From Bacteroidetes bacterium B1(2017) (GTDB taxonomy: Bacteria > Bacteroidota > Bacteroidia > UKL13-3), in assembly GCA_002256395.1 (NCBI GenBank), contig NKJG01000002.1, positions 397,098-461,097 on the forward strand: DNA of 64,000 nt, written 5' to 3'. Of the stretch, positions 1 to 64,000 are shown in pieces (position 1 is the stretch's first letter; each line of letters opens with the position of its first letter). The position numbers and the translations under genes were made by a program. The notes below the pieces were generated by a model. That model did no database searches and was not told the origin of the DNA. It was given only the letters and a program-made list of their open reading frames with translations.

Positions 1-665
1 GTGTTACCTCAACTACCGAAGATGGAGTTGAAAATAATATTGTTCAATTTGTAAATCATAGTAAACGAATTTTCCCAATAGGCAGGCTGGATAAGGATTC
101 GCAGGGCTTAATATTTTTAACCAATAATGGAGATTTGGTTAACAAAATTCTTAGGGCAGGCAACAAACATGAAAAAGAATATGTGGTTAGTGTAAACAAA
201 CCTCTAACTCCAGAAGTTATTAATGGAATGTCGGCAGGTGTGCCCATGTTGGGAGTAACTACCAAAAAATGCAAGATAATTCAGGAAGGAGCTCAAACCT
301 TTAGAATAACATTAATTCAGGGATTAAATAGGCAAATAAGGCGCATGTGCGAGCATTTTGGATATGAGGTAACGAAACTCGAACGAGTAAGAATTATGCA
401 TATTCATTTAAAGGGAATTCCTCTTGGCGATTGGAGAGATTTAACAGACGCAGAGTTAGAAATACTCTACAGTATGATTGAAGATAGCAAATCAAGCGAT
501 CATAAAAAGAAAGAGACTCCGGCAAAAAAGACAGCTGCAAAAAAGGTAAGTACACCTGCAAAAAAGCAACATTCAGGCAATTACCATCGAAAACCCGAGC
601 AAAGAAGAAACTCAGGGCCGAGCTCTGGAAATAGAAGAGGTGGAAGTAAACGCGGAGGCCGTTAA
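1..665 (+). CDS. rluF: 23S rRNA pseudouridine synthase RluF-like (5' end outside window)
   Basis: The reading frame is open from base 3, so the gene starts upstream of the window. The sequence [15 protein letters not shown] is the catalytic motif of the RsuA/RluB/RluE/RluF family, and its first Asp is the nucleophile that isomerises uridine. The following stretch ([29 protein letters not shown]) closely follows RluF, which modifies position 2604 of 23S rRNA. The last 50 residues are a Lys/Arg/Gly-rich tail beyond the catalytic domain, probably disordered and RNA-binding. The gene abuts the convergent receiver-kinase gene with no gap. Confidence 0.9.
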
Positions 666-1760
666 CTATTTACTTGGCAATTTAATTTCGAAAAGAGTAC
701 CTACATTAGGAACAGAATTTACTTTCACTTCTGCTCCTAATTTATCAAGGGCATGTTTGGCATTGTAAAGTCCAATTCCAGAACCTGTTCCAATGGATGA
801 AGCCCTAAAAAACATATCAAATATTTTTGGTATAAACTCTGGTTCAATTCCAATTCCATTATCCTCAACCAGAACAATAGCTTCGCCTTTTAGAACCTTT
901 ACCGAAATTTTTATTAGTTTATTGGTATTTAACTCCCTTTGATATTTAATAGAATTAGAAATTAGGTTTTGAAGTGCCACCATAATGACTAAAGGATCAC
1001 TCCTAAATTCTTCATGTTGATCTACCTCTATGCTAATCTTAATACCCTTGCTTTGGGCATCCGATTCATAAATTTCAACAATTTGAAGTAATAACTCATC
1101 CAGATTAATGGCCTTAATATTGAGTTCTCCTCGTTTAATTTTATAGTATTCTAATAAGTTAAATATAAACTCATCAAGGCGACTAACATTTTTAGCAATA
1201 AGGTCGGCATAATCACTTACCTCGTTCATATTGCTACTTTTAGTAAGTAAATTTGAAATAGCTAATATACCCATTAAAGGAGAGCGTAAATCATGAGAAA
1301 CACTATATACGAATCTATCTAAATCTTTATAGGCCTCTTTCAATTCTCTATTTCGTTCCTCTAATTGATTTTTAGTAAAATAGTATTCAAAGCCCTCACG
1401 AACCACGTTTCTAATTTCATCTTCAACCCATGGCTTTTTAATATACCTATAAACCTGACCTTTATTAATTGCATCTGTCAGAGATTGCACATCGCCATAA
1501 GCAGTAAGTAATACTCTTAAAGGACGAGGATATACATCTCTAATTTTTTCAAACATTTCGATTCCCGTCATAAATGGCATGCGGTAATCAGAAATAATTA
1601 CATGTGGCTCGCAGGTTTTAAGCACCTCCATAGCTTCATCTGGCGAAGAGGCTAGGTTCACTTCGAAATCCATTCGAAACGACGCCTTAAAAGCCATTAA
1701 ATTATTCTTTTCGTCGTCAACGTAAAGTACAATTGGTTTAATATTTTTATCCGTTGCCAT
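666..1760 (-). CDS. Hybrid response regulator / histidine kinase
   Basis: This cytoplasmic protein of 364 residues begins with a receiver domain (about 8-125): acidic pocket YVDDE, phospho-acceptor Asp58 in SDYRMP, conserved Lys in YIKKPW. A short helical linker leads to a HisKA helix with His156 in SVSHDLRSP and then an ATPase domain with NLISNSIKY, EDNGIGI and GSGIGLYNAK. A receiver in front of a kinase core suggests it relays phosphate from an upstream kinase, here probably the 7TM-DISM kinase whose 3' end it overlaps by 14 bp. It is the last gene of a four-gene overlapping operon. Its receiver resembles the stand-alone receiver at 6937 (both YVDDExNNLMxFKAxFR). Confidence 0.9.
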   Translation of the reverse strand: MATDKNIKPIVLYVDDEKNNLMAFKASFRMDFEVNLASSPDEAMEVLKTCEPHVIISDYRMPFMTGIEMFEKIRDVYPRPLRVLLTAYGDVQSLTDAINKGQVYRYIKKPWVEDEIRNVVREGFEYYFTKNQLEERNRELKEAYKDLDRFVYSVSHDLRSPLMGILAISNLLTKSSNMNEVSDYADLIAKNVSRLDEFIFNLLEYYKIKRGELNIKAINLDELLLQIVEIYESDAQSKGIKISIEVDQHEEFRSDPLVIMVALQNLISNSIKYQRELNTNKLIKISVKVLKGEAIVLVEDNGIGIEPEFIPKIFDMFFRASSIGTGSGIGLYNAKHALDKLGAEVKVNSVPNVGTLFEIKLPSK

Positions 1761-3897
1761 TGTTAAAAATTAAAGATCTATTCAATTGAATTTCAAAACT
1801 TGTACCCTCTCCTTCAGTAGACTTAACCGAAATTTTGCCTTTGTGAGTTTCGATGGTTTTAAATACTATAGACATACCTAATCCAGTACCTTGTCCAACC
1901 GGTTTGGTGGTAAAAAAAGGTTCAAACACTCGTTTTTGAACTGCCTCACTCATACCTATTCCATTGTCTTCAAAACTAAGGTAAATGAACTCCTTATCAA
2001 ATGTTAAATTTATGCCAATTCTTCCTCCAATATTTTCGCCAAATTTAGCATGAATAGCGAATAATGAATTACTTATTAGATTTAAGAAAACTTGATTTAA
2101 TTTCCCTGGATAACAATCAATCAATACCGGTTCGGAGTATTTTTTTTCAATTACAATTTTTCCAAATTGATTATTTAAGATGACTAATGTTGATTCAATG
2201 CCTTCTACGATGTCGGTATTTAAAATAGAATCTTCATCATTTCGGGCAAATATCCTTAAGCCTTTTACAATTTCGGCAGTTCTATGTGCGCCTTCATCAA
2301 TACCTTTTAGCAGGAAGTTTAATTCTTCTTGAAGATAATCGTAATCAATTTCATTCTTATAGCTGCTAATAATTGCCTTCTTTTCTTCTATGCTAATTTC
2401 TTGTTGAGTTAACTCTTCCAATTTACCCATTAAGTCTTGGATCATTTTAATATCTCTCTTTAATGGATTGATATTGGATGTAACAAAATTAATTGGGTTA
2501 TTAATTTCATGGGCAATACCAGCGGTTAACTGTCCCAAAGAAGCCATTTTTTCTTGATCAACCAATTGCGACTGCGTTGATTTTAAGTCGTATAGTGTGG
2601 TATTTAATTGGGTATTTGAATTTTCCAATTCAAGGGTTCTTTCTAAAACTTTCTGTTCAAGTACAACATTTTGCTCCTTAATTAGACGCTCATTTTCTAA
2701 AGCCGACATGAGGGCTTCTTTTTCCTTTTCTCGTTTTTGGGCCTGAAGGGTATTGATTTTATCGGCTAGCGCAAATGAAAGTAATGCAACTTCAAAAGAT
2801 GCACCTAAAGGAAGAGTATAGGTGGTAGCCCAAGTAAATGGTAAAACACTTAAGTTTCTAAATACAAACATAACTACACCAACTATAAATATTGACCATG
2901 CAGCAATAAAATAACTAGCAGATTTTAGTCCTTTCTTATACACCCTAAATGCCAAAACAAATACCAATGCAGCACCTGGAAGTCCAATTACATCCATCAT
3001 TCTAGCACTAATATGGGTTTGGCCAAAAATTCGAATAATGGCAGCTAAACCATAAGATACAGCTATTACAGAAAGTGCCTTATCAAGATTTGGTTCATAT
3101 TGTTTGGCCTGTAAAAATTGCTTGATAAATAGGATCGCAAAAATGCCTGAAAGAGCAGGTAATACAACAATACAGGATTTATATAATGCAGGTGAATTAC
3201 CAATTATTAAAGAAAATAAATGCCCACTTAAGGAAATTTGTCCTAATCCAATAAAGAGAATATACAGAACATAGTACAGGTAATTACGGTCTTTAGTGGA
3301 GGCAAAAACAAATAGGTTATAAAATAACATAACCAATACCACACCTATAAAAGCACCGTAAATTAAGTCTCTTAAGTTATTGTTTTGAATTGCATCCGAT
3401 TCGGTAGAAAGAGATAAAGGCAAGAGCATTTGTTCATTACCCCTCACTTTAAAGTAATAGGTAGCCTTTTCATTTTGTGCTAAATGAATATCAAATTTTT
3501 GAAAGGTTCCTCTATGCTCTCTTGCATTAAAACCATTTCCTAAATAATTGTGTACGCTTGGGTTGATGGAATCTGATTCTAAGAAATAATCTATGGAATC
3601 AATTAAAGGATTTTCAAAAATAAACATTAAGGATTTTGAAGCGCTTTTGTTTTCTACTTCTACCTTAATCCAAATTGGATATTTTACATAATCAATATCT
3701 AACTTGCCTGTAAACCCTTTGTTTGAGGCAAAATCAGCCTTTATTGTATGGAAGCTTTTCTGACAAGAGGTATCAATTAGTATTCTGGTTTGACTAATAA
3801 TCAGTTCTTTTTTTCCACCAAACTGCACGATAGACTGAGACCAAACAGGTATGTTGGTGAATATAAAAAGCCATAAAACCCAAAACCTATTTTTCAT
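1747..3897 (-). CDS. 7TM-DISM sensor histidine kinase
   Basis: A signal peptide (MKNRFWVLWLFIFTNIPVWS) is followed by an extracellular 7TMR-DISM sensor domain (about 30-175), seven membrane segments (about 180-390), a coiled coil, and a kinase core. The core has HisKA MASLGQLTAGIAHEINNP with the phosphorylated His, and ATPase boxes NLISNSLFA, EDNGIGM and GQGTGLGMS. The ATG at 3897 is preferred over the TTG at 3903 because it starts the signal peptide. It overlaps the acyltransferase gene upstream and the hybrid receiver-kinase downstream, so the three are probably co-translated. DISM domains often sense carbohydrates or other small extracellular ligands. The ligand here is unknown, and a product of the neighbouring enzymes is an inference only. 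Confidence 0.9.
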   Translation of the reverse strand: MKNRFWVLWLFIFTNIPVWSQSIVQFGGKKELIISQTRILIDTSCQKSFHTIKADFASNKGFTGKLDIDYVKYPIWIKVEVENKSASKSLMFIFENPLIDSIDYFLESDSINPSVHNYLGNGFNAREHRGTFQKFDIHLAQNEKATYYFKVRGNEQMLLPLSLSTESDAIQNNNLRDLIYGAFIGVVLVMLFYNLFVFASTKDRNYLYYVLYILFIGLGQISLSGHLFSLIIGNSPALYKSCIVVLPALSGIFAILFIKQFLQAKQYEPNLDKALSVIAVSYGLAAIIRIFGQTHISARMMDVIGLPGAALVFVLAFRVYKKGLKSASYFIAAWSIFIVGVVMFVFRNLSVLPFTWATTYTLPLGASFEVALLSFALADKINTLQAQKREKEKEALMSALENERLIKEQNVVLEQKVLERTLELENSNTQLNTTLYDLKSTQSQLVDQEKMASLGQLTAGIAHEINNPINFVTSNINPLKRDIKMIQDLMGKLEELTQQEISIEEKKAIISSYKNEIDYDYLQEELNFLLKGIDEGAHRTAEIVKGLRIFARNDEDSILNTDIVEGIESTLVILNNQFGKIVIEKKYSEPVLIDCYPGKLNQVFLNLISNSLFAIHAKFGENIGGRIGINLTFDKEFIYLSFEDNGIGMSEAVQKRVFEPFFTTKPVGQGTGLGMSIVFKTIETHKGKISVKSTEGEGTSFEIQLNRSLIFNNGNG

Positions 3898-4582
3898 TCG
3901 CAATATTTAATTCGTAAATAAATTCCATTTCGCCCTTAGGGCCTTTTTCAATTGAAACCCCATTTAGGTTTTCCCTTATTTTATATATTGCATCACGTTC
4001 AATTGGGTCTGCAGCGGGTAAATTAGTAAGGTCGTTTATGAGCAAGGCAGTTGCCGTTAAATCTTCTTTAGGATAATAGAAAGTACCATTATTTCCTAAT
4101 TCTCTAATAACCTTAAATCCCACCTTTAAACAGTTTCTAAGGGTTCCTGGAGAACACAAGGCTGTTAGATGTTGAAAGTTCAATTGGTTTGAAATAGCCA
4201 CACCTACCCTTCCCATATAAATAGATCCAATACCATATCCAGCAGCCTCTTTAGAGTTCCATAAGCCACAGAATTCTGCCACATTATAGACACCTAAATT
4301 ATTGGCATATTCATAAATACGGTCGTCCAAAATAGCAATTGCATCTTCCATTGGCATTCTTAATTGCTGGCTTTTTATTTGGATCCTACCTCCTCCATAA
4401 ACCTTTTTGCCATCCTCAGATTCAACAATAATTGCGTATGTATATGGATCGTCAATCCAATCGGCATTTAGGGAAGTTACTTTTGTAACTCCATATGATT
4501 CCAAAACTAAATGGTGCCCTTTGATATACCTTAAGCAGGCGGAATGATCTTCGGTTACCTTAAATGCCCTAATTTTTATCAT
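3887..4582 (-). CDS. GNAT-superfamily acyltransferase, FeeM/autoinducer-synthase-like
   Basis: This 231-residue protein has a GNAT-like layout. An N-terminal part contains W-DDPYTYAIIVES and GGGRIQI. A central motif EFCGLWNSKEAAGYGIGS resembles the glutamate strand and acyl-donor loop, and the strand-helix LTALCSPGTLRNCLKVGFK follows. The arrangement recalls N-acyl amino acid synthases (FeeM) and LuxI-type synthases, which use acyl-ACP rather than acetyl-CoA, but similarity is judged by eye and the substrate is unknown. Its start overlaps the stop of the E1/nitroreductase gene in a TAATG, and its end overlaps the sensor kinase, which argues for translational coupling. An ordinary GNAT acetyltransferase is the main alternative. 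Confidence 0.6.
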   Translation of the reverse strand: MIKIRAFKVTEDHSACLRYIKGHHLVLESYGVTKVTSLNADWIDDPYTYAIIVESEDGKKVYGGGRIQIKSQQLRMPMEDAIAILDDRIYEYANNLGVYNVAEFCGLWNSKEAAGYGIGSIYMGRVGVAISNQLNFQHLTALCSPGTLRNCLKVGFKVIRELGNNGTFYYPKEDLTATALLINDLTNLPAADPIERDAIYKIRENLNGVSIEKGPKGEMEFIYELNIANEK

Positions 4583-6843
4583 TAATTTATATTGAAAAGT
4601 AATTTGTCTATTGGGCGACGTAAAGACCTCACCTCCGCATCCTTTTCTTTGGCCAATCTAAAAATAAAATTAATCTCTCTTGTAGCAAGTTCGGGTAAAA
4701 TTAATTTAAACCTATTATTCAGGTCATTAAATTTACGAATATAGTTTTCAGTAAACCCTTCTCCATTTCCATGGATTAACCGTGCAATTAAAAAACTATA
4801 CTGAGTAATTGGTTGAAAAGAAAATCCAGCACGGGTAGATTCGAGCCAAATTTTTTGCACAAATTCTCCCGCATGTAAATACGATTCATTGGAATAAAAT
4901 GGCATAGAAACAATACCCATAGCCGAGGCATTTGCTATTCCTTTCTTAGTATTCTTTTTAAACGCTTCTCCACCACCAATACGTTCAACCCATTCAATGG
5001 CCTTTCTGCTGCTGGCAATTCTTAATGCTAATATCTCTGCTTTACTAAAATTTAAAGTTGCCACGTCTAGGCCATCTCTCGTATCTAATGCTTCCTTAGT
5101 TGTCATACGAAGTTCTTTTGTGAACATATCGTGATGACCTTGAGGATGTAATAATAATAGCATTTCTGCTGATGAAACCAACTCCCCAAGTTCATTCATT
5201 TTATCCATATCTTCAATGATGGTTAAATGTGCATTAGGTTCTTCTGACCTAATAATTGAGAATCGCTCTTTAAGTTCGTTTGATAATTCCTGCCTTGAAC
5301 CAATTTTTCGATTGGTATGCCTGTCAAATATAGCTTTTGAGAGGCTTACCTCCGCTTTTTCATCGCTAGGTTCAAAACTACAAATTGCCACCAACCTGCT
5401 GTCATTTGTATTCGGAAAATACTGATGCTTTATGCGGTAACCTAGCACAGCTGCTTGAACACGTATATTTTCTATAGCTGCTCCAAATCCAATATACGAA
5501 CCGAGATTGGCAAAATCCAAAAAAGATTGTGAATGAAAAATATCGTGGATAAAAAAGAGGTTACCTTCATAAAACCCAAAACGCCAAGGTTGGGTATTAC
5601 CACCTGAAGGAGCCATAGATGCGGCCTCAATAAGATATTTTTTATCCATCTCATTTAGGTAATCCTTCCTAGCAATTACACCCGATTCTTTAACAATCTT
5701 TTGAATGTCTTCAATGGTTAAAGGAGACTTTATTTCTTCTATGAAAACAGTTTTTTCTATCGATTTTGGCTCCGGTACTAGTTCATCCAAATCAATATAA
5801 AAACGACCAGATACGCTTGAATTATTTAACAAAATTTTTCTACTCATTTCGGCGGCAACTCCTCCTCCCATGGTAACGGCTGAAGCTAATTGAGGCCAGC
5901 TAACAATTGAACTTTGAACCTCAATCATACTAGCCTTCATACGTTCTGATAAGGAGTTTAATCCTACCATGGGCAATAGGTACTCAATTTTATCTTCTTG
6001 ACTTAAACCCTTTAATTTAGCCGGATCCAAATCTCCAACCAGTCCATGCAAAATTTGCCTTTTAGGTTCTAAATCGAAACGCTCAATATCTAATAAGCCC
6101 CTATCACTTGTTTCCATTAAAACTGGAACACCATATTCTCTGGCCTTATACCGCGAAAGTATTTTTATATCCAATCCATCACATTCTTCAATAAGTAAAT
6201 CAAGCTTACCATCCTTTGTAAAAAACTCATCGATGTTTCCTTCATGAATACCTTCATTGAAAACTTTTACCTTTAAAAATGGGTCTAATTCAAGTATTTC
6301 TCTAGCACAAATAAGCGTTTTTGCCAATCCAATTTGAGAAACTTTCCCCCTTAATCTATTTAAATTACTAAGATCTAAGGTATCAAAATCAGCCAATCTA
6401 ATTTCTCCAAAACTTCTTTCCATTGCCATGGTTAGCGCAACAGATTGCCCAACGCTTAATCCAATTACTCCAACAATCTTTTTAGATAGATGGTTCTGCT
6501 CATTTGGACTAATTTTATATTGATTTCTATTTGTCCGTAACTCAATAAATTCCTTTTCTGGCAATAGATGTATAAGTGTTCTGTTCCATGGGTAAAACAC
6601 CCATACACCATAGGATACAGGATTAGTTCCTTCCAAAAAAGTCGACACTTTTTGTGAAAGTGTTTCTTTATCAAACCTTTTTTCTGGAAATCTACATTTT
6701 ATTAATTCAGAAAGTTGTTCTATAATCGTATCATAAATTACTATTTCATGATGATGAGAATGAGTAGAAATAAAATCTTCCACTTCATCCATTGTTTGAA
6801 AGGAAAATATTTTAGGAGTAATAGTTATTATATTTTCGACCAT
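4582..6843 (-). CDS. Rv1355c-family protein: ThiF/E1-like domain fused to nitroreductase
   Basis: This is a 753-residue fusion. Residues about 120-330 form a ThiF/E1-like Rossmann domain: GVIGLSVGQS as the nucleotide loop, then LADFDTLDLSNLNR, the usual E1 Asp and Asn-Arg signature. Residues about 385-740 form an FMN nitroreductase domain with SGGNTQPWRF. This pairing matches the uncharacterised mycobacterial Rv1355c family. E1-like enzymes adenylate a carboxylate and nitroreductase-fold enzymes oxidise or reduce with FMN. In azole-modified peptide pathways the two functions are separate partner proteins. No YcaO or peptide precursor is seen here, so the substrate is unknown. It is the first gene of the operon, with the divergent receiver gene 93 bp away. 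Confidence 0.8.
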   Translation of the reverse strand: MVENIITITPKIFSFQTMDEVEDFISTHSHHHEIVIYDTIIEQLSELIKCRFPEKRFDKETLSQKVSTFLEGTNPVSYGVWVFYPWNRTLIHLLPEKEFIELRTNRNQYKISPNEQNHLSKKIVGVIGLSVGQSVALTMAMERSFGEIRLADFDTLDLSNLNRLRGKVSQIGLAKTLICAREILELDPFLKVKVFNEGIHEGNIDEFFTKDGKLDLLIEECDGLDIKILSRYKAREYGVPVLMETSDRGLLDIERFDLEPKRQILHGLVGDLDPAKLKGLSQEDKIEYLLPMVGLNSLSERMKASMIEVQSSIVSWPQLASAVTMGGGVAAEMSRKILLNNSSVSGRFYIDLDELVPEPKSIEKTVFIEEIKSPLTIEDIQKIVKESGVIARKDYLNEMDKKYLIEAASMAPSGGNTQPWRFGFYEGNLFFIHDIFHSQSFLDFANLGSYIGFGAAIENIRVQAAVLGYRIKHQYFPNTNDSRLVAICSFEPSDEKAEVSLSKAIFDRHTNRKIGSRQELSNELKERFSIIRSEEPNAHLTIIEDMDKMNELGELVSSAEMLLLLHPQGHHDMFTKELRMTTKEALDTRDGLDVATLNFSKAEILALRIASSRKAIEWVERIGGGEAFKKNTKKGIANASAMGIVSMPFYSNESYLHAGEFVQKIWLESTRAGFSFQPITQYSFLIARLIHGNGEGFTENYIRKFNDLNNRFKLILPELATREINFIFRLAKEKDAEVRSLRRPIDKLLFNIN

Positions 6844-6936
6844 TTAAGTTAAAAAAGAGCAAGTTAAATTATTTTTAGCGCAATATAGATAGAATTTTAT
6901 TAATATTGTCTGTAGATAATTTAATCCACCCAACCT

Positions 6937-7410
6937 ATGGATTCAAAAATTAAAGTTCTGTATGTAGATGATGAAGAAAACAATTTAATGTCTTTTAAGG
7001 CCTGTTTTCGAATAAAATATGATGTTTTTATAGCCATTAGCGCGAAGGTGGCTTTAGAAATATTGGAGAAAAACGAAGATATTCAAGTAGTTATTACCGA
7101 CCAACGTATGCCAGAAATTACTGGAGTTGAATTTTTAAAAATGATGTTGGATCAACACCCAAAACCTATGCGGATTATGCTTACTGGTTTTGCCAATTTT
7201 GCAGATACCGTTGACGCCGTAAATTTAGGAAAGATATTTAGCTACCTCAATAAACCTTGGGAAGAAAAAATATTAGACGAAACTATTCAAAAGGCAATCA
7301 GTAAGTACGCAGAAGAGGAGTTTATTAGACAAAGAGCTCAACAAACAGAAAGGGCTGAACGAAGCGCTGAGCAAATGGAATTTATTTTACGCCAAGAACT
7401 TCTATCCTAG
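6937..7410 (+). CDS. Single-domain response regulator with helical tail
   Basis: The protein has a receiver domain (about 5-125) with YVDDE, phospho-acceptor Asp55 in TDQRMP and Lys in YLNKPW, then a charged helix rich in Gln/Arg/Glu and no output domain. It probably acts by protein contact or as a phosphate shuttle. Its receiver belongs to the same subtype as that of the hybrid kinase at 666 (shared YVDDE-NNLM-FKA-FR). It lies divergent from the operon that ends with that kinase, so the two are likely one signalling system. The 93-bp gap (6844-6936) must hold both promoters. Confidence 0.85.
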   Translation: MDSKIKVLYVDDEENNLMSFKACFRIKYDVFIAISAKVALEILEKNEDIQVVITDQRMPEITGVEFLKMMLDQHPKPMRIMLTGFANFADTVDAVNLGKIFSYLNKPWEEKILDETIQKAISKYAEEEFIRQRAQQTERAERSAEQMEFILRQELLS

Positions 7411-7444
7411 TTATTTTTTTAGAATAGTATTTTGATTTGTATTC

Positions 7445-7498
7445 TAGGCTTACGAAGCCTAAATTGGCATGATTCTTTTGGTTCGGTTTGAACCAAAA
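7445..7498. other. Two intergenic hairpins before the SNF2 gene
   Basis: TAGGCTT-ACG-AAGCCTA (7445-7461) is a perfect 7-bp stem. TTTTGGTTC-ggttt-GAACCAAAA (7476-7498) is a perfect 9-bp stem with A/T flanks. They lie between the receiver gene and the SNF2 helicase. The second could terminate transcription on either strand or be an operator. It is also a split relative of the GGTTCGAACC palindrome found in nearby genes. Confidence 0.5.
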
Positions 7499-7514
7499 AT
7501 GAACAAACTAGTTG

Positions 7515-10500
7515 ATGAGAGATCACCCTAATGAAATTATTTTATCGAACACTCTATTATATAAGCTAACTAAAGTAGATATAATTGCCATTAGTGAGTT
7601 AAATCCAGATGTAAATAGACAAGAATATTTAGAACTTACTCCAATTAAATTAGAACTAAATAGTGGTGTATTTACACTTCAAAAATCGAGTATAAGCTTT
7701 CCAGATGTAAGTATTACCCAGGTTAATGATTCATTAATAGTTTCATGTCCTTGCTCAAGTTCAAAGAAAAAACTTTGTACACACCAATCCATTGTTTTAC
7801 AACAAATCATTTCGAAATCCTATTTCAAAATATTTTTTGACCCGATTCTAAGAAAGCAAAAACTTTTGGAGTTTGCGAAAGATTTTGGACTTGAAAATGA
7901 GCTCAATTTAGATGAGCATTTTGCTCTTTTTTATGAGTCGAAAGGAATAATAATAAAGCCAATTATAGCCGAATTACAAGCTGTTACGGCAAATTCAAAT
8001 GCCTTATTAAAAAGTAAACTTATTAAAACTTCTGGCAGTATTGAACAAATCACCTCCATTAAAAATAAGAGTCATTTAATAATCGTATTTAGAAAACATA
8101 AGTATTATGATCAATTAAATATAGAGCTCTATGAGTGTGCCAAGTCAAAAGATGGGAAACCTAAAAACCCTTTGGTGCTCATTGATCCAATAAGCTTAGT
8201 ATGGAATACAGAGGACATAGATGTTGCAAAATTTTATTCTGCACTCGCTCGCTATCAAAATAATTATACCATAAATAAAACCGAACACGACCTTAATGGT
8301 TTAAAACAAATTGTTGCAAACCCATTGCAGTTACCAGTATTTATGCATGTTCCTAGTATTTCAGAAAGCATAAATGCAAAATCGTTAGAAGCAATTAAAT
8401 TGAATGCATTTGAAACGAACATTCAAGTTCAGGTTGATCAAAAAGCTCCTTTTTATGAAATTAGTGGCGAGTTTCAATTAAATTCAAAATGGATTCCTTT
8501 AAGGTTGGTTCAGATTAAATTTGGAGTATTTGTGTTGTTTTCTGATAGCTTAAACTTAGTTACCGACACACAGTTATTGAAAGTTTTAGAGTATTTTAAA
8601 AGCAATAATGAAAAAATATTAATCCATAAATCAAAGTTTGAGCTATTTAGATTAAGCGTATTAGATGCACTAGAAAAAAGAATACAGATAAACTATTCAT
8701 TTATAAAAAAAGCTACAAAAAAACAGGAAAGCGAACATTATTTTAACCAAGATATACGTCGTATTATTTACCTTTCTGAAGAGAGTGATTTTATATCTAT
8801 AACCCCAGTTGTAGCCTACGGAAATGTAGAAATACCTGTTTATTCACGAAAACAAATTTATGATGTTGATCCAAATGGAAATGAGTTCTTGATTGATCGA
8901 AATTTTGAATTAGAAGACACCTTTACCGGATTAATTCTTAGACAACATAAAGAGTTTACAGAGCAACTTGAAATGGCTCAATACTTTTATTTACATAGAA
9001 CAAAGTTCCTTGATTCGAATTGGTTTTTGGATGCATTTGAAGATTGGATGAAGGAAAATATTCTTATTTTAGGATTTAATGAACTAAAGGGAAACAAATT
9101 AAATGCGTATAAAATAAACATTTCAATTGACCTTGTAAGTGGCATAGATTGGTTTAATGCTGGCATCCAAGTTTCTTATGGCAAGCAAAAAGTTGCACTT
9201 AAAAAAATCCATCAAGCCCTTAGAAACAAAAGCAAATTTATTGCCCTTGATGATGGTAGCCAAGGGATTTTACCTGTTGAATGGATAAAGAAATTTGAAC
9301 ATTATTTTGCACTTGGAGAAATTCGTGAAAATGAACTGATATTTCCGAAAAGTAATTTTGGATTAATTGAAGAACTATTTGAGGATAAAGAAATTAGTGC
9401 ACAAATAAAGAGTGAACTAAAAGAAATCAAAAGCAGATTAAGTTCTTTCGAAAAATTAACGGAAGTTGGCTTACCAAAAGGATTTAATGGCGAATTAAGG
9501 CATTACCAGCAGGAAGGTTTAAACTGGTTAAACTTTCTTGACGACTATAATTTTGGAGGGTGTTTAGCAGATGATATGGGTTTGGGTAAGACCATTCAAA
9601 TAATTGCATTTTTGCTACATCAGCGTGTTAAGCATGGACACAAAACCAACCTTATTGTGGCTCCAAGTTCGCTTATTTTTAACTGGGAATTAGAACTAAA
9701 GAAGTTTGCCCCTAGTCTTAAAGTATATACCCATTTTGGTTCGAACCGAGTTAAAAACAAACTTGAATTTGAAACGCATGAGGTTGTTTTAACTAGCTAC
9801 GGAATGATGCTTGCAGATATTTATTTCCTTAAGGATTTTGTATTTAACTATATTTTCTTAGATGAATCTCAAGTTATAAAAAACCCAAATTCGCAACGCT
9901 ATAAGGCAGCTAGGATACTTAGAGCTCGTAACAGAATTGTACTTACAGGAACACCAATTGAAAATAATACTCTTGACATATATGGTCAACTTTCATTTGC
10001 TTGTCCAGGCCTATTAGGTAATAAAAATTACTTCACAGAAATTTTTGCCATACCCATTGATAAATTTAAGAATAGCAAAAGAGCTAAAGAGTTACAGCAG
10101 CGTATTCAAGCGTTTGTTTTAAGAAGAACCAAAAAGCAGGTAGCGAAGGAATTACCCGAAAAAACTGAAATGATTTTATACTGCGAAATGGGCGAAGAAC
10201 AAAGACGCGCCTACTCTTATCATGAAAAGGAACTCCGTGAGTATTTAGCAGGTAAAACGAATGATGAAATTAAACAAACAAGTATGCATGTGCTAACAGG
10301 AATAACAAAGCTGAGGCAGTTATGCAATTCAACGGCATTGGTTAAAGAGGAGTTTAGCTATGGCAATTATTCCTCCAAAATTGAGGTTTTAATGGAACAA
10401 ATTGAGAATAAATCTAGCCAACATAAAATTCTGGTATTCTCACAATTTGTAGGTATGCTAGAACTAATAAGAACAGAATTAGACCAAAAAGAAATATCAT

Positions 10501-10883
10501 ATGAGTATTTAACAGGTGAAAGCAAAAACAGAGAAAAAATTGTTACTTCATTCCAAAATAATCCAGAGATTAGGGTATTTCTTATTAGTCTAAAAGCCGG
10601 TGGGGTTGGCTTAAACCTCACAGAAGCCGATTATATATATTTAGTTGATCCATGGTGGAACCCTGCAGTTGAAAATCAAGCTATAGATAGAAGCTATAGA
10701 ATTGGACAAACGAAACATGTAATAGCTGTGAGGCTATTAACTCCTGATACTTTGGAAGAAAAAATTAGGGTCATGCAACAAGGCAAAAAAGAATTGGTGG
10801 ATGATTTAATAAAGACGGATAGTGGTTTTTTAAATTCCTTATCTAAAACTGATTTACTATCCATGTTGGATAGCACAAAATAG
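7515..10883 (+). CDS. SNF2-family helicase with N-terminal SWIM zinc finger
   Basis: This protein of about 1,120 residues has a SWIM zinc finger near 77-95 (CPCSSSKKKLCTH, a CxC...CxH pattern). The C-terminal half is a SNF2 ATPase: Walker A DDMGLGKT near 690, DESQ box near 783, motif III LTGTPIENN, and a helicase C lobe with SLKAGGVGLNLTEAD and ENQAIDRSYRIGQ. SWIM-SNF2 proteins are common in bacteria and are thought to translocate on double-stranded DNA or remodel nucleoprotein, but their role is poorly defined. The ATG at 7515 is chosen over the TTG at 7512 just before it. It carries one copy of GGTTCGAACC (9738). Confidence 0.92.
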   Translation: MRDHPNEIILSNTLLYKLTKVDIIAISELNPDVNRQEYLELTPIKLELNSGVFTLQKSSISFPDVSITQVNDSLIVSCPCSSSKKKLCTHQSIVLQQIISKSYFKIFFDPILRKQKLLEFAKDFGLENELNLDEHFALFYESKGIIIKPIIAELQAVTANSNALLKSKLIKTSGSIEQITSIKNKSHLIIVFRKHKYYDQLNIELYECAKSKDGKPKNPLVLIDPISLVWNTEDIDVAKFYSALARYQNNYTINKTEHDLNGLKQIVANPLQLPVFMHVPSISESINAKSLEAIKLNAFETNIQVQVDQKAPFYEISGEFQLNSKWIPLRLVQIKFGVFVLFSDSLNLVTDTQLLKVLEYFKSNNEKILIHKSKFELFRLSVLDALEKRIQINYSFIKKATKKQESEHYFNQDIRRIIYLSEESDFISITPVVAYGNVEIPVYSRKQIYDVDPNGNEFLIDRNFELEDTFTGLILRQHKEFTEQLEMAQYFYLHRTKFLDSNWFLDAFEDWMKENILILGFNELKGNKLNAYKINISIDLVSGIDWFNAGIQVSYGKQKVALKKIHQALRNKSKFIALDDGSQGILPVEWIKKFEHYFALGEIRENELIFPKSNFGLIEELFEDKEISAQIKSELKEIKSRLSSFEKLTEVGLPKGFNGELRHYQQEGLNWLNFLDDYNFGGCLADDMGLGKTIQIIAFLLHQRVKHGHKTNLIVAPSSLIFNWELELKKFAPSLKVYTHFGSNRVKNKLEFETHEVVLTSYGMMLADIYFLKDFVFNYIFLDESQVIKNPNSQRYKAARILRARNRIVLTGTPIENNTLDIYGQLSFACPGLLGNKNYFTEIFAIPIDKFKNSKRAKELQQRIQAFVLRRTKKQVAKELPEKTEMILYCEMGEEQRRAYSYHEKELREYLAGKTNDEIKQTSMHVLTGITKLRQLCNSTALVKEEFSYGNYSSKIEVLMEQIENKSSQHKILVFSQFVGMLELIRTELDQKEISYEYLTGESKNREKIVTSFQNNPEIRVFLISLKAGGVGLNLTEADYIYLVDPWWNPAVENQAIDRSYRIGQTKHVIAVRLLTPDTLEEKIRVMQQGKKELVDDLIKTDSGFLNSLSKTDLLSMLDSTK

Positions 10884-10912
10884 GATCAATTTTCAATTCA
10901 AAAAATTTCAAA

Positions 10913-10942
10913 TTTGTTTTCTTACTATTTCTTGTATTTTCG
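10913..10942 (+). promoter_or_regulatory. Bacteroidota-type promoter before the cyclophilin gene
   Basis: TTTG at 10913-10916 and TATTTTCG at 10935-10942 are separated by 18 bp. This fits the Bacteroidota sigma-A pattern (TTTG, about 19 bp, TAnnTTTG) with one mismatch, and the -7 box ends 18 bp before the ATG at 10961. The assignment is from sequence only. Confidence 0.5.
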
Positions 10943-10960
10943 TTTAACACCAAACTAATT

Positions 10961-11593
10961 ATGAAAAGCAAACTTATACTTTGGGTTGCCATTTTGGGAA
11001 GCTTATTCGGTTGTAAAAAATCGAACCCAAGTACGCCAGACCCTGTAATACCAGTGCCTACAGAAAAAATCATTGAAATTAAAACTAGTTTCGGTACAAT
11101 GTATATGTGGCTTTATAAGCAAACTCCAAAACATAGGGCAAATTTTTTAGCCTTGGCTGATTCTGGGTATTTTGATGGAACTACCTTTCATAGAATCATA
11201 AAAGATTTTGTTATTCAAGGAGGCGACCCAAATAGTAAAGATCAAGACACTACCAACGATGGTGATGGTGGTCCAAATTATACTATTCCAGCAGAATTTG
11301 TAGATAGCCTAAAACACGATTATGGCGCTATTGGCGCTGCAAGAACCAATAATCCAGCAAAGGCCTCTAGCGGTAGTCAGTTTTATATTGTTACGAATGT
11401 AAATGGAGATCATTTTTTAGATAAAAATTATACCGTTTTCGGAAAAATTATAGGTGGATTAGATATTGCCTATACCATTTCTTTGCAAGCAAAAAACGCT
11501 AAGGATAGGCCTTTTGCCGATATAAAAATGGACGTAAATAGTATTGAAAAAACCGCCGAACAACTTAAAACTGAATTTAATTTTAAAGAATAA
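10961..11593 (+). CDS. Lipoprotein cyclophilin-type peptidyl-prolyl isomerase
   Basis: A lipoprotein signal peptide with lipobox LFGC places the mature N-terminus at Cys18, so the protein is membrane-anchored in the cell envelope. From about residue 38 the chain is a cyclophilin domain of PpiA/PpiB type: TSFGTMYMWLY, FDGTTFHRIIKDFVIQGGD with the catalytic Arg, GSQFYIVT and FGKIIGG. It would speed proline isomerisation in exported proteins. It stands alone behind its own promoter-like sequence. Confidence 0.9.
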   Translation: MKSKLILWVAILGSLFGCKKSNPSTPDPVIPVPTEKIIEIKTSFGTMYMWLYKQTPKHRANFLALADSGYFDGTTFHRIIKDFVIQGGDPNSKDQDTTNDGDGGPNYTIPAEFVDSLKHDYGAIGAARTNNPAKASSGSQFYIVTNVNGDHFLDKNYTVFGKIIGGLDIAYTISLQAKNAKDRPFADIKMDVNSIEKTAEQLKTEFNFKE

Positions 11594-11733
11594 TCATAGG
11601 TAAGATTTTAAAATAGAAGCCGCATTAAACATATAAGTGGCATATTATACCTAATAAGTGGTGGTTATTTGTAAAATAAACTCTGTATCTTAGTTAAAAA
11701 TTAGGATACACGTTTAGCCATCAATCCCCACCT

Positions 11734-12264
11734 ATGGAAGAATCATTTTATATCCCCTACCCACTTAATGAAGAAGTGGATAAAGTTTCAACTATCATAG
11801 AACAAATTTCAACAAATGGAGAGTCCTATTTTATTGACATTTTCAAAGAAATTAAAAAATCTCAACCCTTTTTATTACATACTTTCTTAAATTTTTCAAA
11901 TAAAATATCTAATGACCAGCTTAATTTTTTAACGAATGATTTAGTCATTATTTGGCTCTATTTTAGAGAGGAACCGAACGCCAAAGAGATTAAAATATCA
12001 GTAGAGGATTATCTGTATTTTTATAGAAAAAACCTTGAAATAATTGAGGAAGTATCCAATCAACTAATCGACTCATCTAGTGAATTGATGGTTGATTTTG
12101 GACAAAAGGACTGTAAAAGTCAGGCATTAATAAGTATGATTGGATTTCGCTTTCATGCGTTAAAAGAAATGAAATCTTTATCACCAGAATTTCAGGCAGA
12201 AATTTTATTAACTATCAAATCTATGGTTCAATCTTTTGAAAAGATTATTCGAATAGAACCTTAA
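11734..12264 (+). CDS. Uncharacterised soluble protein
   Basis: This 176-residue protein, acidic and mostly helical in appearance, is not recognised. No signal peptide, membrane segment or known catalytic motif is visible. Paired aromatic and acidic residues (DYLYFYRKNLEIIEEVSN) suggest a helical bundle. It ends one base before the stop of the convergent PIF1-like helicase gene. The 140 bp upstream are A/T-rich and hold only a weak promoter-like TATCTTAG at 11686. Its length and regular codon use make it a probable real gene. Confidence 0.65.
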   Translation: MEESFYIPYPLNEEVDKVSTIIEQISTNGESYFIDIFKEIKKSQPFLLHTFLNFSNKISNDQLNFLTNDLVIIWLYFREEPNAKEIKISVEDYLYFYRKNLEIIEEVSNQLIDSSSELMVDFGQKDCKSQALISMIGFRFHALKEMKSLSPEFQAEILLTIKSMVQSFEKIIRIEP

Positions 12265-12265
12265 A

Positions 12266-14098
12266 TTAATCCAAAAGGGTATGTATTATTTTTTCTGTTT
12301 GATAAAAATTAATTATTCGCTCATCGCCAATAATATCGGCCTCTTTAAGCCGTCGTTTCAAAACCACACCATCTAAAGTTCTACATCTACTTAAGGCAGT
12401 ATAAACTTGCCCATTTACAAAAGCACCAGAACCCAAATCAATAAGTACCTTATCAAAGCTTAAGCCTTGACTTTTATGAATGGTTATAGCCCAAGCCAAC
12501 TTAATTGGGTATTGCGTAAAAGTACCTATTACCTCTGATACAATTTTCCTTTGTCCTCTATCATACCTGTATTTTCTATTTTCCCAAGTTACTGGTTCTA
12601 ACTTATGAGTGCTTCCATCTTGGAGGCGAATTTCAAGTAAATTTGAAGAAATAAAATCAACCTTTGCAATTGTTCCGTTAACCCATTTTTGGGCAGAATC
12701 ATTTTTAATAAAAATAACCTGGGCATGCTTTTTCAATTCAAGATGCTGTGTGGTCGGGAATTTATCGGCGTTAAATTCGCCTGCAATTTTAGCCTCAAAA
12801 ACAAAGGAGGTAAAAGGTAAAGCCAATAATCGTTTTTTATTTTCGGAATGAGCCAAAATATTAGTTGTCGTTAAATGAATAACAAACTCTTCAACCTGTG
12901 GCTCGTAAGTTGGGATGTAACGCTCATTAAGAAGGTTTAACGTAGTTTCAGACACCCTACAAATCCTAACAGAATCAAGTAACTCAACAAATATTAAATC
13001 GCTTTTTTGCCTGTAACTTTTTTGAAATTCAAAAAATGTTGGACCGAGTTCGCGATAAGCTGGAGCATCAAAAAAATACTCACTTTTATATTCCTCTGTA
13101 AATACCATTTTTTCAACCTCGTCTTGTTTATTATGAACAGGTGGTAATTGAAAAATATCTCCAACAAAAAGAATTTGCTTACCTCCAAAACGTTTATAAG
13201 GATTACCTCCATTTATCCGAAGTGAGTAATCAATTGCCTCCAAAATATCCGACCTAAGCATTGATACTTCATCAATTATGAAGGTATCTGTAAGTTGTAT
13301 GAGTTTATATTTATCACTCGTTTCTTTGAATTTAAAAATCTCTTCATCCTCTGGCAGCATAGGTTTTAAAGGAAATAAAAAAAACGAATGAATGGTTTGA
13401 CCACCCACATTTATGGCAGCAATACCGGTAAAGGCAAGTTTAAGAATTCGCTTCTTGGTGGTTCTAGCTACATATTGAATAAAGGTGGATTTTCCAGTTC
13501 CAGCCTTACCTGTAATAAAATAGCTTTCATTCGAATCTTCAATTAATCGAAACAAATTTTGAATAATTTCATTTGCTCCATATCCATCTGGCAGGCTTGT
13601 AAATTTATTATACAATTCGGGTAAGGAAAGATCCTCAAAAAGCTCTAATTGATTGCCAGCACTAATTTCTCCGGCCTCCACTCGCAATAAAAAATATACA
13701 TTATTTCCAATATCCTTAAAAGGCTTCGACACCTCAAATGTATCACCATAATGTGCTAAGGTTTTGAAAATATAATAAGCATTGCGGTGTATTTTTAAAA
13801 AATCATCTGGAAATATTGAGAGGTGTTTTTGTATTTGTTCCTGTCTTAAATGAATACCAATAAAGTTTAAGAAAACGATTAGTTTATCTAGTTCTTCCCC
13901 TTGAGTATTTTTACCCAATTTCTTATAAAACTCATCAAAATTATCTGGAAAATTAATAGGATAGGAATCGTCTAAACGCCCATAAAACAATTGATGGGCA
14001 AGACGTTGCTGAAATTGCCCAGTCGCAGAATCCACCAAAGCACATGCAAGGAAGTGCTCCATCCATTTTTTCTCTATTTTTTTGGTGAGATACGACAT
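12266..14098 (-). CDS. PIF1/RecD-like superfamily 1 helicase
   Basis: This helicase of about 610 residues has an N-terminal region of about 190 residues without a recognised domain, then an SF1B core: Walker A FITGKAGTGKST near 196-207, IAAINVGGQTIHSFF, Walker B TFIIDEVSMLR, and QILFVGDIFQLPP. Near the C-terminus is the UvrD_C_2-type segment AITIHKSQGLSFDKV with YTALSRCR. PIF1-type enzymes unwind DNA 5'-3' at forks and structured DNA. The ATG at 14098 is chosen over an in-frame TTG three codons upstream. It is convergent with the unknown gene at 11734. Confidence 0.88.
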   Translation of the reverse strand: MSYLTKKIEKKWMEHFLACALVDSATGQFQQRLAHQLFYGRLDDSYPINFPDNFDEFYKKLGKNTQGEELDKLIVFLNFIGIHLRQEQIQKHLSIFPDDFLKIHRNAYYIFKTLAHYGDTFEVSKPFKDIGNNVYFLLRVEAGEISAGNQLELFEDLSLPELYNKFTSLPDGYGANEIIQNLFRLIEDSNESYFITGKAGTGKSTFIQYVARTTKKRILKLAFTGIAAINVGGQTIHSFFLFPLKPMLPEDEEIFKFKETSDKYKLIQLTDTFIIDEVSMLRSDILEAIDYSLRINGGNPYKRFGGKQILFVGDIFQLPPVHNKQDEVEKMVFTEEYKSEYFFDAPAYRELGPTFFEFQKSYRQKSDLIFVELLDSVRICRVSETTLNLLNERYIPTYEPQVEEFVIHLTTTNILAHSENKKRLLALPFTSFVFEAKIAGEFNADKFPTTQHLELKKHAQVIFIKNDSAQKWVNGTIAKVDFISSNLLEIRLQDGSTHKLEPVTWENRKYRYDRGQRKIVSEVIGTFTQYPIKLAWAITIHKSQGLSFDKVLIDLGSGAFVNGQVYTALSRCRTLDGVVLKRRLKEADIIGDERIINFYQTEKIIHTLLD

Positions 14099-14210
14099 TG
14101 GAGGCAAGATATAAAATAATGACTAAAGGATAAGGTTTCAACCAATTTTCAAGAGAATTAACTTTAAAAATACGAGAAGGATTAAGTATGTTTGAGATCA
14201 AAATAGCAAA

Positions 14211-14570
14211 ATGGAAAATCAAGAAACAAGTAGAAAAAATTTCATTAAATTATTGACAAAATCACTTGGAGGAGCCATAGCCGATAATCCAATTTTAAAT
14301 ACGTTAATAGGCAATGAAGATGTATTGCGATTAAATGAGGTTCAACAAGAATTTATGGTAAAATATGGGATTTGGATGGATGAAAATATTCATGTAATAA
14401 AGCAAATTAAGGCTGAACCAAACAATATGGAATGGAGAAAAAAAATGATGGCATTAAGTGAAGAGGCTGCCGATATGCAAGAAACTTTAACTGATTTTAT
14501 GAAGGATAGAACTTTTGGGTTAATTTATCATGCATCCATTCAAAAAATGAGGGCCGAAATAGGTGACTAA
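14211..14570 (+). CDS. Uncharacterised small helical protein
   Basis: This 119-residue, probably all-helical protein is not recognised. It starts MENQETSRKNFIKLLTKSLG, and the segment LSEEAADMQETLTDFMKDRT suggests a long amphipathic helix. No signal peptide, membrane segment or metal-binding motif is visible. It stands alone between the PIF1-like helicase and a PAS kinase. The 167 bp after it are A/T-rich, with no clear terminator. Confidence 0.6.
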   Translation: MENQETSRKNFIKLLTKSLGGAIADNPILNTLIGNEDVLRLNEVQQEFMVKYGIWMDENIHVIKQIKAEPNNMEWRKKMMALSEEAADMQETLTDFMKDRTFGLIYHASIQKMRAEIGD

Positions 14571-14737
14571 GCAATTGCAAAAGGCCAAAATTCCATTAAA
14601 ACCTCTTTTTTAGTCGCTTAAATTTCATTTTTAGCCTTGCAAACTAACTTTTTTAAAGTAACTTGCATGAGTAATTTATTGAATGTACACCCATTAAACC
14701 AAAAATTACAAAAAGTATACTACCCAATACTAAAGAA

Positions 14738-16258
14738 ATGCCTTCATCACTACTTCATAAACCATGGTTGTTTTTAAGATTGCTTTTAAGGAAAGAAAAG
14801 CTAAAAGAACGTTCTTATTTAACAATCATGGACAATATAAGCGAAGGCTTATATCAAAGTACAATTAATGGTTCCTTTATTTATTGTAATGATGCCTTTG
14901 CAAAAATATTTGGATATGGAGGTAAGGAGGAATTATTAAACTCTGTAAGTAATATTTCAAAAGAATTATACACTAACTCAACGCAAAGGCAGGAGTTAAT
15001 GGATCGCCTTAACAATGAAGGAAAGGTTGTAGGGTATGAGGCTACAGTTTATAAGAAAAATAAAGATATAATTTGGATCAGGATAAATGTAGCTAAATCA
15101 ATCGATGAATATGGGAATTCATATTTTGAAGGTTCGGTGGTTGATATTACAAATGAAAAAAGAACCCATCATGATTTAATCCTTGAGAAATCAAGAACAC
15201 AATCCCTACTAAAATATGCAAGTGATATTATTTCAATTATTGATACAAGCGGAATTACAATGTATCAATCAGAATCTGTTGAGCGTGTATTAGGCTATAG
15301 TCAAGATGAATTAATTGGAAAGAATATTTTTGAATTAATACATCCAGATGACCTAGAAACTATTAAAAATATTTTTTATCAAAGAATCATTTTAGACCGA
15401 AAGAATTATACTGAAACCTATCGCTTTTTGCATAAAAAGGGACATTATGTATATCTAGAATCAGAAGGTAGTAATATGACCAATACTCCAGGTGTTTCAG
15501 GTGTTTTAGTTAATTCAAGAGATGTAACAGAACGTTTTATTCAAGAGCAAAAAAATGAGCAACAAAAGTTAAAATTAATAGAAACAAATGAGGATTTAGA
15601 CAGGTTATTATACAGTTTATCTCATGAGGTTAGGGGGCCAATTGCCAATTTAATTGGGTTAATAGAGTTACATAAAATGGAATATCCAAATGAAGAATTG
15701 GATTCATTTATGGAAATCGTAAATAAAACAACTAACAAATTAGATGATTTCTTGAGAAAAATGGTCGATTATTCATTTAACCTGAGGTCAGAAATAAAAC
15801 TTCAATCCATTGACTTAAATACATTTATAAAAGGACAAATTTGTCAGTTCAACAAAAACTATCCAAACAAATTATCTATCGAATTTAATGAAAACACTGA
15901 GGTAAATATTTATACAGATAGTAAAAGATTAGAAATTATCCTGTTAAATATTTTTCAAAATTCTGTTCATTTTTTGGACCCAAGTAAAGATAACAATTAC
16001 CTAAAAATTGAACTTCAAACTAATGAAAAATCTGTTGTATTACTTCTTAAAGACAATGGAATTGGAATTGAAGAAAATAGCTTGAATCGTATTTTTGAAA
16101 GGTCGTATAGAGGTACAAATATTTCTCAAGGTACAGGTATGGGCTTGTTTTTAGTTAAAGAAATAGCCACTAAACTTGAATGTAAAATTAGCTTAGATTC
16201 TAAACAGGGATTAGGAACAACCCTTTCACTTGAGTTCCCCAAAAATGCGGTTAATTAG
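14738..16258 (+). CDS. PAS-domain sensor histidine kinase (cytoplasmic)
   Basis: This protein of 506 residues has no signal peptide or membrane segment. Two PAS domains (about 25-140 and 150-265) are followed by a HisKA helix with the phosphorylatable His in YSLSHEVRGPI and a HATPase domain with NIFQNSVHF, KDNGIGI and GTGMGLFLVKEIA. It would autophosphorylate in response to an intracellular signal. No receiver gene is adjacent, so its partner is unknown. Its stop overlaps that of the convergent hydrolase gene by 4 bp. Confidence 0.9.
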   Translation: MPSSLLHKPWLFLRLLLRKEKLKERSYLTIMDNISEGLYQSTINGSFIYCNDAFAKIFGYGGKEELLNSVSNISKELYTNSTQRQELMDRLNNEGKVVGYEATVYKKNKDIIWIRINVAKSIDEYGNSYFEGSVVDITNEKRTHHDLILEKSRTQSLLKYASDIISIIDTSGITMYQSESVERVLGYSQDELIGKNIFELIHPDDLETIKNIFYQRIILDRKNYTETYRFLHKKGHYVYLESEGSNMTNTPGVSGVLVNSRDVTERFIQEQKNEQQKLKLIETNEDLDRLLYSLSHEVRGPIANLIGLIELHKMEYPNEELDSFMEIVNKTTNKLDDFLRKMVDYSFNLRSEIKLQSIDLNTFIKGQICQFNKNYPNKLSIEFNENTEVNIYTDSKRLEIILLNIFQNSVHFLDPSKDNNYLKIELQTNEKSVVLLLKDNGIGIEENSLNRIFERSYRGTNISQGTGMGLFLVKEIATKLECKISLDSKQGLGTTLSLEFPKNAVN

Positions 16259-17025
16259 GAAATAAAATCCAAAACAATTTTATAAAATTCTTCTGGGGCT
16301 TCGGCATGAACCCAATGGCCAGCATTCGGTATAGAAACAAATTGACACGCTGGAAATAATTGTTCAAAATCGGTTTCATCCTGGCTATTTATATACCTGC
16401 TATTTCCGCCTTTAATTACAAGTGTATTCCCTAGGAATGGGAAATCACTTTCAATAGGCTTTACAATCTCTTCATAATCTCTATGCAAAACAGGCACATT
16501 CATTTTCCATCCATAGGTGCCATCCTCTTTTCGATCTAAATTTTTTAACAAAAATTGTCGTGTACCAAAATCAGAGATATAAGGCTCCATCATTTCCTCT
16601 GCTTGTTTTCTAGATTCTACCTTACTAAAATCTACTGAAAATATTGCCTCAAACACATCGTCGTGACCGCGTTTATATTGTCTTGGAGCAATATCCACAA
16701 TTATTAAATTCTGAACAATTTGCGGATATTCCAAGGCAAACTTCATGGCCACCTTCCCTCCCATTGAATGTCCAATAATACTGCAATTGCTAAGGTTTTT
16801 CTTCTCCAAAAACGCTCGAAGATCTTCCACCATCAAAGGAATGGAGTGATGTAAACTATGGGTAGACTTTCCATGATTTCTTTGGTCAATGGTAAAAACA
16901 TGGCGGTTCGAACCAAACTTTGTAGCTAAGGTATGCCAATTATCTAATGACCCCATAAACCCGTGAAGTATTATTAAAGGCTCACCAGAACCATATTCTT
17001 TAAAATTTAATTCAACCGTTTCCAT
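16255..17025 (-). CDS. Alpha/beta hydrolase, YbfF-like esterase
   Basis: This 256-residue alpha/beta hydrolase has the oxyanion region LHGFMGSLDNW, the nucleophile elbow GHSMGG and the catalytic His in NAGHWVHAEAPEEF. TIDQRNHGKS is the strand-3 signature typical of YbfF-type acyl esterases. The substrate is probably a short acyl ester or thioester. It is monocistronic and convergent with the PAS kinase. It contains one GGTTCGAACC palindrome (16905). Confidence 0.88.
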   Translation of the reverse strand: METVELNFKEYGSGEPLIILHGFMGSLDNWHTLATKFGSNRHVFTIDQRNHGKSTHSLHHSIPLMVEDLRAFLEKKNLSNCSIIGHSMGGKVAMKFALEYPQIVQNLIIVDIAPRQYKRGHDDVFEAIFSVDFSKVESRKQAEEMMEPYISDFGTRQFLLKNLDRKEDGTYGWKMNVPVLHRDYEEIVKPIESDFPFLGNTLVIKGGNSRYINSQDETDFEQLFPACQFVSIPNAGHWVHAEAPEEFYKIVLDFIS

Positions 17026-17160
17026 ACTGCTGCAAAGTAGCTACAAATGATTAAGCCCTGCAACAAAAAAAATTAACCTAATGCTAATTGTAAAAAAAGG
17101 CAGGCACTGAACCTAAAAGTCAAATAATTAGTATATTGCTTATTATAAATTCGAATAAAT

Positions 17161-20100
17161 ATGAAAAAAAACTACTGTATTAAACTAGCCTTATGGATTG
17201 GAGTTTTATTCTTCTCCACATGGGCTAAAGCACAATTAAATTATCCTGTTTCAAGTTTTCAAAACATTAGTGGAACCTATTCCGACCTAGGTACAAGTGG
17301 CTCAAGTATTACTGTTGCCAATAGTAATGATGCCAATTCTGCTTCTCTGCCTATAGGTTTTACGTTTACCTACAATGGTTCATCCTACACCGATTTTATT
17401 TTTAATACTAACGGTGTTATTAAACTTGGAACAACGGCACCCTCTACAGCAGCTTTGTATACCGCATTGGTTCAGAACTCAGCTGCTGGAACAGGCGGTA
17501 TTTTTAACATTTCTGACCCAAATATGATAGCACCTTTTCAGCTAGATTTGGTAGGTACAGCAAGTGTAGATTTTAGATATTCAACCACTGGATCTGTTGG
17601 TTCAAGAGTATGTACCATACAATGGAAAAATGTTACAGAAAACAGCACCACACCAGCAGTTCAATTCTTGAACTTTAGCTTTCAATGTAAATTGTATGAA
17701 GGAACAAATATTATAGAGTTTGTGTATGGAACAGCTACACCAAGCACGAGTGCGAGTGTTTTTAAAGCTGCTCAAGTTGGATTAAAAGGAACTTCTACTT
17801 TGGCAAATCAATTATTAACTGTTACCAAAGGTTCTACACAAGCTTGGAACCTTGGTTCTGCTGTTGTAGGTAATTATACAGGTAATAATTTTAATTATGG
17901 TAATAATGTTGGTGGTGCTAGACCATTACCTGTGCCAGGCGTTACCTTACGATTTGTACCAATCTATGGAACAGACATTGCTATTAGACAAGTTTATTCT
18001 ATGGGTAAACTTCCAATTCCTTTCGGTGCGCCACATACTGTTAAGGCAGCAATTAAAAATGCTGGTACAAACGGACTAACAAACGTGTATGTTAAAATTA
18101 AAGTAAGTGGAGTAAATACAGTATTAGATTCTGTTTTGGTTTCAGGTATTAACGCAAGCATTGATACCACTATCACCTTTCCATCCTATACTCCTTTAAG
18201 CACTGGAACTAATATTGTAAAAGTTTTTGTGGACGCCGATAACAACGTATTTAACGATACCAATTATTATACTCAGGTAGTAAATTTAAACACCTATAAT
18301 TATGCCGACCCAACAGTTGCTACTGCTGGAGGTGTTGGATTTACAGGTGCTACAGGTGATTTTGTGGCCAAATTTCCATACACAGGAAGCAATAGTATTA
18401 ACCAAATTGGTGTGAATTTTAGTGTGGGTGGAACAACATTAAAGGTAGGTATATGGGATACAACTGCAACTGGAACGCCAGGAACCTTATTATGGCAATC
18501 AAACTCTTTTGTAACTTTAGCTGGATTAAATACCATACCTGTTAACCCTCCTATTCCAATTGGTGGAACCTTTTTCGTAGGCGTAAAACAAACAGGAACA
18601 GTAAATGCTTCGTTCTCTTTTCAAAATGAGGCACCAATTAGAGGAAGTACTTTTTATTATACTTCGCCAACTGGAGGAACAACTTGGACAGATTTCTTAA
18701 CCACCAATTCTAATTTCAGGTTTATGGTTGAGCCTCGTTTACAATTGGCAAACGACTTAGGTTTTAGCGGTATCATAACTCCTTGTAATGCCTTACCATC
18801 TGGTCAAACTATTAACCCAAGTGCTACCGTGTTTAATTATGGTTCAAACACACAATTTTCTATTAAATCTAAATGTAGAATTTATAATTCTGTAACTAAT
18901 GCGGTTGTTTTCAACGATAGTTCTAACATTGCTTTTATTTTACCTGGACAATCCTTAAACCTTACCTATCCAACATCATTTAATACCAATACACCTGGTA
19001 CCTATATTATGAAAACATGGTCGGAGTTAGCGGGTGATGGAGATGCAAATAACGATACTGCTACAAAAACATTTATTGTACAAGCAGTAACTGGTGGTGT
19101 TTCAAGTGGAACCCGAATTCAATTAGATGGTGTGGATGATTATGTTAGTATACCTAACGATCCTAGCATAAAACCTGGTAGTGCTTTTACCATTGAAACT
19201 TGGGTTCGTCCTTCAAGTTTAGTTTCAATTGGTACCCTATATTCTAAAGATTCAACCACTACAGATACTTCTTTAACCATTAATCTAGTTGGAGCTACGC
19301 CACAAGTAGTAATGCAAACCAACACGGGTGCTTATGTCGACAGGTTGAGTAGTGTTTCAGGTGTATTAAATTCATGGACACATATAGCTTTAACATATAA
19401 TGGAACCAATTTGCGTTTATATGTAAATGGAGAAATTGGCTTAGATACAATTATTTCTGGAGCGGTAATTTCTAAAGATGGTCCAATATTTTTAGGAAGA
19501 CGTGCAGGATTAACCAACTCTTTAAATGCAGGATTAGAAAATTATTATTACTGGAATGTTGCCAGAACAACAAGCCAAATTAGGTTAGGAATGCACACTA
19601 AAGTAGCACCTTTAAGTAATGCTAATTTAATTCAATATTTACGTTTTGATGAAGGTATTAACCAATCAGTATTAGCTGATGCTTCGGGCAATTGCAATGA
19701 GGCATACATGACAAACTTCGATTTAGTAAATGCTTGGTTTATTAGTTCATTGCCTTTAGATACTACCTTAAGTACTTCTGTTACGTTTACCAATTCAAGC
19801 ACTCAAAGCTTCGCAGGCAAAAACCTATCCATGAATTTCCAAAACATGAGTGGTTCACATGATGTAGTTGTTCAATACATTAAATTCTTGCCATTAGGTT
19901 TTATTCCTGATACCGTAATTAATACCTCACCAAAAACAAGTCATAACAGACATTGGGTAATTTATAAATATGGTACTGCTACTTATGATAGTGCCTATGC
20001 TACCTTCCAACTTCCTGGAGGAAATTTAGGAGCAGCGGCAACTGCCTCTCAATTAAATTTAGCTGTTAGAGATAATGGAGCCTCAGGTCTTTGGACACTT

Positions 20101-20790
20101 GCTCGCAATCCTGCCGACGCCTTTAGTGTACCTTCTCAAACTGTATCGTTTTGGTTGCCTAGCACCAACACATTTACCAAGCAATATGGTATTGCTAGTT
20201 CTGGAACTACAAATCCATTACCTGTTACCTATGCATACTTTAAAGGCATAAAAACAGTATCGGGAGTTCAATTAAATTGGGCAACTGCTACCGAAACCAA
20301 TAGCTCTCATTTTATTTTAGAGCGCAGTAAGGATGGAATAAATTTTGACCCTATTGCCAAAATTAAAGCCAATGGTTCTAGCAATAAGCTTATTACCTAT
20401 GATTATATGGATAAAGAGGCCTTAAGCCTTGGTAGCCATAAATTATTTTATCGCTTAAACCAAGTTGATTTAGATGGAGCCAATGAACTTTCGCCAATGA
20501 TTAGCATTTTATTTGATGAAGAGAATGAAATAGTGCTTCAAACTATTCAACCAAATCCTTTTAATGATCAACTATCATTAGTGTTTAATGTGAATAAGGA
20601 TGTTAACCTTAACATTGAATTAATTAATATGGAAGGTAAAACAGTATTAACTCGTCAGTTAAACAGCGAGGCTGGCCAACAACATATTAATTTGGATGAG
20701 GCTGGTTCTTTACCTCATGGTATTTACTTCATGCGCTTAGCGTATAATGGTAAATCTGAAGTGTATAAATTGGTTAAGGTAAGAAATTAA
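17161..20790 (+). CDS. Large secreted LamG-domain protein with T9SS sorting signal
   Basis: This protein of 1,209 residues begins with a signal peptide ending in AKAQ. The N-terminal half is beta-rich and Thr/Ser/Gly-rich, without a recognised catalytic domain. Residues about 650-830 are a LamG/concanavalin-like domain (LDGVDDYVSIP, FTIETWVRPS, WTHIALTYNG, LRLYVNG). The last 80 residues form a type A T9SS sorting domain (IQPNPFNDQLSL, then HGIYFMRL and VYKLVKV), so it is exported by the type IX system and probably cell-surface attached. A role in adhesion or glycan binding is inferred. A strong terminator follows at once. Confidence 0.9.
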   Translation: MKKNYCIKLALWIGVLFFSTWAKAQLNYPVSSFQNISGTYSDLGTSGSSITVANSNDANSASLPIGFTFTYNGSSYTDFIFNTNGVIKLGTTAPSTAALYTALVQNSAAGTGGIFNISDPNMIAPFQLDLVGTASVDFRYSTTGSVGSRVCTIQWKNVTENSTTPAVQFLNFSFQCKLYEGTNIIEFVYGTATPSTSASVFKAAQVGLKGTSTLANQLLTVTKGSTQAWNLGSAVVGNYTGNNFNYGNNVGGARPLPVPGVTLRFVPIYGTDIAIRQVYSMGKLPIPFGAPHTVKAAIKNAGTNGLTNVYVKIKVSGVNTVLDSVLVSGINASIDTTITFPSYTPLSTGTNIVKVFVDADNNVFNDTNYYTQVVNLNTYNYADPTVATAGGVGFTGATGDFVAKFPYTGSNSINQIGVNFSVGGTTLKVGIWDTTATGTPGTLLWQSNSFVTLAGLNTIPVNPPIPIGGTFFVGVKQTGTVNASFSFQNEAPIRGSTFYYTSPTGGTTWTDFLTTNSNFRFMVEPRLQLANDLGFSGIITPCNALPSGQTINPSATVFNYGSNTQFSIKSKCRIYNSVTNAVVFNDSSNIAFILPGQSLNLTYPTSFNTNTPGTYIMKTWSELAGDGDANNDTATKTFIVQAVTGGVSSGTRIQLDGVDDYVSIPNDPSIKPGSAFTIETWVRPSSLVSIGTLYSKDSTTTDTSLTINLVGATPQVVMQTNTGAYVDRLSSVSGVLNSWTHIALTYNGTNLRLYVNGEIGLDTIISGAVISKDGPIFLGRRAGLTNSLNAGLENYYYWNVARTTSQIRLGMHTKVAPLSNANLIQYLRFDEGINQSVLADASGNCNEAYMTNFDLVNAWFISSLPLDTTLSTSVTFTNSSTQSFAGKNLSMNFQNMSGSHDVVVQYIKFLPLGFIPDTVINTSPKTSHNRHWVIYKYGTATYDSAYATFQLPGGNLGAAATASQLNLAVRDNGASGLWTLARNPADAFSVPSQTVSFWLPSTNTFTKQYGIASSGTTNPLPVTYAYFKGIKTVSGVQLNWATATETNSSHFILERSKDGINFDPIAKIKANGSSNKLITYDYMDKEALSLGSHKLFYRLNQVDLDGANELSPMISILFDEENEIVLQTIQPNPFNDQLSLVFNVNKDVNLNIELINMEGKTVLTRQLNSEAGQQHINLDEAGSLPHGIYFMRLAYNGKSEVYKLVKVRN

Positions 20791-20825
20791 ACCTTGAACC
20801 CAGGCTAGGTTCAGACCAATAGCAT

Positions 20826-20867
20826 AAAAAAAGGCAAACATGGAGCTTCCATGTTTGCCTTTTTTTA
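20826..20867 (+). terminator. Intrinsic terminator after the LamG protein gene
   Basis: AAAGGCAAACATGGA and TCCATGTTTGCCTTT form a long perfect stem around a 3-nt GCT loop, flanked by an A run upstream and a T run downstream. The A/T symmetry would let it work in both directions, insulating the secreted-protein gene from the suf operon. Confidence 0.92.
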
Positions 20868-20942
20868 TGGCCGTCTCAAAACCTTAAAAATCAATATCTT
20901 TTGCTATTTGAAAAACAATCTTCAAATTCCTTTGTATATTAT

Positions 20943-20983
20943 TTAGATTTAGTACAAATAAATCTAATTTATCTTTAAATTTG
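20943..20983 (+). promoter_or_regulatory. Inverted repeat and -7-like box before sufB
   Basis: A perfect 9-bp inverted repeat TTAGATTTA-N7-TAAATCTAA (20943-20967) lies just upstream of TAAATTTG (20976-20983), an exact match to the Bacteroidota -7 element TAnnTTTG. No TTTG is seen at the usual distance upstream, so transcription may depend on a regulator. The position makes the repeat a candidate operator for the suf operon, where iron- or cluster-sensing repressors of Fur, DtxR or Rrf2 type usually act. Which one binds cannot be told from the sequence. Confidence 0.5.
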
Positions 20984-21007
20984 CCTCCTCTTAACAAGCA
21001 CAAAATC

Positions 21008-22456
21008 ATGTCGGAACCTGAAGTAGACATTATAGATCAAGTAGTTAGCCAAGAATACAAATATGGTTTTACTACAGATATTGAAATGGAAACTGCCCCC
21101 ATTGGCCTTAGCGAAGATACGGTACGCTTTATTTCTGCAAAAAAGAAAGAGCCAGAATGGATGCTAGAATGGCGCTTAAAGGCTTACAGAAATTGGTTGA
21201 AGATGGAAGAACCAAACTGGCAGAACTTTAATTACCCAAAAGTTAATTACCAAGAAGTAATTTTCTATGCTGCACCAAAGCAAAAAATAACCTTAGATAG
21301 TTTGGATCAGGTAGACCCAGAATTATTGAAAACCTTTGAAAAACTAGGAATTAGTTTATTGGAGCAAAAAAGGCTTACAGGCGTAGCTGTTGATGCAGTA
21401 TTTGATTCGGTATCTATTGCCACCACCTTTAAAGAACAACTCAAGGAAAAGGGTGTCATTTTTTGCTCTATTTCTGAAGCCGTTCACGAGCATCCAGATC
21501 TAGTAAAAAAATACTTAGGTTCGGTAGTGCCACCAACAGATAACTACTACGCGGCACTTAATAGCGCTGTGTTTTCGGATGGCTCCTTTGTATATATACC
21601 CAAAGGCGTAAGATGCCCTATGGAATTATCGACCTATTTTAGAATTAACGCTGAAAATACGGGTCAGTTTGAACGTACCTTAATTATTGCTGACGATAGC
21701 AGTTATGTTAGTTACCTTGAAGGTTGCACCGCTCCAATGCGCGACGAAAATCAATTACACGCAGCTGTGGTTGAACTTGTTGCCATGGAAAAAGCCGAAA
21801 TAAAATACTCAACCGTACAAAACTGGTATCCTGGTGATAAAGAAGGAAAAGGTGGTATCTATAATTTTGTTACCAAACGAGGAAGTTGCGAAGGCGCTCA
21901 CTCAAAAATTAGTTGGACACAAGTAGAAACAGGTTCGGCTATTACTTGGAAGTACCCAAGTTGTATTTTAAAAGGTGATCATAGCATTGGAGAATTCTTC
22001 TCTGTTGCTGTTACAAACAATAGACAAGTGGCCGATACGGGTACCAAAATGATTCACATTGGAAAGAATACCAGAAGTAGAATTATTTCGAAAGGTATCT
22101 CTGCAGGTAAATCTCAAAATAGCTATAGGGGCTTGGTTAAAATTAATAAAAATGCCCAACAGGCGCGTAACTACACCCAATGCGACAGTATGTTAATTGG
22201 CGATAAATGTGGAGCACATACCTTTCCATACATAGAGGTGAATAACCAAAGTGCTATGCTTGAACACGAAGCTAGTACAAGCAAAATTGGTGAAGACCAA
22301 ATCTTTTATTGCAATCAACGTGGCATTGGAACAGAAGAAGCCATTAGCTTAATTGTAAATGGTTTTTGTAAGGAAGTGCTGAACCAATTGCCAATGGAAT
22401 TTGCTGTTGAAGCTCAAAAGCTATTAGCCGTTTCTTTGGAAGGCTCGGTTGGATAA
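21008..22456 (+). CDS. sufB: Fe-S cluster assembly scaffold SufB
   Basis: SufB is the scaffold subunit of the SufBC2D complex, on which nascent iron-sulfur clusters are built. The 482-residue length is typical. Family blocks include [40 protein letters not shown] and the C-terminal [19 protein letters not shown]. The ATG at 21008 is preferred over an in-frame TTG at 20981, which overlaps the putative -7 box. It is the first gene of a suf operon running to 27271. Confidence 0.97.
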
Positions 22457-22519
22457 ACAATATTGTAAAGTAGAATTTAGAAATAACACTAGTAATTACT
22501 AGAAACAGACGAAAGTAAC

Positions 22520-23278
22520 ATGTTAACAATAGAAAATTTAAAAGCTTCGATAGAAGGAAAAGCAATTTTAAACGGAATAAATTTAACGATTAAGCCAGGC
22601 GAAGTGCATGCCATTATGGGCCCAAATGGTGCAGGAAAAAGCACCCTTTCATCTGTATTAGCAGGTAGAACAGATTACGAAGTAACGGAAGGTTCGGCCA
22701 ACTTTATGGGTAAAAATCTTTTAGAATTATCTCCCGAAGATAGAGCTAGAGAAGGTTTATTCTTAGCCTTTCAATATCCAGTGGAAATACCAGGTGTAAG
22801 CAATACCAATTTCTTAAAAACTGCCATCAACGAAATTCGCAAATACCGCGGTCAAGACCCAATGGAGGCAACAGATTTCTTGAAATTTATGAAGCGCAAA
22901 ATGGAAGAAATGGAGATGGATAAAGCTCTTACTTCTCGCTCTTTAAATGAAGGATTTAGCGGCGGCGAAAAGAAACGTAATGAAGTGTTTCAAATGGCCA
23001 TGCTTGAACCAAAGTTGTGCATTATGGACGAAACGGATTCGGGCTTGGATATTGATGCCTTACGTTTAGTTTCGGCCGGTGTAAATAAATTACGCAATCC
23101 AGAAAGAAGTTTCTTAGTTATTACCCATTACCAACGTTTGCTAGATTATATAGTTCCTGATTTTGTACATGTATTATACAAAGGAAGAATAGTAAAAAGT
23201 GGGGATGCCTCTTTAGCAAAAGAATTGGAAGTAAAAGGTTACGATTGGATTAAGCAGGAAATTGAAGCCGCTGTTTAA
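22520..23278 (+). CDS. sufC: Fe-S assembly ATPase SufC
   Basis: SufC is the ABC-type ATPase of the SufBC2D scaffold complex; its ATP hydrolysis remodels SufB-SufD during cluster assembly. Visible motifs are Walker [10 protein letters not shown], signature SGGEKKRNE, Walker [12 protein letters not shown] and the switch His in VITHYQRL. The 252-residue length is typical. It sits 63 bp after sufB, and its stop lies one base before the sufD ATG. Confidence 0.97.
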
Positions 23279-23279
23279 C

Positions 23280-24593
23280 ATGGGAGCACAAGTAGCAAAC
23301 ACAATGAATTTATTGGATCAAATTAAAACCAACTTTGCCAATTACCAAGCACAAGCAGAGAAGGATAGTTTTTATGATGTAAGATTGGAGGCTTTCTCAA
23401 ACTTTGAGAAACTTGGCTTACCTACTTTAAAGCATGAAGAATGGAAATATACTAGCTTACGAACTATTGCTCAAGGTGGTTTTACAGAAACTTGTGAAAG
23501 TAGTTTAGATGCCCAAGTTCTTTTAGAAGCAGGTATTTTAAACAAAATAGAATGTAATAAACTAGTTTTTGTGAATGGTTGCCTAAGAGAAGAGTTAAGC
23601 GTTTTATTAGAAACAGATAAAAGCATTTTGATAAGCAGTTTAGCACACGCTAGAAAAAACCATACTGCCTTATTTAATACCCATTTTGGAAAGTACGCTA
23701 AAACAGAAAATGACAGTTTAGTGGCTATGAATACGGCCCTTTTAAGTGATGGCGGCTTTATTTTTATTCCTAAAAACATTCAAGCAAGCTTCCCAATAAT
23801 GATTACAAACATTACAGATTCTAGCAATCTGAATGTATTGCAACAACCTAGAAACCTTATTATAATTGAGGCAGGAGCTAGTGCTACAATTATTGAAAAC
23901 TACATTGCTTTGGGTTCAAACAGCTCTTTTACCAATGTAGTAAACGAAGTATTTGTAGATGAGAATGCAAGTTTAGAACACTATAAAGTTCAACGAGCTA
24001 AAGGCCAAACCTTTCATAATAATTATACTCAAATTTTTCAAAACGCAAATACTAATATAAACCAAGTAAGCCTTATGCTCGATGGGCAATGGGTTCGCAA
24101 CAACCTCCATTTTTATATGAATGGTAGCAATTGCAATAGCCTATTATATGGCTTATATATTACCGATGGAACTCAGTTTATAGACAACCATAGTAGAGTA
24201 GATCATGCCATGCCTCATTGCTTTAGCGACGAAAAATATAAAGGCATTTTAAAGGATAAAAGTACTGCGGTGTTCAATGGTAAAATTATGGTTCATGCCG
24301 ATGCGCAAAAAACCAATGCCTACCAACGTAATATGAATATTTTGTTGAGCGAAGAGGCAACCGTAAACACCAAGCCTCAATTAGAAATATTTGCCGATGA
24401 CGTAAAATGTACACACGGTGCTACTATTGGACAATTAGATGAGGAGCCTTTATTTTACTTACGTAGCAGAGGAATTTCTGAAAAAGAAGCACGCAAATTA
24501 TTGCTGAATGCCTATGCTGATGATATTGCTGTTAAAATAAAAATACCCGAATTGGTTCAGATATTAGAAGACGAAATTAGCAGGAAACTCTAA
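23280..24593 (+). CDS. sufD: Fe-S assembly protein SufD
   Basis: SufD is the SufB paralogue that completes the SufBC2D scaffold and helps iron entry. Family features include LKHEEWKYTSLR near the N-terminus and, in the C-terminal core, the block KSTAVFNGKIMVHADAQKTN followed by VKCTHGATIGQLDEEPLFYL with the conserved Cys-x-His. Two ATGs are possible: 23280, one base after the sufC stop, and 23304 (MNLLDQIK). The first is chosen for its spacing. An in-frame TTG at 23262 inside sufC is rejected. Confidence 0.95.
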   Translation: MGAQVANTMNLLDQIKTNFANYQAQAEKDSFYDVRLEAFSNFEKLGLPTLKHEEWKYTSLRTIAQGGFTETCESSLDAQVLLEAGILNKIECNKLVFVNGCLREELSVLLETDKSILISSLAHARKNHTALFNTHFGKYAKTENDSLVAMNTALLSDGGFIFIPKNIQASFPIMITNITDSSNLNVLQQPRNLIIIEAGASATIIENYIALGSNSSFTNVVNEVFVDENASLEHYKVQRAKGQTFHNNYTQIFQNANTNINQVSLMLDGQWVRNNLHFYMNGSNCNSLLYGLYITDGTQFIDNHSRVDHAMPHCFSDEKYKGILKDKSTAVFNGKIMVHADAQKTNAYQRNMNILLSEEATVNTKPQLEIFADDVKCTHGATIGQLDEEPLFYLRSRGISEKEARKLLLNAYADDIAVKIKIPELVQILEDEISRKL

Positions 24594-24613
24594 CTACTCC
24601 AGAGTTTAACACC

Positions 24614-25858
24614 ATGACACTAGGAAAACACGATATTGAAAAAATTAGAGAAGAGTTTCCCATTCTTCATCAAAAAGTGCATGGCAAACCCTTGGTATAT
24701 TTTGATAATGCTGCCACTACGCAAAAACCTCTCTCTGTAATAAACGCCCTCAACGAGTATTATACAAAGAATAATGCCAATATTCATAGAGGCGCGCATA
24801 CCTTGGCCGACCGATCTACGGGCATGTTTGAGGCAACCCGCATAACGGTTCAAGCCTTTATAAACGCTAATGAAGCCGAGGAATGCATTTTTACAAAAGG
24901 CATTACCGAAGGCATAAATTTGGTAGCCCAAACTTGGGGCCGACAAAACCTAAAAGCAGGCGATGAGGTTTTAATTACCTACATGGAGCACCATAGCAAT
25001 ATTGTGCCTTGGCAACTTATTTGCGAAGAAAAAGGTGCCTTATTAAAAGTTATTCCTATCCATACCAATGGAGAGTTAGATATAGAAGCTTATAAAAATT
25101 TACTTTCGGTTCGAACCAAATTAGTAGCCTGCGTTTGGGCTAGCAATGCACTTGGAACCATTAACCCCATTGAAGAAATTATAAGTCTAGCTCATGAAAA
25201 AGGAGCTTTGGTTTTAATAGATGGAGCGCAGGCTGGTTCGCATATTGAAATAGATGTGCAGGCCTTAAATATGGATTTTTTGGTATTAAGCTCGCACAAA
25301 TTATATGGCCCAACAGGTGTGGGTGTTTTATATGCAAAGCGCGCTATACTTGAATCTATGCCACCCTATCATGGAGGTGGTGAAATGATTAAGGAGGTAA
25401 GTTTTAGTAAAACTACTTATGCCGATATTCCGTTTAAATTTGAAGCGGGCACCCCAAATATTGGCGATGTTATTGCCTTTAAATTTGCCATTGATTATGT
25501 TACTTCAATTGGTAAAAAAGCGATTGCAAACTATGAACATGAGTTATTGGTTCATTTTACCAATGGACTTCATGCAATCAATAACAAACTAGGTTCGAAC
25601 CTAATTGAGTTGATTGGAACGGCTGCAAATAAAGTGGCTGTACAATCCTTTACGTTAAAAGACAAACACCCTTTTGACATAGGTATGATGCTAGATGCAA
25701 AAGGAATTGCGGTTAGAACTGGTCATCATTGTACCCAACCTTTAATGGCATTTTATGGAATTGAAGGAACCATTAGAGCATCCTTTTCGTTCTATAATAC
25801 CAAGGAAGAGATTGATATTTTACTCCATTCTTTAGAAACCATATTGAGCAGGAATTAA
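24614..25858 (+). CDS. sufS: Cysteine desulfurase SufS
   Basis: SufS is a PLP-dependent group II desulfurase that removes sulfur from cysteine and passes it through SufE to SufBCD. The PLP lysine is in LSSHKLYGPTGVG. The catalytic Cys is in RTGHHCTQPLMAFYG. YFDNAATTQKP near the N-terminus is typical. The 414-residue length fits. Its stop overlaps the start of the lipoprotein gene (TAATG). Two GGTTCGAACC palindromes (25108 and 25592) lie within this gene in different reading frames. Confidence 0.97.
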   Translation: MTLGKHDIEKIREEFPILHQKVHGKPLVYFDNAATTQKPLSVINALNEYYTKNNANIHRGAHTLADRSTGMFEATRITVQAFINANEAEECIFTKGITEGINLVAQTWGRQNLKAGDEVLITYMEHHSNIVPWQLICEEKGALLKVIPIHTNGELDIEAYKNLLSVRTKLVACVWASNALGTINPIEEIISLAHEKGALVLIDGAQAGSHIEIDVQALNMDFLVLSSHKLYGPTGVGVLYAKRAILESMPPYHGGGEMIKEVSFSKTTYADIPFKFEAGTPNIGDVIAFKFAIDYVTSIGKKAIANYEHELLVHFTNGLHAINNKLGSNLIELIGTAANKVAVQSFTLKDKHPFDIGMMLDAKGIAVRTGHHCTQPLMAFYGIEGTIRASFSFYNTKEEIDILLHSLETILSRN

Positions 25859-26490
25859 TGAAGAGCACTTTAGTAAATATTATTCTATTTTGTGCTGTAA
25901 TTTTTGGAGCCATTGGATGCCATTCCGACCATAAATCAAAGCCGCAAATAAGCTGGGTATTATTTGAGCCGGTGCAAAAATTTGAGTTCGATTCTGTTAG
26001 TCATTATTTTGCCAATGGAATGCTGCTTTATTCACCAGAAGCCGACTCTGGATTTATGATGCACCTAATAAATCCAAAAACGGGTGAACCAATACCAGAA
26101 GAGGGTTTTAAATTTTATAATTCAACAAAAGAAAAAGAGCTCTTCAAACATTTAAACGAGTTTGCAGAAACGCATCCCTCCTATGTTATTTCGGCCTTTA
26201 AGAAAGATGAACCCGCAAGAATTTATGATGGAAGTGACTTTCTTTTATTGAGAATTGAAGATGGAAAATTAAGCAAATGGTATCGTTTTTTAGATCATGA
26301 AAAGCCCGCCTATATCGATACTTTAACCCAATTATTCAGAGAATATAAGTATACACTTAACACCAATACTTGCACCTATAAATTAGAATTTATAGATAGT
26401 ATTGTTGAGAGATGGATAAAGGAACCAGAGTTAAAAGATTACTTTTTTAGGCCAAAGCCAAAGTCTAATTTTACTATTAAAAGCGAATAA
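25858..26490 (+). CDS. Uncharacterised lipoprotein inside the suf operon
   Basis: A lipoprotein signal peptide with lipobox AIGC precedes about 190 residues without a recognised domain. The mature part is rich in charged and aromatic residues. It contains two cysteines: the lipidated one and one near residue 172. Its ATG overlaps the sufS stop (TAATG) and it lies 5 bp before sufE, so it is co-transcribed and probably translationally coupled with cytosolic cluster-assembly genes. That is an unexpected place for an envelope protein. Function is unknown. Confidence 0.8.
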   Translation: MKSTLVNIILFCAVIFGAIGCHSDHKSKPQISWVLFEPVQKFEFDSVSHYFANGMLLYSPEADSGFMMHLINPKTGEPIPEEGFKFYNSTKEKELFKHLNEFAETHPSYVISAFKKDEPARIYDGSDFLLLRIEDGKLSKWYRFLDHEKPAYIDTLTQLFREYKYTLNTNTCTYKLEFIDSIVERWIKEPELKDYFFRPKPKSNFTIKSE

Positions 26491-26495
26491 GGTAA

Positions 26496-26915
26496 ATGAC
26501 AACAATAGAAATACAAGACGAGATAATTGACGATTTTAGCCTATTTGAAGACGATATGGAGAGTAAACTTTTCTATCTAATGGATCTTGGGAAGAAGCTA
26601 AGACCTATGCCCGAAGAACATAAAATAGAAGAGTTTATTGTAAAGGGTTGTCAGAGTAAAGTTTGGCTATACCCAGTTTTTGAAGATGGAAAAGTGTTTT
26701 TTGAAGCCGATAGCAATACCGAAATAACAAAAGGTTTGGTAAGTTTATTAGTTAAAATTTGGAGCGGTAAAACCCCAGATGAAATATTAAGTACCGAACT
26801 TTATTTTATTGAAAAAATTGGAATGGGAAGTATGATTGGCTCGCAAAGAAGCAATGGCTTTAGCAGCATGATTAAACAAATGAAAATGTATGCCTTTGCT
26901 ATGGGCAACAAATAA
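26496..26915 (+). CDS. sufE: Sulfur acceptor protein SufE
   Basis: SufE accepts persulfide sulfur from SufS and delivers it to SufB. The family signature FIVKGCQSKVWLYP holds the active Cys. ITKGLVSLLVKIWSGKTPDEI is the second conserved block. The 139-residue length is typical. It lies 5 bp after the lipoprotein gene and 17 bp before sufT. Confidence 0.96.
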   Translation: MTTIEIQDEIIDDFSLFEDDMESKLFYLMDLGKKLRPMPEEHKIEEFIVKGCQSKVWLYPVFEDGKVFFEADSNTEITKGLVSLLVKIWSGKTPDEILSTELYFIEKIGMGSMIGSQRSNGFSSMIKQMKMYAFAMGNK

Positions 26916-26932
26916 AGGATAATTGAATAAGA

Positions 26933-27271
26933 ATGGAAACAGCAGAAAATAAACCAATGAGAAACTTTGTTGATGTACAAAACGAAGCTATCACAGTCAT
27001 ACAAACCATATTCGACCCAGAAATTCCGGTGAATATTTACGAATTAGGATTAATTTATGAGGTAAATGTTTCGCATGAATTAAATATAGAAATTGTCATG
27101 TCGCTTACCTCTCCTTTTTGCCCTGCAGCACAAAGTATGCCTGCCGAAATAAAAGAAAAATTAGGTGCCATAGATGGCGTTAAAGAAGTGGAAGTTAGAG
27201 TAACATTTGATCCACCTTGGAGCCAAGATTTGATGAGTGAATCGGCAAAATTGCAGTTGGGTTTCTTGTAG
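26933..27271 (+). CDS. sufT: SufT / MIP18-like (DUF59) Fe-S maturation protein
   Basis: This 112-residue MIP18-family protein has the characteristic TIFDPEIPVNIYELGLIY and TSPFCPAAQSMPAEI with the conserved Cys, and VTFDPPWSQDLMSE near the end. Family members help transfer iron-sulfur clusters to target proteins. As the last gene of the suf operon it matches the usual SufT position. A palindromic repeat begins immediately after its stop codon. Confidence 0.93.
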   Translation: METAENKPMRNFVDVQNEAITVIQTIFDPEIPVNIYELGLIYEVNVSHELNIEIVMSLTSPFCPAAQSMPAEIKEKLGAIDGVKEVEVRVTFDPPWSQDLMSESAKLQLGFL

Positions 27272-27353
27272 GGACAGGTCGCGACCTGTCCATGCACCAA
27301 AAGTACAAGTCACAACCTGTCCATGCACCAAAAGTACAAGTCACAACCTGTCC
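27272..27353. repeat. Palindrome plus 31-bp tandem repeat after the suf operon
   Basis: GGACAGGTCGCGACCTGTCC (27272-27291) is a perfect 20-bp palindrome starting right after the sufT stop. Its right arm begins two 31-bp tandem copies (27284-27314 and 27315-27345, each starting ACCTGTCCATGCACC), and a third ACCTGTCC closes the array at 27346-27353. It may fold into a hairpin that ends the operon, but there is no T run. It looks like a dispersed intergenic repeat of REP or MITE type. Confidence 0.85.
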
Positions 27354-27399
27354 TTACAAAAGCCTTTGTTGATTCGAGTGCAATGACGTAATTTGCTTT

Positions 27400-29478
27400 A
27401 TGAATTCTGTGGAAGCTAAAACACGTATTGAAGAGCTGAGCCAAACCCTTTGGCAGCATAATTATAATTATTATATCTTATCGCAACCAAGCATCAGCGA
27501 TTTTGAGTTCGACCATCTCTTAAAAGAATTAGAGAAACTAGAAGCTCAATTTCCTGAATTTGCTTTACCCAACTCTCCTACCCAGCAAGTTGGTGGAGAT
27601 ATTACCAAAAACTTTAGCCAGGTTAAACATAAATACCCCATGCTTAGCTTGGGAAACACATACTCGCAAGAAGAAATTCAGGAGGTTGACGATAGAATTA
27701 GAAAATCTATTGGCGATGAGTTTGAGTATGTATGTGAACTTAAATTTGATGGATTAGCCATTAGCATTACTTATGAAAATGGCAAATTATTAAGAGCCGT
27801 AACTCGCGGAGATGGCGTACAAGGCGACGATGTAACTGCCAATGTTAAAACCATTAGAAGCATTCCTCAACAACTTATTGGCAATTTCCCTCCCCTATTT
27901 GATATTAGAGGAGAGATTTTTATGCATAGAAAAACTTTTGAGCGCCTGAATAACGAACTCAAAAAAGAGCTGCTTGAACAAGGTGTTGATGAGGATAAAA
28001 TTCCTGAACGTTTATATAAAAACCCAAGAAACTTTGCATCAGGTAGTCTTAAAATGCAAGACTCTAAAGAGGTAGCAAAACGATCCTTAGATGCCTTTTT
28101 GTACTTTGTTTACACCGACGAAAACTTGTGTAATACCCATGCCGAATCCTTGAAACTAGCCGAATCGTGGGGCTTTAAAGTGAGCGATCATTTTAGAATT
28201 TGCAAAAACATTACAGAGGTAATGGTATTTATAAAACAATACGATATCGAAAGAAGTAAACTTAGTTATGAGATTGATGGCGTAGTAATAAAGGTAAATG
28301 AATATCGTCACCAGAAAGAATTAGGCTTTACGGCAAAGGTGCCTCGCTGGGCTATTTCGTATAAATATAAAGCCGAAACAGCTATTAGTAAACTCCTAAA
28401 AGTTAGCTACCAAGTTGGAAGAACTGGAGCCATCACACCTGTGGCAAATCTTGTACCGGTGCAATTGGCGGGTACAACTGTTAAGCGAGCAAGTTTATAC
28501 AATGCCGATGAAATTGAACGCTTAGATTTATATGAACACGACACCGTTTTTGTTGAAAAAGGTGGAGAAATTATTCCTAAAATTACGGGTGTAGATAGCA
28601 GTAAGCGTGACCTATTTGCGCAAAAAATAGCCTATATTACCCATTGCCCTGAGTGCAAAACAGAGCTCATACGAAAAGAAGGTGAGGCCATTCATTATTG
28701 CCCAAATGATAGTCATTGTCCACCCCAACTTATTGGAAGAATGGAACATTTTATTTCTCGCAGAGCCATGAATATAGAAGGTTTAGGTTCAGAAACAGTG
28801 GCAGGATTATTTCATAAAGGCTTGATAAAATCCTATGCCGATTTATTTGAACTAAGCTACGAACAATTAAATGGAGTAGAGTTTGAGTTAGAAGAAGATG
28901 CCGAAGGCAAAAAGAAAAAACGTTCGATAAAAGAAAAAGGTGCTGAGAATATTATCAAAGGAATTGAAGCCTCAAAAGCTATACCTTTTGAAAGAGTTTT
29001 ATTTGCTTTAGGCATTCGAATGATTGGCGAAACGGTTGCCAAAAAATTGGCTCAGCACTTTGGAACCATTGAAAAGATTATAGCTGCCACAGCCCAAGAA
29101 ATTGCTGAAGTACATGAAATAGGTGAGAAAATTGCCGAAAACCTTACTCGCTTTTTTGCCGATGAAGAAAATGTAAACCTAGTTATGCGACTCAAAGAAT
29201 ATGGTTTATGTATGGAGGTTGTGTATGACCCAAATGAAACAAGAAGCTCGGTTTTAGAAGGCCAAACATTTTTAGTATCAGGCACATTTTCGATGAGTAG
29301 AGATGAGTTAAAAAAACTCATTGAACGCAATGGTGGTAAGAATGTAGGTAGTATTTCTAAAAGTCTAAACTACCTAATTGCAGGCGATAAAATGGGTCCA
29401 GAAAAATTGAAAAAGGCCAGCGATTTAAATATCAAAATGATTAGTGAAGAAGATTTCATGAATATGATATCGGCGTAA
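27400..29478 (+). CDS. ligA: NAD-dependent DNA ligase LigA
   Basis: LigA seals nicks in replication and repair. The adenylation motif ELKFDGLA near residue 113 holds the AMP-accepting Lys. An OB fold (YQVGRTGAITPVANL) follows, then a four-Cys zinc finger (CPECK...HYCPNDSHC, about 414-440), helix-hairpin-helix repeats and a C-terminal BRCT domain (about 615-690). The 692-residue length is normal for Bacteroidota. Confidence 0.97.
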   Translation: MNSVEAKTRIEELSQTLWQHNYNYYILSQPSISDFEFDHLLKELEKLEAQFPEFALPNSPTQQVGGDITKNFSQVKHKYPMLSLGNTYSQEEIQEVDDRIRKSIGDEFEYVCELKFDGLAISITYENGKLLRAVTRGDGVQGDDVTANVKTIRSIPQQLIGNFPPLFDIRGEIFMHRKTFERLNNELKKELLEQGVDEDKIPERLYKNPRNFASGSLKMQDSKEVAKRSLDAFLYFVYTDENLCNTHAESLKLAESWGFKVSDHFRICKNITEVMVFIKQYDIERSKLSYEIDGVVIKVNEYRHQKELGFTAKVPRWAISYKYKAETAISKLLKVSYQVGRTGAITPVANLVPVQLAGTTVKRASLYNADEIERLDLYEHDTVFVEKGGEIIPKITGVDSSKRDLFAQKIAYITHCPECKTELIRKEGEAIHYCPNDSHCPPQLIGRMEHFISRRAMNIEGLGSETVAGLFHKGLIKSYADLFELSYEQLNGVEFELEEDAEGKKKKRSIKEKGAENIIKGIEASKAIPFERVLFALGIRMIGETVAKKLAQHFGTIEKIIAATAQEIAEVHEIGEKIAENLTRFFADEENVNLVMRLKEYGLCMEVVYDPNETRSSVLEGQTFLVSGTFSMSRDELKKLIERNGGKNVGSISKSLNYLIAGDKMGPEKLKKASDLNIKMISEEDFMNMISA

Positions 29479-29536
29479 AACATTTTGAATTTTAGAACGA
29501 TAAAAACCCAAGCGCAACGCTTATCTTTGAAGCCAA

Positions 29537-30919
29537 GTGATAACAAGTAGAAATCAATTAGCAGAAACAATTTGTGCATTAGCTACTCCCGCAGGTGTTG
29601 GCGCTATTGGTGTATTACGTATTAGTGGTAAAGATGCCATAACAATCGTTAACTCAATTTTTGTTGGTTCGAACCTAAACAAAGCGGATAGCCATACCCT
29701 CCATTTAGGAAAAATAATGGACGGAAAAGATATTGTAGATGAAGTTTTAGCAAGCGTTTTTGTTGAACCCAGAAGCTATACTGGAGAAAATACTATTGAA
29801 CTTAGCTGCCATGGTTCGCCATATATACAGCAACGGATGTTGGAAGTATTGGTTAAAAATGGTGCCCGCATGGCTCAACCAGGCGAGTTTACACTTAGAG
29901 CATTTTTAAACAAAAAACTAGATTTATCGCAAGCCGAAGCCGTTGCCGATTTAATAGCATCTAACTCAGAAATGAGCCATAAAACCGCCATGAACCAAAT
30001 GCGTGGCGGGTTTAGCAAAGAGATTATGGTGCTCAAAGAAAAGCTGGTAAACTTTGCTTCCCTTATTGAGTTAGAGCTCGATTTTAGCGAAGAGGATGTT
30101 GAATTTGCTAGCAGGCCTGAACTCAAAACCTTGGTTCAAAATATTTATGCCTTAATTAGCTCCTTGGTTCAGACCTTTAAAATGGGAAATGCCATTAAAA
30201 ACGGGGTACCAACTGTAATTGCAGGCAAGCCTAATGCTGGAAAATCTACTCTATTAAACACACTAGTGAACGAAGAAAGAGCCATAGTAAGCGCTATTGC
30301 TGGTACCACAAGAGATACCATTGAAGAAGCTTTTGTAATAGATGGCATTGTTTTTAGGCTCATAGACACCGCTGGAATACGCGAACATACATCTGATGTA
30401 ATTGAGAGCATAGGAATTGAGAAAACACATGAAAAGTTAAAACAAGCAAGCATAGTATTGTATTTGTTTGATGCCATAGAAACAAGCTTTGAGGAAATGA
30501 CTAAAGAATTAGAATTCTTAAAAGATTCTGGGGCCGTTGTTATTCCAATTGCCAACAAAATAGATTTGGGAGATCCAAAAGCCATTCAGAAGAAATTTGA
30601 GGCGCGAGAGGATATTATTTTTATTTCATCAAAAGAACAAACCTCCATTGCTCAACTAAAGAAACGCCTAAAAGAAGCCATTGAAAAAGATCAGGTAAGC
30701 AATGATGTAATTATTACAAATGTTCGCCATTATCAATCTTTAATGCTGGCTGGAGAATCCTTGCAAAGTGTATTGCAAAGCATGGAAATGCAACAAACAG
30801 GCGAGCTATTGGCCTTTGATATTCGCAAATCTATCTACCACCTGGGCGAGATAGTTGGAGATATAACTACAGACGATTTACTAACAAATATTTTCAGTAA
30901 GTTTTGTATTGGCAAGTAA
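29537..30919 (+). CDS. mnmE: tRNA modification GTPase MnmE
   Basis: MnmE works with MnmG to modify uridine 34 of tRNAs. The N-terminal folate-binding domain (TICALATPAGVGAIGVLRISG) is followed by a helical domain carrying a G domain: GKPNAGKST near 229, DTAGIRE and NKID. It ends in FCIGK, where the reactive Cys lies. No ATG fits, so the GTG at 29537 is the likely start. Its own terminator, 40 bp downstream, has become the attachment site of the integrated element. Confidence 0.96.
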   Translation: MITSRNQLAETICALATPAGVGAIGVLRISGKDAITIVNSIFVGSNLNKADSHTLHLGKIMDGKDIVDEVLASVFVEPRSYTGENTIELSCHGSPYIQQRMLEVLVKNGARMAQPGEFTLRAFLNKKLDLSQAEAVADLIASNSEMSHKTAMNQMRGGFSKEIMVLKEKLVNFASLIELELDFSEEDVEFASRPELKTLVQNIYALISSLVQTFKMGNAIKNGVPTVIAGKPNAGKSTLLNTLVNEERAIVSAIAGTTRDTIEEAFVIDGIVFRLIDTAGIREHTSDVIESIGIEKTHEKLKQASIVLYLFDAIETSFEEMTKELEFLKDSGAVVIPIANKIDLGDPKAIQKKFEAREDIIFISSKEQTSIAQLKKRLKEAIEKDQVSNDVIITNVRHYQSLMLAGESLQSVLQSMEMQQTGELLAFDIRKSIYHLGEIVGDITTDDLLTNIFSKFCIGK

Positions 30920-30960
30920 ACGCCGATAATCAACGATAAACAAAAACAACAAAAGATAAA

Positions 30961-30995
30961 GAAAACCCTTGCTAGTCAAGGGTTTTCGCGTTTTT
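30961..30995 (+). terminator. mnmE terminator, rebuilt across the element's left junction
   Basis: GAAAACCCTTG (30961-30971) pairs perfectly with CAAGGGTTTTC (30977-30987) across a CTAGT loop and is followed by GCGTTTTTA. The right arm lies within the 12-bp direct repeat that ends the integrated element. The downstream half of this terminator is therefore supplied by the element. Confidence 0.88.
30976..30987 (+). other. attL core repeat
   Basis: TCAAGGGTTTTC matches the copy at 45762-45773 exactly and lies in the right arm of the mnmE terminator. It is the probable crossover core of the integrase. Outside it the flanks differ: CTAG before it here versus AAAA at the right end, and GCGTTTTT after it here versus AGAGTTGTTTTTT at the right end. 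Confidence 0.75.
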
Positions 30996-31041
30996 AGACC
31001 AACGGTCATTTTTCGTCATTTTTGGCGTTTTGCATCACTTT

Positions 31042-31077
31042 TGTTGCTCATCTGTACACCAGATATTTTGAGCAACA
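31042..31077. repeat. Inverted TGTTGCTCA sites near attL
   Basis: TGTTGCTCA (31042-31050) and its exact inverse TGAGCAACA (31069-31077) lie about 55-100 bp inside the left end. The same word recurs near the right end (45675-45684). These are plausible arm-type sites for the integrase or excisionase. Confidence 0.6.
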
Positions 31078-31122
31078 TGCCAGCAACAAATTTAGAACGT
31101 ATTAAAAAAAATTGCTACACCC

Positions 31123-31155
31123 TGCACCATGCTGCACCACCGTGCACCATGCTGC
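31123..31155. repeat. Direct repeat TGCACCATGCTGC
   Basis: Two exact 13-bp copies (31123-31135 and 31143-31155) sit 20 bp apart, with related GCTGCACCAC between them. That is about two helical turns, as expected for a protein bound to one DNA face. The repeat lies just before the excisionase-like gene and may be its binding site. Confidence 0.55.
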
Positions 31156-31169
31156 TACATAACGGCGAA

Positions 31170-31535
31170 ATGACAATGACTGCTAGTAAACACCCATATC
31201 CAAAAATCTGTGTTTTCTGCCAAGAAGCGTTCTTGGCAAGGAAAAGTACCACTTTGTACTGCTCTCACAAATGTGGCTCCAGGGCTTATAAAGAGAACAA
31301 AAGACAGGAGAAATTACTCCAAGATAAGACACTTGTTAAAAGTCAATTAACTGCCCCTGTAGTGATGATTCAAGCCAGGGAGGTTTTGAGCGTAAATGAG
31401 GTGAGTTTGTTGCTCGGAATCTCCCGATGGACAGTTGCAAGAATGATTAAAGCCAATAAAATCCGAACCTTTTCTATTGGTACGAGGCGATTAATCCTGC
31501 GTGATGAATTAGATAAAATTTTAAAATCCAAATAG
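31170..31535 (+). CDS. Excisionase-like HTH protein with N-terminal zinc finger
   Basis: The protein has a four-Cys zinc finger (CVFCQEAF...LYCSHKC) followed by a MerR/excisionase-type helix-turn-helix (VLSVNEVSLLLGISRWTVARMIKANKI). It lies 2 bp before the integrase, the usual place for a recombination directionality factor. The frame is open from 30969, but starts before 31077 would overlap the terminator. ATG 31077 or 31170 are possible, and the latter is chosen because the intervening DNA is repeat-rich. Confidence 0.75.
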   Translation: MTMTASKHPYPKICVFCQEAFLARKSTTLYCSHKCGSRAYKENKRQEKLLQDKTLVKSQLTAPVVMIQAREVLSVNEVSLLLGISRWTVARMIKANKIRTFSIGTRRLILRDELDKILKSK

Positions 31536-31537
31536 TT

Positions 31538-32683
31538 ATGAGAGTTACACTTCGAAAGCGCCTTTTAAAGACAGGTAGGATAAGCCTTTACCTAGATCAC
31601 TATCCGCCAATTATACATCCAGAAAGTGGTAAAATTACCCGGTGGGAATACCTAGACATGTATCTATATAATCCTCCAAGGGATGAAATGGAGAAACGCC
31701 ACAATAAAGACATGGAAACATTAGCGCGTTCCATAGCATCCACACGGCAGCTTGATAGATTGGCAGGAAAGTTTGGCATCAAACGTAGTTCACAGTTTGA
31801 TGACTTCCTGCCATTCTATGAAAAGCAAATGAACAAATGGATTGGCAATCCCAATACACATGGTGGTTGGGTTGCATCCTATAAAACCTTTGTTCAGTTT
31901 TGTAAGGGTCAATGCAATTTCGGTGATATCACTCCGCAATTCATCAATGAATACAAAGAGTTTTTAGAGAAAAAAGCCACACGCATCAATTCACCCAAAA
32001 TGCGCATCTCTCAAAATTCGTGTTACACATATTTCAACAAGCTCAGAGCAACGGTTCGGGAATCAATGGTATATGGTCACATGATTAGCAATCCTTTTGA
32101 TGCGGTGAAAGGCATTCAACAACCGGAAACATATAGAGAGTTTTTAACCAAAGAAGAACTTTTGAAATTGTATAATACGCCGGCTGAATCTGATTTACTC
32201 AAACGTACTTGTATGTTTTCTGCGCTCACAGGATTGCGACTGGGTGATGTTACTAAACTTCGTGGTGACCAAATTCAACACTCCGAAAACTTGGGCTATT
32301 TCATTCGCTTCACACAAAGCAAAACCAAGGGTATGGAAACATTACCCATATCAGACGAAGCATTAGGTTTACTAGGTGATTATGAAGAAAGCAGCGAAAA
32401 GATTTTTGGTGATTATAATTTTCAACGCGACTATGCAAACTTGAATCGTTGGTTGCAAAGCGCAGGTATCCGAAAGAAAATCACATTTCATAATTTCAGA
32501 CACACATTTGCAACCTTACAACTAGCGGAAGGAACCGATATCTATACCGTTTCAAAATTGCTGGGACATAAGCACATTCATACCACACAGATTTATGGAA
32601 AGGTGATGGATACAACGAAAACAAAAGCAATGAAGAGTATTCAACTTGGGTTTAAATCTGACAAGAATGAACAACAATCGTGA
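31538..32683 (+). CDS. Tyrosine recombinase / integrase
   Basis: This 381-residue integrase has an N-terminal arm-binding region, a SAM-like core-binding domain (about 95-195) and a catalytic domain. Catalytic residues are Arg in ALTGLRLGDVTKL, His/Arg in FHNFRHTFATLQ, His in LGHKHIHTTQ, and Tyr in the following IYGKV. It resembles integrases of Bacteroidota integrative elements and probably acts on the TCAAGGGTTTTC cores. Confidence 0.95.
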   Translation: MRVTLRKRLLKTGRISLYLDHYPPIIHPESGKITRWEYLDMYLYNPPRDEMEKRHNKDMETLARSIASTRQLDRLAGKFGIKRSSQFDDFLPFYEKQMNKWIGNPNTHGGWVASYKTFVQFCKGQCNFGDITPQFINEYKEFLEKKATRINSPKMRISQNSCYTYFNKLRATVRESMVYGHMISNPFDAVKGIQQPETYREFLTKEELLKLYNTPAESDLLKRTCMFSALTGLRLGDVTKLRGDQIQHSENLGYFIRFTQSKTKGMETLPISDEALGLLGDYEESSEKIFGDYNFQRDYANLNRWLQSAGIRKKITFHNFRHTFATLQLAEGTDIYTVSKLLGHKHIHTTQIYGKVMDTTKTKAMKSIQLGFKSDKNEQQS

Positions 32684-32856
32684 AAAATGTCAGTGACAAA
32701 TTGGCTGATTGTCAGAGTGATACGGAGATAAAATTCACTTTCTTGAAATTGCGTGATTGCAATATTATCTGCGCAAAAGTAGACGAGTTTGGAACACTGT
32801 GGAACAGATTGGTACTGAAAAAATTTGCTCTTCGAACCCTTCAAGAATCGATAAAT

Positions 32857-32896
32857 AAAAAAAGGAAACCAAAGAATCTGGCACGGTTCTTTTTTT
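32857..32896 (+). terminator. Probable terminator after the integrase gene
   Basis: AAAAAAAGGAAACC (32857-32870) pairs, with two bulged bases, to GGTTCTTTTTTT (32885-32896), and the stem ends in a T run. It lies about 170 bp after the integrase stop, which fits a separation of the recombination module from the next genes. Confidence 0.45.
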
Positions 32897-32922
32897 GATG
32901 CTAGGTGAGTAAATGTTTCAAT

Positions 32923-33273
32923 ATGAAAGAAAGTATTACCCACCTACAAGCATTCATCACAGAGTTGGTGAATGAAGCTGTTCAGTCTGCATTAGAACAG
33001 CATCAAGAAACGGCAGTTACCGAATTGAATGAGAGCAACCAGAAAGCAGAAGTGCTCAACGCCGACCAGGCTGCAGAATTTCTGCACATTGCCAAACAAA
33101 CCTTGTATTCTATGACAAGTAGAAGAAAAATTCCCTTCTATAAGAATGGGAAAAAGATTCTATTTAGAAAAGGAGAATTGCAGGAATGGTTGAATTCAGG
33201 TAAACACGAGCAGATAAGCAAAATTGAAAAGGATGCCAGAAGCTATGTTCGTCAAAATCCAATTCAACGATGA
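32923..33273 (+). CDS. HTH DNA-binding protein (excisionase family)
   Basis: This 116-residue protein has a helical N-terminal half and a MerR/Xis-type helix-turn-helix (NADQAAEFLHIAKQTLYSMTSRRKIPFYKNGKKILF). The ATG at 32923 is preferred over a GTG at 32905. Its stop overlaps the ATG of the DUF3987 gene, so the two are coupled. It is probably a regulator or replication accessory protein of the element. It is the second of three such HTH proteins in the element. Confidence 0.8.
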   Translation: MKESITHLQAFITELVNEAVQSALEQHQETAVTELNESNQKAEVLNADQAAEFLHIAKQTLYSMTSRRKIPFYKNGKKILFRKGELQEWLNSGKHEQISKIEKDARSYVRQNPIQR

Positions 33274-34664
33274 ACCCCAAACAGGAACAACTAAAAGAAG
33301 ATGTTTATTGGGTTCCGGATGCAGCTGAAAATACGGAATTGAATTTCGATGATTCCGTATTTGAATTGATCCCTGATTGCTTGCAGCCCTTGTTCATTGT
33401 GGCATCCAATAAACAGGAGCGCGATGTAATTCTTTTAGGCGCAATAACTATCTTATCGGGTTGTTTACCGAATGTATATGGTATTTACGACAACCGAATT
33501 GTGTATCCCAACCTCTTTGCATTCATAGATGCGCCCGCAGGTGCAGGAAAAGGCATTTTGAATTTTGTCCGGTATTTAGCTGCACCCATTCATCAAGCAA
33601 AACGGGAAGAAACAAAAAGACTGCAACAAGAATTTGAAGCAAAGTTAAATAGCAAGAAAAAAGACAAGGACAATCAAGAAGGATTTATCCCACCTCCTCC
33701 ATGTAAAATGTTACTGATTCCTGCCAACAACAGCGCCAGCTCATTTTTGCAAACCTTATCTGAAAACAACGGTTCCGGAATATTATTCAGCACCGAAGCC
33801 GATACCTTGAGTAATTCATTGTCGCAGGACTGGGGAAATTTCAGTGATGTATTGAGGTGTGCGTTTCACCATGAAACGGTGGAGATTCAGCGAAAAACCA
33901 ACAAAGAGTATATTTCATTGGAAGCACCCAAGCTCAGCGTATTTCTAACAGGGACACAAGGACAGTTAAAACGATTGATTCCTGATGCCGAGAATGGATT
34001 GTTTAGCCGTTTCATGTACTATTCCATGCGGAGTGTCCCAAAATTTAGAGATGTATTTGAACGCAGAGGGACAATACCGGGACAGGAATTTATGCAATTG
34101 GGACAGCAGATATTTATCCTATACGAGTTATTAAACAGGCTTGGGACACCTTTGGAATGTCATCTGGAGAAATCTTTACAGGTAGAATTTCAAAACAAGT
34201 TTGCCGCATTTTTAGAATCTTATTTTAATGATACCGGAGATCGAATTTTAGCCTCCCTGCATCGCACAGGATTGATTTGCTATCGTATAACTATGGTTCT
34301 GTCTTGTCTGAGATTATTTATTGATCAAAGGGCAAATCCCTCACAAGTAATGCAATTAAACCAGTCCGATTTCAATGTGGCTATGAGTTTAGCGAAGCAT
34401 TTAATTAGCAATAGTGCAAAACACATGGCAGAAATGCCAGGCGTTAACAATGACATTGTCAAATACCGCAAGCTACAATTTATGATTGAGATGCTACCTG
34501 ATACTTTCACCAGAAAGGAGGCCAATGAAATTGGAGAGGGATTAGATATTTCTCTTGCAACCCTTACAAGGTATTTATCCAGTGATGCCTTTGAACGCAT
34601 TGGTCATGGAAAGTATCGAAAAAAAGATGCTCAAAAGAATGACGATGAGCCAATGAGCATTTGA
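33270..34664 (+). CDS. DUF3987-domain P-loop protein
   Basis: This 464-residue protein has a Walker A-like loop in FIDAPAGAGKG near residue 90 and a following LIPANNSASSFLQTL-type block. GILFSTEADTL carries the acidic Walker B-like residues. DUF3987 proteins occur in many Bacteroidota mobile elements and phages, and are thought to be replication ATPases related to primase-helicases. The role is not proven. It overlaps the preceding HTH gene by 4 bp. Confidence 0.8.
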   Translation: MNPKQEQLKEDVYWVPDAAENTELNFDDSVFELIPDCLQPLFIVASNKQERDVILLGAITILSGCLPNVYGIYDNRIVYPNLFAFIDAPAGAGKGILNFVRYLAAPIHQAKREETKRLQQEFEAKLNSKKKDKDNQEGFIPPPPCKMLLIPANNSASSFLQTLSENNGSGILFSTEADTLSNSLSQDWGNFSDVLRCAFHHETVEIQRKTNKEYISLEAPKLSVFLTGTQGQLKRLIPDAENGLFSRFMYYSMRSVPKFRDVFERRGTIPGQEFMQLGQQIFILYELLNRLGTPLECHLEKSLQVEFQNKFAAFLESYFNDTGDRILASLHRTGLICYRITMVLSCLRLFIDQRANPSQVMQLNQSDFNVAMSLAKHLISNSAKHMAEMPGVNNDIVKYRKLQFMIEMLPDTFTRKEANEIGEGLDISLATLTRYLSSDAFERIGHGKYRKKDAQKNDDEPMSI

Positions 34665-34690
34665 GTATATGAGTAAAATAATCAATAACC

Positions 34691-35443
34691 ATGAATCAAA
34701 ATTTAATACACCAAGCCCAAGAGCTACAAAAGAAGGGCTATAGCATAAGACAAATAGCCTCTGAGCTCAATGTAAGTAAGAGCCAGGTATTTCGTTGGCT
34801 TAATGGCCAATCAGGCAATGGAGGCAATTTATTGCCCATTGACCTTATTGCCAAAGCCACAAACACTAATCAACAATTAAATCTAAAAAATAAAAACACT
34901 ATGGAAAACCACAACGACCTCAATAAACTAGAGCGTGAAATCGCTTTAAAAAAACTGCAATTAGAACACGAACTTGAATTGCGCAAATTGGCTCAACAAG
35001 ACAAAGAATTGGAACTTCGCAAACGAGAATTGGAGCTGAGGCATTTAGAAAAAGATGCTTTGTCGAGGCAGCAGCAAATAGAGGAACGCAAAATCAACCA
35101 TGGAATAAAAGTATGGATTGAAAAGGAACGTGCTAACCTGGATGAATTTGATTACGAAGAAATTGAAATGGATCTGGCGACCTTCAAACGCAGCCACAAA
35201 ACACTTAGCAAACTATGGGAACAAGTTCAAGAACACATGGCCGTCTACGCCATAGATATTAATTCACATCTGGGACATTACTACCTTAAATCACTAATGG
35301 ATATTTTTAACAAAGCCCTTGAAACCGCCAATGACAACATTGATGAGGACGAGGATGAAGACGAATTCATCGTTTCCTACGAATACGACGATGATTCCAT
35401 AGAATTCCTTGAAAATCTCGAAAATTCTGATTTTTTCAGTTGA
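34691..35443 (+). CDS. HTH protein with long coiled coil and acidic tail
   Basis: Residues 1-40 form a resolvase/Hin-like helix-turn-helix (KGYSIRQIASELNVSKSQVFRWLNG). Residues about 70-150 are a strongly charged coiled coil (repeats of LEHELELRKLAQQ). The C-terminus is very acidic (NIDEDEDEDEFIVSYEYDD), like tails that bind basic DNA-binding partners. It is a plausible partition, replication or regulatory protein of the element, but no family is recognised. A hairpin follows the gene. Confidence 0.75.
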   Translation: MNQNLIHQAQELQKKGYSIRQIASELNVSKSQVFRWLNGQSGNGGNLLPIDLIAKATNTNQQLNLKNKNTMENHNDLNKLEREIALKKLQLEHELELRKLAQQDKELELRKRELELRHLEKDALSRQQQIEERKINHGIKVWIEKERANLDEFDYEEIEMDLATFKRSHKTLSKLWEQVQEHMAVYAIDINSHLGHYYLKSLMDIFNKALETANDNIDEDEDEDEFIVSYEYDDDSIEFLENLENSDFFS

Positions 35444-35448
35444 TTTTA

Positions 35449-35465
35449 CCACGGAATTGCCGTGG
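35449..35465 (+). terminator. Hairpin between convergent genes
   Basis: CCACGG-aattg-CCGTGG is a 6-bp stem right after the coiled-coil gene. A second small hairpin (AATTCC-ttt-GGAATT) follows at 35477-35491. T runs are weak, so termination is likely but not certain. Confidence 0.5.
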
Positions 35466-35505
35466 GATTATAATAATTCCTTTGGAATTACCGAAGCCTT
35501 CCATT

Positions 35506-36099
35506 TTAAATGATTAGAATGCTCCATTTTTCCAAAACTTGAAATGCGCTTTCAAATTTTTTTACGCCAATTTTCCAATCATAAGAATTATTCTTATTGT
35601 GCTTTATTTTATTGATGAATTTTCTCCCCTCATGTAATAAATTCTTTTCTTCATTTGTTATTTCTTTATGAGTACATAAAAGATTTATCGCTTGCTCAAG
35701 TTTCGTTCTCTTTGCTTTAGGAAGCAGGTTTGCATTGTTTGCATGCATTCGAATCGCAATTTCAAAAACTGCACATTTTTGAAAAGTTACATCATCTAAA
35801 TCTAAATCTTTTATTTTGCCATATTGGTTATAACATGAAATTAGAAATTCCTTCAGTGAAGGGCCTGATTTAAAAAGTCCTTCAAAATCAAATTCATAAT
35901 TGGGATTGTTTTCTTCGGCACGAATTTTTCCGTTACTATATATAACCATAAAAGGAATATCACCTCCAATAATTCTTAAAAATGTTGCATAGTCACCATG
36001 CCGAATTGCATCAAATTCATTTTTAAAAGGCGCAGTATCAAAGCCATTCTTTAGAACTTTGAGCATAAATCCAATTGCGCCTTCAATTATTAGTGTCAT
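35506..36099 (-). CDS. Uncharacterised protein, possibly HEPN-like
   Basis: This 197-residue protein is probably all-helical in its C-terminal half. It ends with EGRKFINKIKHNK, a basic Arg...His stretch reminiscent of HEPN ribonuclease motifs, although the spacing is longer than the classic Rx4-6H, so the assignment is tentative. It lies 52 bp downstream of the TIR gene on the same strand and closes the restriction operon. Its place beside a TIR gene suggests a defence role. It may instead be a partner or antitoxin. Confidence 0.6.
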   Translation of the reverse strand: MTLIIEGAIGFMLKVLKNGFDTAPFKNEFDAIRHGDYATFLRIIGGDIPFMVIYSNGKIRAEENNPNYEFDFEGLFKSGPSLKEFLISCYNQYGKIKDLDLDDVTFQKCAVFEIAIRMHANNANLLPKAKRTKLEQAINLLCTHKEITNEEKNLLHEGRKFINKIKHNKNNSYDWKIGVKKFESAFQVLEKWSILII

Positions 36100-36151
36100 C
36101 TAATTTAGAAACTTTGTGTTTTTTTCTTTTTGGACACCACTCCAAGAGGGT

Positions 36152-36685
36152 TTATTTATTTTCCGATGCAATAGCAAGTACCAGTAATCCGGCTAAAATA
36201 CCTAATGCAGTATTTTCATTTTGTTTTTTACGTTGGGCTTCTGCTTTTTGAATTGCAATAATTTGGTCTTGCTTAATTTTGTTTTGAGTAATGATTCTTT
36301 TGCGAAATTTTAAAAGGTCTTTTTTAATTTCTTCTAAAGCTGCATCTGTATTGTTGGGGTCGAGTTGAATGTAATCTTTGCCGTAATTGAATCCTTTAAT
36401 TTGATTTTCAAAACCCATTTGAATTACTTGAATAAATGGCTTCCTTTGGCTTTTTAGGTAGCCTATTTCTTGTTGTACAAAATGTGAATTGTACCCTTTT
36501 TCTGTGAGTAGTACCAAGCCAATATCTGATTTTTGAATCATTGCTTCAATTTTTTCAGTAATGGATGAATCAACTGAACGAGTATGTTCCGCAATGAAAA
36601 AATTCAGGCCATAAGGCTTTAAAGTTTTTTCAATATTCTCTATTATAGTTTTGTCTGCTATTGCATGGCTTAAAAAAATATTCAT
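36152..36685 (-). CDS. TIR-domain protein with C-terminal membrane anchor
   Basis: Residues 1-120 form a TIR domain: FLSHAIADK at the N-terminus and Glu73 in SHFVQQEIGYL, at the position of the catalytic glutamate of NAD-cleaving TIRs. A basic coiled-coil linker (about 125-158) leads to one hydrophobic segment (ALGILAGLLVLAIA). Bacterial TIR proteins act in antiphage defence by degrading NAD+ or making signal nucleotides. This gene starts 2 bp after hsdR ends, so it is part of the restriction operon. No Thoeris or CBASS partner is seen nearby. Confidence 0.82.
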   Translation of the reverse strand: MNIFLSHAIADKTIIENIEKTLKPYGLNFFIAEHTRSVDSSITEKIEAMIQKSDIGLVLLTEKGYNSHFVQQEIGYLKSQRKPFIQVIQMGFENQIKGFNYGKDYIQLDPNNTDAALEEIKKDLLKFRKRIITQNKIKQDQIIAIQKAEAQRKKQNENTALGILAGLLVLAIASENK

Positions 36686-36687
36686 AA

Positions 36688-39072
36688 TTAAAGGGCGATT
36701 CTGTTATTGTATAGAAAGGTTTGAAATCCAATAAAAGCATTTCTGATAGATGGAATATCTCCTAATTCCTTTTTTGCATCTGCAATTGCATTATATTTCA
36801 AAATTAAAAGATCTCCTATTTTAGAATCGTCCAATTCTTCAACGCCTTGTTTTACATACTGGCTCAATACGAAGTTTAAAAACTCTTGCTGTTTTGGGTC
36901 ATAATTGTCCAAGTGAATTTTTGCTTTATCTGCTCTTGTTGCTCTTTCTAAAATGTCAGAATGAAAAGCGATGTAGGCTAAAACATCGTACATGTCGCTG
37001 TTTTCAGCGTTCAGAATTTTTTGAAACTCTGTCAACTGTTGTTTTGCGAAACCTTTCTCAGTCAGTTCTTCTAATAGTTTTTTTCTTGTATCAGGTTTAC
37101 TCCAAATTGTTCTCAATTCATCTTCGCTTTTAAATAATTCGGGCAATGCTCCGAAAAGTGATTGCAAAAATTCTTCTGCTGAAATTGGTCTGCCGTCAGG
37201 GCTATAAAACAAAGTGCTTATCATGTGTTGAAACTGTCGAACTTTTCCGTCAGCCAATTTCACTTTCACCATACGTCTTGGCGGTGTTTCGCAACGACAA
37301 TAAGCATAACCGCAAACAGGGCATGGTTCAGGGTCTGGTTCCTTTGCACAAATACAAGGAGTTTGTCCGCAACTATTACAAGGTTCTTTTGGTGGTCTTG
37401 GCGTTGGTTCCGTTGGTTCTTCTGGCTCTCCGTCCCATTCAGGATCGCTGAAATGATGATGTGCTTTTACAAAGTCGTAAATGGTGAAATAGTCTTTGCC
37501 GTCAAATAAACGAGTTCCACGTCCAATGATTTGTTTAAACTCAATCATTGAATTTATAGGACGAAGCAAAACAATGTTTCTCACTTCGGGAGCATCAACT
37601 CCAGTGCTCAATTTTTGTGAAGTGGTAAGAATTGTCGGAATGCTTTTTTCGTTGTCTTGAAAATCTCTTAAATGTTGTTCGCCTAATTTTCCATCATCTG
37701 CCGTTACTCTATGGCAATAGTTAGGATTTTTAGTTGTTGCATATTGATTTATTAAATCACGAATTGCCAAAGCATGCAATTGTGTAGCACAAAAAACCAA
37801 AGTCTTTTCGTTTTGGTTTATGAGGCTCATAAATATTTTTACTCTGTATTCTTCCCGTTCCTTAATTTCAATTAAGCGATTCATTTCCGCTTCGGTATAG
37901 CGTTTACCTTCTTCAATTTCTCCTTCTACAACTGTGTCGTCAGAAGTGAAAACATATTCATCAATTGTGGTGTCAATTTGTTTGACTTTGAAAGGCGTTA
38001 AAAAACCATCGTTGATACCTTCTTTTAATGAATAAACGTAAACTGGCTCACCGAAATAATCATAAGTATCTGCATTAATGGTTCGCTTTGGTGTTGCTGT
38101 CAAACCTAACTGAACGGCTGGTTTAAAATATTCCATAATTGCTCTCCAACTGCTTTCGTCATTGGCTCCTCCACGGTGGCACTCGTCAATTATTATGAAA
38201 TCAAAAAAGTCTGTTGGATAGTCGCCAAAATATGGTGTATCATTTGGGCCACTCATAAAAGTTTGGAAGATTGTAAAAAACACGCTTCCGTTTTTCGGCA
38301 CTTTGCCTTTCTTCTTTATGTCGCTTGGATTGATTCGAACCAAAGCATCTTCTTCAAAAACCGAAAAAGCATTGAATGCTTGGTCTGCCAAAATATTTCT
38401 GTCAGCTAAGAATAAAATTCTTGGGCTTCGTTGTCCGTCCTTGTTGATGTTCCATTTTGCCTGAAACACTTTCCATGCAATTTGAAAAGCAATTGCCGTT
38501 TTTCCTGTTCCAGTTGCAAGGGTTAATAAAATGCGTTGTTGGTCATTGGCAACTGCTTCTAAAACTTTGGTAATGGCGTTTTCCTGATAGTATCGTGGTT
38601 GCCATGTTCCGCCTCTGTCCTCAAATGGAACAGAAAGTAATTTGTCGCGCCAAACGGCTGAAAGTGGTTGGAGTTTGTTTTGTTCTCCAAAAGTCATGTC
38701 CCACAATTCGTCTGGTGTAGGATAAGAAGATACATCACCTTCCTGTCCTTCTTGCATGTCTATGTGGTAAATCTGTAAACCATTGGTGCTGTATGAAAAA
38801 CGAACCTGTAATTTTCCAGCATAGTCTTTGGCTTGTCCAACGCCTTCGGTATAGTATTTATCTCTTGCTTTGGCTTCAATAACTGCAAGATTTCTGTTTT
38901 TGTATTGCAAAACATAATCAGCTTTGTCGGGTTTGCTACGCTGACCATGCCCGATTAATCGACCTTTATTTATAGGAAATTCCATGCGAATGCGACTGCC
39001 TTCCACAACGCCCCAACCTGCTGCTCTTAAAACAGGGTCAATTAATTCTGCTCTTGTTTCGGTTTCGTTCAT
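36688..39072 (-). CDS. hsdR: Type I restriction enzyme HsdR (EcoEI-like)
   Basis: This 794-residue restriction subunit has an N-terminal PD-(D/E)xK nuclease (KADYVLQYKN and VIEAKA). An SF2 translocase follows, with Walker A TLATGTGKT, DECHRG and QIIGRGTRLF, then an EcoEI-type C-terminal helical domain that contacts HsdM. Between them (about 560-600) is a Cys-rich insert with four CxxC or CxC pairs, likely a double zinc ribbon. The gene looks intact, but its partner hsdM is broken, so cleavage activity is doubtful. Confidence 0.94.
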   Translation of the reverse strand: MNETETRAELIDPVLRAAGWGVVEGSRIRMEFPINKGRLIGHGQRSKPDKADYVLQYKNRNLAVIEAKARDKYYTEGVGQAKDYAGKLQVRFSYSTNGLQIYHIDMQEGQEGDVSSYPTPDELWDMTFGEQNKLQPLSAVWRDKLLSVPFEDRGGTWQPRYYQENAITKVLEAVANDQQRILLTLATGTGKTAIAFQIAWKVFQAKWNINKDGQRSPRILFLADRNILADQAFNAFSVFEEDALVRINPSDIKKKGKVPKNGSVFFTIFQTFMSGPNDTPYFGDYPTDFFDFIIIDECHRGGANDESSWRAIMEYFKPAVQLGLTATPKRTINADTYDYFGEPVYVYSLKEGINDGFLTPFKVKQIDTTIDEYVFTSDDTVVEGEIEEGKRYTEAEMNRLIEIKEREEYRVKIFMSLINQNEKTLVFCATQLHALAIRDLINQYATTKNPNYCHRVTADDGKLGEQHLRDFQDNEKSIPTILTTSQKLSTGVDAPEVRNIVLLRPINSMIEFKQIIGRGTRLFDGKDYFTIYDFVKAHHHFSDPEWDGEPEEPTEPTPRPPKEPCNSCGQTPCICAKEPDPEPCPVCGYAYCRCETPPRRMVKVKLADGKVRQFQHMISTLFYSPDGRPISAEEFLQSLFGALPELFKSEDELRTIWSKPDTRKKLLEELTEKGFAKQQLTEFQKILNAENSDMYDVLAYIAFHSDILERATRADKAKIHLDNYDPKQQEFLNFVLSQYVKQGVEELDDSKIGDLLILKYNAIADAKKELGDIPSIRNAFIGFQTFLYNNRIAL

Positions 39073-39927
39073 TTAATATTGTCTTGTTTTCCAACCGTTT
39101 CTTGGTTTGGGAGTAACATCTCTCATAAAGTCATTGAAAGCATCTGCATATCTGCCTTCTTCTGGCACAATTCCCTTTTTAATTAAGCGGTCATCTATTA
39201 TTGAATATAACTCTCTAAAAAATTCTTTTGCGGCTCTCGGATAAGCATCATGATAGCCGTTTTCAATCCCCAAATATTTTTTTGTGGCAAAACAAACCAA
39301 GTCGCTTAATTGCACCATTGGATTCTTTTCTGAATCTATCGGATAGCTAAATTCTGAAATCCACTTTACTCTTTTTGTTTTGGTTGGATGAAAACGTCTG
39401 TGTTTGGTTAGTGCTTCTATTTCTGTTTTCAATCCGTCTTTCTCGTCAATAATTACCATCCCCCTTGCGGTTGAACCAAGTCTTTCTCTAACAAACCATT
39501 CAATTGTTGTTATACCGTTGTCATAGCAAAGCAAATAAGGCGTTTTCAATTCTACATGCTCTTTGTTGCTAATCGGAGCTACATTATAAGCATGAAGTCT
39601 GTTTTTGTCTATGGCGTGTAGAAAAACCTGATGCCCCCTTGTTTGCAGAAGGGTTAAAAGGTCAATACCTAATTGATTTCTTCTTGCTCTGTCATGCCCT
39701 GCAAAATGACCGTCACCGTTTGGGCTTAATAGTTCATGTGAATGCAATTCAAAATTATCAGGGATAGCATTATTGAAATATCTGTTGATGATGGTTTCAA
39801 AATCTCCATGCGTTTTGTTCCAACCCTTGTCTTTCACAATAATTCCACCCAATACGAATATTGGAGCTTCATCATTTTGAAGGTCTCGTAAGTTGCAACC
39901 TGCTTCGTCTAAGTAGAAAAAATGCAT
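39073..39927 (-). CDS. DUF3800-domain protein
   Basis: The start FYLDEAG and later VIIDEKDG supply the acidic residues of the DUF3800 family, thought to be an RNase H-fold nuclease. It sits without a gap between hsdS and hsdR. DUF3800 genes are frequent passengers of defence and mobile loci, and the role here is unknown. Its 284-residue length is usual. Confidence 0.85.
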   Translation of the reverse strand: MHFFYLDEAGCNLRDLQNDEAPIFVLGGIIVKDKGWNKTHGDFETIINRYFNNAIPDNFELHSHELLSPNGDGHFAGHDRARRNQLGIDLLTLLQTRGHQVFLHAIDKNRLHAYNVAPISNKEHVELKTPYLLCYDNGITTIEWFVRERLGSTARGMVIIDEKDGLKTEIEALTKHRRFHPTKTKRVKWISEFSYPIDSEKNPMVQLSDLVCFATKKYLGIENGYHDAYPRAAKEFFRELYSIIDDRLIKKGIVPEEGRYADAFNDFMRDVTPKPRNGWKTRQY

Positions 39928-39928
39928 A

Positions 39929-41089
39929 TTATTCCGTTTCTATTAGTTCCTTTTCAAATGCTCGTTTCAAGATTCCGCTTTTCAGTTCATTTAACCTTTC
40001 CAACTTTTGTTGATACTTTCCATGAAGAAATAAAGATTTATCAGCTATCAGATTTAATCTGTTTACAACATCACTTTGGACACTCAAATCAACAAAAGGG
40101 ATTTTTGTCTGCTTAATTTTGATTTGCGAAATGTTCGGTTGAGCGTTACCTGTTGCTTGTGCAACTAGTTCATTTTTTCTAAAAAGAAAGTTGTAATAAA
40201 TAAACTCCGGTAAATATTTATCATTAGGCAGTATTCCGCAAACTGCTTGATTGGTGCATGCTTCAAATGTCAGGATACCTACTTGTCCAGCAGTTGCACC
40301 ATACATAGCGATTAAAACAGTATTTACAGGAAATAATTTTGCTGATGAATTATCAAGTCCTTTTTTTGTGATAAATGAAGATGATTTAATAATTTCTTTC
40401 TGACAAACTTCACCGCTCAATAACCAAGGTATGTTACCACCTTCATAGTAGTCTTTATGTACCTTTAATGGCGTTCCGCCTGAACCTGTCTTACAAACTT
40501 CTTCAAGTCTTTTATGTTCCCAATCTGGATTTGAAAATATTCTATTTAGTTCGCTAGAAAATAGCTGATTTGAATTTACGATATTAGTTTCTACATTTTC
40601 AATAGCTTTTTGTTGATATATAAAAGCTTCATCTAACTCTTTTACCATTCTGATTTGTTCTTCTATTGAAGGCTTTATCAACGGACAATCAAGAATGTCG
40701 TCTTTTCTTAGGTTGGTTTGGTTTTCACCGTTGTTGAAAGCTAAAAAGTGTTCGTGTCGGTTGAGTTGGTAATACAAATACTTGATATCAAACTCCTTGC
40801 TGCGTATGCAACAAATACGCTGATTCAATGAATAGATATCGTCTTGGTCTATGATAAAACACTTGGCTAATGCTTTGCCATTCGGCACATCACTCATAAC
40901 CATTACAATATCGCCTTTGTATAAAGGAAACATTTGTTCTTTGGTGCGTTTTATAACTCTGCCTTCTTGCGAAATGAATTTAGAATTGACTACAATGTAT
41001 TTTCCATTTTCGTCAATGCTTTTTTCATGGGCTTTACCATTGAAAAACTCACACGTTTTTCCTAAAGTGGTTAGTTCGACTTGGCTCAT
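39929..41089 (-). CDS. hsdS: Type I restriction specificity subunit HsdS
   Basis: This 386-residue protein has two target recognition domains (about 1-150 and 180-340), each followed by a helical spacer (PSIEEQIRMVKELDEAF and LSVQSDVVNRLNLIADK). The second domain starts in the usual way, WEHKRLEEVCKTGSGGTP. It would recognise a bipartite DNA site. It overlaps the hsdM stop by 4 bp (ATGA). Confidence 0.93.
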   Translation of the reverse strand: MSQVELTTLGKTCEFFNGKAHEKSIDENGKYIVVNSKFISQEGRVIKRTKEQMFPLYKGDIVMVMSDVPNGKALAKCFIIDQDDIYSLNQRICCIRSKEFDIKYLYYQLNRHEHFLAFNNGENQTNLRKDDILDCPLIKPSIEEQIRMVKELDEAFIYQQKAIENVETNIVNSNQLFSSELNRIFSNPDWEHKRLEEVCKTGSGGTPLKVHKDYYEGGNIPWLLSGEVCQKEIIKSSSFITKKGLDNSSAKLFPVNTVLIAMYGATAGQVGILTFEACTNQAVCGILPNDKYLPEFIYYNFLFRKNELVAQATGNAQPNISQIKIKQTKIPFVDLSVQSDVVNRLNLIADKSLFLHGKYQQKLERLNELKSGILKRAFEKELIETE

Positions 41090-42066
41090 GAAAACATCTC
41101 TTTTATTCCGTTCAAAATTTCGCTTGTTTCTTCGTCTAATGCTTCCATCTCTGCCAATATCTCATCCATAGAACGGAAAGTTTGCTCCACTTTTCCGTTT
41201 GGATTTTTTACACTCAAATCGTAATTTCTTGTGCTTATTGCTGAAACATCTACTGTCCAAGATTTATCAGAATCTGCTAAGGACTTTTGCAGTTCCTTAA
41301 ATTCCTTTAAGTCATCATCATTCAACGGTGAAGTTTTACCCAAACTTCTGCCCGGCACACATTGGTAATACCAAATCTTTTTAGTCGGCTCCCCTTTAGT
41401 AAAAAACAAAACAACGGTTTTTACTCCTGCACCCAAAAATGTTCCAGCTGGCATGTCAAGGATTGTATGAAGATTGCAACTTTCCAATAAATGTTTGCGC
41501 AAGGAAACAGAAGCATTGTCTGCATTGCTCAAAAAAGTGTTTTTGATAACAATACCTGCTCGTCCGCCTGTTTTCAAACTTTTAATAAAATGCTGTAAGA
41601 ATAAAGAAGCCGTTTCGCCTGTTTTGATATCGAAGTTTTGTTGCACTTCTTTTCTTTCTTTCCCACCAAATGGCGGATTAGCAAGAATTACATTGTATCG
41701 GTCTTTTTCTTGAATGTCTCTGATGTTCTCTGTCAGCGTATTGGTATGAATGATATTCGGGGCTTCAATGCCGTGCAAAATCATGTTCATTACACCAATT
41801 ATGTAGGCCAAGTTTTTTTTCTCTTTTCCGTAAAGTGTATTTTCTTGAAGCGTTTTCAGATTGGTTGTGGATTTCTCCATGCGGTCATACATGTATGCAT
41901 ACGCTTCACATAAGAAGCCCGCACTTCCACAAGCTGAATCATAAATCTTCTCACCAATTTGCGGATTTAGCACTTCAATGATGGCACGAATCAAAGGTCG
42001 TGGCGTGTAATACTGTCCGCCATTGCGACCAGCATTGCCCATGTTTTTGATTTTCGTTTCATACAA
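41086..42066 (-). pseudogene. hsdM: hsdM, C-terminal part (methyltransferase domain), frame-shifted from its N-terminus
   Basis: From LYETKIKNMGNAGRNGG onward this is a normal N6-adenine methyltransferase domain: SAM-binding YDSACGSAGFLCEAY and catalytic NPPFGG. The only start is a TTG at 42066 (codon for L in LYETK). In intact EcoEI-type HsdM this point follows roughly 155 residues of N-terminal domain. The upstream part lies in another frame, and about 70-75 family residues between the two parts are missing. It may be made as a truncated methylase, but probably not a working one. Confidence 0.88.
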
Positions 42067-42320
42067 GTGGCTTTGTGGTGGTCAAGTTTTCCGTCTGCTG
42101 TTTTAGGCATTGCCCAATTTGGCCAACGGTATTGTTCGTCCAGAATGTATTTGTAATCTTTTCCTTCCAAAGCGGATTCATCTGCTTTTTCACTTTCCAA
42201 ATGGTCAAGGTATCGCAGGAACAAAACCCAAGAAGTTTGTTCTATGTAATCCAGTTCACTGTCTGCACCTGCATCCTTATATAGGATATCATCGATGTTT
42301 TTAAAAGTTTGTTCAAACAT
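41991..42320 (-). pseudogene. hsdM: hsdM, N-terminal fragment
   Basis: MFEQTFKNIDDILYKDAG through GKLDHHKA is the normal start of an EcoEI-type HsdM (about 84 residues). The frame then runs out of register (TCMKRKSKTWAM and on) through DNA that in the +1 frame encodes SHLYETKIKNMG. The join lies near 42067-42074. An internal deletion of about 220 bp, not a multiple of three, explains both the missing residues and the shift. Confidence 0.88.
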
Positions 42321-42365
42321 ATATTTTATTTTTCTCCGGAGGGTTCATAATCCTCTCTCTCCGTA

Positions 42366-42662
42366 TTATTTTACTTTCATTCCCATTTTCATCGCCACCG
42401 CTTTAATGCTGTCTTTTGCCACTTTTTCATCCTGGACAAGTTCTTGAATACGGTCTGCTAACCAAGCGGTAAGCAGTTCGTCTTCGTTGGTTTTAAGCAA
42501 CTGAGCCAGTTTAGGTATCCACTCTCGACGTGCCTTGCGTTCTCCTCTTTCAACATTACTCAGCATTGGTGAGTCAATATCCAAATGATATGCTACCTGG
42601 CGTTGAAGTATTCCACTTGCTTCGCGTAAAGACCTAATTTTAGTTCCAAACAGATTCTCCAT
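42366..42662 (-). CDS. XRE-family regulator upstream of hsd genes
   Basis: This is a short cro/C1-type repressor (about 98 residues) with the helix-turn-helix LREASGILQRQVAYHLDIDSPMLSNVERGERKAR. The ATG at 42662 (MENLFGTKIRS) is preferred. A longer frame to 42719 would add an unlikely Cys-rich leader. It lies 45 bp before hsdM on the same strand and probably acts as a controller of the restriction operon. Confidence 0.85.
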   Translation of the reverse strand: MENLFGTKIRSLREASGILQRQVAYHLDIDSPMLSNVERGERKARREWIPKLAQLLKTNEDELLTAWLADRIQELVQDEKVAKDSIKAVAMKMGMKVK

Positions 42663-43399
42663 AACTTCCTCCGACTTGTCTATTTTAATACAAAAATAAC
42701 AAACGAAAGATAATAACAAGAATTAATATTTCAACAGGGAAATTCCTTGTTTTTTGTATGGAATTAGTTTGGCTTGTTTTCCGATATAGAATTGTGCTAT
42801 TCTTATTGGGAGAGTTAGTTAGGGATGGGCAAACGCAAGCAAGAGTGCAGTATCGGTATCGTATATTTGCGTATCATACCGTATCACGCATCAGCAAATT
42901 GGTAGTTTCAACGCTTGCATTTTTTCGATTAAATTCAATCTGGCTGCTGGATTTATTGCAATGTTTCAGATCATGATGATAAAGGCTAATCAACCCGATA
43001 TTAAACATTCTTAGGAACAAGTTATAATTCGCCAGAATTTCGCCAAAAAAAGTCGTCAGATACTAATGAATGAATTGCAAAGTATTGATAACCAAAGTTT
43101 TTAACCCCTTTTTGAATTCGCCATAAATTTCGCTAAATAGCTCAGGTATAATAGAAAAAATTTGCGAAAAGTATTGGAAACCGCTACTTATCGCAAAAAA
43201 TCTCTTTTGAATTTTAGAATTGGAATGTGCAAATGATTCAGAACCGATTTTGACCATTTTGGTGACGTCAACGAAATGGTCTAAAGGCCCTATGCATATG
43301 TTTTTGCAGTTCTCTTTTGTAATTTTAAACAGAGTTGTTGCATTTTTTGCAATAACTTCAAATCATGATGATAAAGGCTACTCAACCGTTGAAACCCTT
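42663..43399. other. 737-bp noncoding region with degenerate repeats
   Basis: No convincing gene is seen on either strand. ATCATGATGATAAAGGCTA occurs exactly twice (42970-42988 and 43362-43380), followed by A/CTCAACC, 392 bp apart. ATTCGCCA-N2/3-ATTTCGC occurs at about 43027 and 43116. Around 42863-42890 there are several GTATC words in both orientations (CGGTAT...ATACCG). The region must contain promoters for the XRE gene and may contain remains of lost DNA. Confidence 0.6.
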
Positions 43400-44353
43400 T
43401 TACAACCGATTTAAATGCAATTGTATTCTTGCCAAAATATCTTTAAACTCTGGTTGCCCATTATAATAAAGCTTGGAAGTAGATAAATAACGACTTTTAA
43501 ATGATTCTCTGATTTCTGGGTCATTCAGTAGAAGGGCAGGGTGTTCGCTTAGGGGAATTAAATTGTCGGCGCCTTTTATCCGAACTGCTTTATGTGCTAA
43601 ATATTCAGGAGTTCCAATGAAAGACTTTATATCAGAATTGCCAAGCAAGCAATAAACGTCATAATATTGGCGCATGAAGTTTTTATCATCAGAAGCTCCA
43701 GGGTTATCTCTGTTGCGGTATTTGCGAACTATTGTTTGAAGTTTTTCAACTAGGGTGTAACCTGGATGATAGCATTGTACACCTGTTGCTGTATTGTTTA
43801 TGTAATTGATGTGTGCTCCTATTGAAATAAGGTGTTCCCAAATCCAAGAAGATATATCGATGGGGCTATTGGGTGTTACGGTGTCGAATCCAGCTTCTAG
43901 TAAAATTCCATCTTTCAGCCCTTCCAACGTAGGGGTATAACTTTCATAGTAGAGTCTTATTCCTCCACTTCGGAATTTTTCTTTGTCATCAAATTCATGG
44001 TCTCTAACAATTTCTTTGATCCCATTTATCGAAAGCGATTTTGCAAACACATCATAAAATTCTTTGCGTGCCGTTTTTACTTGTGATTTGTCTTCTTTCC
44101 CTTCAATGGGTAAGCCAAAATTTGTACGAATGTGAATGTCGATGTCCTCTGAAAATCTATGAATTAATCCATAGCCTTTGGATAATGACGTTCCACCTTT
44201 CAATTCAAACTCAATTCCCTGTTGTTGCAATGAGTACAATGCATGCATGATCCAATAATCCTTCTCAACCAATGTAATATCAATGCCTTTTTTGGAAGAT
44301 ACAATAGAGAGAAGCTCTTTGAATTCAGGGTCGTTATGTATGAAATCAAGCAT
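43400..44353 (-). CDS. abiEii: AbiEii-family nucleotidyltransferase toxin
   Basis: This 317-residue protein has the nucleotidyltransferase motif ELKGGTSLSKGYGLIHRFSEDIDIHI (G-S with the D-x-D pair), typical of AbiEii/AbiGii toxins. These use NTPs to modify RNA targets and stop growth after phage infection. It overlaps the antitoxin gene by 8 bp. The segment VEKDYWIMHAL near the start is a family hallmark. Confidence 0.9.
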   Translation of the reverse strand: MLDFIHNDPEFKELLSIVSSKKGIDITLVEKDYWIMHALYSLQQQGIEFELKGGTSLSKGYGLIHRFSEDIDIHIRTNFGLPIEGKEDKSQVKTARKEFYDVFAKSLSINGIKEIVRDHEFDDKEKFRSGGIRLYYESYTPTLEGLKDGILLEAGFDTVTPNSPIDISSWIWEHLISIGAHINYINNTATGVQCYHPGYTLVEKLQTIVRKYRNRDNPGASDDKNFMRQYYDVYCLLGNSDIKSFIGTPEYLAHKAVRIKGADNLIPLSEHPALLLNDPEIRESFKSRYLSTSKLYYNGQPEFKDILARIQLHLNRL

Positions 44354-44927
44354 GCTGGAGTACGTTTCTAACTATTGATTTTAAAGTGCGCTTTGTTTTG
44401 CCTGTTCCATATTGTTGAGTAGCCTTCATCAAAGCATCAGCATTAAAACTACGTACATTATTTGGCAATTTATCTAAGGCTTGTGTTTGGTCTTCTGCTA
44501 GGTTATCCAAATTGTTTAATAAATCAACGAGCAAATATTCTCTTGAGATATTTTTAGGGAAAGAGGATTTTAGTTTGAATTCAAATGTCTTTCCATTGAG
44601 TTGAAACTCGCCTTTGCGCTTATGGTTATATACCCATGTAGAATTGTAAAGTTGTGTTAGGCCTAGTCCTAATGAATTAAAACTATTTGGGGATACCAAA
44701 AGAAAATCTTCGTCCTTCAGAAAACTTTCTACTACTTGGCGGTCATCCGGTGGAACAGCCCCAAATTTTGATTGTTTAGGCGCGTAATACAACCCTTGGT
44801 TTAATTTTACCAATGTTCCGTCTTTGGTTAATTGAGCCAAATGCCTATCTATGGCCGTGGAATAATATTCCAGGTCAGAACGGCGATATACCTCACCCTG
44901 CTTGATATGTTGACGGAGCAAATTCAT
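44346..44927 (-). CDS. abiEi: AbiEi/DUF6088-type antitoxin
   Basis: A winged-helix N-terminal domain (RRSDLEYYSTAIDRHLAQLTKDGTLVKLNQGLYYAP) is followed by a C-terminal domain with LVSPNSFNSLGLGLTQLYNSTWVY, as in AbiEi and DUF6088 antitoxins that repress their own promoter. The ATG at 44927 (MNLLRQHIK) is chosen. In-frame ATGs further upstream add a Cys/Phe-rich stretch unlike the family. It precedes and overlaps the toxin gene, forming a type IV pair. Confidence 0.85.
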   Translation of the reverse strand: MNLLRQHIKQGEVYRRSDLEYYSTAIDRHLAQLTKDGTLVKLNQGLYYAPKQSKFGAVPPDDRQVVESFLKDEDFLLVSPNSFNSLGLGLTQLYNSTWVYNHKRKGEFQLNGKTFEFKLKSSFPKNISREYLLVDLLNNLDNLAEDQTQALDKLPNNVRSFNADALMKATQQYGTGKTKRTLKSIVRNVLQHA

Positions 44928-44994
44928 TTCTTTGATACAAAAGTACAGATATTTTTTGAATTGCATGCAAAAAATGGAAAAATTCATGCAATAA

Positions 44995-45369
44995 CTACCA
45001 ATCCTCGCCCAGCTCATCCATTTTTGCTACCTGTTGCAGCATAGAACGAATGTCTTCCTGGTAGCTTCTGATTTTGGGTGATTCTGTTACGTACAACAAG
45101 CCTTTAACTTCGGATACCGCAAAGTGATTCCTTTTATTAATTCTGACCGGGGTGAGTCTCTTTGCTTTGATGTAGTTGTCAATTGTACGACGGCTGACAC
45201 GAAGCATGCGCATGGCTTCAAATGTATCGATCCATTTAGTTAAAAAATCATCAACTGGATTCTTTAGACTTTCAATCTCAGAATGCAAATTGGCAATCAT
45301 GGATTTCATTTCCATGAATTGTTCCATGAGCATCTCATTGGTGATACTTTTTGAGTTATTTGCATCCAT
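44995..45369 (-). CDS. HTH DNA-binding protein (excisionase family)
   Basis: This 124-residue protein has an N-terminal coiled coil (MLMEQFMEMKSMIANLHSEI) and a MerR/Xis-type helix-turn-helix (DTFEAMRMLRVSRRTIDNYIKAKRLTPVRIN). It is the gene nearest the right end of the element, about 390 bp from attR. It may regulate AbiE or take part in recombination. Related small HTH proteins are frequent in Bacteroidota islands. Confidence 0.8.
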   Translation of the reverse strand: MDANNSKSITNEMLMEQFMEMKSMIANLHSEIESLKNPVDDFLTKWIDTFEAMRMLRVSRRTIDNYIKAKRLTPVRINKRNHFAVSEVKGLLYVTESPKIRSYQEDIRSMLQQVAKMDELGEDW

Positions 45370-45600
45370 AGCGCACTAAAGTAAAATCATTTTTTGAAAT
45401 GAAAAAGCTTCCGAACAGAATGGTACACATTGGAACGGAAGTTTAGACGTGTATGGACAAAATAAGATTTTAAGTGACTGGTAAATCGAAATTATTTCTT
45501 TGAAAAAATAAATTCAAATACTCAAATAATCAAAAGCTCATTGGCTCACGTGGTTAAAATTTGCGCATTTTAAGGGTAGAAAATGGGAAGGAATTTCAAT

Positions 45601-45681
45601 GCAACAAAAAGAAAAAAACGACAACAAAATATAAGTATCAAAAATTTATTTTATCTTTGTTTTGTCGTTCTTTTTTGTTGC
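45601..45681. repeat. Large imperfect inverted repeat near attR
   Basis: GCAACAAAAAG...AACGACAA (45601-45624) is mirrored by TTGTCGTTCTTTTTTGTTGC (45662-45681). The arms match over about 20 bp with a small insertion in the left arm, around a 37-nt A/T-rich loop. The A and T runs could make it a two-way terminator. Its right arm runs into a TTGTTGCTCA site. Confidence 0.7.
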
Positions 45682-45736
45682 TCACTTGTAACTCAACAAA
45701 GTCGAAATCTGATAAGTAGTTGCTCATTTGTTGCTC
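45675..45736. repeat. TTGTTGCTCA sites near attR
   Basis: TTGTTGCTCA (45675-45684), TTGCTCA (45720-45726) and TTGTTGCTC (45728-45736) lie 25-90 bp inside the right end. The first matches the left-end site at 31041-31050. They are candidate arm-type binding sites. Confidence 0.55.
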
Positions 45737-45761
45737 GAAAAAATGAATAAACTCAGCAAAA

Positions 45762-45773
45762 TCAAGGGTTTTC
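45762..45773 (+). other. attR core repeat
   Basis: This is an exact second copy of TCAAGGGTTTTC. Joining the DNA left of attL to the DNA right of this copy gives GAAAACCCTTG-CTAG-TCAAGGGTTTTC followed by AGAGTTGTTTTTT, a complete terminator for mnmE. That supports this as the original chromosomal junction. Confidence 0.75.
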
Positions 45774-46152
45774 AGAGTTGTTTTTTCTTATCAGTTCCTG
45801 TATCGGAAAGTAACCCCATAAGCCTCTAGAGGCCTGCATTCTGCTAATTTCCCATTTACATTTAAGCTTACTAAGTCGAAATTTTATTTCTGCTTTCTTG
45901 CATTGCCTTCAAATTATTTTCAAGTTATCCTAGCAAAGGTTTTCAAACCAAATCTTTAAAACCACTCTTGCGTCAAAAGGCTTGCCTTAGCTCAATTCTC
46001 TACTATTCTTAAAATTATGACACAGCCATTCAGTCGTTTTTATTTGTTATTAAAAATAATTTATCGATTATTGACACTAAACAACGTTTAAACTGCTATA
46101 TTTTAACAGAAATAATTTAGGTTGAAAAAAAGCATCCAATCACTTAAAAAAA
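45774..46152. other. 379-bp noncoding region right of the element
   Basis: No gene is seen. It contains a perfect 12-bp palindrome GCCTCTAGAGGC (45822-45833). Near the end is a promoter-like pair: TTG (46071-46073) and TATATTTT (46097-46104), 23 bp apart, about 50 bp before the SBBP-repeat gene. The -7 box differs from TAnnTTTG only in its last base. Confidence 0.5.
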
Positions 46153-49100
46153 ATGAAAAAATCAACCTTACTTTCCCTATTATTTTTATTCGTTTTAAAC
46201 CTACTATCAGCCCAACAGGTGGCTTGGGTAAATAAAATTGGAAGTACCCAATATGAACAAAGTAAATCTATTGTAACAGATTACTTAGGAAACGTGTATT
46301 CGGTTGGCAGTTTTATGGACACGGTAGATTTTGACCCAGGGGTGGGAATAGTTAATTTGATTGTGCCAGTAGGTAAAAGTAGCGCCTTCATACGTAAGTT
46401 GGATAAATTTGGCAATCTTAAATGGATTAAAAGCTTTCCTGCCGGCACATGGGCAAATGAAATTACAACAGACAAATTCGGGAATGTGTATATTCTTGGA
46501 GATTTTCAAGGAACCATTGATTTTGATCCAGGAATTGGAGTCACCAATTTAAGTGGTGGTCAAATGTATGTATGCAAGCTAGACTCAGCAGGTATTTTTG
46601 TTTTTGTAAAGGCAATTGCATCAGCGGGTGGGGTTGTTAATGGAACATCCATTAAAGTGGATGACAATCAAAACATTTATACAATTGGGAATTTCAATAA
46701 TACAACAGATTTTGATCCAGGCAGTTCAACCTTTAATTTAACTTCGGTTGCTGGTAACGTCGATATTTTCATCAGTAAACTTAACTCGTTGGGTAACTTT
46801 GTTTGGGCAAAAAAAATAGGCGATATAAATTATGACAAAGCAAATTCTCTTTACCTTGACAAATTGGGAAATATTTATGCCACAGGCTTTTTTCAAGGTA
46901 CCATAGATTTTGATCCGGGACCAACTACTGTTAATATTACCGCATCTGGTTCAGATGGATTTTTACTTAAATTAAATGCACTAGGAAACTTTGTTTGGGC
47001 AAAAAAAGTTGGTGGTGCAGGCGCTGATGATGTTACTGGAATTGTTACGGATGACTTATGCAATATTTATTATACAGGCTATTTTGCACAAACTGTAGAC
47101 ATGGATTTAGGTTCTGGTACTTTCAACTTAGTTTCATTGGGTAATGATGATATTTTTATTAGCAAATTGGATTCATCAGGTAATTTTGTTTGGGCAAAAA
47201 AATTAGGTGGTACAGGTGGAGAGCGCGTTTATAGTTTGGCCATTGATTCGGCCAAAAATATTTATACCACAGGTTTTACTAGTGGTGGGGATTTTGACCC
47301 TGGGGTAGCTGTTTTTACAATTAATAACAGCGGGGCTTTTCTAAGCAAGCTAAACAATAACGGTGATTTTGTTTGGGCAAAAGGCCTCGGTGGCTTAAAC
47401 ATTATTAGCTATTCAATGTGTCTTGGCCCCAACGGATTTGTTTATTCTACCGGTTCCTTCTCAAATGGTGCAACCGATTTTGATCCAGGCAAAGGAACAT
47501 TATTTTTAGAACCAAAAGGATCAGATGATGTATATGTGCATGCTACATGCAATTTCGTAATCATACCTGGAACTTCAAGTACGATTTGCGAAGGACAAAG
47601 GTTGAATCTAACGGTAAACAATATCCCGGGAGCTGGGTATCAATGGAGCGGCCCAAATGGTTTTTCTTCAAACAGTCAAAATCCTAGTATTCCGGTTATT
47701 TCATCATTAGGTGGAGGCATTTATACCGTAACAGTAAATCAAGGTAGCTGCATTGCAAGTGAAACAATTAACATTACAGTAAAACCTGCTCCTAATGTAA
47801 ATATTACTGGCAAAGACTCTATTTGCCAGGGAAAAACACTCGTTTTATCTACGGTAAATGCTGGAAGTGGATCTTTGTACAGTTGGAAGGGTCCCAATAA
47901 TTATACGTCCACCACCTCCTCTCCTGTAGTTGCCGTTCCAAACATGACACTTGCATTAAACGGATTTTTTAGTGTTTTGGTAACCTCATTTGATGGTTGT
48001 CAGAATAGCGATTCATTATCTGTTGTTGTAAACCCATTGCCTATTATTACTATAACTGCTTCGGACAATTCAGTGTGTCAAGGAAGCAGTTTCATATTAA
48101 CTGCTGCTGGAGCAGATTCCATCAATTGGACTGGAGGCATTTTTAATGGCGAACCTTTTATGGCAACAAGCACAAAGACTTATATAGCCACTGGCATTGA
48201 TAATAAAGGATGTGCAGCATCTGCTTCAAAAGAAATCCTTGTAAACGAATTACCAGTTGTTTCGGTTTCGGGTTCAACAAATAGCAAATGCAGTGGTTCA
48301 TGCAATGGTCTTGCAACCGTAACAATTATTTCGGGTTCAACCCCATTTAGTTATTTGTGGGGACCTAAAGCGAACAATCAAATCACCCAAACAGCTACTT
48401 CCTTATGTCAGGGTAAACATATAGTTAAAATTACAGATATTAATGGATGTAAGACACAAGATACTGCCATCGTTTCTGTAGAAACCATTGTTGACCCTCA
48501 AATTTATTTAACCAATTTGGCAGCAGTAGATCAGGTAAATATTTCGCCTTCATTCGCTGCATATTACACGTATAATCTTCCTGCCAAAATCAATGTAAAT
48601 CCAAGCAATCCAAGAAATTTTGTCGACCCAGGAAAAAGTGCAAGATTCAAAGTAGAGTGTACAAACAATAAAGTAAATGGACAATCTATTGTAAGTGGCA
48701 TATGTAAAGTACGTTCAAATAACCCATATATAACTATTACTGATAGTTCTTCAGCTCTTAACAATATTGGCTGGAATGATAAAGCTTGGTCTGCAGATGA
48801 ATTTGAAATAAATATTGATCCAAACACACCTGCTGGCACAAATGTTTACATTGATTTTATAGTTCAGGAAAGCGGTCAAGAATATTCAACTGCTTGTGTT
48901 TCTATACCCATTTCACCCTTAGCGTATTCTCCTACAACAGCCTTTACCATTGACGATGATAACAATCCAGATAGCAGAGGAAACGATAATGATTTATGTG
49001 AACAAGGTGAAATAATTGAATTTTACCCTTGGTTAGATAACATTTCTACTATGGACGCTGAATATGTTCGTGGACGATTAGAAAACCTCGACAATCATAA

Positions 49101-49638
49101 CTACATAAATATTTGGAATGGTGTAATTGGGATAAACACAACTGTATATGATGCAGGTTGGTGGAATTATTCATTTGCAAAACCTAGCACAATCAATTCA
49201 AATTCTCTCAATACAACACCAGAATATGATTTTGTTTTTAACTACAATAATGCCAATATTATAAATAATTTTAAATTGTACATGGTAATGGCTGGCGGTT
49301 TCAAGCTATTTACTGGTAATGCCCTATCCTTGGTGCAATGGTCTTTACCATACACTTTCAAAGCAGCTGGTGCTTCTTCCATTGGAAATGAGCTAAAGGC
49401 CGATAATGGCATACATGTTTATCCAGTGCCTTCAAATGGGATATTGTTTTTTGAAACCTTAGATTCAAAATTTGGAGAATTATATATCTATGATACTATT
49501 GGAAGGAAGGTGTTCACTAAAAGTATTTATCAAAAACAAACTGAACTTGACTTGAATAGTCTTTCAAACGGTGTTTATTACCTAAGCTTTAAAGGTAATA
49601 ATGACACTGCCGTTAAGACTATTATCCTCAATAAATAA
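46153..49638 (+). CDS. Secreted SBBP-repeat / Ig-like protein with T9SS sorting signal
   Basis: A signal peptide ends at LLSAQ. Residues about 20-460 hold seven SBBP-type beta-propeller repeats, each with a (V/I/T)DFDPG-like motif (one is VDMDLG), probably a closed propeller with metal-binding turns. Residues about 470-770 are Ig/PKD-like modules with paired Cys (ICEGQRLNL, ICQGKTLVL, VCQGSSFIL) and a SprB-like segment. The last 80 residues are a T9SS sorting domain (VYPVPSNGILFFE...GVYYLSF). It is a probable surface adhesin. Confidence 0.9.
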   Translation: MKKSTLLSLLFLFVLNLLSAQQVAWVNKIGSTQYEQSKSIVTDYLGNVYSVGSFMDTVDFDPGVGIVNLIVPVGKSSAFIRKLDKFGNLKWIKSFPAGTWANEITTDKFGNVYILGDFQGTIDFDPGIGVTNLSGGQMYVCKLDSAGIFVFVKAIASAGGVVNGTSIKVDDNQNIYTIGNFNNTTDFDPGSSTFNLTSVAGNVDIFISKLNSLGNFVWAKKIGDINYDKANSLYLDKLGNIYATGFFQGTIDFDPGPTTVNITASGSDGFLLKLNALGNFVWAKKVGGAGADDVTGIVTDDLCNIYYTGYFAQTVDMDLGSGTFNLVSLGNDDIFISKLDSSGNFVWAKKLGGTGGERVYSLAIDSAKNIYTTGFTSGGDFDPGVAVFTINNSGAFLSKLNNNGDFVWAKGLGGLNIISYSMCLGPNGFVYSTGSFSNGATDFDPGKGTLFLEPKGSDDVYVHATCNFVIIPGTSSTICEGQRLNLTVNNIPGAGYQWSGPNGFSSNSQNPSIPVISSLGGGIYTVTVNQGSCIASETINITVKPAPNVNITGKDSICQGKTLVLSTVNAGSGSLYSWKGPNNYTSTTSSPVVAVPNMTLALNGFFSVLVTSFDGCQNSDSLSVVVNPLPIITITASDNSVCQGSSFILTAAGADSINWTGGIFNGEPFMATSTKTYIATGIDNKGCAASASKEILVNELPVVSVSGSTNSKCSGSCNGLATVTIISGSTPFSYLWGPKANNQITQTATSLCQGKHIVKITDINGCKTQDTAIVSVETIVDPQIYLTNLAAVDQVNISPSFAAYYTYNLPAKINVNPSNPRNFVDPGKSARFKVECTNNKVNGQSIVSGICKVRSNNPYITITDSSSALNNIGWNDKAWSADEFEINIDPNTPAGTNVYIDFIVQESGQEYSTACVSIPISPLAYSPTTAFTIDDDNNPDSRGNDNDLCEQGEIIEFYPWLDNISTMDAEYVRGRLENLDNHNYINIWNGVIGINTTVYDAGWWNYSFAKPSTINSNSLNTTPEYDFVFNYNNANIINNFKLYMVMAGGFKLFTGNALSLVQWSLPYTFKAAGASSIGNELKADNGIHVYPVPSNGILFFETLDSKFGELYIYDTIGRKVFTKSIYQKQTELDLNSLSNGVYYLSFKGNNDTAVKTIILNK

Positions 49639-49714
49639 TAGGAGTTCGAATAAGCCAAAATTTAATACTGTCACCATCACCTTTATTGGTGAATTATTTG
49701 TTATTCATAAAATG

Positions 49715-49747
49715 GAACAATTTTAATTAAAGGTTGTTCTATTTTTA
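49715..49747 (+). terminator. Possible terminator reaching the photolyase start
   Basis: GAACAA and TTGTTC form a 6-bp stem with a 13-nt A/T-rich loop, followed by TATTTTTA just at the ATG of the next gene. It could end the SBBP-protein transcript or form a 5' leader of the photolyase gene. The stem is weak. Confidence 0.35.
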
Positions 49748-51231
49748 TGAGTGATGAAGAAATTATTTTCAGAAATAAGAAGGAAATAAATATAGTTTGG
49801 TTTAAACGCGATTTGCGTTTTTTAGACCATGAACCACTATACTTTGCTCAACAATCTCCTCTTCCCACCCTCCTACTATACTTTTTTGAACCTTCGGTAA
49901 TGGCTTATCACGACAGCGATGTAAGGCATTGGCGTTTTATTTATGAATCAATTTCGGAGATGAATGATACCTTGAAATTGAGTAAGGGGAAAATCTATTT
50001 TTTTCGAAATGAAGTGCAGCCAGTATTTGAAGAGCTAGCCAAACACTATTGTATAAAAACAGTTTTCTCATACCAAGAAATTGGAAATGCGCTTACCTAT
50101 GAGCGAGATAAAAGGATGAAGGTGTTTTTTAAAACAAATTCTATTCAATGGAAAGAATTTCAAACAAATGGCATTATTAGAGGACTAAAATCTAGGAAGA
50201 AATGGAAACAAGATTGGGAACATAAAATGACTCAAAAACCCTTGTTTATAGATGAGAAAAAAATGCACCTATGCCTACTTAATGATTCTATATACGATGA
50301 ATTAAAAGGTGAAATCCTTGATAAAGAAATAACAATTAGAAACCCAAATTTTCAAGCTGGAGGCGAATCTTGGGCTTGGAAATACCTAAAGAATTTTATC
50401 TCCGAACGCTATGTAAATTATAGCAAGCATATTAGCAGTCCGTCTTTAAGTAGAAAAAGTTGTAGCAGGCTTTCGCCCTATTTAGCCTATGGAAATATTA
50501 GTATGCGCATGGTTTACCAATTTACACTTAGTGTTTACAAGCAGTCGTCTAATAAAAGAGCCTTATCAAATTTCATTTCGCGCTTGCATTGGCATTGCCA
50601 TTTTATTCAAAAATTTGAATCGGAATGCCGATATGAAAATGAAAATATAAACCGTGCTTTTGATAAAATTAGGAAGCCTAAAAATGAGGTGTATATGAAC
50701 GCCTGGCAAACTGGTCAAACGGGTGTTCCAATAATAGACGCCTGCATGCGCTGCCTTGCTAAAACTGGTTATATTAATTTTAGAATGAGAGCGATGATGG
50801 TATCTTTTTTTTCATTCAACCTTTGGCAAGATTGGAGGGAATTGCATTTTTTAGCACGACAGTTTTTAGATTATGAACCTGGAATACATTACCCACAAAT
50901 ACAAATGCAAAGCGGAACTACAGGCATTAATACCATTCGAATTTATAATCCTTATAAAAACTCAGAAACGCATGATAGCGAGGGTTTATTTATTAAAAAA
51001 TGGGTTCCTGAGCTCCTCCAGGTACCTTCAAATTTAGTACACAAACCACATCTATTAACCCTTATTGAGCAAAATTTATACGGGTGTGTTATTGGTAAAG
51101 ACTATCCCTTTCCAATTGTAAATGTGGAGGAAACATCCAAAAAAGCTCGAGAAATAATGTGGGGATTTAGAAAAGATTCTGACCTAAAATTAGAGGGAAA
51201 AAGAATACTTAATACACATGTAAATTCCTAA
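49747..51231 (+). CDS. Cryptochrome/photolyase-family flavoprotein
   Basis: This 494-residue protein has an N-terminal alpha/beta antenna domain ([17 protein letters not shown]) and a C-terminal FAD domain ([52 protein letters not shown] and KKWVPEL). The usual NWQW-type segment reads [16 protein letters not shown], so it is not a canonical CPD photolyase and may be a cryptochrome-like or single-strand-active relative. It heads a plus-strand cluster with a second photolyase, DUF2256 and DUF2805 genes. Confidence 0.88.
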
Positions 51232-51274
51232 AAAGTGAATGGTCGGGCCTAAGTGTATTTAATAGGTATATAAA

Positions 51275-51439
51275 ATGAAAAAAGTAAGTCAAACTATTCC
51301 TATCAAAAGAATTAAGAAGGAAAACCTTCCTTCCAAAATTTGTGTTATATGTGGTAGACCTTTTAGCTGGCGCAAAAAATGGGAGAAAAACTGGGAACAC
51401 GTTAAATATTGTAGCGATACATGCAGAATGAAAACATAG
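51275..51439 (+). CDS. DUF2256 zinc-finger small protein
   Basis: This 54-residue basic protein is [20 protein letters not shown] followed by [20 protein letters not shown] and [14 protein letters not shown]. Its two Cys pairs form a treble-clef-like zinc finger as in DUF2256. Such genes commonly accompany photolyase genes, and the role is unknown. It lies 43 bp after the first photolyase gene and overlaps the start of the second by 19 bp in another frame. Confidence 0.9.
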
Positions 51440-52986
51440 GATTGGATAGAGGAAAAACACTTCGATTAATATTAGGTGACCAATTAAATAGTAGTCATAG
51501 CTGGTTCAAAATAATTGACCCAACTATAACATACGTATTGATGGAGGTAAAAAGTGAAACAGAGTATGCAAAACATCATATCCAAAAGGTGTTAGGAATA
51601 TTTGCTGCCATGAGAAATTTCGCTCAAGAATTGAAACGACAAAAGCATAAGGTAATTTATATTCAGCTAACTGATAACACCAATCTTCAAAGTTTTGATA
51701 AAAATTGTAATGCCTTACTTGAAAAATTTGGGTTCGAACATTTTGAATACCAACAGCCCGATGAATACCGATTAGACGAGCATTTCAAACAATTTACAAA
51801 AGAGCTTTCAATTCCCTATAAGGTGTATGATTCAGAACATTTTTATACTAATAGGGAAGAATTAGGAAATCTGTTTGCAGGAAAAAAAACTTTTGTAATG
51901 GAAACCTTTTATCGATACATGCGAATAAAGCATTCTGTTTTGGTTCAGCCTGATAACAAACCTTTACATGGAAAATGGAATTTTGATACAGATAACAGAA
52001 AAAAGTTACCCAAAAATCAAATCCCGATTTTACCTTTTTTATTTTCGAACAAGGTTACTGAAATTGAAAAGGATTTAAAAGTAGCTCAAATTAATACCAT
52101 AGGAACAGTTGATAGTGAAAATTTTATTTGGCCAATTAATAGAGAACAATCCTTACTACTGCTTGACTTTTTTTTAGCAAATTGTTTGCCTTTGTTTGGA
52201 ACCTTTCAAGATGCGATGGCACCCAAAGAATGGTCTTTATATCATTCTAGAATTTCGTTTTCATTAAATACTAAAATGCTCTCGCCAAAAGAGGTAGTGG
52301 ATAAAGCCATTGAAGCCTATTTTAAAAATGAAGATAAAGTTGAATTCCACCAATTAGAGGGTTTTGTTAGGCAAATAATTGGGTGGAGAGAATACATGCG
52401 AGGTATTTATTGGTTAAAAATGCCTGGCTATGCCAAAAGTAATTTTTTTGAACATGAGCAAAAACTACCCGACTGGTATTGGACGGGTAATACAAAGATG
52501 AATTGTTTAAAAAATTCAATTTCTCAATCACTTGAATTTGCCTATGCCCATCACATACAACGCTTAATGATTACTGGTAATTTTGCCTTGCTTGCAGGAG
52601 TACACCCCGATGAGGTAGATGCTTGGTATTTGGGCATTTATATGGACGCGTTTGATTGGGTAGAAATTACTAATACAAGAGGTATGAGTCAGTTTGCAGA
52701 TGGCGGAATTGTTGGCACCAAACCCTATGTGAGTTCTGCAGCCTATATTCAAAAAATGAGTAGCTACTGTGGAGGCTGTTATTATGATTATTCTAAAAAA
52801 ACAGGCCCAAAATCTTGTCCATTCAACAGTTTGTATTGGAATTTTTATGATAAACATGAGGAAAAACTTTCTAAAAACCCTAGAATAGGAATGATGTATA
52901 ATGTTTGGCACAAAATGAGCCCGAGTGCAAAAGCAGAGCTATTAGAACAAGCAGATTTTTATTTAAATACAATCAATCAACTTTAA
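51421..52986 (+). CDS. FeS-type (6-4) photolyase, PhrB/CryB family
   Basis: This 521-residue protein starts [16 protein letters not shown], the hallmark of the iron-sulfur bacterial cryptochrome-photolyase (FeS-BCP) family that repairs (6-4) photoproducts. FAD-domain blocks include [14 protein letters not shown] and [17 protein letters not shown]. Four Cys suit a 4Fe-4S cluster: one in MNCLKNS (about 361), two in YCGGCYYD (about 449-452) and one in KSCPFNS (about 465). A ribolumazine antenna is usual in this family. Confidence 0.92.
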
Positions 52987-52989
52987 TAA

Positions 52990-53295
52990 ATGAAGGACAC
53001 AACACACAAAACAACTTTATTAAATACGGTACTTACAGACCAAGACAAGGATAGAATTATTCAAATGGCATGGGAGGATAGAACTCCATTTGAAGCAATT
53101 ACTTTTCAGTTTGGATTAAGAGAAAAGGATGTAATAGAATTTATGAGAAAGAATTCTTTACCCTCTAGTTTTAGGATGTGGCGAAAAAGAATGAAGTCTC
53201 GCATAACTAAACATAGCGCACTTCGAGATCAATCAACCTTACGGTTTAAATGTTCGATGCAAAGAGATACAGGAAATAAAATAGCTAAAAGATAA
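52990..53295 (+). CDS. DUF2805 / TIGR03643 family protein
   Basis: This 101-residue basic protein has the family pattern MAWEDRTPFEAITFQFGL...VIEFMRKNSLPSSFRMWRKR, a helix-turn-helix-like fold. These genes are regularly found with FeS-type photolyases and DUF2256. It begins 3 bp after the photolyase stop. The role is unknown, and nucleic acid binding is plausible. Confidence 0.9.
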   Translation: MKDTTHKTTLLNTVLTDQDKDRIIQMAWEDRTPFEAITFQFGLREKDVIEFMRKNSLPSSFRMWRKRMKSRITKHSALRDQSTLRFKCSMQRDTGNKIAKR

Positions 53296-53323
53296 AAATT
53301 ACCTTTCATAAAATCCAAATATG

Positions 53324-54397
53324 TTATTCCTCCTGAACTTTCTCTGTTTTTCCAGATATATCTCTAATAATAGAATCTAACTCCTCGGCTGAACTCATAA
53401 AGTGAGGAATAAATTCTAAAAATTCGTCCTGAGTTAAACTTCCTGTTTTAACAAGTTCAACAATTCCCATCATCCTTGCCAATGGGGCTCTAACCACATG
53501 CGATTGCATCCAAGCAATTTCCCTAAGTTTGGTATTTTGATCCTCAATAGCCTGAATGTAATTTTTACGTTCATTAATATTCTGAGTGGCTCCAATAGCT
53601 TGAATAGCCTTACCATTTTCATCTCTAAAAATATACCCTCTCTCCCTTATCCAAATATATTGACCATCAAATATCTTTATTCTAAATTCTTCCTCCCAAA
53701 AATGCACTTCTGGATTTTCAAGTGTGGCTCTGTTTGATTCTAACACACGATGTAAATCCTCCTCAAAAATTAAGCTTTTCCAAAAGCCATTTGGCAGCTT
53801 CTTATCTTTGAAATATTTACCCAATATTATTTCAAAAATTTCTCCACTTCTATTTACTTCATCGGTTAAAATATCCCATTCCCAAGTACCTGCACCTATC
53901 CCTTCTACAATGTTATTTAAATGCCGATCCGAATTTTTCAAGGCACGTTCTAGCTCAAGTTTTTCGTGAAAGGATAATTCATTCTCTGATCTGTATTTCT
54001 CAATTGCAGGTAAAAAACTAATAAGGAAGGAATTTAATTTTTGTGAATCCTGAATAGGAGTAATTTCAATATGCGAAAAAACTTCTATTGGCTTTTCACC
54101 ATTAGATTCCTTAAATACTATTTTCTGTGCATCTAAGCGAATACCATGGCCCGAATGAAGAACAGTATCAATAACTGTTATGAAGTCGAAAAACTGACTG
54201 TCTTCTTGCCTTTGAATGCATTTTTCAAGCAGGCATATCAAACTCATTGATTTAACGTCGGAATAAGAAATGGAGCCTAAATTACTAAAGGCAGCATTTA
54301 TAGATAACACCTCAAATATGGGTGCATTTCCCCTAATTATTATGCTAGGTATGGGTTGTTGAATAAATGCGTTTACTAGTAAATCAGACTCTAACAT
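53324..54397 (-). CDS. PAS protein with HisKA helix but no ATPase domain
   Basis: The 357 residues comprise an N-terminal region (about 1-125), a PAS domain with PAC motif (about 155-280, WEEEFRIKIFDGQYIWIRERG) and a HisKA-like helix AWMQSHVVRAPLARMMGIVELV. The chain then stops after the second dimerisation helix. The catalytic ATPase domain is absent, and the sequence after the stop shows no continuation. It may receive phosphate in trans or act as a dimerisation decoy. It is convergent with the photolyase cluster. Confidence 0.82.
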   Translation of the reverse strand: MLESDLLVNAFIQQPIPSIIIRGNAPIFEVLSINAAFSNLGSISYSDVKSMSLICLLEKCIQRQEDSQFFDFITVIDTVLHSGHGIRLDAQKIVFKESNGEKPIEVFSHIEITPIQDSQKLNSFLISFLPAIEKYRSENELSFHEKLELERALKNSDRHLNNIVEGIGAGTWEWDILTDEVNRSGEIFEIILGKYFKDKKLPNGFWKSLIFEEDLHRVLESNRATLENPEVHFWEEEFRIKIFDGQYIWIRERGYIFRDENGKAIQAIGATQNINERKNYIQAIEDQNTKLREIAWMQSHVVRAPLARMMGIVELVKTGSLTQDEFLEFIPHFMSSAEELDSIIRDISGKTEKVQEE

Positions 54398-54607
54398 GTT
54401 TCAGTTTCAAAAAGAATATTGGGCTAATAATATCTCCAATGATATTTAAAAGTAACAGAAAATCAATAGTAAAAAACCTTCGACAAATTGGTTTAAAATA
54501 AAATAAATTATCTTAAATAAATACCTAACAACTCAAAATGAATTTGCGCCTACTCGCTAATTAATGAAATCAAAAAAAAACAATAAAATTGTTCGAAAAA
54601 ATTCTTT
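54398..54607. other. 210-bp A/T-rich gap
   Basis: The gap lies between the PAS protein and the transporter gene. It is very A/T-rich, with no gene, strong hairpin or recognisable site. Confidence 0.5.
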
Positions 54608-55510
54608 TTAGGAATTTTTACTTACCAAAAATACACCCAAAATAGTAAACATAACAGCTATAATAGTGGAAGTATCTAAGGATTCATGTAACCAAAACCA
54701 ACCCAAAATTATGGCAACTATCGTATTTATATAGGCATAGGTACTTACAATAATTGCAGGCAATTGCTTAAGTACATACATATACGAACCATAAGCCACG
54801 ATAGAACCGAAAATAATTAGGTAACCTAATGCCCATAATGCCTCAGAACTAGGGTTTATAGCATGCATCTCTCCCCTAAAAAACGAAACAAAAAAGAGCA
54901 ATATACCACCTGGTATCATTTGCCATCCAGAGGCAAATAATGGATGTTCGTTGGTTTTATGATTTTTAGAATAAACCGTCCCCAATGCCCATAAAAAGTT
55001 AGAAACAACCACAGCCAATATTCCCCAAGCAAACATGGGGTCTTCAAAAAGTTTTATTTTATCTTTAAATAAAAAGAATTGGCCAATCAAACAAATGACA
55101 AATCCCAATACTGCATATGGGTGCAACTTTTCTTGATTGCCCATTACCCTATTTATAACAACAATATATACCGGTGTTAGGGCACAAATTAGGGCTGTAA
55201 GGCCACTTCCAACGTATTGCATTCCCCAACTTATAATACCATTGCCACCAGCCAACATTAAGATTCCGTTTAATCCAAAGGTTTTTAATGCTTTCCAATT
55301 AGGTATTTTATACCCTTGGAATAAAAAATAACTAAGCAAAATTGAACCTGCAATAGTATGTCTGCAGGCCGCCATAAACAAAGGAGGCATTGTTTTTACC
55401 CCAATGGTTATGGCCAAATAGGTTGTTCCCCAAAATATTGAAACCGCTGCAAATGCAAGCCAAGGAATAAAAAGAGGATGTTTGTTCAAGAAATATACGT
55501 TAGAAGGCAA
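54608..55510 (-). CDS. EamA/DMT-family transporter
   Basis: This integral membrane protein of 300 residues has about ten helices in two EamA repeats (WGTTYLAITIGVKTMPPLFMAACRH in the first; YGSYMYVLKQLPAIIVSTYAYINTIVAIILGW in the second). It probably exports metabolites or amino acids. No ATG fits the N-terminus: a stop lies three codons before the TTG at 55510, which is the likely start. Confidence 0.88.
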   Translation of the reverse strand: MPSNVYFLNKHPLFIPWLAFAAVSIFWGTTYLAITIGVKTMPPLFMAACRHTIAGSILLSYFLFQGYKIPNWKALKTFGLNGILMLAGGNGIISWGMQYVGSGLTALICALTPVYIVVINRVMGNQEKLHPYAVLGFVICLIGQFFLFKDKIKLFEDPMFAWGILAVVVSNFLWALGTVYSKNHKTNEHPLFASGWQMIPGGILLFFVSFFRGEMHAINPSSEALWALGYLIIFGSIVAYGSYMYVLKQLPAIIVSTYAYINTIVAIILGWFWLHESLDTSTIIAVMFTILGVFLVSKNS

Positions 55511-55542
55511 ATGTAATCACTAGAACTGGGAAAACTATTAAG

Positions 55543-56058
55543 CTACTTTTTTCTTGACAACTTTAGGGAAAGTCCTCGCTTGCGTTTATAAATATGCTGT
55601 TGATCCATATTGCCAGCAACCACAGAAATATTGCCATCCCGCTCCAACATGGATAAGCCAACATCAGAAAATTCAGATAGTCCATGTTCACGAATGGCTT
55701 CTTTGAGTTCGGATAAGGTAATTTTTTCCCTATCTAAATTTGCCGTCTGTATTTCACCCTTATATATCAATAAAGTAGGCTCACCTTCTAATAGTATTTG
55801 CAAATTTCTATTTTTATAGACCAAAAGCTTCAAAGCATAATTTACAATAAACAAACTCGTTGCTGCAATTATGCCACCTTGCAGGCTAGTGTCTGTACCA
55901 ACCATTGCGTTTTGAACCGAGTTGGAAATCAGTAAGATTAATATCAAATCAGAGGTATTCAGCTGACTTAATTCTTTTTTACCCATTAGTCGCATTGCGA
56001 TAATCATAAATAGGTAAACACTAATACTTCGTAAAACTACTTCTGCTATATTATTCAT
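55543..56058 (-). CDS. DUF421 (YetF-like) membrane protein
   Basis: Three N-terminal membrane helices contain IAMRLMGKKELSQLNTSDLILILLISNSVQNA, the DUF421 signature. A cytoplasmic domain follows (EGEPTLLIYKGEIQ, LREHGLS-type segment, VGLSMLERDGNISVV). The function of the family is poorly known; in Bacillus, YetF-like proteins are linked to spores. The gene diverges from pyrC with a 31-bp gap. Confidence 0.85.
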   Translation of the reverse strand: MNNIAEVVLRSISVYLFMIIAMRLMGKKELSQLNTSDLILILLISNSVQNAMVGTDTSLQGGIIAATSLFIVNYALKLLVYKNRNLQILLEGEPTLLIYKGEIQTANLDREKITLSELKEAIREHGLSEFSDVGLSMLERDGNISVVAGNMDQQHIYKRKRGLSLKLSRKK

Positions 56059-56089
56059 TTGTACTCAAATTTAGTAAGTTCGCATCACA

Positions 56090-57427
56090 ATGAAAACAAT
56101 ATTAATTCGCAATGCCAAGTTGGTAAATGAAGGTGAAATAGTTCATGCCGACGTTTTTATCAAGGGAAATTTTATTGAAAAAATAGAACGTCAGGGTATT
56201 TCTATGCCTGCCGATTTAGTTATAAATGCAGAAGGCAAATACCTTTTTCCTGGATTAATAGACGACCAGGTGCATTTTAGAGAACCAGGATTAACCCATA
56301 AAGGTGAAATCTATACCGAAGCCAAAGCCGCAGTGGCAGGCGGTGTAACATCCTACATGGAAATGCCAAATACCTCCCCTTCTGCAACAACAATTGAATT
56401 ACTTGAACAAAAATATTCCAGAGCCTCTCAATGCAGCCTAGCCAATTATAGTTTCTTTATGGGTACCACAAACCATAATTTACCAGAACTATTAAAGGTA
56501 GATGAAAGCAAAATTTGTGGGGTGAAAATATTTATGGGTTCAAGCACTGGTGATATGTTGGTGGATGATCCAAAGGCGCTAGAATCAATATTCTCGGAGG
56601 TAAAAACGCTTATTGCTACCCATTGTGAATATGATCCTTTAGTAAAACAAAATCAAGCCAAGGTGCTAGCAAAATATGGCGAAAATATAGATGCAAGTTA
56701 CCACTCCATGATTAGAAGTGAAGAAGCCTGTTACCTATCTTCCTCTTTTGCTGTTGAGCTAGCCAAAAAGCATAATACTAGGCTTCATATACTGCATATT
56801 AGCACCGCTAAGGAACTCAGTTTATTTAGCAATTCATTGCCTTTAGTTCAAAAGAAAATTACAGCCGAAGCATGTGTTCATCATCTTTGGTTCAGCCAAG
56901 AAGATTATAAAACAAAAGGTAATTTTATAAAGTGGAACCCAGCAGTTAAACAAGCCTCTGATAGAGATGCCATTTTACAGGCCGTAATTGATAATAGAAT
57001 TGATGTGATTGCTACCGATCATGCGCCGCATACTTTAGAAGAAAAGAGTGCTTCGTATTTAAAAGCACCATCGGGTGGCCCCTTGGTTCAGCATAGCTTA
57101 AACGCATTGTTGCAACTATACAAACAAGGCAAAATTACCCTAGAGAAAATTGCAGAAAAAACAGCCCATAATGTGGCCATTTTATTTGAAATAGATCGTA
57201 GAGGATTTATTAGAGAAGGCTTTTATGCCGATTTAGTTATAGTTGATTTAAAAGATACGTATACCGTTAGTAAAAGCAATATTTTATACAAATGCGGCTG
57301 GAGTCCGTTTGAAGGACAAGAATTTAATTCTGTTATAACGCATACCCTTGTAAACGGAAATGTAGTTTATAAAGAAGGCCAATTTGACGAAAGTAACTTG
57401 GGTATGCGTTTACATTTCAATAGATAA
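56090..57427 (+). CDS. pyrC: Dihydroorotase PyrC
   Basis: PyrC catalyses the third step of pyrimidine synthesis. Motifs are IDDQVHFREPGLTH, the carboxylated-Lys segment GVKIFMGSS, ATHCEYD, LHILHIST and DVIATDHAPHT. The first metal motif has Gln where most enzymes have the first His of HxH; this DDQVH form is usual in Bacteroidota. The 445-residue length fits the class I type. Confidence 0.93.
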   Translation: MKTILIRNAKLVNEGEIVHADVFIKGNFIEKIERQGISMPADLVINAEGKYLFPGLIDDQVHFREPGLTHKGEIYTEAKAAVAGGVTSYMEMPNTSPSATTIELLEQKYSRASQCSLANYSFFMGTTNHNLPELLKVDESKICGVKIFMGSSTGDMLVDDPKALESIFSEVKTLIATHCEYDPLVKQNQAKVLAKYGENIDASYHSMIRSEEACYLSSSFAVELAKKHNTRLHILHISTAKELSLFSNSLPLVQKKITAEACVHHLWFSQEDYKTKGNFIKWNPAVKQASDRDAILQAVIDNRIDVIATDHAPHTLEEKSASYLKAPSGGPLVQHSLNALLQLYKQGKITLEKIAEKTAHNVAILFEIDRRGFIREGFYADLVIVDLKDTYTVSKSNILYKCGWSPFEGQEFNSVITHTLVNGNVVYKEGQFDESNLGMRLHFNR

Positions 57428-57431
57428 AAAT

Positions 57432-57887
57432 ATGACTATACATCAATGGCTAGAAGCGTATGGCGAGAGCCACAAAAACTCACTCAATAAAACAATTCAC
57501 TGGATTTGTGTTCCAATTATTTTCTTCAGCATAGTAGCAATGTTTTCCTTAATTCCAGTTCCAACACCTTTCGGTTTGAACCTTAATTTAGCAGAACTTA
57601 GCCTGATATTTGCCTCCCTATTTTACATTCGACTTTCTTGGAAATTAGCCCTTGGAGCTATCGTATTTGCAGGTATTTGTTTAGGCATAAGTCTTAGCCT
57701 ACAAAGCAATGGATATCCTGTTTTTTCCATCGCTCTTTCGCTTTTTATTGCAGCTTGGATAGGACAATTTTATGGGCACCATGTGGAAGGAAAAAAGCCT
57801 TCGTTTTTAAAAGATATTCAATTCTTGCTTATTGGACCAATTTGGTTACTAGCCGATTTCTATAAAAAATGGAAAATTAACTATTGA
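57432..57887 (+). CDS. Mpo1-like (DUF962) membrane protein
   Basis: This protein of about 151 residues has the Mpo1/YGL010w signature YGESHKNSLNKTIHWICVP, four hydrophobic segments, and GQFYGHHVEGKKPSF with the second His cluster. In yeast Mpo1 is an iron-dependent dioxygenase in alpha-oxidation of 2-hydroxy fatty acids. The ATG at 57432 follows the pyrC stop by 4 bp, so the two are co-transcribed. Confidence 0.88.
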   Translation: MTIHQWLEAYGESHKNSLNKTIHWICVPIIFFSIVAMFSLIPVPTPFGLNLNLAELSLIFASLFYIRLSWKLALGAIVFAGICLGISLSLQSNGYPVFSIALSLFIAAWIGQFYGHHVEGKKPSFLKDIQFLLIGPIWLLADFYKKWKINY

Positions 57888-58521
57888 TTTTTTGCTCTAA
57901 AATAATCTTTTCAAGAACGCCAAAATAAAAAACAATATACCCAGCAATGGCAATCAAATGATACAAAGTATCTTCATTTAATAAAGGCGATATTTGGAAT
58001 CCTAAAAATTGAACCAATGTTGCAATTACAATGGTAATGCAGGTTATGACAAAATAAACATTTCCTTTTTTACTTTTTAGATGCAGGATATTTAATACGG
58101 TAAACAAAATTAAAATAGGAGAATAATTCGCAATGACGAGTGTAAATTGGTGAATAATAAAGGAGCATCCAACAAACAATATCAGCTGAATCAATGCAAT
58201 TACAGCAAGAACCTTAGCAAGGTTCCCTTCGAAAAATTGCTGAATGGTATACCTAAAAAGAAAATAGGTAGCAAAGGCAATAGATAAATAGGTTAAGGTA
58301 GTTGGAATATATCGTTGATCTATTACTTGAAAAAAACCATGATCTAAACCTCCCATAAAGGCTGCCATTCCAACAAAAAAAATAAATAATACCAAATTCG
58401 AGGACCGATTTGAAATAGAGAATGGATTGCTTTTGCCATACAATGCCCCTGAAATTAAGAGGCAAATTGCAGCAAGTATAAAATCGGTAATGGAAACTAA
58501 TTGAAGAGGAGTAATAGTCAT
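57877..58521 (-). CDS. Seven-helix membrane protein (DUF6962-like)
   Basis: This hydrophobic protein of about 214 residues has seven likely helices. GGLDHGFFQ in helix 2-3 and EDTLYHLIAI in the last pair hold the Asp/His residues typical of ceramidase-like CREST membrane hydrolases, but this relation is a guess. The ATG at 58521 is chosen over a TTG at 58542. Its 3' end overlaps the Mpo1-like gene by 11 bp. Confidence 0.7.
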   Translation of the reverse strand: MTITPLQLVSITDFILAAICLLISGALYGKSNPFSISNRSSNLVLFIFFVGMAAFMGGLDHGFFQVIDQRYIPTTLTYLSIAFATYFLFRYTIQQFFEGNLAKVLAVIALIQLILFVGCSFIIHQFTLVIANYSPILILFTVLNILHLKSKKGNVYFVITCITIVIATLVQFLGFQISPLLNEDTLYHLIAIAGYIVFYFGVLEKIILEQKINS

Positions 58522-58592
58522 TATTAAAAATAAGTTTAACAAGTATAAAAACTATTTTTTAATATGTAAAGGCTATAAAAGAAATTCTATTT

Positions 58593-59171
58593 TTATGCCA
58601 GTAATAAATCATCCAAGTTCTTTCGAGTTCTAGGGGTATTTTCTCTAGTTAGAAAGGGCTCTTCCAGCTTTTCAGCACTATCAGAATAACCTAAAGCAAA
58701 TACAATTACAGGTTCCATTTCTTCGGATAATGAAAATAATTCTTTTGCCTTGTCCTTATCAAAACCACCCATTGGGTGCGACATAATATTCATGGAGGTA
58801 GCCTGTAAAGAAAAGGCTGCATTTGCCGAACCAACATCATGCAATGCCATTCCATTTAGTGGACTTCCCTCTCTTGTATAGGTTGTTTTTGCCACACTTA
58901 AAACTAATGCTGCTGCATTCTTAGCCCAAGGAGCATTTCCACCAGCCAAAGTTGAAAGCAATTTCTCAAAATTATCGCTTCCTTTTAACCCCAACACATA
59001 TCGCCATGGTTGCTCATTCACCGCACTAAACATCCAACTTGCAGCTTCAACCATTGTTTTTAATTGGTCGTTGGTAAGCTCTCTATCACTAAAACTTCTG
59101 CCACTCCACCTGTCTTTTATTACTTCCATTACAGGGTATTGAGTCTTTGCTATCTTATTTTCGTTTTTCAT
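58593..59171 (-). CDS. Nitroreductase-family oxidoreductase
   Basis: This 192-residue protein has the FMN nitroreductase signatures DRWSGRSFSD, NEQPWRYVLG and GMALHDVGSANAAFSLQA. It reduces nitro, quinone or enone compounds with NAD(P)H; the substrate is not predictable. The ATG at 59171 is chosen because the longer frame runs into a repeat. It is not closely similar to the nitroreductase half of the Rv1355c fusion at 4582. Confidence 0.88.
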   Translation of the reverse strand: MKNENKIAKTQYPVMEVIKDRWSGRSFSDRELTNDQLKTMVEAASWMFSAVNEQPWRYVLGLKGSDNFEKLLSTLAGGNAPWAKNAAALVLSVAKTTYTREGSPLNGMALHDVGSANAAFSLQATSMNIMSHPMGGFDKDKAKELFSLSEEMEPVIVFALGYSDSAEKLEEPFLTRENTPRTRKNLDDLLLA

Positions 59172-59187
59172 GTTTATTTCGTTTTCT

Positions 59188-59285
59188 GCTTGCTGGTCGC
59201 GGGTTGCTGGTAATTTTTTAAAGCACCAGCGACCAGCGACTTTCCTCCTCCCAGCGACCAGCAACTTTCCCCCAACAAGCGACCT
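59188..59285. repeat. Intergenic CCAGCGACCAGC repeat cluster
   Basis: Two direct copies, CCAGCGACCAGCGACTTTCC (59226-59245) and CCAGCGACCAGCAACTTTCC (59251-59270), follow an inverted copy (TTGCTGGTCGCGGGTTGCTGG, from 59190). The block can fold into a GC-rich hairpin and lies between the nitroreductase and pirin genes. It looks like a REP-type dispersed repeat. Confidence 0.75.
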
Positions 59286-59291
59286 TCTTCC

Positions 59292-60002
59292 CTACCTCAT
59301 CGGTACTTCCATTAAAAGCACTTCTGCATCTTGAGACAAAGCCTCAAAATTAAATTCATTTATCTCCCAAATCCCATACCCATCTCGGGTGTTAAGCTCT
59401 TGCGAATTTATTTTAACATCGCCGTTTAATACAAAAACGTATACTCCATTACCTTCTTTTTTGAGTTTGTAATTTGCTTTTTGTCCCATATCAAATTTGC
59501 CTAAATGAAACCAAGCATCTTGATGAATCCAAACACCCTCATCACTAGCATTAGGCGAAAGTATTTGTTGAAATTTATTTTTTCTATCTGCCAAATTCAA
59601 GGTAATTTGGTCGTATCGAGGGGGAACATTTTTTTTATTTGGGATTACCCAAATTTGAAGAAACTTAGTTAACCTGTCTTTATTTTTATTGTACTCACTA
59701 TGATAAATTCCAGTGCCAGCACTCATTACTTGAATATCACCATTTTTAATAACGGTGGTATTTCCCATCGAGTCTTTATGCTCCAAATCACCTTCTAAAG
59801 GAATAGAAATAATCTCCATATTATCATGGGGGTGAGTTCCAAAACCCATTCCAGCATCTACCCTATCATCATTTAATACGCGTAACATACCAAAATGGAT
59901 ACGCTCTGGATTATAATAGGAAGCAAAACTAAAAGTATGAAAAGATTCTAACCAACCATGCTGAGCATGACCACGTGTATTTGCCTTATGTACTACTTCC
60001 AT
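59292..60002 (-). CDS. Pirin-family bicupin
   Basis: This 236-residue two-cupin protein has the metal-binding block GFGTHPHDNMEIISIPLEG and HSEYN, as in YhhW-type quercetinase-like pirins. ESFHTFSFASYYNPER is the N-terminal hallmark. It may act as a dioxygenase or redox-linked regulator. It is 8 bp from the terC-like gene on the same strand. Confidence 0.92.
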   Translation of the reverse strand: MEVVHKANTRGHAQHGWLESFHTFSFASYYNPERIHFGMLRVLNDDRVDAGMGFGTHPHDNMEIISIPLEGDLEHKDSMGNTTVIKNGDIQVMSAGTGIYHSEYNKNKDRLTKFLQIWVIPNKKNVPPRYDQITLNLADRKNKFQQILSPNASDEGVWIHQDAWFHLGKFDMGQKANYKLKKEGNGVYVFVLNGDVKINSQELNTRDGYGIWEINEFNFEALSQDAEVLLMEVPMR

Positions 60003-60010
60003 ACAATAAA

Positions 60011-60709
60011 TTAGTGTTTTTTAGCGGTTTTCATTTGTATAACATCTACTAAAAATGCAAATGCCATAGAGAAATAAATATATGCTTTAGGTATATGTTG
60101 ATCCAATCCTTCTGCTATTAATGAAATACCAATTACAATTAAAAAGCAAAGGGCTAAAACTTTAAAAGAAGGATGCTCATGAATAAATTTACTGATAGAA
60201 CCAGAAGCCATCAACATAATTCCAACAGAGATAATTACGGCTGCATACATTATCCAAATATTATCCACCATACCAACTGCCGTTACAATTGAATCAATAG
60301 AAAACACTATATCTAAAACCAAAATTTGCAGTAATAAATCTTTAAATGTGTGTGCCTTAGTCTTTACTAAATCGTCTTCCTCACCAGCATGTTCTGTTTT
60401 AAGATATATTTCTTTGGTACTTTTATACATTAAAAACAAACCTCCAGTTATTAAAATTATATCCTTCCCCGAAATATCAATATCAGCAATTGTAAACAAA
60501 TCATTTTCTAATTTCATGATATAAGAGATCAAGGTTAAAAGAACCAATCTCATAATCATAGCTAAACCCATACCCGTTTGTCTAAGCTTTTTGCGTTCGG
60601 CTTGAGGTAATTTGTCGGATAGAATAGAAATAAATATTACATTGTCAATTCCAAGGATAACCTCCAAGGATACTAAGGTTAAAAGTGCTACTAATAAGTC
60701 TGTTGTCAT
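60011..60709 (-). CDS. TerC-family membrane protein
   Basis: This seven-helix protein of 232 residues has the TerC signature LEVILGIDNVIFISILSDKLP and the second acidic segment LQILVLDIVFSIDSIVTAVGM. Relatives protect against tellurite or export Mn2+. It is probably co-transcribed with the pirin gene that follows. Confidence 0.9.
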   Translation of the reverse strand: MTTDLLVALLTLVSLEVILGIDNVIFISILSDKLPQAERKKLRQTGMGLAMIMRLVLLTLISYIMKLENDLFTIADIDISGKDIILITGGLFLMYKSTKEIYLKTEHAGEEDDLVKTKAHTFKDLLLQILVLDIVFSIDSIVTAVGMVDNIWIMYAAVIISVGIMLMASGSISKFIHEHPSFKVLALCFLIVIGISLIAEGLDQHIPKAYIYFSMAFAFLVDVIQMKTAKKH

Positions 60710-60805
60710 GTTTAAATCAAAAAAAATATTACTTCAATGATAGCCGATTTCCGCTTAAGGAACAATATTGGCTAGCATTTTAACCCTAAATCAATGGTCA
60801 ACAAT

Positions 60806-62182
60806 TTAGTAGAGAAGTTTGCCCGAGAGGAAGTCTCGATACCAAAAAGCCGAATTTTTAATAATTCTTTCTTGAGTTAAATAGTCAATATATATCAATC
60901 CAAAACGTTGATGATACCCTTCAGCCCACTCAAAATTATCTGTTAAAGACCATACAAAATATCCTGCAATTTTATGGTTTTCAGAATAGGCCTTATAAAC
61001 TTGTTCAATATGCTTTTCTAAATAATGAATACGTTGAATGTCTTCTACCCTACCCAAAATAACTTCATCCTCAAAGGAGGCTCCATTTTCGGTAATTATA
61101 ATTTTTTGAACCCCTTCATAAGCACTAAAGTTCTTAATAGATTCATAAATGGAAGCTGGATAAACTTCCCAATCCATTTTTGTATGATGAACCTTACGCT
61201 CACTTGCCATAACAATTTTAGCTCGTAAATAGGGCGTAAAAATGCTACTAGTAACCACCTCTCTAGTATACACCTGCAATCCTATAAAATCGAAATTAGT
61301 CTTAATAAGTTCCATATCGCCAGGCATTACCCATTTATTTATCTTATTTAATATGGGTAAGGTTTCTATGGGGTAACCTAAACCTAATATGGGCTCAATA
61401 AACAATCTATTTACCAATGCATCCATTCTTTTGGATGCCATTAAATCACTTCCTTTTGTTGAATAGGGAGTAATCAAGGATGAACTTAATGTTGTTCCAA
61501 CATTGGCATCAGGATATAATTCTTTTATGGTTCTATACCCAATAGACATGCATAAACAAGCATGATGAACAGCCGGTAAAAAATTAGATAAGCCCTTTTT
61601 TCCAGGTGCATGAAAGCCTGCAAAATATCCCGCTCCAGTAAATACTAATGGTTCATTTAAAACCATCCAATTTTTCACTTTTCCACCAAATGCTTTTAAA
61701 CAAACACGCACATATTCTTCAAACCAAGTCGTAATATTTCTATTTGTCCATCCTCCTTGTTTTTCAAGTTCTAGAGGCAAATCCCAATGATAAAGCGTTA
61801 TCCAAGGCTCTATGCCATTTTCTAAACAGGTATCTATTACTTGGTGATAATAATTTAGCCCTGCCCTATTTACTTCGCCCGTTCCATTTGGCAAAATGCG
61901 CGACCACGACAATGAAAATCTGAAATTGGGAATTCCTAAATCTTTAATTAAAGAGATATCCCCCTTAAAATGGTGGTAAAAATTACTGGCGGTAAAGTGT
62001 GTCGATTTATCTTTAATTTTCCCTTTGGTAACAAAGTCATCCCAAATGGATGGGCCTTTTCCATGAAGGGTGTGAGCACCCTCTGTTTGTAGAGCTGAGG
62101 CAGAAACTCCCCAACAAAATTTTCTACCAAAATCTGAACGTGTAGGCATTTTATGTTCGCCAAAACTACTCCAATTATTCAT
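60806..62182 (-). CDS. Glycoside hydrolase family 1 beta-glycosidase
   Basis: This 458-residue GH1 enzyme has N-terminal FCWGVSASALQTEGA, acid/base Glu in WMVLNEPLVF and nucleophile Glu in IIITENGAS. SLTDNFEWAEGYHQRFGL is the family C-terminal block. No signal peptide is seen, so it acts in the cytosol on a small beta-glycoside. Its start overlaps the stop of the glycosyltransferase gene (TAATG). Confidence 0.93.
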   Translation of the reverse strand: MNNWSSFGEHKMPTRSDFGRKFCWGVSASALQTEGAHTLHGKGPSIWDDFVTKGKIKDKSTHFTASNFYHHFKGDISLIKDLGIPNFRFSLSWSRILPNGTGEVNRAGLNYYHQVIDTCLENGIEPWITLYHWDLPLELEKQGGWTNRNITTWFEEYVRVCLKAFGGKVKNWMVLNEPLVFTGAGYFAGFHAPGKKGLSNFLPAVHHACLCMSIGYRTIKELYPDANVGTTLSSSLITPYSTKGSDLMASKRMDALVNRLFIEPILGLGYPIETLPILNKINKWVMPGDMELIKTNFDFIGLQVYTREVVTSSIFTPYLRAKIVMASERKVHHTKMDWEVYPASIYESIKNFSAYEGVQKIIITENGASFEDEVILGRVEDIQRIHYLEKHIEQVYKAYSENHKIAGYFVWSLTDNFEWAEGYHQRFGLIYIDYLTQERIIKNSAFWYRDFLSGKLLY

Positions 62183-63228
62183 TATAAATTCTTAAATAAC
62201 TTAGAATAGGATTTGTCTTTTTTTGAAGGAAGCGTGCTCTGGTTTGCATGATTCTTTACAATCGTTTCAATAATTTCTGCTGTATTATCAGGATAATCAA
62301 CCTCAACAATTTCGGTAGATAGTATCCAATTCCCAATGGCATCTCTATTTTTCTTATTTAACTTCTTAATGCTGCTAACTCCCATTTGACTGAGCATTGC
62401 GGCATTGCAGTGTTGCTCAAATTGATTTTTCATTGGAATAACAAGGAGTTTCTTCTTTAGGAATAATGCCTCACTAGTAGTTCCAAATCCTGCATTACAA
62501 ATAACACCTTCGCAAGAACCCAAACTACTTAAAAACTTGTCGCTATGAATGGGTTGAATCTTACAATTCTTTTCCTTGTATTTTTTCTTGCTATGTTTAG
62601 AAAAAATCTCCCACTTAATTGCCTCAAATTTCTGCAAATGCTTTATTATTTTTTTATCAGAATAAGCCGGTAAATATACCGTATAATGCCCTTCACTAGT
62701 GGGTGTTAACTCACGTACTTCCTTACGTATTATGGGAGTAAATACATGCTGATCCAAAGCTTTAAAATGATATCCATATCCTATAGTTACTGGAGCATAA
62801 TGAGATAAAACAAGTTTGCCTAACAAATCTGTTTTGGCAGGCATTGGAGCCATTGGGTGTAAGGTTGCTATTTGATTGCTTAAACCAATGCAAGGCTTGC
62901 CTGCCTTTAGTGCCGCCCAACTCGAAACAGGTTCAAAATCACTAATGATTAAATCGTATTTATGTATAGGTAAGGTTTTAATCTCCTTCATCAATTTAAA
63001 ACTTTTCAGCTTCCAATAGGTTCGCCATACATCTACTCCACCTTGCTTTCCAAACACAAACGACAACCCATTGTATTTGTATTTTACCTCAAAAGGTAAT
63101 TCAATATCCGAAGATGTGCCACTAACTAAAATATCAACCTGACCCCATTTCTGGAGATGAGGAATTATCTCAATTGCTCTAGTTATATGCCCGTTTCCTG
63201 TTCCTTGAACTCCGTATAATATTTTCAT
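62182..63228 (-). CDS. MJ1255-type glycosyltransferase
   Basis: This GT-B-fold protein of 348 residues starts MKILYGVQGTGNGHITRAIEI, like the MJ1255/VC2487 family and distantly MurG. The C-terminal nucleotide-sugar region includes GVICNAGFGTTSEALFLKKKLLVIP. Acceptor and donor are unknown. It overlaps both neighbours (ATGA with the phosphoesterase, TAATG with GH1). Confidence 0.85.
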   Translation of the reverse strand: MKILYGVQGTGNGHITRAIEIIPHLQKWGQVDILVSGTSSDIELPFEVKYKYNGLSFVFGKQGGVDVWRTYWKLKSFKLMKEIKTLPIHKYDLIISDFEPVSSWAALKAGKPCIGLSNQIATLHPMAPMPAKTDLLGKLVLSHYAPVTIGYGYHFKALDQHVFTPIIRKEVRELTPTSEGHYTVYLPAYSDKKIIKHLQKFEAIKWEIFSKHSKKKYKEKNCKIQPIHSDKFLSSLGSCEGVICNAGFGTTSEALFLKKKLLVIPMKNQFEQHCNAAMLSQMGVSSIKKLNKKNRDAIGNWILSTEIVEVDYPDNTAEIIETIVKNHANQSTLPSKKDKSYSKLFKNL

Positions 63229-64000
63229 TTAGTGGCTTTATTTAATCCTTCTGAACCAACCGTAAACTCGCTCAACAACTGATCAAAAATCTTGTCATTA
63301 CTCATCATCACCAAGTCATCCACTTCGTCGTCGACATCCGTTTCAAACTGTGATTCATCAAATTTATAAAGGCTCCAAGCTCCATTCGCATATTCAAGTG
63401 AAGTTAAATTTTCAATCCAGTCTCCGGAATTTAAGTACTGAATACTTCCCTTATCGGTACTTACAGTTTTCATTTCGGGTTGGTGAATATGGCCACATAA
63501 AACATATTCATACCCCTTTGATAGGGCAATTTCGGCACATATCTTTTCAAAATCATTGATAAACTTCACCGCTTGCTTCACACTATTCTTAATATTTTTG
63601 GATAAGGATATTTTACCCTTTCCCATTTTTTCAGAAATCCAGTTACAGCAGGCATTTATGAGTATCAAAAGATCATACCCGTGCGATCCAAGTCGAGTGA
63701 GCCATTTCGAATGCTTCATGGTAACATCAAATACATCTCCATGAAAAATCCAGGTTTTCTTACCATCTATATCTAATACCAATTTGTTTTCTATGCTAAG
63801 CGAACCCATTTTAAAGCCAGCAAATTTTCGTAACAGCTCATCATGGTTCCCTGTAATATAATCTACCTTAATGCCTTGGCTTGTCCATTTAATAATTTTT
63901 TGAATGACCTTCATATGCGATTTAGGCCAGTAACGTTTGCTAAATTGCCACATGTCAATAATATCACCATTAAGAATAACACGGTGAGGTTTTATGCTGT
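63225..64000 (-). CDS. LpxH-like metallophosphoesterase (5' end outside window)
   Basis: The frame is open to the end of the window, where ILNGDIIDMWQF begins the metal site. GNHDELL, FHGDVFD and LCGHIHQPEM complete the two-metal phosphoesterase motifs. It resembles UDP-2,3-diacylglucosamine hydrolases of lipid A synthesis, but may hydrolyse another nucleotide-linked lipid. An acidic C-terminal tail (TDVDDEVDD) is unusual. Confidence 0.88.
   Translation of the reverse strand, partial: SIKPHRVILNGDIIDMWQFSKRYWPKSHMKVIQKIIKWTSQGIKVDYITGNHDELLRKFAGFKMGSLSIENKLVLDIDGKKTWIFHGDVFDVTMKHSKWLTRLGSHGYDLLILINACCNWISEKMGKGKISLSKNIKNSVKQAVKFINDFEKICAEIALSKGYEYVLCGHIHQPEMKTVSTDKGSIQYLNSGDWIENLTSLEYANGAWSLYKFDESQFETDVDDEVDDLVMMSNDKIFDQLLSEFTVGSEGLNKATK

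Follow-up and report, generated by a model that had tools for sequence, protein, structure and literature searches.

Why should the genes of a small-molecule pathway overlap with the gene of a membrane sensor kinase? The window, meaning the whole 64,000-nucleotide stretch of DNA that was analysed, raises this question at positions 666 to 7410. There the open reading frames and their translations give four overlapping minus-strand genes and one divergent receiver gene. The probable product of the gene set is a small amino-acid compound with a fatty acyl chain, and together with the kinase and relay genes the set looks like a private chemical signalling circuit.

The initial annotation had these genes as a coupled operon, and all five were found as placed. 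Read in the direction of transcription, the first minus-strand gene (4582..6843) encodes a TrzS-like fusion of 753 aa, with Pfam matches to ThiF and Nitroreductase. It overlaps by 1 bp (4582) with the minus-strand gene for a TrzA-like, putative N-acyl amino acid synthase of 231 aa (3887..4582), which is assigned by its fold model and has no Pfam match up to E 0.1.

An overlap of 11 bp (3887-3897) then leads to a 7TM-DISM sensor histidine kinase of 716 aa (1747..3897, minus strand), whose start is the ATG at 3897 and not the TTG at 3903. It consists of a DISMED2 ectodomain, a 7TM bundle, HisKA and HATPase. The Pfam scores for 7TMR-DISM_7TM (PF07695, 165.9 bits) and 7TMR-DISMED2 (PF07696, 56.2) are both over their cut-offs; HATPase_c scores 75, and HisKA 23.5, under its cut-off of 26.9. 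The H-box in the translation is AHEINNPI. The last gene of the operon (666..1760, minus strand), overlapping by 14 bp (1747-1760), encodes a receiver-histidine kinase of 364 aa (REC-HisKA-HATPase; Response_reg 66.9, HisKA 41.1, HATPase_c 74.9), in which Pfam finds no DNA-binding domain.

On the plus strand, divergent from the operon, lies a stand-alone receiver of 157 aa (6937..7410), with a Response_reg score of 62.4 and an overlapping PDE8A_N match below cut-off; Pfam gives it no output domain. The 93 bp between the divergent genes (6844..6936) are presumed to be a shared promoter region. Calling the two receivers the same subtype, as had been done, is fair: the best NCBIfam model for both is NF053512, far under its cut-off. 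None of the five genes is of LuxR type according to Pfam, and Rfam and tRNA scans of the window gave no matches.

The enzymes and their predicted chemistry

The fusion was said to belong to the Rv1355c family, and this is borne out by the NCBIfam model of that name (NF005901, 749 bits, cut-off 476). A ThiF/E1-like cyclase spans roughly residues 100-360, and an Acg-like flavin-dependent oxidase roughly residues 400-750. Further matches are to Acg (2YMV) over 405-684 with E 4e-12, and to UBA5 and TcdA with E 0.001-0.004. The residues GLSVG 128-132, D152, N160, R163, K175 and D222 are invariant in 16 aligned sequences, including the one from the window. These ThiF-domain residues are also kept in three actinobacterial homologues, so that D222 is invariant in relatives and actinobacteria alike; its equivalence to D217 in the ATP site of M. 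smegmatis TrzS is assumed.

Today the Rv1355c family goes by the name TrzS; the enzyme closes a ring in N-acyl-tryptophan and desaturates it, which yields an N-acyl oxazolone (PMC12856293). Oxazolones do not survive acid or methanol, and acetonitrile quenching or BUME extraction is used for them (PMC12856293). The biochemistry of TrzAS is established for mycobacterial and rhodococcal homologues (PMC12856293), and an N-acyl oxazolone pathway is also described elsewhere (PMC10404671). What had been said in general terms, that natural products are tailored by E1-like and nitroreductase partners, can now be narrowed to this pathway. Two of its features are present in the window, namely a ThiF-like cyclase fused to a flavin-dependent oxidase (NF005901; the 2YMV match) and an adjoining N-acyl amino acid synthase of the FeeM/TyzA kind (1-bp overlap, FeeM as best fold). 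Judged by sequence, the chemistry of the window is that of a further member of the known N-acyl oxazolone pathway.

The 231-aa acyltransferase was proposed for modelling against FeeM and LuxI. Its AlphaFold model has pLDDT 89.2 and pTM 0.88. Among the best 50 of 829 PDB matches, FeeM takes ranks 1-3 (E 3.5e-7, TM 0.60 by query and 0.72 by target) and acyl-homoserine-lactone synthases take ranks 4-6. MesI and BjaI come next after FeeM, and RpaI, LasI and EsaI are also among the matches listed, where GNATs start at rank 12 (NAT9, SpeG, AAC(6')). The query TM-scores in those best 50 of 829 are 0.56-0.60 for FeeM, 0.54-0.56 for BjaI, 0.42 for MesI and mostly 0.39-0.50 for GNATs, with rmsd values of 3.9-7.5 for the fold matches. 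A viral fold library gives mainly acetyltransferase-like matches, with a best E of 1.7e-5.

A plain acetyl-CoA GNAT is thus the less likely model, since FeeM and then the AHL synthases outrank the GNATs by a modest margin. Homoserine lactone synthesis of the LuxI type was also considered and set aside; the fold alone speaks for it. Compared with the protein encoded divergently from the Rv1355c-family gene on two Rhodococcus plasmids, the 231-aa protein is collinear and weakly similar (20 and 17 bits). A general plasmid search with it as query gave no match.

Coupling of acyltransferase and kinase across Bacteroidota

The acyltransferase is present in 55 of 295 genomes of the class. In 53 of these 55, spread over 20 families and 34 genera, a sensor kinase of one and the same 7TM-DISM clade lies at most 4 kb downstream on the same strand. 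This recurrence is far beyond chance, and the coupling of the two genes is a plain observation that extends well past close relatives, to which it might have been limited. The count in the other direction is similar: 52 class genomes have a sensor kinase of at least 270 bits, and all 52 have TrzA. This threshold was picked after viewing the list, and the model behind it was built from kinases of the operon; the operon kinase of G290 (243 bits) falls below it. The downstream-position test does not depend on it. None of eight weaker DISM sensor loci (238-257 bits) has TrzA beside it.

Among 60 relatives, 25 have TrzA, and exactly the same 25 have the kinase at E <1e-120. Of 27 operon genomes checked, 9 have no DISM match besides the operon gene itself. 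A lone receiver accompanies 71 of the 77 loci that are named and non-duplicate. The exceptions within Bacteroidota number five. G237 has acyltransferase and ThiF, G222 only the fusion and G313 a decayed copy, all three without the kinase clade; Pedobacter sp. Leaf216 has only a 189-bit DISM relative elsewhere in its genome; and in G266 the operon runs off the contig, with no such sensor elsewhere in the assembly.

The enzymes themselves are rearranged and swapped. TrzA comes before ThiF in 27 and after it in 108 of the 135 loci with both, and the desaturase has changed at least nine times on the tree. In 23 ThiF-only genomes a search that gave no positive by which to gauge it found no oxidase; the family profile does detect lone oxidase domains elsewhere (G107, G140, G161). 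In five genomes from three families a methyltransferase replaces the cyclase, while acyltransferase and kinase are retained. These methyltransferases belong to two unrelated families, class I and ICMT. It is this, and not the tree, that argues for independent swaps: a tree test with the five loci as one clade does not reject it (AU p 0.27). The product of such operons may be a methyl ester, a suggestion that is strongest for the ICMT-like enzyme. Class I methyltransferases need not act on the carboxylate; N-acyl-tyrosine clusters of Stieleria include candidates for ring C- or O-methyltransferases, one of which clusters with UbiE (PMC12479983).

Outside Bacteroidota, the phylum of G531, a genome labelled Blastocatellia, has fusion-family matches at 1e-25 in 5 of 199 genomes, one of them over the cut-off. 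In G531 itself, a homologue carrier and the one other-phylum genome searched, there was no match to a DISM kinase of the operon clade. Beside four actinobacterial genes, viewed in four plasmid regions out of 13 records, the incomplete plasmid gene tables annotate no DISM kinase, receiver-kinase or lone receiver. Oxazolones can thus be of use without a DISM kinase. In a Streptomyces region, a sensor protein and a regulator lie some 5 kb from the ThiF-GNAT pair.

Among titles and abstract openings, mostly from journals outside subscription, no paper was found that deals with a DISM kinase in an operon of the oxazolone or FeeM-like type, and the coupling appears new.

What the kinase may sense

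The reading favoured, with moderate confidence, is that the operon produces a capped N-acyl amino acid which its own kinase then senses, in a quorum-type or self-monitoring circuit. The FeeM-like enzyme would N-acylate an amino acid; the amino acid and the chain length used are a matter of inference. The ThiF domain would activate the carboxylate with ATP and close it to an oxazolone, which the flavin domain would desaturate. The neutral product would be the ligand of the cognate DISM kinase, received by its 7TM domain, and may act between cells. Phosphate would presumably travel from this kinase to the receiver of the receiver-kinase, to the lone receiver, or to both, and the output of the receivers would control genes elsewhere. 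The initial annotation had proposed a self-contained signalling system. As a gene coupling, this is strongly supported; sensing of the product by the kinase is the part that is surmised.

In 126 non-redundant operon sequences, residues vary less in the 7TM part of the kinase than in the ectodomain (mean top-residue frequency 0.52 vs 0.36); N194, Y206 and Q220 are among the conserved 7TM residues. Such a contrast would be expected of a ligand bound in the membrane. Nine background DISM sensors, too, resemble each other more in the 7TM part (0.36 vs 0.30), so the contrast only partly sets the operon kinases apart.

A kinase in control of synthesis would also account for tight coupling taken by itself, and the pairing of enzymes and kinase fits this equally well. 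The DISM kinase would then read an outside cue, for example a carbohydrate via DISMED2, or stress; the relay would switch the oxazolone genes on, and the product would be an antibiotic, surfactant or protectant and no signal. The Discussion of PMC12856293 relates that sub-inhibitory antibiotics induced oxazolones in several proteobacteria, and that N-acyl tyrosine derivatives from Stieleria are antimicrobial. A LuxR-type DNA-binding domain was found in 4 of 10 scanned receivers near the operon (L077, L203, L188, L075), and these could act on local promoters. Pfam finds no DNA-binding domain in either of the window's receivers, however, and most lone receivers would have little space for one: of the 232 such frames up to 8 kb from the anchors, 212 fall short of 210 aa. 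The ectodomain is also the less conserved part of the sensor. Lastly, the kinase clade stays constant across cyclase plus oxidase, cyclase alone and methyltransferase, which is easier to understand for a kinase that responds to the product or to the product's core. Control of synthesis is on balance somewhat doubtful.

Less probable still, and unlikely, is that the product is a membrane lipid, which the 7TM kinase monitors in the same cell for homeostasis, with no communication between cells. Oxazolones are more abundant inside cells (PMC12856293), and the 7TM domain is the conserved sensor part. Of the 21 loci in the window's family, 13 have a protein of 880-914 aa behind the operon, and the two of these proteins that were scanned match AsmA (over cut-off) or DUF748 (under cut-off); this large neighbour is limited to some relatives, however, and absent in the window. 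The acyltransferase moreover is FeeM/LuxI-like, a class of enzymes known for small diffusible molecules.

That the locus is merely an ancient block of synteny, inherited by lineage with parts that need not cooperate, is very improbable: of the 11 acyltransferase-bearing genomes in the phylum sample, 10 do fall in the window's class, but presence is patchy (25/60 relatives, 55/295 in the class), both genes are absent together, and gene order is reshuffled with the partners unchanged.

The reading of a product sensed by its own kinase can be widened, tentatively. It is possible that Bacteroidota have a widespread quorum-sensing family of their own, in which the carboxylate of a FeeM-like N-acyl amino acid is neutralised by interchangeable enzymes, a DISM kinase and a Phc-like relay read the product, and exchange of the head group sets the dialect of a lineage. 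ThiF with oxidase would give an oxazolone, ThiF alone a saturated azlactone, and a methyltransferase a methyl ester.

To those who described tryptazolone, the role that oxazolones play in physiology is a major unresolved question (Discussion of PMC12856293). A pathway with a dedicated receptor candidate and relay makes this role testable by deletion and add-back in cultured carriers, and cultured, named soil bacteria, Pedobacter among others, carry all three; Pedobacter glucosidilyticus DSM 23534 and Pedobacter puniceum are two such carriers. Should the product be the ligand, Bacteroidota gain a signal-receptor pair of their own, the 7TM-DISM family gains a lipid-like ligand, and there is a quorum circuit that exchanges its tailoring enzyme but stays with one receptor clade.

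Comparison with known systems

The closest known pathways are TrzAS, OxzAB (reportedly from de Rond, 2021) and TyzACB. TrzAS (Rv1356c-Rv1355c, from mycobacteria and rhodococci) has the same NCBIfam fusion of ThiF and flavin oxidase, an adjoining N-acyltransferase and the same ATP-site residues. The acyltransferases are only remotely alike, however (20 bits; HH probability 40 %). In mycobacteria the neighbours of TrzAS are the c-di-GMP genes rv1354c and rv1357c (PMC12856293), and both Rhodococcus plasmid regions viewed have a GGDEF gene near the Rv1355c-family gene.

The description of the Phc operon of Ralstonia (PMC8578825) gives a signal enzyme, a sensor kinase, a receiver-kinase without a DNA-binding domain and a lone receiver, which form a demonstrated quorum-sensing relay. 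Compared by gene layout, PhcB-PhcS-PhcR-PhcQ resembles the window: both have a sensor kinase, a receiver-kinase and a lone receiver, none of them with a DNA-binding domain. A methyltransferase is likewise part of the operon in the five genomes from three families noted above. The main text of a paper on PhcS contains neither "7TM" nor "transmembrane" (PMC11960443). In the passages of PMC8578825 consulted, which mention no FeeM-like enzyme or ThiF-oxidase, the methyltransferase PhcB makes the Phc signal, a hydroxy fatty acid methyl ester; in the window, an acyltransferase and a ThiF-oxidase stand in the place of PhcB.

With LuxI/LuxR, the locus shares the fold of the synthase and the expected kind of product, a ring-closed derivative of an N-acylated amino acid. 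Unlike there, the fold is nearer to FeeM, the ring would be closed by ThiF with ATP and not by way of SAM, and the receptor candidate is a membrane kinase and not LuxR.

The 7TMR-DISM kinases, of which LadS is an example, similarly have DISMED2 and DISM_7TM ahead of the kinase. Among the listed papers that deal with both 7TMR-DISM and quorum sensing, titles and abstract openings name no ligand of the acyl oxazolone type. What sets the kinase of the window apart is that it belongs to a distinct clade, found beside an acyltransferase.

The operon and its paired genes

The five-gene layout proposed in the initial annotation holds, with positions that match exactly (666-7410). On the minus strand there is a receiver-kinase (666-1760), a 7TM-DISM sensor kinase (1747-3897), a 231-aa protein presumed to be an acyltransferase (3887-4582) and a 753-aa ThiF-nitroreductase fusion (4582-6843). 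A lone receiver (6937-7410) is divergent, on the plus strand. The domains of all but the 231-aa protein were assigned with Pfam and NCBIfam. In translation, each of the two kinases has an H-box, and the receivers have their customary aspartate motifs. Elsewhere in the window, a perfect 31-bp tandem repeat of 2.3 copies is found at 27284-27353, between an ORF end at 26490 and an ORF start at 27400.

Across Bacteroidota, the pairing of this acyltransferase with a single 7TM-DISM clade is near-exclusive and, as far as searches of the open literature show, undescribed. The acyltransferase is present in 25 of 60 relatives, and a kinase match at E < 1e-120 is found in exactly those 25. The remaining 35 include two weaker kinase matches, in G037 (kinase domain) and G053 (3.9e-46); the other 33 have none at 1e-40.

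Sampling 295 genomes of the class gives 55 with the acyltransferase. A sensor of the operon's kinase clade that scores at least 270 bits is found in 52 of the 295, all of them among these 55. Some DISM sensor at 1e-15 is found in 123. In 53 of the 55 (20 families, 34 genera) the sensor lies at most 4 kb downstream, on the same contig and strand. G237 has the acyltransferase without a kinase of this clade. In G266, which is not among the 123, the contig stops inside the operon. The sensor of G290 is located in the operon and scores 243 bits, so under 270.

For contrast, eight loci were taken from acyltransferase-free genomes, their sensors scoring 238-257 bits. No acyltransferase occurs in the stretch available for each, which for L206 is just 3.5 kb. 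DISM genes are also scarce: a hand-picked set of 27 operon genomes contains 56 matches, and 9 of these genomes have no DISM match besides the operon copy.

A second set of loci was retrieved by the fusion alone, as the best 80 of 585 confirmed. Three of these duplicate loci already collected, leaving 77, with no further duplicates at 97 % identity. Among these 77 of the best 80, there are 75 with the acyltransferase, 72 with the DISM kinase, 63 with the receiver-kinase and 71 with a lone receiver. The named loci of the best 80 include Pedobacter, Mucilaginibacter, Daejeonella, Parapedobacter and Algoriphagus, and many MAGs. Five of the 77 are kinase-free. Two of these (L124, L159) stop about 2 kb past the cyclase domain, and in L194 an acyltransferase-kinase pair is on another contig of the genome. 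The genome of L152, Pedobacter sp. Leaf216, has only a 189-bit DISM relative elsewhere. The fifth, L183, is from a Blastocatellia-titled MAG (G531).

In that MAG, a GNAT gene overlaps an Rv1355c-family fusion of 847 bits (L183:1720-5153), and the genome has no match to the operon's acyltransferase or DISM sensor profiles. Of 199 genomes of its phylum, five have a fusion-family match at 1e-25, and G531 alone is over the cut-off. The Bacteroidota sample of 247 genomes has the acyltransferase in 11, one of them outside the class (G405), where a 4.7-kb contig carries ThiF, acyltransferase, DISM kinase and receiver-kinase.

L182, whose title reads Azovibrio restrictus, carries a Bacteroidota-type copy. 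This title is probably wrong, because what is listed as "its class" consists of the contigs of the window's class.

The enzymes

In NCBIfam the fusion falls in NF005901, "Rv1355c family", with 749 bits where the cut-off is 476. It retains ATP-site-type residues that are invariant in 16 aligned sequences and three actinobacterial homologues, and its second half matches the Acg flavoprotein. PMC12856293 shows Rv1356c-Rv1355c to be TrzA and TrzS. The first of these N-acylates tryptophan; the second uses ATP to close the N-acyl-tryptophan to an oxazolone, which it then desaturates with O2. The related TyzACB is described in PMC10404671. The operon's enzymes are a further member of this already known pathway.

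For the acyltransferase, a Pfam search gave nothing, and a profile against PDB sequences nothing better than E 0.11. An AlphaFold model made from 49 sequences, those of the window and the named loci, has a pLDDT of 89.2 and a pTM of 0.88. Compared with PDB folds, the model is most like FeeM, at E 3.5e-7 and with TM-scores of 0.60 (query) and 0.72 (target). In the matches listed, the acyl-homoserine-lactone synthases MesI and BjaI come next, and RpaI, LasI and EsaI stand lower down. GNATs such as NAT9, SpeG and AAC(6') are mixed in from rank 12 onwards; among these matches their query TM-scores are below those of FeeM and BjaI, but not below that of MesI. On two Rhodococcus plasmids, a protein divergent from the Rv1355c-family gene scores 20 and 17 bits with the family profile. 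A profile-profile comparison with the Rhodococcus protein aligned 172 columns at a probability of 40 %.

Fusion matches among plasmids come from 13 records, all Actinobacteria by name. Four of these regions were viewed. A GGDEF gene is near the fusion homologue in both Rhodococcus regions, no kinase is annotated adjacent in any of the four, and in the Streptomyces region a sensor protein lies at a distance of about 5 kb. In M. tuberculosis, trzAS is flanked by c-di-GMP genes, according to PMC12856293.

The plasmid of Streptomyces sp. NBC_01471 has a ThiF-only homologue (L232:6923-8721), 44 % identical across the ThiF part. It overlaps a GNAT gene that has no match to the TrzA profile.

Gene order and tailoring

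The operon is not a frozen block. In a set of 145 loci, from which three duplicates were removed and in which three genomes count through two contigs or loci, there are 133 with the DISM kinase, 118 with the receiver-kinase and 133 with a lone receiver. The acyltransferase is upstream of the ThiF gene in 27 and after it in 108. The lone receiver is found upstream in divergent orientation, or else downstream, pointing either way.

A quick tree of acyltransferase and sensor was made for 68 loci: 39 with oxidase, 23 with ThiF only, five with a methyltransferase and one with neither. Hand correction changed four labels: in three loci the cause was a contig end or a broken frame, in the fourth a ThiF on another contig. 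The oxidase requires at least nine changes on this tree. A search of the 23 ThiF-only genomes for the oxidase gave no match.

Four genomes from two families (G046 and G217 of f11, G136 and G168 of f23) have just weak, superfamily-level matches to the fusion family genome-wide, at E 1e-4 to 1e-10. Here class I methyltransferases of 254-255 aa, with 40-53 % identity to the first of them, sit between acyltransferase and kinase. In G305 (f35) the same slot holds a 213-aa isoprenylcysteine-carboxyl-methyltransferase-like protein, with overlapping genes. G123 (f6) has an O-methyltransferase-like gene there, and its ThiF is on a separate contig. The methyltransferases would cap the carboxyl group with an ester, and the cyclase would cap it with a ring. 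For the class I enzymes, methylation of a ring is the alternative role (PMC12479983).

Some loci stand apart. An Rv1355c-family fusion of G021 (L063:8289-10526) lies close to an SprA gene and apart from the acyltransferase-kinase operon of that genome (L062), where no cyclase adjoins. G313 has a decayed copy (L116:8171-9866), in which a partial ThiF gene merges into a kinase domain next to the lone receiver; searches of this genome for acyltransferase and sensor gave no match. An 880-914-aa protein, absent from the window, comes after the operon in 13 of the 21 loci from the window's family. Two of these proteins were scanned (L057:13508-16252, L061:4720-7386), one being AsmA-like and one weakly DUF748-like.

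Sensor, receivers and the likeness to Phc

In 126 non-redundant operon sensors, conservation is higher in the 7TM part (mean top-residue frequency 0.52) than in the ectodomain (0.36). N194, Y206 and Q220, all in the 7TM part, are found in 99-100 % of operon sensors. Nine background sensors have the same tendency in weaker form, 0.36 versus 0.30.

Receiver frames are under 210 aa in 212 of 232 cases. Ten lone receivers near operons were scanned, several of them chosen by length: one has a PAS domain, five (including that of the window) have nothing further, and four have a LuxR-type DNA-binding domain. These four are at L077:15402-16109 and L203:5699-6607, both from one genus, L188:7798-8460 and L075:12153-12809. 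There is therefore a local transcriptional output in some lineages, not evident in the window, and it is possible that these regulators are the output of the circuit.

The operon would make a capped N-acyl amino acid and read that same product. We infer the product to be the ligand and its action to be between cells, as well as the path of the phosphate. The operon makes the function of oxazolones directly accessible to experiment.

A known layout of this kind is that of Phc, where phcS, phcR and phcQ are arranged as the operon's kinase, receiver-kinase and lone receiver are. As described in PMC8578825 and PMC11960443, phcR encodes a receiver joined to a kinase, whereas phcQ encodes a receiver; neither product has a DNA-binding domain, and phcB, the methyl-ester synthase gene, belongs to the same operon.
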